DNA of 64,000 bases from Taiwanofungus camphoratus (taxonomy: Eukaryota > Basidiomycota > Agaricomycetes > Polyporales > Taiwanofungaceae). The notes under the pieces were generated by a model, which worked only from the letters and a program-made list of their open reading frames with translations, did no database searches and was not told the DNA's origin. Shown piece by piece: positions 1-64,000 of the stretch. How positions within the stretch are numbered: the stretch's first letter is position 1; each line of letters starts with the position of its first letter. The position numbers were made by a program, and so were the translations under genes. Where the stretch lies: contig CP021220.1 of assembly GCA_003999685.1 (NCBI GenBank), positions 496,001 through 560,000 on the forward strand, read 5' to 3'.

Positions 1-1489
1 CGGGATGTGAGGCTTCAAAGTCCCATTCCATTTGGAAGGTGTGTGCGCTCCGCCCGTTCGTGTTGATATGTTCAAACTGTCATGCAAATTTGGTTGACCA
101 ATCATGTGTTTTCCGTGCTATCGGCCAGTCTCTGAGACGGTGTTTTCGTAACGCGGCGCTGTTCATCGAAGGTCGCGAGGCGCAAGTTACCGTTGCGGGA
201 CCGTATTTGCTTTACGCGGTTAGAACTTGGCGCTATTGTGGATGATGAACCTGTACATTATCGTAAGCTTAAACCTGATGCCAGCGGACCAACTGAATCA
301 TCCCGGCACAGCTAGTCGGCTTTCTCCGTCTCGTAATACACTGGATTTTTCAGATGTGAAGCTAGTACTACATTGTGTATATAGGGCTGACATATGTTTA
401 AGTGCTGTCTTGTGAGTTGTCAGAAGTAGCCAACGGCAACTTATCTATCAGGCAAAGCCGAAGCAACCTGAAAAGGTAAGCAGTCCCCCAGGACCATTTG
501 CCGAGCATGAGGTTTGCGTAATGCTCAGTCACCAAAGCGACTGCCCGTTGCGCCCCGTCGACATCTACGATGCGTCTATGCCATACAAGGTCGTTAGAAA
601 ATCGGATATTGCAAGGACGTCCGTCAGTTCAGGCCAGGGTCGACACTTCGCTAGCTGTACTGTAAGTACCAGCTATGAAGGCGATCTTATTTCCCATAGG
701 CTAGGGAGTCCGAGTATGAGTCCGGGAGGCTCTCAAAGTGGTAGCGGAGATACTCCCTGGCGATCTGAGACGAGCTTGAGATGCCCAGAGGCACCTGATC
801 TGTTTCATTCCAATCTATCTGTCTTTCTTGTGCTCTTTCCTACATGCCATTCATTCAAGCTAAACACAGGATCTTCTTCCATTTGATCATAAGATAAGAG
901 GTAAGTATGCTTGTATGTGTGAGCGGAGAGAACTTCATCCAGGCTAGGTTGAGTATCCCGCAACGGAGGCGAGCGAGCCAGATCGCTTCAGTTACTTACG
1001 GTGCAGGGTGGGTCCGCTGTGGATCCAGGCCCCCATGTGGAGATTTGGAACTCGATACCTCGCTAATTATCAGGAAGAAATGTAACCCACCGCTGTAACC
1101 CTGAATTGCAGACCCTTCGGCTAAGTTTTCTGACGTTTTTACTCATAGCCGAGGCCGAGCATATGCAAGCACGCCCCAACCAAATTGCAACGAATTTAGC
1201 GACATTTACGCGCTTTCGGACGGAGGCTTTCAGTCTCAAGTACCTGAAGGCCTGTTGAACTGTCGAGTGTTTTGCACCCGGCATTATGTGTCAAGAAGGT
1301 GGTCAGGTAAGTGACCTATATAATTATGTAATCTACTTAGGGGCCTCTTTACCGAAATGTCCGAAACCAATATTATTCCGGCATCAATTACCCGGCAAGT
1401 TGCGACAACACTACGACCAAAGCTTAATTTTATCAAAGATCGCGACCGCGGATGGTTCCACACAGAGCGCATGTCGCGCGGACGGAGGT
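1..1489 (+). other. Unresolved left-edge region with possible exons of an unidentified gene
   Basis: No confident gene model. Strong donor-like sites (GTAAGT/GTAAGC) lie near 477, 662, 900 and 1305. Two stretches look exon-like. From 1111 to 1304, after a CAG acceptor, one frame is open for 64 codons. From 1341, after a TTAG acceptor, another frame stays open for about 46 codons to a TAG at 1487-1489. A join of the second half of the first stretch (donor at 1305) to the second is in phase. I recognise no domain in any of these. They may be the 3' part of a gene that starts left of the window, or chance open frames. The TAG would end only a few bases before the TATA-like box of the FYVE gene, which argues against it. 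Confidence 0.25.
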
Positions 1490-1493
1490 AGAA

Positions 1494-1500
1494 TATATAA
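1494..1500 (+). promoter_or_regulatory. TATA-like box of the FYVE gene
   Basis: The sequence TATATAA lies 91 bases upstream of the proposed ATG at 1591 and is followed by a CT-rich tract (about 1530-1640), a common arrangement of fungal core promoters. It supports 1591 as the true start. Inference from position and sequence only. Confidence 0.45.
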
Positions 1501-1590
1501 CGGAGGCAGATGCTTCCCTGACGTGCGCTGCCTCCTCCGAGGACTCCTCCCCTACTTCCGAATAGACGTCTCCTCCCCCTTCCCTATTCT

Positions 1591-2909
1591 ATGGCCTTCG
1601 CTGTTGTGCTTGCCTCTCGCCTCCGCTCCTTCTCTCCCTCACCTCACAATTTGTCTGTTGACTCGAGGGTTGAGAGCGCAAGTATAGCATCGTCACAGGG
1701 TGCGTGCTCTAAGACGTTCCCTGATTCCCTACCATAACGCTCATATCATCCTCTTTTTGTAGACACATGTGCCTCTTCTCTAGGGAGCTCTTCACTGAGT
1801 CCTTCTCTTGACTCCCGCTCGTGTGTCTCAGAGCCGGGGTCTCTGCCGTCGACATACGAATCTAATCGCATGCGACGGAATGAGCACCTTGCAGTCCTAC
1901 TACCTAAGCGTCTATGGAAAGTAAGTTTGAACTTTTGTGTGTTGGCATCTGTGACCACAATAACACGTGATTCCTCATTTCCGTCGTTGCACAGCCCGAC
2001 GCGCAGGCGTCCTATTGTGATATCTTTCTTTGCCATAAGAAGTTCTCGATTTGGGAGCGAAGACATGTTAGTGGGATCTATCTATCATATGTTCCAAATC
2101 TCCGTGCTCACCGTACCGTGTTAACTTGTAGCATTGTAGAAAGTGCGGCGGTGTATTTTGTGCTCAATGCACCATGCATATGACCGCGCTCCTTGATACG
2201 TCAAATTTAGAGTTTTTCCATCCTCCCCGAGACGTTCCTATTGCGGCGTTTGATTCTCCTACATCACCGGTAGTCCCATCAAGGGTCTGTGACGATTGTT
2301 GGGATCAGATTCACGGAGCTCGCACTCCTCGTTTTCCTATGATCAAACTGTCGGCGCCAGTAGCGGTGTTGAAAGATTTGAAGGAGTCCGACTCGAGTTC
2401 ATCATCTGTTGCATCTTCCTTGTCGACACCATCTGATGGCTCCGCATTCATCCGGCGCTCCATACGTCGCGTACAGACTTCACCTCGTATACCCGCGTCC
2501 CCGCTCCGTTCGCCGATTCCGATGCCACAGTCTGTCACAGGAGTTCATGTTGCAGACAGTGAGCCCTCATTCGGTGAGCTAGAGAGTTATCCCCTTGCCC
2601 GTGCTAGCACCATTTGCAAAGCATCTGGTGGTGGCCGATGGAAGCCCGAACCTTGTAAGAACTTTGTTGGGTACCGGATACCTGGCAGCAAGGCAGCCTA
2701 CGAAATCGAACTGGAGCGGGAGGAAGAGGAATACCGCAGACGTCGCACGAATCCTATCATCAGAGATGGAGGTATGTGTGCTTCAACTTTTGTGAGGAAT
2801 CTTGAACTCAAAGATATTCATTTGGCTTGATGTAGATATTCAGACTCGTGCTCCTCGCGAACTTGAGCCTCGCTCTCCCGCCGGCCCAATTCGGTTCTCT
2901 ACTTTTTAA
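1591..2909 (+). CDS. FYVE zinc-finger protein
   Basis: Five exons (1591-1699, 1763-1920, 1995-2066, 2132-2771, 2836-2909) join in phase to about 350 residues. A FYVE domain lies at about residues 85-165: WKPD (the WxxD element), a CX4C first zinc pair as in many fungal FYVE domains, RRHHCRKCGG (the basic RRHHCR signature that binds phosphatidylinositol 3-phosphate) and a last CDDCW pair. The remaining C-terminal half is Ser/Pro-rich and ends in a charged Glu/Arg stretch. No RING, ankyrin, VHS or kinase domain is present, so it is neither Pib1, Upa1, Vps27 nor Fab1 in architecture. FYVE proteins of this kind sit on early endosomes or vacuole membranes; the precise role here is unknown. The Upa2-like gene follows in the same direction, 549 bases downstream. 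The start is supported by the upstream TATA-like box. Confidence 0.85.
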
Positions 2910-3458
2910 TCTTGTTGATTGTTGATTGTAAGATTATGCCTTGTTAATACCCTGACCTTACCCACTGCCGTGCATTCTGTTGTCGATACCTACCTCACCT
3001 TACTCATTTTTATACCGCGTATTATTGTTCTGTGATCAGAGCTTCATGTCATATACCTTGCTGTTAGTGTACCATTGTTGTTAATACCTTGTATTTTTTC
3101 TGCAGTTGTTCATGTTGTTAGCTATAATTGTTGTGTCGGTTCTTGGTGGCTGAATAGACTCTTGCTCTGCTGGGTGTTCTGTAACCTGCCCACGGAATAG
3201 ATACCTGTGCCAGCGCGACATTTCTAAGGCCAAATAGGCAGTGGCCTGAGAAGCCAATTTGCGCGTGAACCACGTGGCGTGAGTGCCGATTGGATTTTAG
3301 TACTGCTGTTTCTCCTCGTCGTCGGACAGGACGCGCTATACCACCCGTCCCAGGTCCTTGATACCCTCCATTTCAACTGGCCTCCCATCTCTGAGGCCAG
3401 TGTCCTCGTGTCTACCCTACACCATCATTTCTAGAGCTGGTGCCGCATAGTTCAAGTC
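2910..3458. other. Intergenic region, FYVE to Upa2-like gene
   Basis: T-rich sequence after the FYVE stop, probably its 3' UTR, then pyrimidine-rich sequence close to the ATG at 3459 that probably holds the promoter and 5' UTR of the next gene. No ORF, RNA gene or repeat was seen. Confidence 0.5.
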
Positions 3459-6400
3459 ATGGCGATGCAACCTCGTCAGCAGTTATCGAGGCTACTCATT
3501 CCTCCAAACCTCAATCTTCAGCAGCCAGTCGCTTTTGGCGACAATGCGCCTATGTTTTCGCCTGGTCTTCCTACATCTTTGTCTCAAAGCATGCATCCTC
3601 CATTTGCTTTCAACGTGCCGAATCCTCTGCAAACTCCCATGCAGCCCAGCTTCTTCTCCCAACCTCCAGGCGCGCCAGGGCGGCCACCTCTTCACAGAAG
3701 CCAGCCTAGTGTTGCACACCTGGCAGCGGCAGGAATTTTTCCACCCGCTATGCCAATGACGCCCTTAGGCCAGAATGGGTTCCCCAACCCGATGCTTGCT
3801 GGCATGCAGCCCTTCGGTCAACCTTTCGCGCCGCGGAATAAACGATCGGGTAGCATAAGCGTAGGCGGACCACCGAAAGCGGTATTAGGTGGCCCGCAGC
3901 GCAAAGTGAGTCCCTTACCTCCAGCCGCCGCGACACCTCCAACGGCTCCTGCGACAAAGACGAAAAAAGTGGTGGTGAACTTGCCGCGCGAAACGATAGA
4001 GCCGGAAGGAGAACAGGTTCCAGCGCGTCCACCCTGGGCCAGGACGCCGTTGCGACCCTCTTCCCTACCGGAACAAGTTGATGTGCAACCGCCTGAGGTT
4101 GCGACGGCCGAGTCTTATCCACCAGATAGTTGGAGATATAATCTGCCGAATACAGTGGATGTATTTCTACCTGGCAAGGTTTGTTTGTTTGTTGCTGCCC
4201 TTTTTCTTTGACATTGAATGCATCATCGATCTTCGAATCTTTCGACGACGATTTCATGTCCGATCGATATTCTAGGCTGCTTGGAACTCCATCAAGCAGA
4301 GGATCATTGAAGAGAAGCTGGAGAGACTTGGCGTTGAAAGGGGATCGGGAAGCTCGGTGCCTCATATACATGCACCTCACGCCCGTGCTGCATCGGTACG
4401 TTGGGAGCGTGTGCTACACGTTCTCACAGCGATCTGATACTGGGCCGCAGATATCCTCCCCCGCAGATCCTGCCCTTCTCTTTTTCAAATTAAACAAGCT
4501 GCAGCAGTCGCAGGCAGCATCGTCATCCAATTCCTTATCGACATCGCCGCAGCCGCCTCTTAATTTGTCCCCATCTCCGAACCAGGTACCTCCGCGCTTC
4601 CAAAACCGGCACGGACACAGTATGTCACTTGCGCAGCCATCTTCCTACCAATCGCAGTCGCCTGTATACAACCCCGCTGCTGCCTTCAATCCGTTCGGGC
4701 CCAGCGCGACATTGGGCTCAGATCAGATATTTACCAGGATCTCTAATGTTCCTCTACCCGCATCAGTTGATAATATCCATGCACCGCAAGGTCGTACGCC
4801 GGCAAACTTTGCGTCTCTGGCACCCCCTCAGCCACTCTCAAGGCCAGAAAGCGGTCCGGACTTCATGCGAGGTTTTGGGTTAGATATCACTGAAGAAGAA
4901 GAAGAACCCGAAGAAGGGGCACTTGCCCGAGTAGAGGTACAAGAAGAGCGTGCTGAAACGGAGGTTGGGACAGATGCCACTCAGGAAGACAATGAGGATC
5001 TTGATCAAGACGGAGTCAGTACGGTGGCGCAGAGTCGAATTCATTCTCGACATGTATCTCGACTATCTGCCGCTTTGTCGTTAATGTCTGTGGGTGGGAC
5101 GACAGAACCTCTATCTGCTACCGCTGTCATGCCGCCGACGGAGGTTGTGCCGCTTCGAAGTCCTGTGGGAGGTGTTGAGGTCGATGACATGGATCAGGAT
5201 GCTGTTGGAGAGTGGACAGGCTCAGAAGATCTGCCAATTGTGGGTGAGACGTCGGAAGACGAGGTTCGTATCTTTTGTGTCAGCTTTCACTCAGGACTTC
5301 ATTACGAACTCACTTATGTAGAGTATTGGCGAGTGGTCTAACCCGTCGGATGAAGAGCGAGCTCGCCAACAGCGCCTTGAGCGGCGTATGCTCCGTCGGG
5401 CTAAGCACGTGCAGCAAGATCTAGAGACACCGCGTAGGCTGCCTAATTTCCCTCCTCCTCCCGAGACGCTACCGCAATATGTGCCTGGGCCAAAGGATGA
5501 CGACATTGTCTCGAATCCCAGTGAAGAGGGTCATGACCAGGATGCATACATATACACCGAACATGGCGGACACTACTCAAGACCGTCATCTCATCTTAGT
5601 GGTCAGGGTCGGCCACTGCCTCCTCTACCTAATTCGCGACCAGGATCTGCTCCGTACTCTTATCATGATCCTGCACTAGCGCACTCCCGGGAGGCGTCGG
5701 AACAGTATCTTCAGCCTGGCGGTCTCCACCCTCGCCCTGTACAGCCATTGACATCGACGTCGCGTGGAGAGTCTCTCAACCCTTTGGCAAAGCCTTTCGT
5801 CTTTGGTGTGAATCGCCAGTCAGATGCCTGGAGCTCAGCCTCAGCCGTCCAGCAACTTGTGACGACGCCTGTGCCTTTGCCGAACTTAGGCCATGCCCGC
5901 ACCCCTTCATTGGGGAAACCGCTCAATGCTGCAGCACAAGAGTTCAAACCCATGGGATTCACATTCCGACCGCCTCCAGGTGTACCACAGTTGACGTTTG
6001 AAGCTCCCCAACAGGTGCCTCGTCCATTGCCCACCCCTCCGGCCTCTATTCCGGAGGTAGTGAGGGCCACTCAAGGCAGGGAAAAGAGGCAACGTCGTCT
6101 CTCGAGTGTCACTCTTGACGGTGAAGATGAGGATGGTGTAAATACCATGTCCTCCTTCAAATTCCCCCCTTCCGGTGAGACTCTCAGAGCTGTGTCTGCT
6201 CCCGTCAGTCCTCCAGCCAGTGTGTTAGGCAAGGACACTTCAATGAATGCTGCAGCGAAACCGTTCACGTTCTCTGGCTTCTCTAACACGCTGCCAAGCA
6301 TCTCGCAACAGAAGGATACGCTCGCGCCTGTGAATGACGAGAATCAACCACTTGTGCAGAGCCCAACTGCGGATGGCACAGGCGCGGAATCTGCGCACGA

Positions 6401-9400
6401 GCTGCCTTTCCCGCCAACTATGAAATCGAAGAGAGCACCGATTCCTTTGGACTTCAAACATCCCGTTTCAACTAACACAGTACCCGCCGGCTTGTTCAAA
6501 GCTCTTGTCAACGCTGATGGCGATGACAGAACACGCCGGGCGGTCCGATCCCGGCTCAGTTCCAGGGATATCTACGAACACAGTCCTCGGCCATCTCTCG
6601 ATGATCTTAATGTTCCTCCGATCTCGCAGAGAATTTCGCGCAATCGTCTGTTCACAGATCCTGGATTACTGGAGTCATCGCCGAAGCATGGTGACATTTT
6701 CAGCCCAGAGAGGCCGGTGCGACGTTCATCACTGCCTCCTAGGCACCATGGGCCCGATTCATCAATTTCGGACATATCTGTTCCTCCAGTGAACCTTTCA
6801 AGACGCATTGAGATGCAACAGTACGAACAGAGGCTTGAAGATCTTCTTGACGAGAAGTTCGAGGACATGAAACAGGCATTGCAGGACTTCAAGCAGGGCT
6901 CAGATGGGCAGACATTGGATTCTTCTACGGAAGCTATGCTATCCGAGGTTGTCTCTCTTTTCCGTGCGCAATTGCAAGAGTCGGCTGCTCGGGGGTTGGA
7001 TGACAGCCAGATGGATGCTCGTGGTGAACTTGACTTCGAAGTCATCAAGGGCATAATTGAGCAGAAACAGGCTGAAACATGTGCACTCATTCAGAGAGAC
7101 ATTGCAGAACTCGCGAAGACCCGAGAGCAGGACCCTGTCCTCATGCGGATTGCTGAGGATCTTACCAATAGAACAGTGAACGCTGTTGTTACAGCGACAT
7201 CCCAGCTCGCCTTGCGACTGCAAGCAATGGAAAACTCGAGGCCTTCTCCGATTTCTGAGAGGGACGCTACCGTGCGGGAGTTCATGAATGCAATTGTGCC
7301 TCATCTTGCTGCTCTTCGTCCTGAACCGATCGATCATGAAGGCCTTACCGCCCAGCTCACTCAAGCAGTCAAGCCGCACATATCTCAACTCATTGATCTG
7401 GCCTCGGATAAGCGTGAGACTGCAGGTCTCATCGTGGACAGGCTTGTGCCTCTCATGCCTTCTTTACTTGCCACCACTCCAGACATCGATATGGAGCTTA
7501 TTGTTGGCCGCTTGACGACTGAAGTACGGAAGATTGTGGCACCGCTGGATGCGCATGAGATCAAGGAGCAAGTGTCTGATCTTGTAGTGGAACGTCTCGA
7601 TTCTCGATTGGCCGTACGAGACAGGGCATTCAACGTGGATGTCCTTACTGAGAAGGTAGCAGAAAGTATCCGTGGTATTCTAGCCCCTGTCCACGAGCTC
7701 CAAGCGGCCGTGGAGATGCTTGGACGAAAGGAACAGGTGCCCGTTGTTTCAAAGCTGGATTTGTCCTCAATTCGTAAAGAGGTGTCTAGTCTCCTGTCTG
7801 ATCTTCCTGAACGACTGGCTGCCGCGACAGAGGCGCTCGGCGGGGCTCAAGCTGAATTTAAGCAGAAAGTAGACGCTACTGCACAGAATGCTCCAATGGC
7901 GAAGAGTATTTCTCAGATCGAGGCCACCGTTAATGGGGTTGCGCACGACCATGAGAAGTTAGTTGCTCAGAATCAAGAGTTCTCCGATTTCTGCCAGGAC
8001 ATCATCAAACATATCAATGCGCTACCTGAAGCAATGGTTGAAGCTACCAGAATCCTTCAGAACGTTCATGCCGATTTCGCAGCTCGTGACACGTCGCAAA
8101 AGGACGCTGAGGAAATACGAAGGCTCATGACTACGAGCGCTGAACTTCAGGTGCAACTAGCAAAGGCCCGCGGAGCACATGGCCAAGTCCGAGTTGAGAA
8201 GGATATGCTCGCCGAGCGGTTGAAGAGTACTGAAGTTGAGAGAGATCGTTTGTCATCCAAGGTGGAGGAATTGCAACTGTCAGCTTCTGCTAAGCTGGCG
8301 GAAGCCACTACTACAGAAGCGAAGAATATTGAATTAGAGGAAGCCCTTGCTCGTGCTCTTGACCGGCTCAAGGCTGCAGATGTACAGGCGCAATCTGACC
8401 ACGAACGTATCTCCCAACTGGAGGCGCTCAATCGGGAACTGGGGACACAGAAGCAACAGTTGAAGTCCCAGGTAAGCCATCTTTCATGGAATCCACGTGT
8501 GGCCTCCATTAACGCTCTCGTTAGGTTGATTCCCTTGACTTGCGGGTTGCTTTCATCACTAGGGAGAAGGATAACATTGCTGAGGACCTTGTCCTTCAAC
8601 GCAGGCAGAGTGAAGAGTTAATCTCACAACAAAGCCATTGGGATGAACTGCGTCAAGCGTCAGAGCAAATCCAGATGCTCACGAAACTGGTCGGTCAACC
8701 TGACACTGAAGAAATCAAAGATTTGCGACGCATTCGCGACCGCAGCAAAGTCCTCGAAGGCGAACATGCAGTTCTCCAACGGCGCCTGAAGGAATACGAG
8801 AACAAAATGGCCAATAACGAGAAGGTCGCTCAGGCGTCTAGACAATCCCTCTCTCAAGCGCAGCAGCGCGCGATTGAGTGGGAGAGACGTGCCAAAGATT
8901 ATGAGAGTGAACTTCGGTCGACACAGACGAAACTCGACCAAACAGAGCAAGCGCAGGCACAGTTGGATGCAGACTACTCACTCGTAAAGTTGCAGCTGGA
9001 AGAAAGAGACGCAGAAGAACGCTTGGACAAGGTGAGGTTGCATTCTGATTGACCTCAGGTTTTACGCTGATACCGCTCTAGGACCGGCAGAGCAAACTGC
9101 GTGATCAAATCGCCTCACTCGAGGGGCAAGTCGCGCGTCTGCAGGCCGAGACAGACCAAGCGAAGAAAGCTGCAGCTATTGCGGCAGTCGCACAGCCAAC
9201 TGCGCGCTATCAGAATGGGCACATCCGCCCTCCGCGTCCGGACTCGCGCGCGAGTACCATCTATGCTGAGAGTCGCACTGGTACTCCGACAGCACAGTTC
9301 AACGGCTCACGCGGGCCTAGCGTCAGGGTGGCGACGCCGCCGCAGCCTTCGGTGTGGGATTCAATACACGCACCGGCCGGGCATGAGAGCCCGATGCGTC

Positions 9401-9519
9401 TGCCAATGACCCCCAAGGCTAAGCGACCTCCTTCGTATTATAATCGTCAGATACCATCTCCTACTCCGAGCAATGTTTCGGCCGCACCGACGCTCGGGAA
9501 TGACGGGTGGTGGTCATAG
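3459..9519 (+). CDS. Upa2-like multi-PAM2 coiled-coil scaffold protein
   Basis: Six exons (3459-4178, 4276-4395, 4451-5263, 5322-8471, 8525-9031, 9082-9519) join in phase to 1,915 residues. The first ~1,040 residues are Pro/Ser-rich and disordered. They carry three PAM2-like motifs: SLNPLAKPFVFG (about residue 701), LNAAAQEFKPMGF (about 752) and SMNAAAKPFTFSGF (about 857). PAM2 motifs bind the MLLE domain of poly(A)-binding protein; the second is closest to the consensus LNxxAxxFxP. Residues ~1,045-1,800 form a long coiled coil rich in Glu, Gln and Lys. The protein ends NDGWWS, with GWW at 1912-1914. PAM2 motifs, long coiled coil and terminal GWW together are the known architecture of Ustilago maydis Upa2, a core part of mRNA transport on moving endosomes. 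Orthology is inferred from architecture, not alignment; Upa2 has four PAM2 motifs and I see three here. Confidence 0.75.
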
Positions 9520-9838
9520 AAATTGCCCGGGCTAGCGTACTAACATCACTCATTTGTGCTTTATTACAAGTTTATTGGATCGCTGTCATTCACGCTTTCG
9601 GGTATATCTTCCTCATTTTTTCTAATTCTCTTGCAATCGAACCACACTTTATGCATATATGACTCGGTTCTTGAATACCACTCACCGCCGCATCTCATTC
9701 CCATTTCATATCCCATCCACGGCACGATATCCTCACTTGTTGTACACTTCTGCCACTTCCGGAATAAATTGCATTAATCTACATCAAAGCTGAGAAATAC
9801 GCATGCAATCAGCAAGGGTGATATTTGTATGGGACCGT
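9520..9838. other. Convergent intergenic region, Upa2-like and Osh genes
   Basis: About 320 bases between two stop codons. T-rich on the + strand, as expected for facing 3' UTRs. Nothing else recognised. Confidence 0.5.
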
Positions 9839-11730
9839 CTATTGGGACCGTGATTGTGGAGACGGCCAGATCCAATTCTTCACGGCTTGTACAGCCTCCT
9901 GGGGGTCTTCCGGTAGTCTGTCGAGAAGAACTATAAGTCACTTTGTGAGGAGGTCAATTCGATCACGACATACTTGATCTTCGGTCCCCACCGCTTGTCT
10001 CTATCCTGCTGGAAGAAGCGTGGGACATGTACCTGTCCACTTTCATCCCGCTTCCGGCGCTCCTCGCGCTGCCCCTCTTCAACTGCTGTCTTCGACTCCG
10101 TCGCGGCCTCCATGTCCCTCGCGTCGATCGCCTGCGTCAGCTTCGACCACAGGCTGCACCAAGCGATTACCACGTGAAATGCAGGAAGGCTATGAGACCC
10201 AGGTGAGAGCGCTGTGAAGTTGCACAAACGCACCGACGCGACTCATTCAGCTCCTGCTCCTCTTCCGGCGCGACCCACTTCGGCGCGATCTTGTCGCCGT
10301 CTTTCAGTACGTCGAACAGCACGCGCTCTCCTCCAGCCTGACGCGCCAGACATACAATGACATGGTTTTGGGTCAGAGACAGACATCATCGACACGCACA
10401 GCCGACGCGCACCTTTTTCTTGTACTTCATCACGGTACTCCACTTCCCGCACAGCTCGCCGCTATCTGAGCTCCCCCGGCGTATCCGCCCCGCGATCCCA
10501 TTATATGTCCCGGAGAAGTACCCCTGCGCCACGGTGCCTCAGTGACGGCGCAAGGGTGTGTAGGGACGGAAACGGCTACCTTCGTCTTAAACTGGATGTC
10601 CGCATAGAACGCCGTCCGGTCGTTCTTCGCCGTGCACGAGTCGCCGAGCTCGAGCACCATCTTGCCCCACAGGATACCGCGCGCATACATGTTGGGCATC
10701 GAGATCACGTACTCTGTCGTGGCGTATCTATAAGCGCTCCAATCGGGATGTATCATTGAACGACCCACCGCCGTCGTCTGGCCGCCCCATGAGGTAGATG
10801 CGGTTCTCGCCCTCCATGGTCGTCGAGACGCTGTTGCCCAGGAACTTGGACTTGGGCCTGAGCTCGCCGACGATTGCGACCTTGTTCGCGGGCGAGACGT
10901 AGTAGAAGGCGGACACCGGCGGGTGATGCGATACTGGTGTTGCAACGAGCGCCGGATGGTCAGTCGAGTCCGGTTGTAATGGAGATGGGGACACGGGCTC
11001 ACCTTGCTCGGCAATGTAGAAGCCCTGCGAGCCGTCGGGGTAGTCATATCTACAGCGGAAGAACTCGCCGAGGATGGGATTGTAACTACGGCAGGCGGGG
11101 CTCTGTACACACATTCTCGCCGCAAGACAGAAATGTATATCACTCACGGCTTCTTTACGCCCTTTGGCTTTATATGCCAGCCCGAGAGATAATATTGCAA
11201 TACGCGGAGGAACCGCTCTTCGGGGTCATCACATTGTTCAGCACTGCCAGAACACAAGATCTAATCATTGTGTACAGAGGAAAGTAGACGCACTTGCCCG
11301 AAGATGAGGTCGGGGTGCGACATGAAGTCGGTGATGCGCTCGAGCATGCTACGCGGCTCGAGCACGAAGGTGGGGAACGTGACCTTCGAGAGGTCCATCC
11401 CGACCCTGCGAAACAAAGGACATCACCATCACCAACGCGCCTCCCGATGCACGCAGCATACGCGTCTCGGCGGCCACGCCGTCGCAAGTGAAGCACACGC
11501 ACCTGAGTTGGGAGATCAGCGATGTGATGATGGAGCCCTCCTTCTCGTCCCTGTATTCAACATCGTCATCAGCATCGGCGGGGCTAGAGTAGTAGAACAT
11601 GGCGCAGCGGGAACGCGACGGACAAGATCGATGTGTCGTCTGGCTCTGTATCCTCGGGGATTTTGTCCTCTAGGGAACTCCCGCGTGGTCTGTGGACCTT
11701 GGAGCTCGCCTGATTGAATAGACCCATCAT
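9839..11730 (-). CDS. Oxysterol-binding-protein-related lipid transfer protein (Osh6/7-like)
   Basis: Eleven exons on the minus strand (11730-11624, 11550-11503, 11405-11298, 11243-11148, 11085-11003, 10933-10769, 10713-10580, 10523-10413, 10337-10234, 10153-9974, 9917-9839) join in phase to 404 residues. The protein is almost only the ORD domain, without PH, ankyrin or FFAT segments. It shows a lid region ([15 protein letters not shown]), [11 protein letters not shown] and the family signature SHHPP. This short form and the sequence around the lid resemble yeast Osh6/Osh7, which exchange phosphatidylserine for PI4P between ER and plasma membrane; the substrate here is inferred. The start uses the first of two adjacent ATGs. 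The third intron must begin with GC (donor GCAAGT at 11297) to keep the frame into [19 protein letters not shown]. The gene is convergent with the Upa2-like gene. Confidence 0.9.
11244..11297 (-). other. GC-AG intron in the Osh gene
   Basis: Donor GCAAGT, acceptor GGCAG. A GT donor four bases downstream (GTGCGT) shifts the frame to an immediate stop, whereas the GC donor continues into conserved [15 protein letters not shown]. Confidence 0.75.
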
Positions 11731-12517
11731 GGCTGATGGCCGGGGTGTGTGCTGCAGGCGAGGGGGCGAATGGGGCGTGGATCACCCGAAATGGAGTGTT
11801 CAGTATGTAAGTGGCCGTGAGGATGTTATACGACTAGGGGCAGCACACGCAGACAGATGGCATGCAGACGAAAGCAACTCGAGATAATAAATGGTCGCCC
11901 AGGTGCGGTGAGAGGGAATTGTTGCGGCGCAGTCTGCTGTTAGGAGGTGGTGGTGGCAGGATGCAGGCAAGGGAGATATTTGTGCAGCCGGCCACAGCCT
12001 CATCGTCTACTTTAGCGGCTACTCTCAGTCTGCCGTCGTGACGCATCTTCACTACTTCCATAGGCAGGCGCCCCACATTCCACTTTTTCTCCTCAGCGCC
12101 TTCCCGAGCTTGGCCTGCACATGAGCGCTGAGCGGTCGCACCCAGCTCAACAATTTCGGAATATCATATTCGAATCACCTGTACTTAGTGCCATTACTTC
12201 CAAGCCACGGTCGCTGTGTTCGTCAACTCAATTAGTCAAATCATCTTGGCAACTTCGGAACCGGGGCGAACGCAGTCAGCTGCTCTGTGATTGCGCCTTC
12301 AAATTTGACTCTAGTCATTACTTGACACGAGCAGCGTATCTAAATAACGTGCTGTACATACTGTCAAGATACTGCGAACACAACATGGGAGGAGCCAAAG
12401 TCAGGCGAGCTATCCAGCCCTGATCTGTGAGCCCATTGCCCGAGGCGATAGTTGACAGTGAACACAACAGTACTACTAGAAAATCATCCTGCGTGTCCTG
12501 AATACCCAAACCACACC
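11731..12517. other. Intergenic region upstream of the Osh gene
   Basis: Probably holds the promoter and 5' UTR of the Osh gene and the 3' UTR of DBP3, which lies upstream on the same strand. Short frames on both strands show no recognisable domain. No repeat or RNA gene was seen. Confidence 0.4.
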
Positions 12518-14821
<2,304 letters not shown>

Positions 14822-15057
14822 TGGCTGGTGACGATGCCTTACTGAATATCGTCAGGTTGCTTGATTCACGACGCCGAGGACTTGAACCTGTACAGCCGAA
14901 ACTTTTCGACAGCCTGCGGGGTGCTGATTACCTAATGCGGAAGTCCACGTGTCCGAGTAATAGGCTTGTGGCAGTGACGCCACCGTGTCCAGCCACACTG
15001 CACAAAATTAACCTCGGACTCGCTCAGCGCCACACACGGCCCTTGTTCACGACCTCA
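14822..15057. promoter_or_regulatory. Shared divergent promoter region of DBP3 and DOT1
   Basis: Only 236 bases separate the proposed start codons of DBP3 (minus) and DOT1 (plus), so both promoters must lie here or overlap the genes. No clear TATA box is visible. Co-regulation is possible but not shown by the sequence. Confidence 0.5.
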
Positions 15058-17355
15058 ATGTTCACGCCGACGGCGGCTCCCCGCCACTTATCCTCAGACC
15101 CTAGTTTCTTCTCCAAATCCAAGTCGTCTAAGCCGGGCGCGTCGAACACGAGTCCTGTCACCGTTACGACGCGTGTGGTCACTGTTCAGCGAGCCCCTGA
15201 TCCGCGACCAGACGTCACTGCGAGATCCGCCACTCCCGCCTCCTCCTCGTCGACACCCGGCCTCGAGCCTGCTAAGAAGCGCAAACTCGCGCAATCCGAG
15301 GCTCGCTCAACGAATGCCAAGAGACAACGCGTGTCTTCCTCAAATGCATCGCCGGCAAATGAAGCGCTGGCGAAGTCGCGTGGGTCGAGTTCCACGCCGT
15401 CTTCGCGGTCATCGGGCTCCAGTCGACAAGATTCTCTTTCTCGGTCACCTATGCCCCTGAAGCGATCCCTCGAAAGTCGGTCGCGTTCGACATCAGTTTT
15501 TGATGTCCCCGAGGCATCTGAGCCGCGAGAATGCTGGATAGAGGAAGATGGAAGACCGGGGCCCGGCTTTCTCACTAGTGAGGTCGTCGTACGAGATCTC
15601 ATGAAAACGTACAAAGCGTGTAAGTTCTGATGCATTTCTCTTGTACGCTGTCGCTCAACCAAATATGCATTTCTCTCCAGTTTTCTCCAATCCTCACGAC
15701 CCCGAAGACAAGTCCTTTGAGCCACACCCCACCGACTACCCAGTGGCTGAACTCGAATATCCGAATACGGGCGCATCTGAAAGGTGATTTGAAGTGATAT
15801 CTGGCTGTCTTGTCTCTAATTTTATTTCAGGTATACCTTATTGGCTCCGAAAGACAAGGACCACTATAATCCCATCATGTGCCTTGAAAGTACTTTACAT
15901 ACCATAGTGAAATGTACGGAAGCCATCCTTATTATCTCCACAGATCTATTGGAACTGAGAGCTGTGTAGGTTATCTTACTCCCACTCAACAGGCTTTGTT
16001 TGGGACTCTCCCAAGTACTAATATTCCTGATGAAGACGGTCCTCACTTTGTCTCACCAGCTCTACCAGTATCAATTATCTGTACCACTGACAATGCATCA
16101 TCTCCTGCTGTTTCTGCCACAACTGATCTAATGTCTCCACCATCCTCTGCTGGTTCTCCATCATCTTCTACTGGTTCTCCATCATCTGCGTTGTCTGACT
16201 CCACTTATTCGTCGTCAACATCCTTGTCATCTGGGTCCTCAACATCTTCGCTCTCGTCTATCCTATCATTATCCTCTCTATCAGAGCTATCTTGTTACGC
16301 ATCGCAAACCATGACTTATGGCCCTCCTACTGTAAATTATCTTCGACTTCTCCGACGCGCTATTAACAAGCACGACGGGCCGCTATTTTTGAAAGTCATG
16401 ACTGCCATTAATGCAATCCTCCGATCTCTCAAGTATCCTCAGGTACCTATGGATCCCTTTGAACCCTCTCCTCCGAATTACTTTAGACAAACTACTAAGA
16501 CATGGACAAGCATACCGAAAGAGATCATCATGCGGATCATTGAAGAGACATATCAACGAGCAGTAGGACCACACGTGTCGACGCTAAATCGCTACGAGGC
16601 GTTCTCGTCCGAAGTATACGGAGAACTTATGCCGTCGTTTGTCTCACAAATCATCCAGGCAACCGGTCTTAATGCGGACTCACTCCTTGTTGACCTTGGC
16701 TCGGGCGTAGGCAATGTCGTGCTGCAGGCGAGTCTGCAGACGGGGTGCAAAAGCTTTGGCGTAGAGATCATGCCTGCGCCAGCGAAGATCGCGCGGAGCC
16801 AGCTCGAGCAGTTCAGAATGCGATGTCGAATGTGGGGCGTTACAATGGGTGAGGTAGAACTGGAAGAGGGCGACATGTTGAAGAGTCGCAGGGTGGATGA
16901 GCTAGTTTCAAAGGCGGACGTAGTGCTTGTGAATAACAAGGTGTTCCTGGAGTCACGTAAGGCATTTTCTTATGTTGAGTATCAAACATTGATCAGACTT
17001 TCGGACAGTTAACGAGGCGCTGCGTCCAAAGTTTCTGGATCTGAAAGAGGGTGCCATCGTCGTTTCGTTGAAGCCTTTCGTTTCTTCACTTCGGGTGACT
17101 GAACGAAATGTAAGTCTCCAGTATGCTTTGTGATTACTCTTTAGTTTGACGCCAATTGTGCGATTACAGCTTGATGATATCAGCTCAATATTCCAAGTTC
17201 AAGAGAAACAATACCATCCTGGAAGCGTCTCATGGGGCAACGGCGGTGGCTCGTACTTCCTGCATCGCGTGGACCGCGAGGGGTATGCAGATATCAAACA
17301 GCACTTTGAAAAATCTCGGACAGTTTATTCTCGCAGCACTAGATCAAGGCGTTGA
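15058..17355 (+). CDS. DOT1: Histone H3-K79 methyltransferase Dot1
   Basis: Six exons (15058-15619, 15681-15783, 15831-15913, 15970-16956, 17009-17109, 17170-17355) join in phase to 673 residues. The first ~200 residues are Ser/Arg/Lys-rich and basic, as expected for nucleosome/DNA contact. The C-terminal third is the DOT1 fold. LESTLHTIV leads in, YRAVGPH-like YQRAVGPH and EVYGEL follow, then motif I DLGSGVGNVVLQ (from about residue 490) binds S-adenosylmethionine. VEI, VLVNNKVF and SWGNGGGSYFLH complete the pocket. The enzyme methylates Lys79 of histone H3 and acts in gene silencing and DNA-damage checkpoints. Unusual is a Ser/Thr-rich run of roughly 60-70 residues near residues 285-350 (16090-16300), between the lead-in and the core. 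The start ATG was chosen because the frame upstream lacks conserved sequence and enters the DBP3 start. Confidence 0.93.
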
Positions 17356-17894
17356 CACCTGCTCTTTCCGGACTCGCTCGATGTGTCGTTTCTGAAGATG
17401 TCATTTCCGCTACATGTTGTAAAGACTGCTTAGGCTGGACCGGAGTGTGCTCGATGCTGTTCGCTCATCGCTTGTTCTCGCATTGTTTAAAGCGTACATA
17501 ATGTTATTACTATCCTCATCAAAGTTGTTATGTAGAGTAGTCTTGTCAAATATTGTCTGTTGTCGGTCTACTGCGTCGCATTCACAAGCAGGTCCTTAGG
17601 GCTTCAGCTCATTGTAGGCTTTGTCGTTCTTCTGTCTACCTGTGCTGTACTCACCAAGAGTGCTCCGCGTGTAATTTAATGATAGTTGCACTCTGCATAA
17701 CCTGCAACTCCCATCACCTCCCAAAGCCATGTGAAGTTTACTAGATTAGGAAACATAAGTTGGAGGGCGGCGGGCGCCTGAACTTATAATATGAAGACTT
17801 GGAATCCTGATGACAGGTAATCGCCTTCCTTTCGCTCGCCAGGCGGCTTTGCAGGCCCCTTTTGTGGCTCATTCTATTTTCTCCTCCTGTCTTC
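17356..17894. other. Intergenic region, DOT1 to ARP5
   Basis: DOT1 3' UTR followed by the ARP5 promoter. A TATA-like TTATAATA lies near 17784, about 105 bases before the ARP5 ATG. No other element recognised. Confidence 0.45.
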
Positions 17895-20857
17895 ATGGCT
17901 GACTCTCTGAATATAACTCATCTACCGCCTCCAACAATACATACGGCCCCCATACCGGATTCATATGATGAACACCGTGGGCAACACACCCCGCTAATCA
18001 TTGACAATGGCTCTACCACATTGCGCTTCGGATTCTGCACGTCCGACGGCCCGAGGTCGCAGCCGAACATGGTAGCACGGTATAAGGAGCGCAGGACAAA
18101 CAAGCCACTGCTACTCTTTGGAGATGGGGTAGACACAGAGGGCGGCGCGAAATCACAGGCGAAGACACCTTGGGAGGGTGATGTGCTACTGAACTTTGAT
18201 GCTCTTGTGCGTTCCAATTTATACCAAGTATGAGGGCATGATGGAGTGATTTCTTGACTGGGAGATGTAGGAGAATGCACTTGATTATGTGTTCATACAG
18301 CTTGGGATAGACGCACCCAGCATCGAACACCCAGTTTTGATGACGGAACGCCTGTGCTCCCCGCTGCATTCACGAGGATGTGAGTATCTACTGTCTGAAG
18401 TTGCCGCTAACATTCGCGTATTGACTGCCTTTTCAAAAACAGTGACGTCTGAGCTGATGTTTGAACAATATTCGGTACCTTCTCTGTGTTACTGTGTCGA
18501 TTCCATGATGTCTTTCTACCATAATAATCTGCCTTCACCCGCTGTGCCATTCACGTCTGACGGCCTGGTCGTCTCCTTCAATACTGCATCTACGTCTGTC
18601 GTCCCGGTCTTGAGCGGAAAAGGTATCATGAGTCATGCTAAACGGTCAGCACCCTAGGATATGGACTTGAGACCATACATTTACTCATGGTTTAGCATTC
18701 CGTGGGGCGCTATGCAGACGACAGAATATCTGATGAAACTCATTCAGCTCAAATATCCAACATTTCCAACGCGCGTCACGAACGCTCAGACTAATGTGTG
18801 TCTCAATATTGAATACGAAAATGGGCCATATTTGACATTAATCTTCAAATGGATTTGTAAAACAGTGGATGCTGCAGAACTTCTGTGAAATTGCTGTCGA
18901 CTACCCTGCCCTGCTTCGCACGCTCAAAGACCCCTTGAACTTGCGTGCCTCGGCGCGGATCATTCAATTCCCGTTCACCCTTCCTGTGACCGAGGAAAAG
19001 ACTGAGGAGGAGCTCGCACGTATAGCAGAGAGGAAGAAGGAGCAGGGGCGTAAGTTGCAAGAGATCGCTGCGAAGTCAAGGATGGAGAAAGTAAGTTACA
19101 CTCTGCCTTTTTTGGGGGAGGGGAAAGCGTCGCTAATGGTGTGTTCGTACCTCAGTTGCTGCAGAAGGAGAATGATCTACAATACATGCTCAGCTTGAGG
19201 GATAGACGTGATGAAGAGAGCAAGAAAGATTGGGCGGTATGCCAGATTGTTCCCAGCATCTTGACTACTGAATCTGATTGCTGCCGGGTATCAGGACACT
19301 TTGCAAGAAGAAGGCTTCGATAGCGATGCAGCACTGGATAGCGCTATCAAGAAGCTTGAAGGCGATCTCAAGAGGGCGAGAAAAAAAGAAATAGACGGAG
19401 AAGATATGGAGGTGAATCAGACTTCATTGAGAATTTCGATTGCAAGTTGATATCATCCGTCTTTAGGACGAGCCACCATCATTCCCACTTCTTGATGTTC
19501 CCGACACTGAGGTATGTCATTCAGCTTTCCTTGGCCATGTGAAACTGAGGAACATAATTTCATGCAGCTGGATGAAGAACAGCTGAAAGAAAAGAAAAAA
19601 CAGCGGCTCATGAAGGCAGGGTATGATGCGCGCGAACGAGCAAAACGCGAAAAGGAGCGCGAGCGAGAAGAGCGGGAGGCCGAGGAACGGCGCGAGGAGG
19701 AAGACCGTGACCGTGACTTGGCTGGCTGGGCAAGCAAGTTGCGGAAGGAGCAGGAGGTCCGTTCATTCCTCTCTCTATGTTTTTGCACGCTGAGATAAAT
19801 GCTACCGGAGTAGATTATCATGAACAAGATCAAGGAGCGAAATCGCAGGAAGGCGGCATTGACGGACAGAAAGAGCGCTGCCGCTCAAGCTAGGATGAAA
19901 AGCATCGCTAATCTTGCGGCCGACGACCGCGTCCCGAAGAAGCGGAGAAAGACCGGAGGCGGTAAGTATTATTGCACAGTCCTGATGTGACAACATCATT
20001 TACTGTCAATGTATCATGTAGAGGATATGTTTGGGGCAGATGATGCAGACTGGGCCATTTACCGCAAAATTGTAAGGCGCCTATTGTATCATATCCTTCC
20101 AAAATTGATATTCATTCTCAATCAGAATACGGCAGCAGCGTCCTCAGACGAGGAGGAGGACTTGATAAATTTACAAGCAGTGGAACAGAAGCTGCTCACA
20201 CACGATCCTACATTCACCACTGAACATACTCATGCAGCCTTATCGTCTCAGAGATCTGCGCTCATCTCCGCTTTTCGGCCACAATATGATGAGGGTGATA
20301 TAGAGGGTGAGTTCACTTTTGTTACTCGCTATCTTCCAAAAGCATACCCGAAGTCATCACCTAACTCGTCTCACAGGGAAAACACAAATTCACCTCAATG
20401 TCGAAAGATGGCGGGTGTGCGAAGCATGGTTTTCACCAAGTATGGCGGGGGTAGACTCAGCAGGTCTTGGCGAGGTCTTGCAAAGCATCTTGTCACGCTT
20501 CTCAGATTCAGACAAGGGGAAATTGGTCAAAGTAAGTACGACCCCTTCCGAGAATTTGCCGCCACTCAGTGGGACATCCATGTATAGAATGTCTTTGTCA
20601 CTGGTGGACCTTCACAAATACCAGGGTTGACCCCGCGTCTACAAGCTACATTACGTCCTATATTACCACCAGAGATGTCTCTCGCAATTGTCCGCGCCGC
20701 GGACCCGGCCCTGGATGCTTGGAAAGGCATGGCAGACTTCGCCAAGACGGACGAGTTCCAACGGGTAGGGGTGACTAAGGCAGAATATGAAGAGTGGGGT
20801 GGTGAGCGAGTTAAGAGGTGGTGGGGAGGCAATTGGAACCCATCTGTTCTGATCTGA
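17895..20857 (+). CDS. ARP5: Actin-related protein 5, INO80 complex subunit
   Basis: Fourteen exons (17895-18227, 18271-18379, 18443-18644, 18696-18795, 18866-19090, 19156-19236, 19295-19411, 19467-19511, 19568-19756, 19814-19961, 20022-20071, 20126-20306, 20377-20531, 20588-20857) join in phase to 734 residues. Actin-fold phosphate loop LIIDNGSTTLRFGF lies near residue 33. HPVLMTERLC, TSELMFEQYSVPS, the IPWGAMQTTEYL segment and C-terminal VFVTGGPSQIPGL follow. A charged coiled-coil insertion of about 200 residues (Glu/Arg/Lys-rich, 18970-19930) interrupts the fold, the hallmark of Arp5. The nuclear protein joins Ies6 in the INO80 chromatin-remodelling complex and couples ATP hydrolysis to nucleosome sliding. 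The gene is convergent with SEC4, with 180 bases between stops. Confidence 0.93.
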
Positions 20858-21037
20858 AAGTTGTGTATATCTTGGTCTTCATGCTGTGCATAATATGTTG
20901 GGTATGTGACGCATGCTTATATTAAAGGAAGGCCATGCAACATAAATAAGTACTGATTGTCGTAGAACCGACCAGTGGAAAATAGTCATGACAACATGAA
21001 TGTATGTACAAGTACGCAGTCTAACAGCATCACCCTC

Positions 21038-21970
<933 letters not shown>

Positions 21971-22520
21971 ATTCTGGAAGGAAAGACCGCAATATATGTT
22001 ACAATGCGAACAGATGAGACTCCTCAATCGTTTGTACCTACCGGTAGTAATGGAGCAAAGATCCAGGGGACGGCGTGCTGGTGGATCGAAGCGTGGTGGT
22101 CGTCTCCACGTGCCGTACAGCAGCTCGTGTGACATGTATCACATAGCAGTCACAGTCTAATGGGACGTACGCGATCGCGACGCGACTGTGACAAACATTC
22201 CGACTCGAGAAACTACCAAGCCTAAGGTACATGTCATGATATCTCCTTCAGAAAGGACGTGCTCTTCCCCATGAATCTTGCGTCCTTTAAATTCAGGTTC
22301 TCCGCAGCTGACAGACGTCTGCGCAGCTCTGCGGCTCTAATAGAGAATTCGCGCACGGACCTACAGGTGTACCCTAATACAGTGTAGCGCCTGCACGCCA
22401 TTGAACCCCATTTCAGGGAGTTCCAGAGCTTCGATACACATGGTGCCTTGGGAAAACGCTTTAAAGGAGCTCTAGGCACTTGTTCTCACCCCACATCCAT
22501 CCTTTTAGCCCTCGTTGACC
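21971..22520. other. Divergent intergenic region, SEC4 and helicase
   Basis: 550 bases holding both promoters. No clear TATA box, repeat or RNA gene recognised; short frames here have no conserved sequence. Confidence 0.45.
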
Positions 22521-25500
22521 ATGAGAGACAAACGTACTCAAAGTATGTCTCAGAAGGCTCTTGTCAATTTTGACATCAGGCTTTTTGATCCCTCGCTACT
22601 GAGAAGTGAGGTCGCGCTCGAGGTCGCTATTAGCGAGCTCGATGGCTTCCTCTCGATCCCAGCAGCTGATCCTCAACGCTTGGTTGACGCTTTGTTACCC
22701 ATCCCGCATGGATTTGAATTCGCAATATCAGGTAAGATATTACTTGATTGCTTTGCACACTTATCTCATCTCCCGTCGTAGCGATCAACAATACGGCTTT
22801 CTTGATCCTCAGCTCCTGGATCATGAATCAGTTTCCGACGACGCCCGATGCATATGCATCTTCTCTTGGGTCTCAACTTTTGTCCAGATTCTCTCTGTAT
22901 TTACACTTTCTATCTGTTCCGTCTGCGATAGATGCACCAAAAAGTCTGGGTGACTGCCGCCGCTCTGTTGGGCTCGCCGCTCGAGCTCTGCAAGCGCTCT
23001 GCAGTCAATCATTCTCTGGGGGCAGCGCCGCAGATGAGCCCGTTGTCGATGCTGAATTTAAAATTGCGAAACGTCAATCGCAGCTGAAAAGGAAACAGAT
23101 GAAACGGGCTCGATCCAACACCATCGATATGAAGCCTTTCAATGATATTGGGGAGAATGTTCCGCATACCAGGGAAGAAGCTGATATTGTTGCAATGAAA
23201 ATACTCAATAGCCAGAAAGATATTCTTGAGGTTGGTGCAGAATCTTGAGTTGCTAGTTGATCGTTGATTACCCGTCGTGAAGCTTTATCTTGAGGTTCTC
23301 CGGTACCCACATTTGAAAGATGTGATCAAACGAGCATACATTCCTGAGGAGGCTCCACGGTCTCAGTCTGTACCGAGCCACAAGACCATTGGCCTGGAAC
23401 CATCGTTGACGCAGGAAACCGAAAGTGTTAGGATACCTGTGGCATATCCCATGGTACAACCCATGAAAGCCGCCTTGTACTTCGACAGTGCCGACGGCTT
23501 TGGCGATTGGCGCATTCTGATATCGCAGCGTGCCGACAGCGACTTGCGCCAGGCACGTAAGAAGAGTGTTGCGTTATTCGGAATTGTCATCAAGAAAATC
23601 AAGTATGTATACAGTATTGACTGTTCTTGAGTAGCTTGTAATGACGGGCAATGCTTACTAGAGAGCTCTCTAACGGGCACTTCTCTGATGACAACCAGAA
23701 GCAGTTAACGGGAACTGAGATAGACGTTCCTATATTCGAGGCAAAAATGACGCGAGATTCCCGCCTCGTTGTAAGTCATCACTATTTTTTGCGTATCTCG
23801 ACGGCTTTCTGGATAATCGATAATAGTACCAAGTCGACTGTGTTTCGGATTTTGAAAGTGATGTACGGCTTTTCTACCTACTTACATTATGAAGTGTCAC
23901 TCATATCTCCACAGGTCGAGCGACAAGGTGTGATTTTTCTGTTCATCTTGCTGCCGCACTTACATTGATGATTTCAGTACTGAAAATATTCGGTATCTAT
24001 ACGCATGCACAACTTGACAAACGGTTCTGGAACGGTGTTGGAAATCAACTTGGTAGGAAAGGCAAGGAATACAAACGGCGGTATGGCTTTTCATAGGTAT
24101 CTGTGGGTAGATTTTGACTCATGGTGTTACTCATCTACCAGATGTATCTTCCGCAACCAACCGCAGAAGAGGGGGAACAATATCAACGTCATTATGCCAG
24201 CATCATTTCCTCCGCCATTGGAACCTATTTCTCTTGAGCCATCGTCAGGAATTTCGAATTTGCACAAAGATGATCTAGAGAAAGTATGCACCCATGTCTC
24301 CTGATTGGTTTGATTTCACTTATGTCTCATTCGTGGCAGCTTCATGAACTGCTTGTGTAAGTGTTCGAAGCTTCATGCAAGCACGTCTCCGCTTGTTGAT
24401 CGGATACTTCTAGTCTAGAGAAATACGTGACTTTTTCTCAGGTATGTATCAAGCAAATAGAACGGGCAGATTTGATTCTTACTGAGTGGTCAACGTAGGC
24501 TTTCTTAAACAGTGCGATATTACTCCCATAATTATAGCCACATCTCTGATAGTCTAAGTATTACCAGGCGTTCTAGCAGACCAGGAAACAGCGCATGTGT
24601 TTGATGTTTCGTACGTGATCATCGTGCATATGAAAGTCATCTGGTCTTTTGACAAATGTCGTAGGCCGGAAGAGAAGCGAATAATTGAACATGCATCCTC
24701 ATGTTATGTCCTCGGCCGGAGTGGGACAGGGTCAGCACCTTGTCTGTCCGACCGCATTACTATGTCTGACCATTCACCTCAGGAAAACGACAACGATGTT
24801 ATTCAAAATGCTTGGCATAGAGCGTTCCTGGCAAGCTTGCAAGGCTGTATTGCCGAAACCACGTCAACTGTTTGTTACACAATCCCGTGTCTTGGCGGAG
24901 AAAGTACAAGAGTTTTTCCTGAAACTTTACGAATCTCTTTCCACCGCAGACAAGTCACCTGACGAGCTCATCAAGATAGCGGCCACTAGACAGGCTCAGC
25001 AGGAGCAAGGGTTAGTTGATCTCGATGAAGAGATTGAGCGGCGAGGTGATCTTCCCAAGACGTTTGGCGAACTGAAGGACGATCACTTTCCGTTGTTCGT
25101 TACATTTGATCATGTGTGTTTTGTTTGACGATATTTATGTGACTGGAAATCATGACCATCACTTCCGTAGCTCTGTCGTCTCCTAGAGGCCGATTTCATA
25201 GACTTGAAAAGCAGCACACCCAAAAACGAAGACCAGCCCCGACTACAAGATGTTGATGAAGGCGCAGTTTCACTCAATGAAGGCGTTGTACTGTCTAATG
25301 ATTATATGCAACAGCGGCGAGCGGCCTTTGTCTCCTTCGGTAGTTTCCTAGAGTCCTACTGGATTCACTTCCCTCAATCCTTAACGAAGGGCTTAGGTAG
25401 GTGCAATTAGATTCTTGTCGGTCCTTCCTATTGATGTTGTTGTTAAGATCCTACTTTGGTTTTCTCCGAATTTATGGGTAGCTCAGGACTTGAATAGACT

Positions 25501-28500
25501 AGGCATTCTCCCTGATCCTGATTTACAGGTGTTATAAAAGGGTCGGAGCAGAGCTTGAACAGTCCGGACGGGTTTCTTGACAAGGACACTTATTTCGGTC
25601 TCAGCCACCGAACGCAAGCTACGTTTGCCAATCAAAGAGATGCAGTATATAAACTGTTCCTAGCTTATCTGAAAAAAAAGCGTGAGCGCAGGGATTATGA
25701 TGCAGCGGATAGGTGCACTGTCATCAGTTAATCTTCTAGTCATGCATTATTAACTCAAGGTCACAGAACTCGTGCTATTTTGAATAGCCTCCGCAACGGA
25801 GTTCCGGGGAAACAAGTGGACTTCATGTTAGATCCTCTTTACAGATATATATTGGATGATATCTGATAATGCGTGTAGTTATATCGACGAAGCCCAAGAT
25901 AATCTTCTCATTGATGCTCTAGGTAATGTCACTGAAATTACTAGACCCGACTGAATTAAAGTAAGTTTTATGTCAGTTCTGCGGACTATATGCAAAAATC
26001 CCGACACTGGTCTTTTCTGGGCGGGAGATACCGCGCAAACCATCTCCGTTGGGAGTGCATTTCGATTCAATGACTTGAAGGCGTTTCTATACAGAGTGGA
26101 GGTAAAGTACATGTACTATGTATTGGAGTCACTCGGACTTATCGATCTGACAGACATACGGGTCGACGCACTCTGGTTCTCGTAGACAGCCTCAGACATT
26201 CCAGTTGGGCATCAACTATCGATCGCATGCTGGAATAGTAGATTGTGCTCATTCAGTCATTGATCTCATAACTCAATTCTGGCCTGCTGCCATTGACACC
26301 CTTGCCAAGGAAAGGGGTGTTGTTGATGGACTCAAACCTGTCTTCTTCACCGGGTGGGACGAAGACACTGTCCGATACGAGCAATTTCTGTTCGGAGAAT
26401 CGTACGCTGTGCCACACTTCGATGCGCTCACACTTTCTAACAGTTATTGAAGGGGAAGTCACATCGAGTTCGGTGCTCAACAATGTGAGTTTCTTTTTGT
26501 TCGATCAGCATTCACTCACAGATTTTCAGGTATCTTGGTTCGTGATGATACTGCACGAGAGAACTTACGTGCTCAAGTTGGAGACATCGGCTTGATTATG
26601 TGCGTGTTTCTTCTTGGATAGATTTATCAAGCTTGATATACTTCAAAAATGTAGGACCTTGTATGAAAGTAAAGGCTTAGAATTCAATGACGTAAGACAT
26701 TGGCGGTTAGCTCATTCATAAAGTTATCTAACATGAAGGACATAACAGGTCTTATTGTACAACTTCTTTGCGGATTCCAAGGTTGAACTTGCGCAGTGGC
26801 GGGTCATCCTGAACGCTTTGTCTGAAGAACACAAAATCGCAAATTCGGCGCCGCGCTTTGACGAAGCCCGCCATAGCGGTGTATGTAGGGAGGTGAGTTC
26901 GTATGTGAATCGGCACATAGAATGTAATCATCTTAGGACAATCGACGCTAGTTGAAGTTCCTTTATGTTGCTATAACGAGGGCACGCAAAAACCTTTGGA
27001 TTGCTGATAGCTCTGAGAAGGGTGAGCCGATGCGGGTAAGTCGCCAGTTTGCTTGAAATCCTATTCGTGTGTAATATTTCATCGCAAATAGGTTTTCTGG
27101 TCCTTTAGGGATCAAATCCAGAATTGTACTCCCGGAACCGACGTCCCACAACTCGCGATGTCATCAACACCTGACGAGTGGGCGAAGACCGCCTTGACCC
27201 TATTCCATAACAGGCGTTATATGCAAGCCATGCACTGTTACGAGCGAGCATCTCTTCACCGTGAGAAAGCCGTCGCAAATGCCTACTATCTCAGAGAGCA
27301 AGCAAGGTCTTCCGAAGTCAGTCCTCGCAAAGATGGCATTAGCCAATCGAAAGCATTCACCAAGGCGGCGGAAGCATTTCTCGCGTCTGCAGAAGATGCC
27401 AGTAAAGAACTGGAGAGAAGGACATACTTTCGCATTGCTGCCGAATGCTACTTGCATAATGGAGATGACCGCAGAGCGGCGGAAGCTTATTTACACGCAG
27501 CTGAGTTCACGCTTTCTGCTCAACATTTCCGAAATGCGGAGATGTTCGATGAAGCAATTGGTATCATCAAGTCCCATCGCAGCGCGATGATTGAAAGTGT
27601 CACTGAGAGCATTATCGACGTGTCCCGCCTCTACTACCTGCGGGATCGTAATCTAAGGTGGATCTCAATCAATCATTTTCTCAGGTATCATCGCTTACAC
27701 CTTCCTTCCTTCAGACAAGCGAGAGAATTGTTTCCATCAGATGAGAAGGCATTGGAGTACATGGATGACTATGGCCTTGATATTGCTCGCGCCACTCTCC
27801 TAGAGGAACTTGGTAGGTTTGCCGAGGCAGCAGAGCTTCATTTGGCAGAAGGTCGCACCTTGGAAGCAATCAGAGCATTCTTGAAGGACAGCCAACATCC
27901 GGAGTCTGTCCGACGGGCGTCTCAATGTCTGCTCGACGGACTTTGGCGCTCCTTGTCATTTGGACTCTCCTGCCGCTCGGATTCGATAGGCTCGGATCTT
28001 CCATTGCAAGAGTTACTTCGCTTGTCAACCTCCCTAGATGCCACAAGCTTGGATGACAGTACATACGACCAGGTACGGATTTTACGACATCCAGTAGAAA
28101 TTGTCTGATAGATATCAATATATGTTAGATGTCCATGTTTCGTGCCATCATGTCTGACAATCTTGCTACCCTTTTGCCGCTTGGTGAGAGATTTCATCTT
28201 TGGCACCACAATGATGCTGCCGCCTTCTTGTGTCTCGATCACGTTTTCTCTAGTCCACTCAAGCTTCAAGCCGCCTCGTTGGCAGATATAAGTACCAAAC
28301 TTCAGACTTTTCTCCTATATGCGAGGTTGTTGCAGAAGTATGCGTCCGACCCACAGCCTTGTGACAATGAAGAAATTCAACGATTACTTGGCTTTGAAAC
28401 CTCGACTCAGGAATTGTTCCTTGTCCCAAATGGGACGCTGTTGTACCTTCACTGCAATGCTCGTCTAACTCCCACTATCCGGGCTACCGATCAAGGCTAT

Positions 28501-31025
28501 CTGGTCTTAAGGTGGGAACTTGCAATGTTCATAAAACACACACTTTGCGAGCGATTACGGAGGAGGATCACTGACGAAAACGAAGCATGCCGGAAGGCAT
28601 GGGCGCTGCAACCCTGTCTGTCCTTCGCGGCGTTCGACCGGTGCAATAGGCAAGATTGTCCTCAAATGCATCAGCATGCATTATCATATGACGCAGATTT
28701 CTACACCACTCGGGTCCGAGTTTACCTTCAACAGATACTCATTTACCACACATTATATGCTTTTGAGCACCCATCGGAACAAGGAAGGCAACGACGGTAT
28801 GTCAGTCGTGAATCAATGGCTTCGTTACTCAAATGTGATAGCAGGTACTGGCTTCGTCGATTTTACGATGCATTATATCCTCCTTTCTATAAGATGGGTG
28901 CCTTGCATAATCTCAAAGAAGCTATGATACCGGAGCTCGGACAAGGCTTGCAGATTGTCAGAGGTTGGGCTTTAGACATCCTCTCCTATTTGGAGCCATA
29001 TGGGGGTGGAGGATTGAAATCCACGTTTCTGACCTCCCTAATGAGATTTGCTTCGCTTAGTTTCACTTTCGACATGAAACGTGCCCAATATGATATCCCT
29101 CGCATGCGCTGCGTTGGGACATATAAGCCGGTGCCGCTACTACGTGGAAAAGACATGGATCAGTATGTGGTCCATGATATGCTCCAATTCATGGAAGATA
29201 GTCATCCGACATCTTTGTTGAGGGGAATTCTGTTTTCTTCGTAAGCGTCAACCATCATACGTCTCCACCATATCATGCGTTGACAACTGTCTAGTCATAT
29301 ACTTGAGCACAGAATACCTGTGGACGTTGGTGTGCTTTGCGACTTTCTGGATCACATTTGCGGCTTATGGGTCGTGTGTGGGAAGTTCCAACGGACCTCT
29401 ACGCTTCACGACGTCACACTTCCTCGTAGCTGGCTCACGCGGCTCGCTGGAAGTTGGAACAAAATAGGTAGCAAGGATGTCAAACCGCTAAATTATCTCA
29501 ATCCGATGGAGGATTTATTGGAACAAATGTACACAGGTGTCCGCGCAGGCAAGTGAACAATGGACATGTTACCTTGAACAGTGACTTATTCGCTGGGATA
29601 GAACATCTCCTCTTCGAGAGTAGAGACCTTTCTACCATTGGCTTCCAAATAAGGAGTATTTTCATAGCACGAATGTGAGGCGATCTCGTATCTGTTCTAT
29701 CGGTAGCTAATATATCCGCAGTTGCAAGAACCTGTTCCTACGTGAGTTCTACCAAACCTGAACTCATAAACCTTTTCTAACTTAATGTTAGTGGGATATA
29801 ATTGCCGTTATCTGCAAAGACCTGTCTTCCAAATTTTGACTTCGCTGCGCAAACCCGGTCGAAAGCTTAACGAACTCTATGACTAGTATGTACCTCTCTC
29901 TCCATTGAATTTCAATATCTGACACGCCACTAGCTACGCCACTGCGCACAGCTGGGAAAGCCTCGCGAGGGCTGCGCGCCGATATTCCACTATGGGCTCT
30001 TCATTGGATGAGATGATTCAACTTCATGAAGCGAGCAGGACATCACCTCATCTGGCCACGTTTCCGAATGTCCGACGCATCGTTTACAATACGATCGACG
30101 AGATCCCAACCTTGTTGACCTCTGAAGCTCTCTCTCTCCCAAAAAATACGTTGAGAGGTGATGCAGCCCCTTTTGTTCCTGCTCGTCAGACAGATGCAGC
30201 TGCGCATCAGACCAGTGAAATGCTTGCAGACGTAGCCGAAGTACTAACCGAAGAACCGGCGCAGCCTCTCGACGGGATCCCTGAAGACGTACAAGGCGAT
30301 GATGATATCGAGCACTCTGACGCGGAAGACATAGTCATTGATCAGACCAACGTTGCACCTGTCATGCCATCAGAGCAGGAAATTAAGGCTGGATGCGTCA
30401 TCCTCAATGCATATCGCAAGTATGTTCTCCGACACAGTAACAATAGAAGCGACGGAATTACTGCCTTGAACGCAATGAGGCATCGTGTTGCTGCTACGTT
30501 CCTGACAGCATCGCAGACCATGGACTGGTCAAGCAGATATTATCGGATGCTCTTCCTGGGGCCCATCGCCCATTTGTACGTTTGCGTTGAATGTATCTAC
30601 GACCATGTGCAGGCCTCCAAAGCTCGGGCCAAGAAACGGCTGACACAAGTTGTGCATAAAGAACTAGAAGATGTCAACCAGGAGCTGACCCATCTAGCGT
30701 ATGTTCTCATTCTCTAGGATTATTTCTCAGACTTATGACTCCCTTACGGCCCACGACTTGCAGAGGGTTGAATAAGGAATCAAACCGGCTTAAGAAAGTA
30801 CTAGAGCCATGCTCTGATCTACACGTACGCCAAGACTTAGAAGAACTTAAGGCTCGTGTCGCGGAGGTCGAACAGCTCATGCGTAAGCTCCCATCGGATG
30901 TCGCATGGCGAAGAGATCTCGAATTGGCAATCAAGGGGATTGTCAGGAGTAAACAGCATCCGGCAAAGAAACTCAAGCCTGAGCTTAATGTGGAGGGTGA
31001 CTTGGTCGATTTCTATGACTACTGA
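22521..31025 (+). CDS. TRANK1-like UvrD/Rep superfamily 1 helicase with TPR-like repeats
   Basis: I could assemble 34 exons in phase to about 2,229 residues. Exon ends include 22731, 23230, 23602, 23770, 23862, 23927, 24080, 24283, 24356, 24441, 24511, 24610, 24730, 25113, 25396, 25477, 25712, 25826, 25922, 26101, 26401, 26484, 26599, 26691, 26892, 27035, 28072, 29240, 29548,29674, 29741, 29885 and 30698. The helicase core spans residues ~500-1045: Walker A GRSGTGKTTT (~512-521, split by an intron after GRSGTG), Walker B IDEAQD (~797), GDTAQTIS (motif III), NYRSH (IV), TLYESKGLEFNDV (V) and YVAITRARK (VI, ~1020). From ~1045 helical TPR-like repeats follow (AMHCYERA, AAEAYLHAAEFTL). Similar proteins (TRANK1-like) occur in animals and, often in expanded numbers, in basidiomycetes; their role is unknown. 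The exon ending at 29548 is followed by a GC donor. Exons of 13, 13 and 17 nt occur. Confidence 0.85.
29549..29601 (+). other. GC-AG intron in the TRANK1-like gene
   Basis: Donor CAG|GCAAGT, acceptor GGGATAG. The nearby GT donor (GTGAAC) leads to a stop within eight codons, whereas the GC join keeps the frame into EHLLFESRDLS. Confidence 0.75.
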
Positions 31026-31528
31026 TCAACCCAGGATTTAACAGGTCTCAACCGAGTTTTTGTCATATCGTAATTTGTGCACTTGTTCTTGCTCTATGAA
31101 AGTCACCCTTGTATTCGACTTCGAGGTCCTAGTTAAATTGCTGGCACCTGTGTCTGCGTTTTGTATATCGTGTTCTAAGCGTGTTCTATCCTTCCGTCGT
31201 ACAATTCGGCTTCTAATGAGTGGTTCCAATTCATGCTGTGTCGCTTCACCTTCTTGATGCGTAGGCTCTACGAATGTAATGTCCCGGCTGGGCGTTCCAT
31301 ATTAAACAATCGTCGGAGACCAATCTCGCATCGGGGCAACCATAGAAGTCAAACATAACAAATACATTTCGACTACTATCACATCTCAATCGAGAAGCGG
31401 CATGCAACTTGTGATACTCGTAATGCTTGCCTACAACAGGGTAGTGGTACACACCGTAGTTCGTGAAAATCAATACAACAGATCCAAGTGACTCTGCAAG
31501 TGCCAACTCCCTCCGTAGATATATGCCC
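31026..31528. other. Convergent intergenic region, helicase and SDO1
   Basis: About 500 bases between two stop codons, presumed 3' UTRs. No repeat, RNA gene or conserved frame recognised. Confidence 0.45.
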
Positions 31529-32603
31529 TCATATGGTTGTCGGACCGCTGCTAGCTGTGGCCGTGAAACTGAGAGTCTCCAGCCGCCCTCGCCCTGCGCA
31601 CATCTTCTGAAGCAGTTCATTGAGCACGCGGAACTGGCCTGGGTCAATCAGGAGGACCTATAACACCGTTCAGAGCATATGAACGGCCGCGGGTGGTAAC
31701 AATGGTACGCACGGTTTCCCACTCCTCCGCACCCTTGTCGTCCCGCTCGACGCTCTCTGCACATTCGAGTACCTGTGATCGCAGACGGTCTGCGTCCGCC
31801 ACAGGTATCTTCACAAGGACACGCATGCGCGCGCGCTGGATGGGCAACTTGGATTCCGTCTGCAAGAGCTTGATGCATTCGGATACCTGAACAGTTTGCG
31901 GGGTACTTTTCATCTCCAGGTCGCCAATCATGAAAGAGACGTGAGACCGTACCTGACTCTTCGCGTTCTTTCCCGGACGGACGCTGAAACCGGCCTCTGC
32001 TATGGCCTTCTCGATGACGCCCACAGGATACCGTCGCTGGGTGGTCGGGTCTACGCATTTCTCGGCGACGAGTGTGGCGATCTCCCGCCGGATCGATGTG
32101 AGGTCATGCTCTCGCTCCTTCTCGCCAACTTGCAGCTCGCCCTTTTTCAGAATCTGAAAGTGAGACAGGACGGGTTGAGTCCATAGCGGGGCCAATCGAG
32201 GGAGAACAGGCATGCCTCCTTCACGATGGGGTCCTGGTCAGTAGTGCCGAATGCTTTCTGCAGATCTTGCGCTTTGGCAAGCTCTCCCTTGGAGACGTTG
32301 ATGTATACATTGGCAATCTGAAGGACATCATCGAGGTTGGTCTCGACACCACTGCGCCATTCTTGCACCTTGTTCTTGTAACAGGCAATCTGCCCATTTG
32401 GCAAAGTAATCGCTGACCTTGAGGAGCTGGTAGTCATCCAATGAGCAATACACACCTCAAAGCGTTTTCCACCTTTCTTCAGGCGCACGATAGATACGTT
32501 CGTGAGCCTATGAAGAAAAGCTCTTGTAAGGATGCGGGAGACGCAGAGAGTGAAGTGAATAAGTATCACACTTAATCTGACCCGATGGTTGATTGATTGG
32601 CAT
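31529..32603 (-). CDS. SDO1: Ribosome maturation protein SBDS/Sdo1
   Basis: Six exons (32603-32572, 32507-32456, 32389-32216, 32153-31953, 31886-31713, 31657-31529) join in phase to 253 residues, the normal SBDS length. N-terminal FYSH domain: [20 protein letters not shown] and [10 protein letters not shown]. Central helical domain: [15 protein letters not shown] through [20 protein letters not shown]-terminal domain: [15 protein letters not shown] and CAGRGRLE. With the GTPase Efl1 it removes Tif6/eIF6 from nascent 60S subunits in the cytoplasm. The third intron appears to start with GC (GAG|GCATGC at 32215), because only this join gives IVKEILKKGEL, which matches the family; a GT donor 9 bases upstream would drop three conserved residues. 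It is divergent from the BAR-SH3 gene. Confidence 0.94.
32154..32215 (-). other. Candidate GC-AG intron in SDO1
   Basis: Donor GAG|GCATGC, acceptor CTTTCAG. Gives IVKEILKKGEL, matching SBDS. An in-frame GT donor nine bases upstream is the alternative, so this one is the least certain of the five. Confidence 0.55.
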
Positions 32604-32949
32604 CTTCGGAGGGCAACCAGATAAGAGAATGAGAAAATGTTCTTAGAAAGGTTTGCTGTTTGAAGTCCAACCAAATAAGATGAATGTCACGTCGTGAATT
32701 CAAGCCGGTATGAGCTTATGAGGATTGCCCGCTTTGGGTAAGTGGAATGATGTAAGCGCTCCTTCCTGGGGCCTGGCAAGGCCGATTGACCCTGTCCCTG
32801 GCCGCGGCTGTGTAGTGCCCGCCGAAGTGTACGCCGACAGGCTCCTATCTCTTCATCTTCCCTATCCCCTCCTCTTTGACAGCGATAGCAGCTACCAGGT
32901 TGTTGCACTCAGTGTCTCGTTACAAGGGTCACCACGACAATAGTTCGAG
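32604..32949. promoter_or_regulatory. Divergent promoter region of SDO1 and the BAR-SH3 gene
   Basis: 346 bases between two start codons on opposite strands. No TATA box recognised. Both promoters and 5' UTRs must be here. Confidence 0.45.
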
Positions 32950-34902
32950 ATGAAGGGGATAACCAAGGCTTTTGCGCGGTGAGCCTCACTGATTATTTGT
33001 CCATCTCTGAAATGCTGATAAGGGATGCATCAACGGTAGAACACCGCACATGCTGACCACGAAGGTCGGTATGTCCAAGAGTGCGTCCTTTCAAGTGATC
33101 AACCTCGCGGCCCAGTTATGCTGATCCCACACTCCACTTGCGCAACTCACCACTATCACAATTCTTCCTGAACGACAGAGTCATCTGACCCCGAGTTTGA
33201 GGACTATGCCCGTCGATTTGCCTCCATTGAGACCGCCACAGATAAATTACTCAAAGATACCAAGGCGTACACCGAAGCAGTGTCTAATCTATTCACACAC
33301 GGTGCCGGTTATGCGCAGCACTTCGTCACTCTATTCCACCCTGTTGCTGGCGAGGATGACCTCACGAGGAAACATCCTGAATCAGAACATACTATCCGTA
33401 ACGTCGATGACTATGAGACAGCAATGGAGGAATTAAAGACTGCTATTGTGCCCGAGTTGGAATTGATCGAGAGCAGGGTCGTTGATCCTATCAAGGAGTT
33501 GCAAGGAGTTCTCAAGACAATCAGGAAGAGCATCACGAAGCGTGAACACAAGGTGCGGCTAATTATCATGATCGCGAACATTCGTACGGACGTGGGGTCT
33601 GACATCACTGCAATGTTGGCGCTTGTCACGTAGCTTGTAGATTACGATCGGTACAACAACTCTTTGACAAAGCTCCGGGATAAGAAAGAGAAAACTCTAA
33701 GTGACGAGAAGCATATCTTTAAGGTGCGTTGGACTTACCTTATCAGCAAGCGAATCTCTAACCGACGTACCTCACATTGATTGCACTGTTGTCCCAACCT
33801 GACGGCTTCTGTTACCCTCCTGATTCCTGAAATGCTCCACGTAGCTCGAACAAGACTTTGACGTTGCCTCCAATGAATACGATCAGATCAATTCAACCAT
33901 GAAGACCGAACTTCCACGCTTTCTCGTTCAGGCAACACAATTCCTTGATCCGTTGTTTCATTCATTTTTCTACATGCAGTACGTATTTCGGGTCTTCATT
34001 ACTTCCCATGAACCTGTATCACCTCAATTTTGCTACGTTCCACTCCCCCTCCTTATCTCTTTTATCGCAGCCACTTCGCATTATTATTGCTACCACCATA
34101 AATTCCTGCTGACCTCCGACTGTAAATCAACTCAGGCTCAATGTTTTCTATCTACTTCTGGAGAAGTTGAATGGATTCGCAGAGTCTGGCAAGTACGACG
34201 TGTCCGTCACCGGAAACCAGATTGCCAAAGAATACGAGGAAAAACGTAGTGATGCCTGGCAGCGGCTCGAGTCGCTCAACGTCACGCAACGCATCCTCTC
34301 CACGTGTAGGCTTCTGTTGATTATGTCTAACATTCTTGGATACTGACTGGGTGCGCAAACATATGTTAACCTTTGTGTGAACTTGAATACACTCAACTCA
34401 GCGAAACTCGTGCAAGCTCACCGCGCCACGTCTGGCTCTGGCCCTCCGTCCTCTCTTGGACGGTCTCCCACATCGTCGACGACCGCTTCAGCAGCTTCCT
34501 CTCGCTTGCCACCGCCCTTCCGCTCCCCGTCCTCCTCCTTTGCTACACTCCCGAATGTTCCACCTCCACCGCCTTACTCGCCCTCTCCATCAAGTGCAAT
34601 GGCAGCGAAGAAGGCACCACCCCCGCCTCCACCGATCAAGCCCAAGCCCAAGCCGGCCGCGTCGTACGTTGTGGCACTGTATGACTTCGCGGCACAAGCG
34701 GATGGCGACCTCGACTTCCACGCTGGAGACAGAATCGAGGTCGTCGAGCGAACGGAGAGTGCGGAAGACTGGTGGACCGGCCGAATCGGCGATAGGCAAG
34801 GCGTATTCCCTGGTGTGTTTTGCCTGTTGGGCATCTTACCATAGCGGAACGTTAGATGCTTATATACTCTCTCCTGCAGGAAACTATGTACAAGAGGCTT
34901 AG
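32950..34902 (+). CDS. RVS167: BAR-SH3 amphiphysin-like protein (Rvs167/Hob1)
   Basis: Eight exons (32950-32978, 33040-33080, 33179-33552, 33634-33723, 33845-33978, 34136-34305, 34402-34812, 34880-34902) join in phase to 423 residues. Residues ~1-245 are an N-BAR domain: MKGITKAFARTPHMLTTKVG amphipathic start, SSDPEFEDYARRF, DYDRYNNSLTKL and ESLNVTQRIL. A Pro/Ser-rich linker with a PPPPP run (about 250-355) leads to a C-terminal SH3 domain: ALYDFAAQADGDLDF, EDWWTGRIGDRQGVFPGNYV. The SH3 ends the protein. Rvs167/Hob1 bends membrane at endocytic sites and links them to actin through SH3 partners; usually it pairs with the BAR-only Rvs161. Length and order fit the family. Confidence 0.94.
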
Positions 34903-35349
34903 GGCATGATGGTGAATAAGGTCTACACCGTTCCACACGGGAGACAGAAGGACTATAGCACGAATAATTGGGATGGAAGAATCTTTAGCGAACCCGGACC
35001 AGTCGCTTCAAGCGTACTGTTTGATGGTCGTACAGTCCTCCACTTAACGCGTCATTTTCTCAGGTACGACCTTGTATGTCTCCTCCAGAAATGTTATTTG
35101 GTTTGATCTACACCACTGTCCGAATGTTCGGTTTGCTGTATCACCTCTGTTGTGTCAGATTATGAGATTAACTACAGGCATCAAAAAGAATGCAACTCCT
35201 TTTCCATGACGTGGACGCACGGGAAAATAAGAAGCGATCCTGCTACTAGACTAGTGTGGTGGATGTGCGCTGAGCTCCTAGCCAGGAACTAATACGGACA
35301 TGCCTCTTACCTACCAGTAACTACTCCTGGATACGGGGAGTACTTCGTT
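34903..35349. other. Convergent intergenic region, BAR-SH3 and EF-hand/ZZ genes
   Basis: About 450 bases between stop codons on opposite strands, presumed 3' UTRs. Nothing else recognised. Confidence 0.45.
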
Positions 35350-38300
35350 TCATGCCAACTGTTTTACCCCGTTTGGCTGTGGTTGCCCGTCCAATTTGGA
35401 TAGGATGGCCTCGAGACCACGTTCTATCTGAGAGAGCCTCTTATCTACCATGATGACTTTCTCCTCGAGTATGCTGAGTCGCTGATCCATCGATCTTGGT
35501 TGGTCATCGCGAACATCGAAAACACGTTTTTTGCATCTCACGAGAGGATGCGTATAGACGTGTGGACTTTCTTTCTCGAGCTCCTCCCAAGGTGGACGTC
35601 CTTGGGTACTGCATGTGTGGCACATGAAATTGTCGTCTAGCATTAAAATATCATACAGCTCGTAAGTAAGACGCATGTCCGGGCAGTTCAGACATAAGTT
35701 ACTCACTAGGGCCTTTACCGTAGTACCACGTGGGTTGAGTATAAGGATGTCTGCAGATGGTGCAAGCTAGTAGAAACTTGGAATCACAATCGTCACAGAT
35801 ATAATGCTCTGTGTCAAAATCACATTCAAACATGTGAACATGTACATTTGTGAAATCACGAACCTTCACATTCCATGCAAAACCAAAACTCTTTGTCATT
35901 CAAGACAGTCTCGCAGACATTGCACATGATATTTAGACCGCCCATATCTTCTCTTTGAGTATCCTCAACGGGTCTGTTCTCTGCTACTCCTGTTCCTTCT
36001 GCTGAAGTTGACTTAGTCTCGTCCAGATGATTTTCCGGGAGCACTTCCAAATCCAACGGTCTAGAGCAGTTGCTTGAGTCATCCACTTCATGAGCATGTG
36101 ACTGGAGTGCCTCTGGTCCACCAAGTTGTCCTTCCAGGGAAGATGAGCCATCCTCTTGAGAATAAGGAATCGTTCTCAATGTCTTGGCTTCTCCCGTCCC
36201 AATGAATGAAGTTGGCTGCAAGCTTTCAAGCCGCACGTTGTCCAGTTGTAGACGTCCAGGACTACCCTGTCGCTCATCGGATAAATTGCTTGCGTCATGA
36301 GATGGCTCGATTATCGTGCGGCAGCGCTCCAAAGTCCATTTTGCTCGTGTAGTGAGCTGTGGGATGTCCTTACGGTGCAAGACCGTTCGTACTTTCATGA
36401 GGTCGTGCGTGGGCAGATGTAAATGCGATTTTTCTCCATACGCCTTTGTGACGGTAACTGCCTGTGCAACACAGCGTTCGTCGTCACAAAAGGTTGTCGG
36501 TCTCCAGAATTGCGCTTGAGGCGTTGGGCAGTCCAAGCAAATAATTCTACCACCACCAATAGATCCGCCGCAGTAATCGCACAAGTATTCACTGGGAATA
36601 TACCAATCAGCAAATTTCACGTTTGCATCTCACAAACGACCCACTGGTGACGAGGAATGATCCTCAGCTGATAGTCTCGGATGCTTCGATAGAAGCTGGC
36701 GTCTTCCGCACTGAAAGATTGCCTGAGTCGAAGGTATTCGGTCGTTTCCTCCGAGTTGAGAGTACGACCATAAGTCCAATTCCTGATGTTAAGTGCGATA
36801 AAGCGCCTCCTGTTGTCTCGCCGTTCACGGAAAAAAGACCATGACCAAAGGCTTCTCCGGACCTGATATAATACTGCGGATATTGCGAACCTCCACAAAG
36901 CGCGGGCCATGTTGTTGTCGAACGCGCTGGGAGACGGACGAGAGCACATTACCTCCCAAGGAATCTTTCTCAATATAAGTTTGCTATAATGATAATCAGT
37001 ATCCTCATCCCGGCCCCAGGTTCCTATTATCGAGCTCGCTTCATCCAGGCATCCAGAGAAGTATTCAGTCTGATTGTCGGAGATGTATGTAAACGTTACT
37101 TTGACGGTGCCTTCTTCGGTCGGAATGCATCGTCCTGATACTGTATAAAGATAGCCGTCGAAGTCTTTCCCAGAGGCCTCGAAGTCCACATCATCCCGCG
37201 TGGAGACACGAAAATGGAAGGAGCACATCGGTGCGAGTGGGTACTCGTCATCGGTGAACAAGAAGCCGTTCCAAGTACCAAGCCTAATGCATGCAGCGGG
37301 GACCATGAACACCTCTCCGTAATGCTCTGAATCGTGACAAAAAGCTCACAATGCTTGCACCTGTATAGTGGTCTCGAGACCGGCAGCAGCCACGGAATCA
37401 AATTGATCTTCATACACGGAGCAGTCGAAGGGATAATCTAGCTCTAATGGGTATTTGAGAATGACTTCTGGATCCGACGCTGGTCCGGGATCGTCAAGAG
37501 TATACCAGTAGTCATTCCAGTCAGGGCGTTTGGTATCATCCGCCGACCATAACTCCGAAGAATCATGCCAATAACGAAACTTCATAACATTGACCGAAAG
37601 TCAGACACTGTCTCACAACTTATGAGACAGAGTAGCCATGACACTCACAAGTCGAGCAGCGATTGTACTGAACTGTTGATCGAGGTCCAGCTTTTGCTGA
37701 CTGTACAACTCTGAGCAAGCAATTTTAGAAATAGGAGATGTCCTGTAGCCTGATTCGCACCTTTCAACTCGTCATATCGAATGCCCACTGCATCCTGCGC
37801 ACATGACAAGCTATCTGCTGAGTCTACTAACTCAGACTCGTTCAGCACCTTGCTTTGCGCAATCAGGAACTTCTCCAGATCGTGCTTGACCAGCAGATAG
37901 AGCAATACAAGAATAGACTGAAAGACGTGTGTGAGTTGTCATAACTCTTCTTGTAATGCGTACCGACCTTTTCGATCCTACCTGATCCTACCATAAGGTA
38001 TAAAGTATCTACAGCGTCAATGCGGTAGTGGACAGCCTCCAAATTCTTCTGTATTCGTTCTTCTTCAATGTCAACATACTCTTGGAAGCGGCCCTGAAGA
38101 TAGGAATAATCACGGTCCAACGACATCGTCAGTGTCACGGCGATAGGCCACACCGTAGTCAGATAACGATCTGCACAGTAGCGATTCTCTGGAAGCAGCT
38201 GTGATAGCATGTCCAGCATTTGCTGAAGGATACCTTGGATTTTGTCGCGGTACTCCGTCGCGGTGACTCGCCAGCCTACAAAATGATGAATGTTAGCACG

Positions 38301-40410
38301 CTACGCAGAAGAGGAAGTGATCAGATCCTGACCTATTGCCCAATATGCCAACCAACGAGGGAAACTGAATGCGGTCAGCCTCGACATGCCTGCATACACA
38401 GTGGCTCACCTCCAGTTTAGCTCTGGTGGACATAGTTCAATGAACTGATTAACCTCCGTTATACTAATGTAACCTGAAGCATCGTCGTCAAAAGCCTCCA
38501 TCATGGGCTGAATCCGAGTCCAACTGCCTCCAAGATAGTCTAAGGCCCAGGTATCTCCTGTATCTGCATTGTCTTGGTCATCATGTTGGGCTTTCTTCTT
38601 CGCATCCATCGCCTTCTCTCGAAAATGATCACGCAACGTCAGAACAAATAACCGCGTCTTGACGTTACCTCGCCAATTCTGAAATGAAGAGGTGAGGTAC
38701 CAGAAGACAAAACCCTTCCCGATGACTGACCATATTGTGCCATAGTTCACGCAACTCCTACGAGCCGAAAAGACGTCATTCACGTCATCAAATAGCTACA
38801 ATCTACAACACTTACAGCATCCTTGATTTTGTCATGAGGACCCTGACTGACAAAACCAGTTACTGCACCAATGACCCGGTCACCTTCTTCCCGAGCGACT
38901 TTCTCTATCTGCTTCTTTTGCAGCTCAAACTTGGCCTCGAAGTTTTTTAGGTTCCGTTTCATAGCGTTTTCCAGATCCTCACCAAGCTCGGTTTTGAGAT
39001 CGTCCAGAGCTGATGCGGATACCTTCGCGCCACTTGGGCCATCCACGCGCCGTCGGTCAGGATCTGAGGCGGTCAACTCCTTCAACACTGTATCGTTGTT
39101 GAGTACTAATTTTATGCCGCCCATCTCTTCCACCTTGCTGGCAAGCTGCTTCTCGTCCGAAGTCATAAACTTGGCAAACATCTTCATGATGATATCCATC
39201 CTAGACAAGGCTTTCGTCAGATCAATTATACCAAACCCAAGAGACATGATCACGGACTTGTCATCAAGGGCAGCCAGTTTTACCTTCATTTCATCGGAGT
39301 GGACTTTCAGTTCGTCGACGGTCCTCGCGTTATGGCATGCAAGGGCGAACTCGAACTCTGCCCGTCGCTTCGTAAAGAGTCTGATGAACGATCTTAACTT
39401 CTCCTCCCAGTCTAATCCTCTAAGGACTTTCACGAGCAACTTCTTTCTGGAATAAATGTCACAGGTGTTTGCACAGTCTTTGATGTCTTCTGCTGTCTGC
39501 TGCGACAGGCCCTGCAGTCTCGCTTCGATTGTCCGACCATCCAGTCCAATATCATTGGGATCTTTCACACCTCGGAGTCTGAAATGAGGTGCCTTAGTCA
39601 GAGTGAGTACTTAGCTGGAGTGCGGAGACGTACTGTACAAGTACAGTAATCATATCTTTCATCTCGACGTACAGCGAGATAATCCGCTTGTCATTCTCTC
39701 GACGCGTCAATTCGAGCGTGTAGACGGCCTTGAATGCAAGTACAGCGACTACAAGAGGATGTGAGCTGCAGTTACCCCATACACAGTACTACATTGGTCA
39801 ATACCTGAAACAAAAGGGTGGATCTTTGCAACGTCGTCCAGCGCTTTCATAAGCCAAGGGATGTCTTCCATGTAGTGTTGAACGCCCCGCTCAATCGTCT
39901 GTCTAGTCTGGGCAGTGTCCAGCGTTGTCAGAGCAGGCTTCATCGTGTCGACAATCATCTGCAGGCTCGGATCCACAGCAGGAATCGCGTCCTCTGTGCA
40001 TAATCATGTAGGCGGATTATTGCTGCAGATAAAATCCATCGCGTACCAGCTGCATCGAGAAGCTTATCCGTTCTGGAGGGCTGAACACCGGTGGCGACTG
40101 CGATTCCAGCGGCAGTGATGTTCCCTCGCGTTCTTGCACTACCTAATGTATATGGCTGAGGTACCGGCGTCTGGAGACTCATAGTGGTTACACCTTCATG
40201 AGCATGGCCATCAGTTCCGTTCGCGACGCCATTCTGCATGCCAGCAGGTTGCGAGCGAGAGGCCCCGTCTTGAGGTACAGCGGATAGAGAAACACCATTC
40301 CTGTGAAGTTTTGCAGCCTTCTTGTCTTTCCGAGGTTTCGAGCCCGTGGAATCGCTGTTCGACCGAAATATGTTTGCAAGGGAGAACTTACTGCCATCGA
40401 TCGAGGGCAT
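35350..40410 (-). CDS. Large EF-hand and ZZ-type zinc-finger protein, agaricomycete family
   Basis: Fifteen exons (40410-40047, 39993-39805, 39748-39634, 39578-38816, 38757-38731, 38678-38410, 38364-38333, 38275-37968, 37917-37761, 37710-37649, 37579-37361, 37312-36645, 36591-35864, 35808-35719, 35636-35350; a few ends may be off by one) join in phase to about 1,425 residues. After a disordered start, residues ~150-480 are mostly helical, with long charged helices. One EF-hand calcium loop, FDDDASGYISITE, lies near 547. A helical region and a beta-rich domain (LGTWNGF ... IIGTWGRD) follow. A first ZZ-like zinc finger (CDYC...CLDC...FCDDERC...HLPTHDLMKVR) and a second Cys pair cluster (CNVC...CMEC...CDDC...CTIC, then FMCHTC) come next. 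The C-terminus is a short coiled coil. Proteins of this layout are common and unnamed in mushroom-forming fungi. The helical N-terminus recalls that of fungal NLR-like proteins, but this is only an impression. Function unknown. One exon is 27 nt. Confidence 0.85.
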
Positions 40411-41318
40411 GGCGCAGACGATCTACAAAGTATGACGGATGTCTATCCATCAGACCTGAATATTTAAAGTAAATCCCAGCGCCGCCAGCGCCAGACTACC
40501 CGCAAGCGTGATCTAGGCGTGAAACTCAGTCGGCATAACGCAAGGAATCCAAACAGTACACGGAAGTCACATTGATCAAACTGCTCGGTCGAGAGATGAT
40601 GCATTGGAAACAACGGAAAGGCTCAATATGTCAGAGTCCTGTCAGAGACAGGCGCAAACTCGTAAATCCCAACCAGCTCGTCCAGGAATTGTGAGGGTAA
40701 GCTGTTGCCATGCCCAAAATGGAAGTTCTGGGTAGTGTCGATCAGCACGTGGCAAGGCAGTGAGGGTCAACCGTCAATGCGTCGCAGCAGTGAAGACCTG
40801 AGGTTCCAGCCGTTGCTGAAACATAGGAACTTGATACTATATATCTTGCACTTGTAGCGCCCTTACTCATCTATCGACCGACATTCTACTGTCGTTCTTG
40901 CGAGTTAGACCTGTCTCACGTTATTACATGTCAGCGCAAGCTTCGTGTCCAGATTGAAATCCTTTCAATTTCGTTCGAAACCAGCTAGCAGATGTCGTGG
41001 AAGGTCAAACCAGAGACTGACCCATCGATTAATAATGGGGGCTTATTTCAAACCTCAGCGCTCAGCTCTGGCAATCATGATGACTTTCGGTAAGTCCGGT
41101 TACAATCTGTGGAACAAAAATCAAATATGTGCACCTTGATTTACTTGCAAGCTAGCCTCGTGAAAGATGAGATGAGTGGGCATCTATTAGTAGAAACTAA
41201 GATGTGCGTTGGGACACGGGATATGGATACACAGTCTAATGAAAAGTGTCGATATAAATGAATGCAAAGGGTCCTCCTCCGAAGGCTCAGAGATGCGGTA
41301 CCGAGAAAACTCAGACCA
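40411..41318. other. Intergenic region, ISA1 to EF-hand/ZZ gene
   Basis: About 900 bases between two minus-strand genes, holding the EF-hand/ZZ promoter and the ISA1 3' UTR. No conserved frame, RNA gene or repeat recognised. Confidence 0.4.
40459..40470 (-). promoter_or_regulatory. TATA-like box of the EF-hand/ZZ gene
   Basis: On the minus strand TTTAAATA lies about 55 bases upstream of the ATG at 40410, a plausible TATA element. Position-based inference. Confidence 0.3.
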
Positions 41319-42138
41319 TCATGAGCCTACAGTGAACGACTCCCCACATCCGCAGGCATCCTTGATATTCGGGTTCTTGAAAGCAAACTTCGCACTATAC
41401 ACGCAGCCCCGTGTTAGTGACATTGTGGCGAAGACAGCGGTATACTGTCGTTGTCCTGGACTGAATACTGACCTTAACGCATCTTCCTGCCAGTCCATCT
41501 CACTCCCGATAATCGAGAACAGTGCCTTGCTATCAATAAGCACCCGCACGCCATCCTGCTCTACAACCTCGTCGAACTTGCCAGGCTTCTCCACGTACTC
41601 GAGGTGGTACGAGAGTCCCGCACAGCCCTTATTCCGAACACCAATCCGAATCAGCTGTGGTGTAGGACCCTTGAGTAGAGCGCGTAGACGCTGTACGGCA
41701 GCTGGCATCTGCAGTGTTGGGAGACACGCGTATTATGCATGGTAAACAGGTGCCAGTCAATCAGTAAACTAATAGTCTCACCAGTGTAATGGCTGCCTTG
41801 GTCGCCTTAATAGTTGGCCTCGGTCTTTCAGCCTTAGGAGCGGGAGGAGGCCGTGCGGCAACTTGTGGAGACGCAGCATGAGGCGAAAGAGTCTTCGCAG
41901 TCGGCGCCTTTGCAGATGGCGCTGGAGACTGGAGACTGGGGACAACAACAGGCGGTGTCTCTCCCAGAGGCTTTGATGATGAAGAGGTTGGTCGGGGAGC
42001 ATGGTCATGAGAGGACATCATAGCGTGCCGATGGCTCGGAAGGTACAGCAAACCGCTGCTACATGATGGAGAGGCAAAGTGAGATACAGAGGACAATAGA
42101 GGATGCACACGGTGCAGACGGGCTATTGAGGATGCCAT
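41319..42138 (-). CDS. ISA1: Mitochondrial iron-sulfur assembly protein Isa1 (A-type carrier)
   Basis: Three exons (42138-41782, 41708-41473, 41394-41319) join in phase to 222 residues. The start MASSIARLHRVHPLLSS is Ser/Arg/Leu-rich without acidic residues, a probable mitochondrial presequence, followed by a Pro/Ala-rich linker of about 90 residues. The A-type domain begins near residue 105: LIRIGVRNKGCAGLSYHLEY, a middle VLIDSKALFSIIGSEMDW, and the C-terminal CGCGESF. The three conserved cysteines (GCAG and CGCG) that bind iron or a cluster are present. GCAG rather than GCHG fits Isa1, not Isa2. Isa1 works with Isa2 and Iba57 to make [4Fe-4S] clusters in the matrix. An in-frame ATG 29 codons upstream (42225) exists but the shorter start gives the better presequence. 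Confidence 0.93.
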
Positions 42139-42624
42139 AGTCGAGGCGATGGTAGTCGTCGATGAAGTGGTGGGGCGACAAGTACAACCACTTGTGTGCA
42201 TCGCACATGATCCCGACTTTGTCATCGACGCTCTGGGGTGGCCATTTCCAGAACGAGAAGCTTATGTCAACCGCAAGTGGCGCTCAACCAATCACACCAC
42301 TGCGATTATTGACGACAAATATGTACTCATAGCGATAGCCCCGGAATCGACATGCAGAACAATGATTTGCCTGCAGGCATGCTTCATGGAATCAGAGTGC
42401 AAAGATCTTCAAGAGGCTGCCAGTAGATTTTCTGAGGACTCAAAGTCCTTATGCAATCTTGCTTGCCTGAACTATGAAGGGAGAAGTGCCTGTATAGCTC
42501 AACCAGGCCACTCATATTCAAGGAGGAGTTCCAAAGCAAATTATCACAGAATGAACTGAGACAATTGTACCACTTGACTGCTGTAAACTATGCAATTGTC
42601 AATCAAACTGCACTTTTGCTGATG
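42139..42624. other. Region between ISA1 and the inverted-repeat element
   Basis: ISA1 promoter and 5' region, then AT-richer sequence up to the left terminal repeat. No gene recognised. Confidence 0.4.
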
Positions 42625-42804
42625 ACAGCAATGTGTATAATTATGCAGAAAAGCAACTTTTTTTTGTGTATCCAACAAGGGGCAGGCAAAAATCAGATTT
42701 TCGACACGAGGTCAGAAAGAACCCCCCTCCCCCCTTCCCACGCACCATATTTGGAAGGCACCTTCCATAACAGGATGTGTCCCGTGGGCGCATGTCAATC
42801 TGCA

Positions 42805-42825
42805 TGTGTGTGTGTGTGTGTGTGT
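42805..42825. repeat. (TG)n microsatellite
   Basis: About ten uninterrupted TG units within the inverted-repeat element. Likely variable between strains. Confidence 0.85.
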
Positions 42826-42967
42826 ATTCAATTATCCTCCTTCAAGCAACTATATGCTTATGGTGGAGTCTAGCCAAATCCATACAAACAACCGGATTTT
42901 CACTAATTTCAATCATGCGATGCCACTTTTCGCCCCAACTCCTTGCCCAAACGGTTGCTACCCTCGG

Positions 42968-43757
42968 CCCGTGCCGTACGGTCGCCGAGGAGGGCCAGGT
43001 CAAAAATCAAGAATCAGGTCACAAGCGCAAGTGCCGGGACGCGGAATTCTCGGCTGTGGCGCCCGGGGGCTTAATGGGCGCCTATTTTAATTATTGTCCG
43101 ACTGCTTATCTGAGGCTTTCCCACCTATCCCTTGAGGTATGTATAGTATCTACAACACAAGCTATGTTTTCTCGACCTTTTTGATTGTTTTTTTCCTTAG
43201 AACACTTGAATTTGTATGATTTCCAGTAGGTTACAAACCGGGCACCGTGGTAGAGGTTCTCGGCAAAAGCCGAGACGTAATAATTTTGATGTTCTGATCC
43301 TCCTGCACGCGGCAGATGGTGTAGATCCGTCCTACCTGGACCTACCGTCCTCCTCAATGGCGCGCTCATCGCTGCAAACGATGAGCGACACTTGATATGA
43401 CTTGTCAGAATCACTTAAATGTTACTGAAGTCTATTTTTTATGCTTTGTTACGTCCAACAAGTCACAAAATTGTATTGAATGTTTGTAACTATAGCGACA
43501 AAAAGGTATATCCCTACATGAACACTGTCGGCGTCACCGCTGCGAACGACGAGCTCGCTGGTGGGCGCAGCGGACGACAGAGGATGAGCGCTCCAGGTAG
43601 TAGGGCCGGCGGCGTGGAAGCGGGACTTGCCAAATTGGGCTTAGAAGGTGCTCGTGATCGAGAATAAGAGGCCACGAGGCGCAGGTTGCCGACTCTGGAC
43701 CTCTGATTTTTGATCCTGGATTCTAGATTTAGACCTGGCGCTCCTCGGCGATCGTAG
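42968..43757. repeat. Inner inverted repeat pair inside the element
   Basis: Near 42973-43017 the sequence CGGTCGCCGAGGAGGGCCAG is followed by GTCAAAAATCAAGAATCAGG. Its reverse complement recurs near 43715-43755 as CGATCGCCGAGGAGCGCCAG and GTCTAAATCTAGAATCCAGG. The pair could be the ends of a second, nested element of about 0.8 kb, or a decayed internal palindrome. No coding frame between them is recognised. Confidence 0.45.
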
Positions 43758-43984
43758 TGCCGTCGAAGGGTAACGGTTACTGAGATATGGTCTCGGCCCA
43801 TGCCGTTTGAAGATCGCTCCGCAATACCCGGACTAGGGCTGCCGAGGCCCGGCGAGTTGAATCTCCGAACGCGACAGCGTCGAAGGTGGGTTGTTAGCTT
43901 GGCCGGGTTTAGGTGGGGTTACGCAATCGGTTTAAAGAATAAATTAAGGGGGGGAATATAAATGGTTGGGTGGGGTAAGAACAG

Positions 43985-44079
43985 AGGTGGGGCTGTGGGA
44001 ATCGAACCCGCGAGTCTCCCAAGCAAGTGCCATGGTGCCCTCCAGGTGGTTTAACCCCTTCACCACCGGACCCCTCAAT
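43985..44079 (-). repeat. tRNA-like unit, possibly the head of a tRNA-derived SINE
   Basis: On the minus strand a D-arm-like GTGG...CCAC hairpin encloses AAGGGGTTAAA (A-box-like). About 45 bases on comes GGTTCGATTCC, a perfect RNA polymerase III B box inside a T-arm-like hairpin. The unit begins GGGG and ends CCCC, giving part of an acceptor stem. The anticodon arm is not convincing, so a functional tRNA is unlikely. A relic or SINE head fits better. A CA/T-rich tail follows towards 43880. Confidence 0.4.
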
Positions 44080-44972
44080 CTGCATGTGATTAATGTCACT
44101 CACATGTCACAGTCATGACTATGAGTTACCTTACCATATATGGCAGCATACCGACATCTCAGTATGGTCGTCGACACCGATGACTTGGGAGGGCTCCAAA
44201 ATCAGGAAAGAGGCTTAGTTACAGTATGTATTGCTTATTTTGAGTGTCCATATCATAGTTGTACCACATTTTAGCCCATTTAATACCTGGGAGAAAATAC
44301 AGCTAACTGGTAAGAAATCCCGGTTAAGGGCCCCTGGGACCCCCCTCCCTTACCCTGTGTCTCGGCATCTGCCGGTGCGCGCCCCTTGGTAGCCAAAGTA
44401 GGAACCCAATATGAGTTTCCATTCTGAGTATGAAATCTGTACCATAGTCATTGCCTGTGCCTTCCTCTGTATTGCTCATAAGGGATGAGAGGAGAATGGT
44501 TGATTCTTAAAGCACAGTCTGAGGCTGCATTTGAGAGTGCAGGTTGGATGTCAACAGGTCATGTTGAGGTCTAACAAGTTTCCGGCAATGTCTCCCTCTT
44601 TAAAAAGTATGGTGCCCTGCCAGCCATCTATCTCACCTCTCCATCACTTCATAAGACCATCCAACCCCTCTGTCAAATGTAAATTCAATCTGAAGTTCAA
44701 AAACACACACAGATAGCTGACTATTACCTAGTAGCCAGATAGTAATATTTTGGGTGCCATTCATTGACGAGTAGAATCCGAATCCGTCAACAGAACGTGA
44801 AAACGCTGAGCCGTTCGGGGGATATTGCGATTTGAAGTCGAAGGCGCGGTCAGGGCAGAAATTTAGACATATTTGGCCGTGCTATTCGTACTCAGAATGA
44901 AAATTCATGCACATGGTCGTACTTCGGCTACGCAAAAAAGTTGCTTTTCCGCATAATTATGCACATCGCTGT

Positions 44973-45393
44973 AAGCGTGCTCTACGATGACTGTACTTGG
45001 ATACGGGCTCAGTACAAACGCGACCGAAACTAGCTTACCGATACGAGCTTTTACATGCTTTCTCGTGAGTAGATGTATCATGTATGTACTTATGTCGACG
45101 TATCCGGCAATAAATGAATGTACACACAGACATGTCCATCCAAACAGAACTCAATCATGGAAAACTCAATCTTGAAGAAGGAATAAGCTCAAACTCAGCA
45201 AGAACCGGAACCTGTCAGACGGAAAAGCTCCTGAGCCAGCAGTGCTGCAAGTGACCGAAGGTACGTAATCGTTGGTCAGACGAGTGATCAGGGGTAGATA
45301 GGCCTCCTCTGCGAGCTGCAAAGAGAAAAGTCCTGGTGGTAGCAGAGGCCATGGTCCGGATGAAGGGCACACATGGGTCCTGCGCCAGTATTG
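44973..45393. other. Region between the element and the phosphatase gene
   Basis: Presumed 3' UTR and flank of the minus-strand phosphatase gene. Nothing else recognised. Confidence 0.4.
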
Positions 45394-48300
45394 CTACCGA
45401 GATCCAGACGGGGAACTCAGGAGCATCGGCTCGAACTCCACGGGAGTGTCGTCCTCCGACCGCGGTTTACGCTTGACACTCGGACGCTTTGTGAGCATCA
45501 CCTCACCCAGCTTGCTCTCCTTTTGTAGCTCAGTTGGGCTAGCGCCACGCTTTGTCCCGCCCGGCGACAGTGACGAAACAGGCAACGGGGTAACATCGAT
45601 ATTAGTATTGTCTCGCATTAGGTCCGAGAGACTGCGTTTCCGAGATACCTCCTTCTCGCTGAACACCAGCGGTCTCCCTAGACTGCGTCCCAGTCCCGAG
45701 CTTAGCATGTTATCTGTAAATCCCCCTTCAACTCCCACGTTCTTGGCGTCGATCTCCAGCACGGCCAACTTCTTGTCCTTGGCTGCGGCATGACCGCCTT
45801 CACGCCCCATCTCAACCTCACCCCCATCACGAACAGCAGGGCCTCCCGCGGCCTCTTTCTCCCTCTGCCTCTCCTCATCCACTATCATCAACGCGCCCTC
45901 GATGACGGCCCGATGCACAAACACATACTGCCGTAGGCTTTGGCATAGACTCATACGCTGTTCCCGCATGTCCTCCACAACTCTTCGGATTGGCTCGTCG
46001 TACGTAGACAGCAGCGGGGGAGATGTGTCCTCATGGAGCCTGCGAGGCTGCGCATAGTCGAATGTCCGCCCACGCTCTGGTTGCTCTGGAGTGACGTCCC
46101 TTTCAGCGGCTTCAGCCCCTGCATTATCCGTGGCTTCAGGGGATTTTGAGGAGCGGTTGTTCTCCCGCGGTGGTGAACTTGAGGTACGCACTTCTGATCT
46201 CCACATAGCTAATCGACTTGAGTTTGTGGTATCTGGCTTGCGAGTACCGGAATCGTCCGCCAGCTTGGTATCCTTACTAGACGGCGACGGTAAGGAGAAC
46301 GTCCGTGTCCTGGCCTCTGCATCAAGCGATGTCGTACCGTCAGCTGCTAAGCCCTGGGGAGGACTTTGGCTCGTGCGCAGCAACATGCCCGCTGTCCTGT
46401 CTGCGATAGCTGAAGACAAGTTGGATGAGCTCCCGCTTTGGCTAGATGGCGGACTCGCGGATGAATAAGAGCGCGACCGTGCTATCGACGTTGATTCTGC
46501 TGAGCGTGACCCCGAGCCCGTGCCAGAATGCGAGCCAGACGGTGCAACGTAAGAGTCTGAGCTGCTTTCTGAATCTCTGCTGGACACGACTATGTCTGGA
46601 GTCGGGACACCGGGCGTGGTGGCGAATGTGCCAGTCGTAGTAGCAGAAGACCATCTATGCAGTGTAGCTCGCCGCACTTCGTCCACCAGCTCTGGGGATG
46701 CCGGCAGCACGGTCCGAGGGAGTCCCTTGGCGGTTGTAAAAATAGCAGCACCTTTGAGAGTCGGGGGTTGCGCCTTGGCATTCATCGGTGCCTCCTTGCT
46801 GTCATCGATTTTCATAGGCGCCGTCTCAGCGAAGCCGGCAACGCGGACATGCACCTCGCTCTCTCCGGCCGAGACCGGCACTAACAGTCCTGGCACATCC
46901 GGCACAGTCGATGCCCCGACACCGCCGCCAGACGATGGCGGGCTTGGGCTTGGATCGACCTCCATCGCATCTCCGCGGCTACTGCTTGCGCGGCTCCTTG
47001 TACCGGGACTGGATCTCGACCTGGAACCGCTTCCAGCCACACTAGACGATGCCGCAGCTGCAGCTGGAGTCTGCGACTCCTTGCGCTCCCTCATCTCGCG
47101 ACGCAATCCATCAAGGACAGCATCGACGGCAATGAAGCCGCCCGTGCGCCCGACACCCGCCGAGCAGTGTAGCAACACCGGCGCAGTTCCAAGTGCGTGT
47201 CGCGCGATGCCCGAAGTCGGTTCCACATCGTTGTTCTCACCCTGCACACCCTCCACGACCGTCCTCGGATACTGTGGATCCCTGGTGTTTATCGAGGCCT
47301 GGGGGGTCTGGGGCACGTCAAGATTCGTCGGACGTGGACTAGGCCGTAGAGGGCCCTCGCCCCAGCGCTTGTCACCTTCACGGCGCGTTTGCGCAACGAT
47401 CTCCTCTACCTCGCGAATGAGGCCAAGCACGCCCCGCGGGTCCTCAGGGACGTTGAAGTCGGGCCAGTCGAGGTACTGCAGCTGTGTGACCGCGCGGGGA
47501 GGCGCATCGGGATAGCCAGTATGCGTTAGCTCGAACACACGGCGGATCGTGTCGGGGTCGCTCTCATCCTCGCTCTCCGCGGCGTTCCTGTCCTTGTCCC
47601 TGTCTCTGTCTTTCAACTTCACCTTGGCGTGGCGCGCCTTCGCCCTGTGCTTCTGCTTCACAGGCGCGACGTGTGCGCCGAAGAATCCGCCGTTCATCTC
47701 ACTCTCACGCCGGCGGCGTTCCCGCTCAGGCGTGTCGTTCGTCGTCAGGAGGCGCAGACGCAGGGGTCCGTACGAGCCCTCGGCCCAGTACTTGCCGCAC
47801 TTGACCGTCGCGCCCTCGATCTCGCGCGTGAGCATTACGATCACGTGAACGTTCTGCTCCCAGCAGAGCCTGCGCGCGATAAGCGAAGAGGACAGGGTTA
47901 GTACAGTCCATAACGCAATGCCAGGTGCCGTATACACGAATAAGAGGACTCACGTCCAAAAGTCGTTGAACGTCGCGGGCAGCGGGCCTTGCGTTGCGAT
48001 GTATCGCTTGGTGGTGCCAAGCGGCTGCACATAGCTTGCGTTCATGTAGTCATCATCCTCCGGATGTGCCTTGAGCAGGCGCACTCGTGCGTGTTCGAAA
48101 GGCCATATATTGCGGTACCTGCGTGCAGGGATAGGCACAGAAAGGGGAGGAGAGAGGATTGAAAGTCAGCGATGGATCCAGAAAGCGAAGAAGCGTGGAT
48201 ATATAGGGGCTCGAGGAATGCACTTCGATCGGGCGGTCATACTTGGATAGCACGGCCAAGCGTGACTAGCGATGGCCAGACCGCGGAGAAACGGCAGAAC

Positions 48301-50800
48301 GACGGGGAGCGACACTTACCTATTCTTGTTCCCCTTCTCAAGGCCAGCGGTGATACTAAACGGAAACACCGCCTCTTTCATGTTCTCTCTCACGCTCTCC
48401 CTCTCCTTTCCTGCCCTCCCCTTCCCTTGCTCACCCCCGGCTCTGGCATTTACTCCAGCACCTTGCTGTGCCTCACTACTCTTCGCGGCCGCTGCAACGC
48501 CGACGCCCGACGTCGCGCCCAGCCCACTCTCCATGCTATGGTGCTCCATCACGCCCATGAGGCGGCGCTGCTCGCCGAGCTCGATGCGGTAGAACTGCAG
48601 CTCGAGCGCGCGCGTGAGGTCCTCCGCACTCGGCGGCGAGTGCGACCCGCTCGACGCCTCGCCCGGGGGCGACGAGTCCGGCGAGTCCGGCACGGCGAGC
48701 GGCTTCGCGCGTGTGCCGGGCGACGGGTGCGGCGCGGGGGAGAGCGGCGGCGAGGGCGGCGGCGACGTCGAGCGGTGCGAGTACTTCGAGGAGACGGAGG
48801 GTGGTGCGAGGTGTGTCGGCGGGTGGGCGGCCTTCTGCGCCGGCGCATGTGCGCTATCGTGGTGCACGGCGCGCGCCTCTTCGGGCTTGTGTCCGTGTGC
48901 ATGGGCATGTGTACGCGCATGTCCTTGTTGGAGGCCATGGTGGCCATGGGGGCCATGCGCGTGCCCCCGGCCTTGCCCTCTCCCCTTGTGAGCATGTGCA
49001 CGCTCCCTCTTCGTGATCCTCTCCCTCAGTCGATCACTCCCCGAATCCTCGTCCTCCTCGTCGCTCCCGCTCGCGCTCTCCTTCGCGCGGCCGCTCTTCC
49101 GCGCGATCTCGCGCAGCCACTCGAACGGCAAGTCGCCCACCCTCCGACGGACGCGCCGCGGCAGCCGCAGCGCGATGCCCGCGCCCCGCGCGCCCTCGCC
49201 CGACGCATCCGCCCCGCGCCCCAGCTCCAGGTTCTGCCGGATCGCGTCGAAGAACGGGTTGAATGCGACCTGGGAGCGGGGGGGAAAAATCAGTGTGAGC
49301 CAGCCGTGCACAAGAGGACGAGGAGGGAGCACAAAGTGGCCGCAAAGACAGCAGGCCGGTCCGTCCGGATCTGCTGGTATCGGGACCAGCTGTCCGTGAT
49401 CGGGCGGCGAAACCCAGGCAGACCGTAAAGACGCGTCACAACGGCCACACCGCCGGTCCACACAGAAAAAGTACAGAAGAGGGAAGAAGCCAAACACGCA
49501 CCGGTTTGGTATACGGCAACGAGTGGTGCATCGGGACGGGTCCCCCGCGCGCAAGCACCGGGCTGGCGTACGCAGACGCGCCGGGGCTCGCGCTCAGGCT
49601 CAGCGTGGGCATGCTGCTCGCGCCCGCCAGTGCGGGGAACGGGTGCCCGTCCTGGCCGTGGCCGAACCCTGCGTACCCCCCCTGTCGCGGCTGGGCCAGC
49701 GTGAGCTGCGAGACGACTTGTGCTGCGGTGCCGCCTGCGGGGTCGCCTGGCGCGCCCGTGTGTCCGCGCGTGAGCGGAGGGAGTCGCAGCGTGAATGTGT
49801 CCTCCGTCGCGGCGCCGGGGTGCGTGAGCGACGTGGGGCGGCCGGCGAGGGAGGATGGGCGTAGGCTTGGGCCTGGCGTTGGCTGGATGGTTTCCATGTG
49901 TGCGGACGCGGACGCTGGGGTGAAGGCATCTAAGCGCGCAGAGGCAGGGAGGACAGTCTGAACGAGCCAGATTAGTCAGCACACATGTAGCAGAGAAGTA
50001 CAGCTACGCACCCCGTCCGCCCGCGCGACAGGAGTGCGGGCCGGCGCCATGGTGGACGCGCTCGTGAACGCGCTGAGCGGGAGACGCTTCGTGCGCAGCG
50101 CCTTCGCCCCACTCGCTGCTGCGCTCCCTCCTGGCGCGCTGACACTCGGCGCGATCTCGGGCGCACTCCCCTCGTCCTCCTCGTCCTCCTCCACCAACGC
50201 CTCGCAATCCAACAGCTCTGGGTGGTCGCGCCACACGCTGTTGAGCCCGCCGCGGAGCCATGCGACGTCCTTGTCGTCTGCGAAGCCCTCCGCGCGGAAC
50301 TTGCGCAGCAGGCCGACCAGCGCCGGGCGCTCTGCGAGTGCTTGTGCGTCTGCGTCGTATACGACGATGCGGGAGGCGGTGTGCCAGGACGCGAAGCGGG
50401 TGCGGGCGGCGGGGGACGGGAGCATGGGTGCGAGGCGGGCGAGGGCAAAGGCGGGGCGCTTGAGGAGGGTGGAGGGGACGGCGAGGGAGAGCGCGTGGGG
50501 GAGCCGGGCGGCGGCAAAGGCGGTGGGCGGCCGGGTGTCGAGGAGGAGGGCGTGGGGATCGGCAAGCACGGCAGGGAGGTCGGCGGGGGTGAGGGCGGTG
50601 AAGGCGCTCGGAGGCAGACTGTGTGCATGAGCGAGAGATGGGCTGGTGGCGGAGGGAGGTGAGAGGGCGGCGGGCGGAGAGAGCGAGACCGGTGTGCCTG
50701 TGCCTGTGCCTGCGTGTGCGTGTGCGTGCGCGGGGAGGGAGAAGGAAGTGGTCAGCGGCGGAGGACGGGGCAGGAAGGGCGCGGGGCCAGAGGGCGGCAT
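45394..50800 (-). CDS. Rhodanese-like plus protein-tyrosine phosphatase (Pyp/Ptp2-3-like)
   Basis: Exons 50800-50012, 49957-49502, 49269-48320, 48118-47954 and 47869-45394 join in phase to about 1,611 residues. The first frame stays open upstream to 51388 (next in-frame ATGs at 51319 and 51388), so the start is uncertain. A rhodanese/Cdc25-like domain (~70-185: ALLLDTRPPTAFAAARLPHA ... RIVVYDAD) lacks a catalytic Cys, as in MAP-kinase phosphatases. The PTP domain shows NPFFDAIRQNLEL, KNRYRNIWPFEHARVRL, MNASYVQPLGTTKRYIATQG, the WPD loop in LDWPDF, and the P-loop HCSAGVGRTG near residue 1019. Then about 360 Ser-rich residues separate it from the Q-loop helix LCQSLRQYVFVHRAVIEGAL. A His-rich stretch lies before the PTP core. 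Relatives (fission yeast Pyp1/2, yeast Ptp2/3) dephosphorylate stress MAP kinases; this role is inferred. Confidence 0.88.
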
Positions 50801-51388
50801 GGAAGCAGGCGAGAGGCCCGCGGTAGCGAGTGCAGAATGCGCGCGGGCGAAGCGGGCATGGATCGCGGCCGCAAAGTCGTCTGCGCGCTCACGGCGGGGC
50901 GGCGGAGGAACGGCGGCGTCGGCGTCGGCGTCGGCGTTGGCGTTGTTGGGCTCCGTGTTGGGCAGCAGCTCGCTAGCAGGGAATGCGTGTGTCGTTGCCT
51001 TGGTGGTGGCGACGAATGAGAGTGGGAAGGCGAGCAGGGAGAGATCACTGAGCGAGCGAGCCAAGAAGAGCGAGAACGTGGACGCCGGCTTCTCTGTCGG
51101 CCCATCCGCCGTCCTGCCTAGATCGCTGACGTCACTGACGTCGCTCCACGCTTCCTCGTCTCTTCCCACGCGCGCCCACCGATGGTCTGCCTCGCCCAGT
51201 GTCGCCGCTGCGTCTCTCTGTCCCACCAGGCCGGCGCTCGCCTCTTCACAGCACGACCGTGGCTGGATCTGCGTTCCTGCTTCTGCTGCCCACGCGCGCG
51301 ACGTGGACAGGATTGACATCGAACATGGTCGCTGTCTCCGTCTGACTATCTCTGCACGCACAGCTGTCACGCCGCTGGTGCTCGACAC
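50801..51388 (-). other. Open frame upstream of the phosphatase start
   Basis: In the phosphatase frame this GC-rich stretch has no stop and includes an Ala/Asp repeat (GCN-GAN run near 50910-50945). It may be coding N-terminus, if translation starts at 51319 or 51388, or a 5' UTR. The composition, with Thr/Ser-rich low complexity, does not decide it. Confidence 0.35.
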
Positions 51389-52284
51389 GGCTCGGCCTCG
51401 CCGGTGAGTGCGCCGACTGTGACATGCAGCGAATGATTGACCTGCTCAGCCCGCGCTCGGCCTGACACTGCGCCCGTCCATTGGCTGCGTCCTCGTCATG
51501 CAACAGGCCCGTCTAGCCTCAGACCACGCCCGGGGTGTGCTGCGATGCTTCGCCGCTTCCAGAAGCGCGCACGCCATCCAGGCTCCGTCTGCCAGGTCTT
51601 GTCCCACTCCAGCATCTGCCCTCCGTCTCCGTCTGCAACTGACCAATCACGATGCGCGTTCTGGGCCGTGGCTGATCGGCGGTCACGCTGCGCGTATAGA
51701 TTCGTGTGCTCGTCCATTCATTTGCATACAAATCTCGAAGCCTGCCATCTTATAGTACCAGCATGCGAGCTGGTCAACTGGCCAGCTGCTCTCCCACTAG
51801 GCTCGACCCGGCATAGGCTGCGACGCGCTGATGCTCCAACTGGCATTCAGTCCGCGTTCAACATCAGATACGTGAGTTTGCTGTTTCAGTGTGGTCACAA
51901 GTCGTGGTGTGGCCCTGGGTTTGGGCCGTGCAGCAGCGCACTCCAGGCCTACAATCGGCATTGCATTTTGACATTGACGTCCGCTCTGATCGTCTTGCTG
52001 TGGTCTCTCACGCGGATCGCGAGACGCCTTTTGGGTGTCACTGGCAGTGCCGTTGTCTGTCATGGTGCGTCCCACACCGACGTCGGTCCAGTTGACAACA
52101 CAAGCTGCGACAAGGACCACTCTGCGAGCTGTCCACGGTCTGGGCTGCATCGACGAAGAAGGCTGTATTGACGGAGGCTTCTTCTCGATGCCAGTGCCCA
52201 TTTCAGGGTGAATGTCACTGTCGGCGTGGGTGCGATTTTCAGCTTCGCGTGCCCCGTGAATGGCGTCGCAGCCAGTGAGCAAAC

Positions 52285-52322
52285 CGGTCTCGGTCTCGGT
52301 CTCGGTCTCGGGCTCGGGCTCG
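52285..52322. repeat. Hexanucleotide tandem array (GGTCTC / GGGCTC)
   Basis: Four GGTCTC-type units are followed by two GGGCTC-type units. Simple tandem repeat, probably polymorphic. Confidence 0.8.
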
Positions 52323-52708
52323 ATTGTGATCAAGGGCACGGACGACCGGTCAGGCACCGAAACTCCAGGCGTGCGATTACCACCGCCATCGCCGTCGGAT
52401 CGACTGAGATCGTCCCACATTCATCTGGTGCGGATCAAGGCGTATCCTGGCTTGTTAGGCTCTCAGCCATCCGTGGCACGTCGCTCCTCCCCGAGTCGGC
52501 GCCGTGCCGGGCACACTCTGCAATCGACGTCGCAGTCGGAAACTCGTCCTGCAGGACATCAGGCAAGCACAAAGGCATCGTGTGCTCTTGGGACGCCCAT
52601 GCCAGACTCGAGTTGGTCATGCCATGCATCTGCGCGTGCAAGTCCGTGTTCAGGACGGCCGTCTCGCGGGTTGTCTGCCAAATCAGTAACAAAGCATTGG
52701 CTCCTTAC

Positions 52709-52748
52709 GATGGCTGTGATGGCTGTGATGGCTGTGATGGCTGTGATC
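52709..52748. repeat. Nine-base tandem repeat (ATGGCTGTG x4)
   Basis: Four near-perfect copies in a row. In the minus frame it would encode Ile-Thr-Ala repeats. Minisatellite-like. Confidence 0.8.
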
Positions 52749-54070
52749 ACCTCGTTGCTCGTGGTATCAGAATGTTCTGCATGTCTGCTGGGCTGCCTTG
52801 TGAGATTTCCTTCTATTTATGGGGCGTGACTCGAGGTTAGATACCAGCGCTCAGGTGCGAGCGGTAACCTTGATGGTTGACGACAACCAACCACTGGCTA
52901 TACAATGCGGTGTAGCCTTAGCGGGCCTGATCTCTATAACGAATTTATCTGACGGTCGACGTTGAGATCACGAATTTTAGGGATGCAGTAGGTCAAGGTG
53001 TACTTGTGCATGATCTCTAGCTGTGCAAGTCACTCTGCCAAGGCCCGTTTGTCCTTGCACCAACCAGCCTGAGCCTTGTTCTTCATAGTCTTGTATTCTC
53101 CATTGAATCCACTCATTTATGGAAAAGGGACAGGTTACAGCCCTGTGATCTCTGTTAAGGCCTAATCAAGTGTGTGAAACTGACTTCTCAGAGATTGGAC
53201 GCTGCCGCAGGCCACTACTACACCCGCCCTTTCATCACTTCCGATCAGATTGTGCAGTCCAGAGTCCATATATGGCAGCAGTCTTTCTGCTCAGCCAGCC
53301 TCAGTACTCGCTTGTTTGTTGGTGTGCATGCGGAACTGCACCACGCCATTCTCTCCAGCACCCCTTGTCAATCAGCATATGCACGGAACACACGGAGGCT
53401 CCTTTACATCCTATGACAGCACGATCTCCTCAATTGGTCTACCTGCAGTGACTCGCGTCCTAGCCTTCAGAGCTGCAGGAGCCACAAATGCCGCAGCCTC
53501 CATTGGCTTGCTGAATTAGCGTTGATCTGCCCTACTAACATCCAACCTGCTCATCCTTTGCCTTTTTCCCAGGTGTCTTATCAGTTTGCCGAGTGCCAGA
53601 TTGTCTTGTATTCCTCTTGCATCGTTTGTTTGCCCATCAATTATTATCTACTGCAGGCTGCAGTGGCCTCCCTTAATAATTTGTTGAGTTCAGATCAGGT
53701 CCATGACTGCAACTCGTGGTTGTCAGGGCTTGTCCAGAAGACTGCCCAACTACATATATATATAAGCAGGAGACAGTTGGCCCATCAGGAAGGTGATGAG
53801 GAGTAATGGGAGAACCCACACATCTGTAGTATAGTAAAGCAAAATGAAACAAATAAGTCCATCATACAATGAGGCTGGTAACAATTGGCACACAAGCCTA
53901 ACTCAGGTGACAGCAAGCTCAGGCTGTTATATCATTATCTCCAGAAGAATGAATGCGGACAAGATAGCCATGTGACTTGCCTCTAGATGTGCAACAGATT
54001 ATCAGCCTGTCTGAAGGTCAATGAATGTAGCTCACTTCAGAGGATACAGTGCTAATGGCTTATACAGTGT

Positions 54071-54115
54071 ATGCCAGCCTGTTGGCAGTAGATAAGCTGC
54101 ACAACAGGCTGGCAT
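54071..54115. repeat. Perfect 14-bp inverted repeat (stem-loop)
   Basis: ATGCCAGCCTGTTG at 54071-54084 is matched by CAACAGGCTGGCAT at 54102-54115, with a 17-base spacer. It could form a hairpin, be a protein site, or be the remnant of a small mobile element. Confidence 0.7.
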
Positions 54116-54276
54116 TGACCATATAAAACAGCTACCAGACTTGTGTACCCTTATCAGTGCATTGTAAGATGAGTTCACACAAATAAGACCTGACAAATAG
54201 AGACAATTGTTCTCATGCTGGATAAACTCTATCATCTCATATCAGTTTGTTCTCTGTTTCCTGATGGTAGGCCATA

Positions 54277-54761
54277 TCATGATACTTTCTGACATCCTTG
54301 CAAATGACCATAGTAGGTCTCACAGTCAACATCCAACATGTATGTAATGTGGTTGAGGGATTCTCTGATGGCTGAAATCAGGTCCAACAGCAATTCATTG
54401 GATGTAGTGAAGGTCTGCAAGTGTGGAGCCACCATGTACATTGTGGCTGTGGGTAAAACCAGAGCATGCACTGTGAACTCCTTTTGTGAGAAATTGATAA
54501 GCTGAGCATCATTGACATCCCACAGTGAAATTCACATCCCTGGAATAGAGGAGGATATGGTGTCCCGGGATGACCCTTGGGTTCCTGGGGAGCAGGGTTA
54601 GGCAGAGTGAACACTGGGGCTTGCTTGGCCTTTAAAAAAGGTTTATGCAAATGATACATGACCTCAACTTGGGCTTGGGTTCTAGATTCTCGCACAGTTT
54701 CCGCAGAATAGGGGGCAGGACATCCTGAAGGTGTGCCATCGGACACCCTCGAAGATGGCAC
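54277..54761 (-). pseudogene. Broken protein-coding relic, function unknown
   Basis: Two minus-strand frames overlap: 54761-54378 (127 codons) and 54471-54277 (64 codons). A shift from the first to the second near 54470 would read on as one longer protein with a helical C-terminal part (TFTTSNELLLDLISAIRESL). This is the pattern expected of a gene broken by a frameshift, perhaps once transposon-borne. I do not recognise the family. Confidence 0.3.
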
Positions 54762-55204
54762 AAGGGCACCCCAGTGACTCGAGAGCCACCAGGGAGAATT
54801 AGGAGTGTTGCAAGAGCGATCAGTCTTCCTAGGCTAGGGTACTTAATCGAGGTGGTGGTACTGGTTCAATAAGCGTAGGTGATGTCCTTGAAACCTCATT
54901 CAATGATTCTCATTTTCAGAGCAGACTAATGTGCTCTCATTGTTATTTCTATATCAACTTGCCTAACAGGAGCTGACTACAACGGAGATAAAGGTCCAGT
55001 GGGACAAGGGAAATGACTTATCTCTTAGTCTTCAGGGTTGAACGTTGAACCGCCGGACCCAGCCATACATTGGTAGAAAATATACATGAACGTTCACCTG
55101 AATTACAATCATACACACAATCACAGCTGCGTCAAATTCGTACAGATTAACCATTGAGTAGGGAGTCCACACGCTAAAAAAAAGACTAAATAGCCTCAAT
55201 GAGA

Positions 55205-58200
55205 TCACCCATCCAGGAATTCCCGCCTTATATCCGCAAACACCGCGGCACCCACGCCGAACAGACCCAGCTGCACGACGCACGCGGCAGTCTGGCGATA
55301 GATCGTCTCGAGCGCGGGGTGAGCAGGGCGGCCTTGCGATTCTGGAAAGGAAAAGTTGAGCGAGTTCGTCAGTGTCAGTGACGGACCACGAAATCAAAAC
55401 ATTGCACATCCGAACTGACCCAATATAGCCCGATTGACTTCCCCTGCCAAGTCGGCTCGCGCACCCTGTCCCGCCATCGCGCCCACCTCTCCGCCGGCGC
55501 GCACCGGATCGTCATATGCGACCACCCCGAACGTGCGCTTGAGGTGCGCACGTACGCCCGGTCGTGCGTCTGCTTTGTATTCCGCCTCGAGCTCCTGACC
55601 ATATGCAAGCGCACTGTGGAGTGCGGACTTGGCTAGCTCAGAAGGTGTGAAAGTGGGCGTGGAGAAGGACGCGGGAGTGGAGGCAGAAGAAGGAAGTGTT
55701 GGTGAAGGGACAGACACAGAGGAAGAGAAGGGCGTGGGTATCGGGTGGGAGGAGGACGCAGGAAGGGCCTCGGGCGATGGATCGTCCACATCCATCGCGC
55801 CCTCTGCATCCGCGTCTTCATCCCCCAAGCTGTCCCCCCCCTTCTCTCCTCCGTCCTCGGCCCCCGCCTCGCCATCCATCCCGCATGTCTTCTCCTTTCC
55901 CACTACAACTCCATCCTTCTCCTTCTCGCCCTCGCGCCCCTTCTCCTCCTCCACGCGCTGGAGCGCTTCGCCCGCTTGCAGGACGAGCTCCACAAACTTC
56001 CTGCATCGTAGCTGAAACCGGAGCAACCCGTTCTGCGCCTTGAGCGCATCGGGGTAGTGCGTCTCTAGTCCGGCGAGCGCCGCGTCGATGTTGCCACCGA
56101 GCACCGAGTGCAAAATGGAAAGGCGCGCCTGCAGGTCGCGTGTCTCGGGGTCGGCAGCATCGTCCGTATCCAGCTCCAGGTCAGAGCCAGAACCATGACT
56201 GCTAGCATCCGTGCTAGCACCATTACTCGGGCCTGCTGGAATGGCCTCCACCGGAAGCTTGCTAGAAGACGACGAGGCCTGTGGCCCGTCATCGGTGTCC
56301 ATCGCAATCTCCACAGGCTCCTTCTTCGGAATAAGGGGGCCCACGCCTCCTCCTCGTGCACACTGAGCACGGAACGCCCGCGCCGTGCACGCGTACCCAT
56401 GGTGGGCAAGATACGCTAGCACCAGTCTCCTCAGCGGTGCCTTCGACTCCTCCGCCGCCTCCCAGCTGCCCTCCTCCTTCGTCCCACCTACCGTACCTAA
56501 CCCCAGCCCTGACCCTGTTCCCGGAGCAGGTATAGAAGGACTTGCGCGCAGCCCGACGACACCCCAGTCCACCGGTACACGCATCGCGCCCGCCCATACC
56601 GCGTCGCGTTGCGCGCGCACGTGGTCTGCGATGGCGTAGCGGAACGGCGCGCTCCCGAAGTTTGCACGCACAGCTTCGGTTGTGTGGCGCATCCCGATCG
56701 CGGGGAAGAGCGAGGGCGCAGTCGGCGATGGTGAAGGGAGATTGTCGAAGAGCATGCCTGATGGAAGGGGAGGAGCGAACAGTGAGCTGGGTGTATCCAC
56801 TGAAAGTAGAGGTAGACGTACCGAGGAAAGCGCCATTCTTCGTGTAGAACGCCTTGTTCTGACTGAAGTCGATGCCACACCCGATCACGTCACCCGCTAA
56901 GTGCAAAGAAAGTCAGCAAAAGGATCAACTGTAGACAAGAGTCCTCCATGGTAGGAATTGTCGAGTTGGTCAACCGCCTGGATGAAGAAAAGGGTCACCT
57001 ACCGTCGAAAGTAGGACCATACGGGATCCCGTCTCTCTGCCCCGGGAAGCTCCATCCATCGTCAGCATGGTACCCCCATGAGTGCTTCTCCCACCCAGGG
57101 AGGCGCGACAGACGTACGTCCCCTGCTGAGAACCTGTAGACACAAATATAATCCACATCCTCGATTGAATAAGCGTGCCAAAAAGATAGGTGCTTACCCA
57201 ATGCTTATGTGTCTGATCATCCAGACAGCAACGATGCAGTATCAGCATACGGAGAACGTCAAGATAGGGAAAGCGACATACCCTTTCTGACCCCGATGGA
57301 GGATCTCAACTTCATAGTAATATATCCCGCATGCTGGCGGAATGGGGTGGTTCGCACGTGCCGCCGCCGAGTCGCGATCGCCCGTGCATGATGGGCCTAC
57401 AAGCATCACACGATCAGCATGTACCCATATCCGTTCTCATCACAGCAGCCCAGGATCTCTCATAATGAGCCAGAAGATGGAAGACATACCCTGGAATACC
57501 AACTCGCGCCCATCCGCGCTCACATGCAGGAGTGGATTGCGGTCCTGGTCGCTCCATCTCGTGGGGAGCCTCAACACCGGATTCGGCGACAGAACACCCA
57601 CACCTCCTGTGCCGCTCGCCCCAGGACCAGCGTGAGGCGGGGGGCTAGGGCTGGGCGTCTCTTCAGATTCAGAATCGAGCACGGGAGTAAGCGAGCGGCG
57701 AAGGTACGGGTACGGCGCGGGGAGCGGGGGGGGTGTGGCTGTAGCATGACTATAGACTGAGTGGGAGAGGGGAAGTACGATGGGGTCCTGCGCGGCAGAG
57801 GCATAGCGCGAGGGCGGGAGGGACGGCGCGGCATCGGTGTGAAGGAAATTGCGGAGTGCGGAGTACTCAAGGTACTCGGGGCGCTGAAACGCGTGCGGTG
57901 CGGGCGCATGAGTGTGCGAATGGACGTGCGAATGGGCGTGCAGCGCAGCAGGTGCGGTGAAGCCGAATGATGGCATGTGCGAGGCGGCAGGTAGGGACAC
58001 GGAGAGCGGGCGCGAGGTGGACGTGCCGGAGCTCGGCGTGCGCAGGCTCGCACTGAGGCGGCGCGGGCGAGCGAGGGAGGTGGACGTAGGCGGCGGCACA
58101 GGAAGACATGCGGCAGGGTCGCGTGGCGGGTTGGGGGAGCTTGTTGCGCGGATAATGCGGGGCTGGAAGGCCGGGGTCGCAGTGGTAGCCTCTGCATTGG

Positions 58201-58501
58201 TGTTGGTGCCTGTTGCACTAGGGCGGTTGCGCCCAAAGATGGAGACGGCGGAAGAGTAGCTGCCCCCTAGCGAACGCGTGGGGGATGTGTTGGGGGCACG
58301 GCGGACAGGGCTCATGCTGGGCCCGCGTGGGCGACGGCCCTCGGGGCTGCGGGAGACGGTACTGGTCAGTCTGGGGCGCACAGGGAGCGGGGCTGGGCTC
58401 GCAAAGGGCATGGAGATGACATTCTCGAGGCTGCGCGCTGCAGAGGTGCTGCTGGGGCTGGGAATGGGAATGCTCGACGAGCGCGAGGACCGGGTCGTCA
58501 T
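55205..58501 (-). CDS. GID1: SPRY-LisH-CTLH/CRA protein, RanBPM/Vid30 (Gid1) type
   Basis: First exon 58501-57490, then SPRY exons from about 57400, and the last exon ends at 55205. The first ~330 residues are Ser/Pro-rich and disordered, with a His-rich [19 protein letters not shown]. The SPRY domain shows [31 protein letters not shown]-type strand then [55 protein letters not shown] and [18 protein letters not shown]. LisH follows ([20 protein letters not shown]), then CTLH ([20 protein letters not shown] ... [14 protein letters not shown]). The CRA region is split by an acidic insertion rich in Glu, Asp and Gly. It ends [14 protein letters not shown]...FLDG. This is the scaffold of the GID/CTLH E3 ubiquitin ligase that degrades gluconeogenic enzymes in yeast. 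The ORF continues upstream to 58786; I chose the ATG at 58501 because the upstream part has untranslated-like composition and a CATATATC element near 58615. Confidence 0.9.
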
Positions 58502-58993
58502 TATGTGTCGACGACGGGTAAGGCTGTCGGCGTCGCTAGGAGGCGCGACGGAAGACGAAAGCTGTCTGGACGGGCCAGGACGAGGTGAGGGCGGTCGTGC
58601 GAGCTGAAGGGATATATGGTGTTGGGAGAAGGAAAGCTGCGTAGACAAAGAGTGAGAAAGAGCAGCGACTGAAAGAGGAGAAAGATGGCAAGTGACCCCG
58701 CCCCGTCCAGTCTCCTGACCAAAGCCGGCGAATGCACATGGATTCCTGGCTGATCCTGGGCCCATCTTTCTCTTCTCACGCTGCATTTTTCACATCATGA
58801 AACCTTATTATGCTGCGTAGCATTCCATCATACAGCGTGGCTCTTTTCTAAAGCATATCCAAGGGAATCTATGCAATCGCATCTGCCACCTATAACAAAT
58901 ATAGCCAAATTGAATGCCTTTTCTGGCAACCTGCTTACGCAAGCAACTCCCCCAACTAGGCCTGCACATCTCCAAGTTCATACACCCTTTTGA
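58502..58993. promoter_or_regulatory. Divergent promoter region of GID1 and PRP16
   Basis: 492 bases between two opposite start codons. A TATA-like CATATATC on the minus strand lies about 115 bases before the GID1 start. No second TATA recognised for PRP16. Confidence 0.4.

Positions 58994-64000
<5,007 letters not shown>

Follow-up and report, generated by a model that had tools for sequence, protein, structure and literature searches.

The gene at positions 3459-9519 of a 64,000-nucleotide stretch of Taiwanofungus camphoratus DNA (the window; contig C1, 496001-560000, within a 33.2 Mb genome of 15 contigs) raises the question of whether this fungus encodes an Upa2-type scaffold for the transport of mRNA on endosomes. 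Upa2 of Ustilago maydis is described as a scaffold that dimerises, contacts Pab1 through four PAM2 motifs and depends on a C-terminal GWW for its binding to endosomes (PMC9249222), and its deletion is reported to halve the processively moving mRNAs (PMC8004493). The original prediction, made by reading the window alone, named the gene the orthologue of Upa2 on the strength of three PAM2-like motifs, a coiled coil of roughly 700 residues and the terminal residues NDGWWS, and proposed that this fungus, too, may transport mRNA on endosomes. A PAM2 cluster, a coiled coil and a GWW end are all found in the gene as modelled here.

The gene model was built by hand and is predicted from open frames and GT..AG intron borders rather than from transcripts. 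It comprises six exons on the forward strand encoding 1915 residues (Table 1), separated by five introns of 97, 55, 58, 53 and 50 nt, every one of them in phase 0, and its start is the earliest ATG downstream of an in-frame stop. The segment encoded by exon 1 is probably disordered. Pfam searches of four of the six exons (1, 3, 4 and 5) gave no family above cut-off. PAM2 motifs, which serve for binding PABP, are carried by eRF3/Sup35, Ataxin-2/Pbp1 and other proteins; the protein encoded here resembles these in having the motif, and differs from them in that those four exons match no Pfam family above its cut-off. Exon 4 has no paralogue in its own genome at E <= 0.01, and no relative in collections of prokaryote and virus contigs, a comparison that is uninformative for a fungal gene. 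The segment aa 1038-1601 likewise found no relative in the PDB at E <= 0.01.

Table 1. Predicted features of the Upa2-like gene, in window coordinates.
Feature	Residues	Position	Strand	Basis and remarks
Exon 1	aa 1-240	3459..4178	+	Open frame, first ATG 3459, donor GTTTGT; P+G-rich
Exon 2	aa 241-280	4276..4395	+	Flanked on both sides by phase-0 GT..AG introns
Exon 3	aa 281-551	4451..5263	+	Phase-0 introns
Exon 4	aa 552-1601	5322..8471	+	Open frame, donor GTAAGC; PAM2 cluster and start of coiled coil
Exon 5	aa 1602-1770	8525..9031	+	Open frame; coiled coil, heptad signal
Exon 6	aa 1771-1915	9082..9519	+	End of coiled coil, tail, GWW, stop
Weak fourth-site candidate, AFGDNAPMFSP	aa 25	3531..3563	+	Loose pattern only; no L-N pair
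PAM2-type site 1, LNPLAKPFVF, LNPLAKPFVFGV	aa 703	5775..5810	+	Regex and shuffles; ends FxF, not FxP
PAM2 site 2, LNAAAQEFKP, LNAAAQEFKPMG	aa 752	5922..5957	+	Regex and shuffles; canonical LNxxAxEFxP
PAM2-type site 3, MNAAAKPFTF, MNAAAKPFTFSG	aa 859	6243..6278	+	Regex and shuffles; FxF
Helix-prone, proline-poor region	aa 1041-1808	6789..9195	+	Crosses introns 4 and 5
C-terminal GWW, then Ser and stop (protein end GNDGWWS)		9505..9513	+	In-frame reading

Directly upstream of the Upa2-like gene lies a gene for a FYVE zinc finger protein (2132-2910, forward strand; PF01363, 36.1 bits), possibly a second PI3P-binding protein, distinct from the Upa1-like protein encoded on contig C2 that is described below. 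A gene for an oxysterol-binding protein lies directly downstream (10728-11225, reverse strand; PF01237, 56.7 bits). A scan of ten ORFs of the window identified a DOT1 histone methylation protein (15888-17009, forward), a protein-tyrosine phosphatase (45397-47949, reverse) and a CTLH-domain protein (55397-56884, reverse); the remaining seven gave no match.

Pattern searches of the Upa2-like protein returned three [LM]NxxAxxF sites, of which the middle one alone is canonical and the other two end in FxF. The original prediction had read the sequence correctly on both points, having noted three PAM2 motifs rather than four and the unusual ending of two of them. For the wider pattern [LMIV]NxxAxxF, the three occurrences compare with a mean of 0.033 when the whole protein is shuffled (three or more in 0 of 5000 shuffles) and of 0.042 when it is shuffled in 60-residue blocks (three or more in 0 of 20,000). 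These are also the only places at which the pattern occurs in the six-frame ORFs of at least 100 residues in the window (31,585 residues, the gene itself included). The PAM2 profile scan proposed with the original prediction gave no hit above the cut-off of 20 bits, which speaks against it: Pfam detected site 1, at 12.3 bits within exon 4 and at 17 bits on the isolated peptide, and reported neither site 2 nor site 3 when these were presented as peptides. The assignment of the sites to PAM2 is therefore made from the motif statistics, and not from Pfam. Looser patterns match at aa 25 (Table 1) and at aa 86, neither of which is matched by Pfam PAM2, and the first of these candidates for a fourth site may be a chance occurrence.

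The FxF endings bear on how much of the Upa2 function has been retained. The gene might be Upa2 by descent and yet bind Pab1 through the middle motif only, the FxF sites having decayed or acquired another partner, with Pab1 recruitment weaker than in U. maydis. The absence of the final proline from sites 1 (KPFVF) and 3 (KPFTF) favours such a change, and the loss of PAM2 motifs would be tolerated, as U. maydis Upa2 supports transport even when all four are mutated (PMC9249222). Against this, the phenylalanine, on which MLLE binding is described as chiefly depending (PMC9249222), is kept in all three sites, and the single site reported by the Pfam profile is itself one of the two that end in FxF. 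We consider this partial loss a possible but rather unlikely state of affairs, and favour the reading in which the protein would bind Pab1 through its cluster of PAM2 sites.

The C-terminal half of the protein differs markedly in composition from the remainder. Proline and glycine together make up 0-12% of each 50-residue block over aa 1051-1800, against 10-36% over aa 1-1050, and two proline-free runs extend for 206 and 148 residues. Windows that exceed the 95% null level of a simple hydrophobic heptad score are found mainly at aa 1301-1800. The coiled coil of some 700 residues thus stands as a helix-prone region (aa 1041-1808), but the better heptads span about 500 residues of it, and unevenly. 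This region corresponds to the long coiled coil of Upa2 and is predicted to mediate dimerisation.

The terminal NDGWWS was likewise recovered, being in frame with the intron 5 acceptor at 9081 and also with the next acceptor, at 9090. Use of an earlier AG, at 9058, would change the frame and would leave an intron of just 27 nt, and read-through of the intron leads to a stop (ORF 8525-9052). In random draws from the protein's own composition, GWW fell within the last six residues once in 200,000.

The proposed function was approached through partner genes in the same genome. Pab1 is encoded, with a canonical MLLE domain (PF00658, E 4.6e-18) that scores 88.6 bits to PDB entry 8s6u, polyadenylate-binding protein 1. 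The hunt for Rrm4 made use of an ELAV search (37 matches) and an RRM search (112 matches), of which part was inspected. Set aside by eye were loci that we took to be Pub1-like, Nsr1-like, Nop4-like, Hrp1-like, Hsh49-like, Gbp2-like (two), U1A-like, Mei2-like, Jsn1/Puf-like and Nrd1-like, and some that were left unnamed. Rrm4 was located on contig C8 (locus L053), where RRM matches precede an exon with MLLE domains. This exon matches PDB entry 7pze (E 2.7e-45) over MLLE1, MLLE2 and the beginning of MLLE3, and the end of MLLE3 matches 8s6n, an entry named RRM4 (E 1.9e-36), with 54 of 81 residues identical when compared with the genomic letters. We read 7pze as the C-terminal construct of U. maydis Rrm4 from the match of the 8s6n type, from its length of 379 residues and from the 380-residue construct described in PMC9249222.

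Pfam is less sensitive to this gene. It places one RRM above cut-off (36.3 bits), with the first RRM at 15.7 bits (cut-off 20.7) and the MLLE at 24.6 bits (cut-off 27), both below. A whole-genome Pfam MLLE search that matched Pab1 only had at first suggested that Rrm4 is absent, a conclusion overturned by the PDB matches; the profile missed it because the MLLE domains of Rrm4 have diverged and introns interrupt MLLE3. The genome is thus predicted to encode an Rrm4 with RRMs and a tail of three MLLE domains. The stretch ahead of the MLLE3 core is among the best conserved parts of the 7pze match. MLLE3 has been described as a seven-helix domain with extra helices (PMC12852828), and these should fall within that stretch.

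An Upa1-like gene was found on the minus strand of contig C2 (L017). Its product carries ankyrin repeats (Ank_4, E 1.1e-10), a FYVE domain (E 5e-10) and three acidic motifs of the form FxYPG (DEEFVYPG, EAEFVYPG and DDEFHYPG), which from their sequences agree with the published description of PAM2L as an acidic motif that has FxxP spacing and one additional tyrosine (PMC9249222). Translation of the loci examined gave 305,018 residues, a total in which overlapping loci are counted repeatedly, and in these the pattern [DE]FxYP occurs in this gene only. Two short stretches tested for a RING domain gave none, nor did a pattern search of the ORFs scanned show any PAM2 motif. Two N-terminal PAM2L motifs have been reported for U. 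maydis Vps8 (PMC12852828); in the T. camphoratus Vps8 gene (L058/L059), neither [DE]FxYP nor [DE]FxxP occurs in ORFs of at least 35 residues. Upstream of the Vps8 domain, on contig C4, lies an acidic segment, EEEEGFLYNG (L059 2955-2464, minus strand), that loosely resembles PAM2L. The Upa2-like protein has in common with Upa1 its short MLLE-binding motifs and an action on endosomes that is here predicted. Unlike Upa1, a FYVE/ankyrin/RING adaptor with both PAM2 and PAM2L motifs, it matches neither FYVE nor ankyrin nor RING in exons 1, 3, 4 and 5.

The architecture of the protein and the company of its partner genes, rather than any sequence match to U. maydis Upa2, make it very likely, in our judgement, that the gene at 3459-9519 is the Upa2 orthologue of T. 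camphoratus. Like U. maydis Upa2, it combines several PAM2 motifs with a long coiled coil and a C-terminal GWW, in a genome that also holds Rrm4, an Upa1-like protein and Pab1. It departs from the U. maydis protein, with its four PAM2 motifs, in having three clear sites, two of them FxF, and the two proteins are likened by architecture and not by sequence alignment. For this last reason an unrelated coiled-coil scaffold that has acquired PAM2 motifs, such as a protein of translation control, P-bodies or cell ends whose terminal GWW is a coincidence, has to be considered. The motif is not confined to Upa2: a whole-genome PAM2 search listed two other loci, the Upa2-like gene being absent from the list. 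One of them (L055) we take by eye to encode a Sup35-like N-terminus with PAM2, and the other (L056, contig C14 near 232397) is an open frame of 766 residues in which the PAM2-like site SSLNPSATPFTPPRGF scores 17.5 bits, below the cut-off. In U. maydis itself, 14 candidate PAM2 proteins have been listed (PMC4466420). What makes an unrelated scaffold improbable is that one protein unites a cluster of PAM2 sites, a coiled coil towards its C-terminus and a final GWW that is so rare by composition, and that Rrm4 and an Upa1-like protein are encoded in the same genome. That the motifs are chance products of a disordered, low-complexity protein, one rich in proline, serine and alanine that also matches looser PAM2 patterns, is nearly refuted by the block shuffles.

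As an Upa2 orthologue, the protein very probably helps to carry mRNAs on moving endosomes, and by analogy with U. maydis its mode of action can be outlined. It would be a long scaffold, disordered over much of its length, in which the C-terminal coiled coil mediates dimerisation. Its PAM2 cluster would bind the MLLE domain of Pab1, and hence the poly(A) tails of the mRNAs being transported, and the C-terminal GWW would hold it on early endosomes. Rrm4 would bind the mRNA and, with its third MLLE, dock onto the PAM2L motifs of Upa1, the FYVE protein, and the scaffold, placed beside Rrm4, would stabilise the transport mRNPs as they shuttle along microtubules. The suggestion that endosomal mRNA transport may operate in this fungus is supported by the Rrm4 gene with its MLLE tail, the Upa1-like gene with PAM2L-type motifs, FYVE and ankyrin domains, and Pab1.

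An Upa2 protein outside the smuts, to which the original prediction drew attention, was to be expected, and the suggestion that it is in itself new is not supported. Core components of endosomal mRNA transport have already been reported from Coprinopsis cinerea and Amanita muscaria (PMC8950801). Upa2 was evidently part of an earlier phylogenetic analysis, since PMC7550108 cites that analysis for the absence of both Upa2 and Rrm4 from ascomycetes, and the motifs of Upa1 have been compared with related sequences from Coprinopsis, Coniophora, Laccaria and Auricularia (PMC4466420).

The two FxF sites, which share the form N-x-x-A-K-P-F-x-F, could represent a distinct class, with another mode of MLLE binding or another MLLE as target, so that the contact of Upa2 with Pab1 would have changed in this lineage. 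The first and second MLLE domains of Rrm4 would be candidate targets, being described as orphans whose partner motifs are unknown (PMC12852828). We regard such a class as quite improbable. In the literature cited, which does not cover the original description of Upa2, we found no discussion of an FxF variant of PAM2, but we do not present it as unpublished. If the FxF sites did bind MLLE1 or MLLE2 of Rrm4, the scaffold would bridge Pab1 and Rrm4 directly.

T. camphoratus thus provides another genome, besides that of U. maydis, with Upa2-like, Rrm4, Upa1-like and Pab1 genes, in which MLLE3 and the PAM2L-type motifs appear to be kept. A further fungus thereby becomes available for tests of endosomal mRNA transport, and the FxF sites offer a natural variant with which to probe which features of PAM2 an MLLE domain requires.
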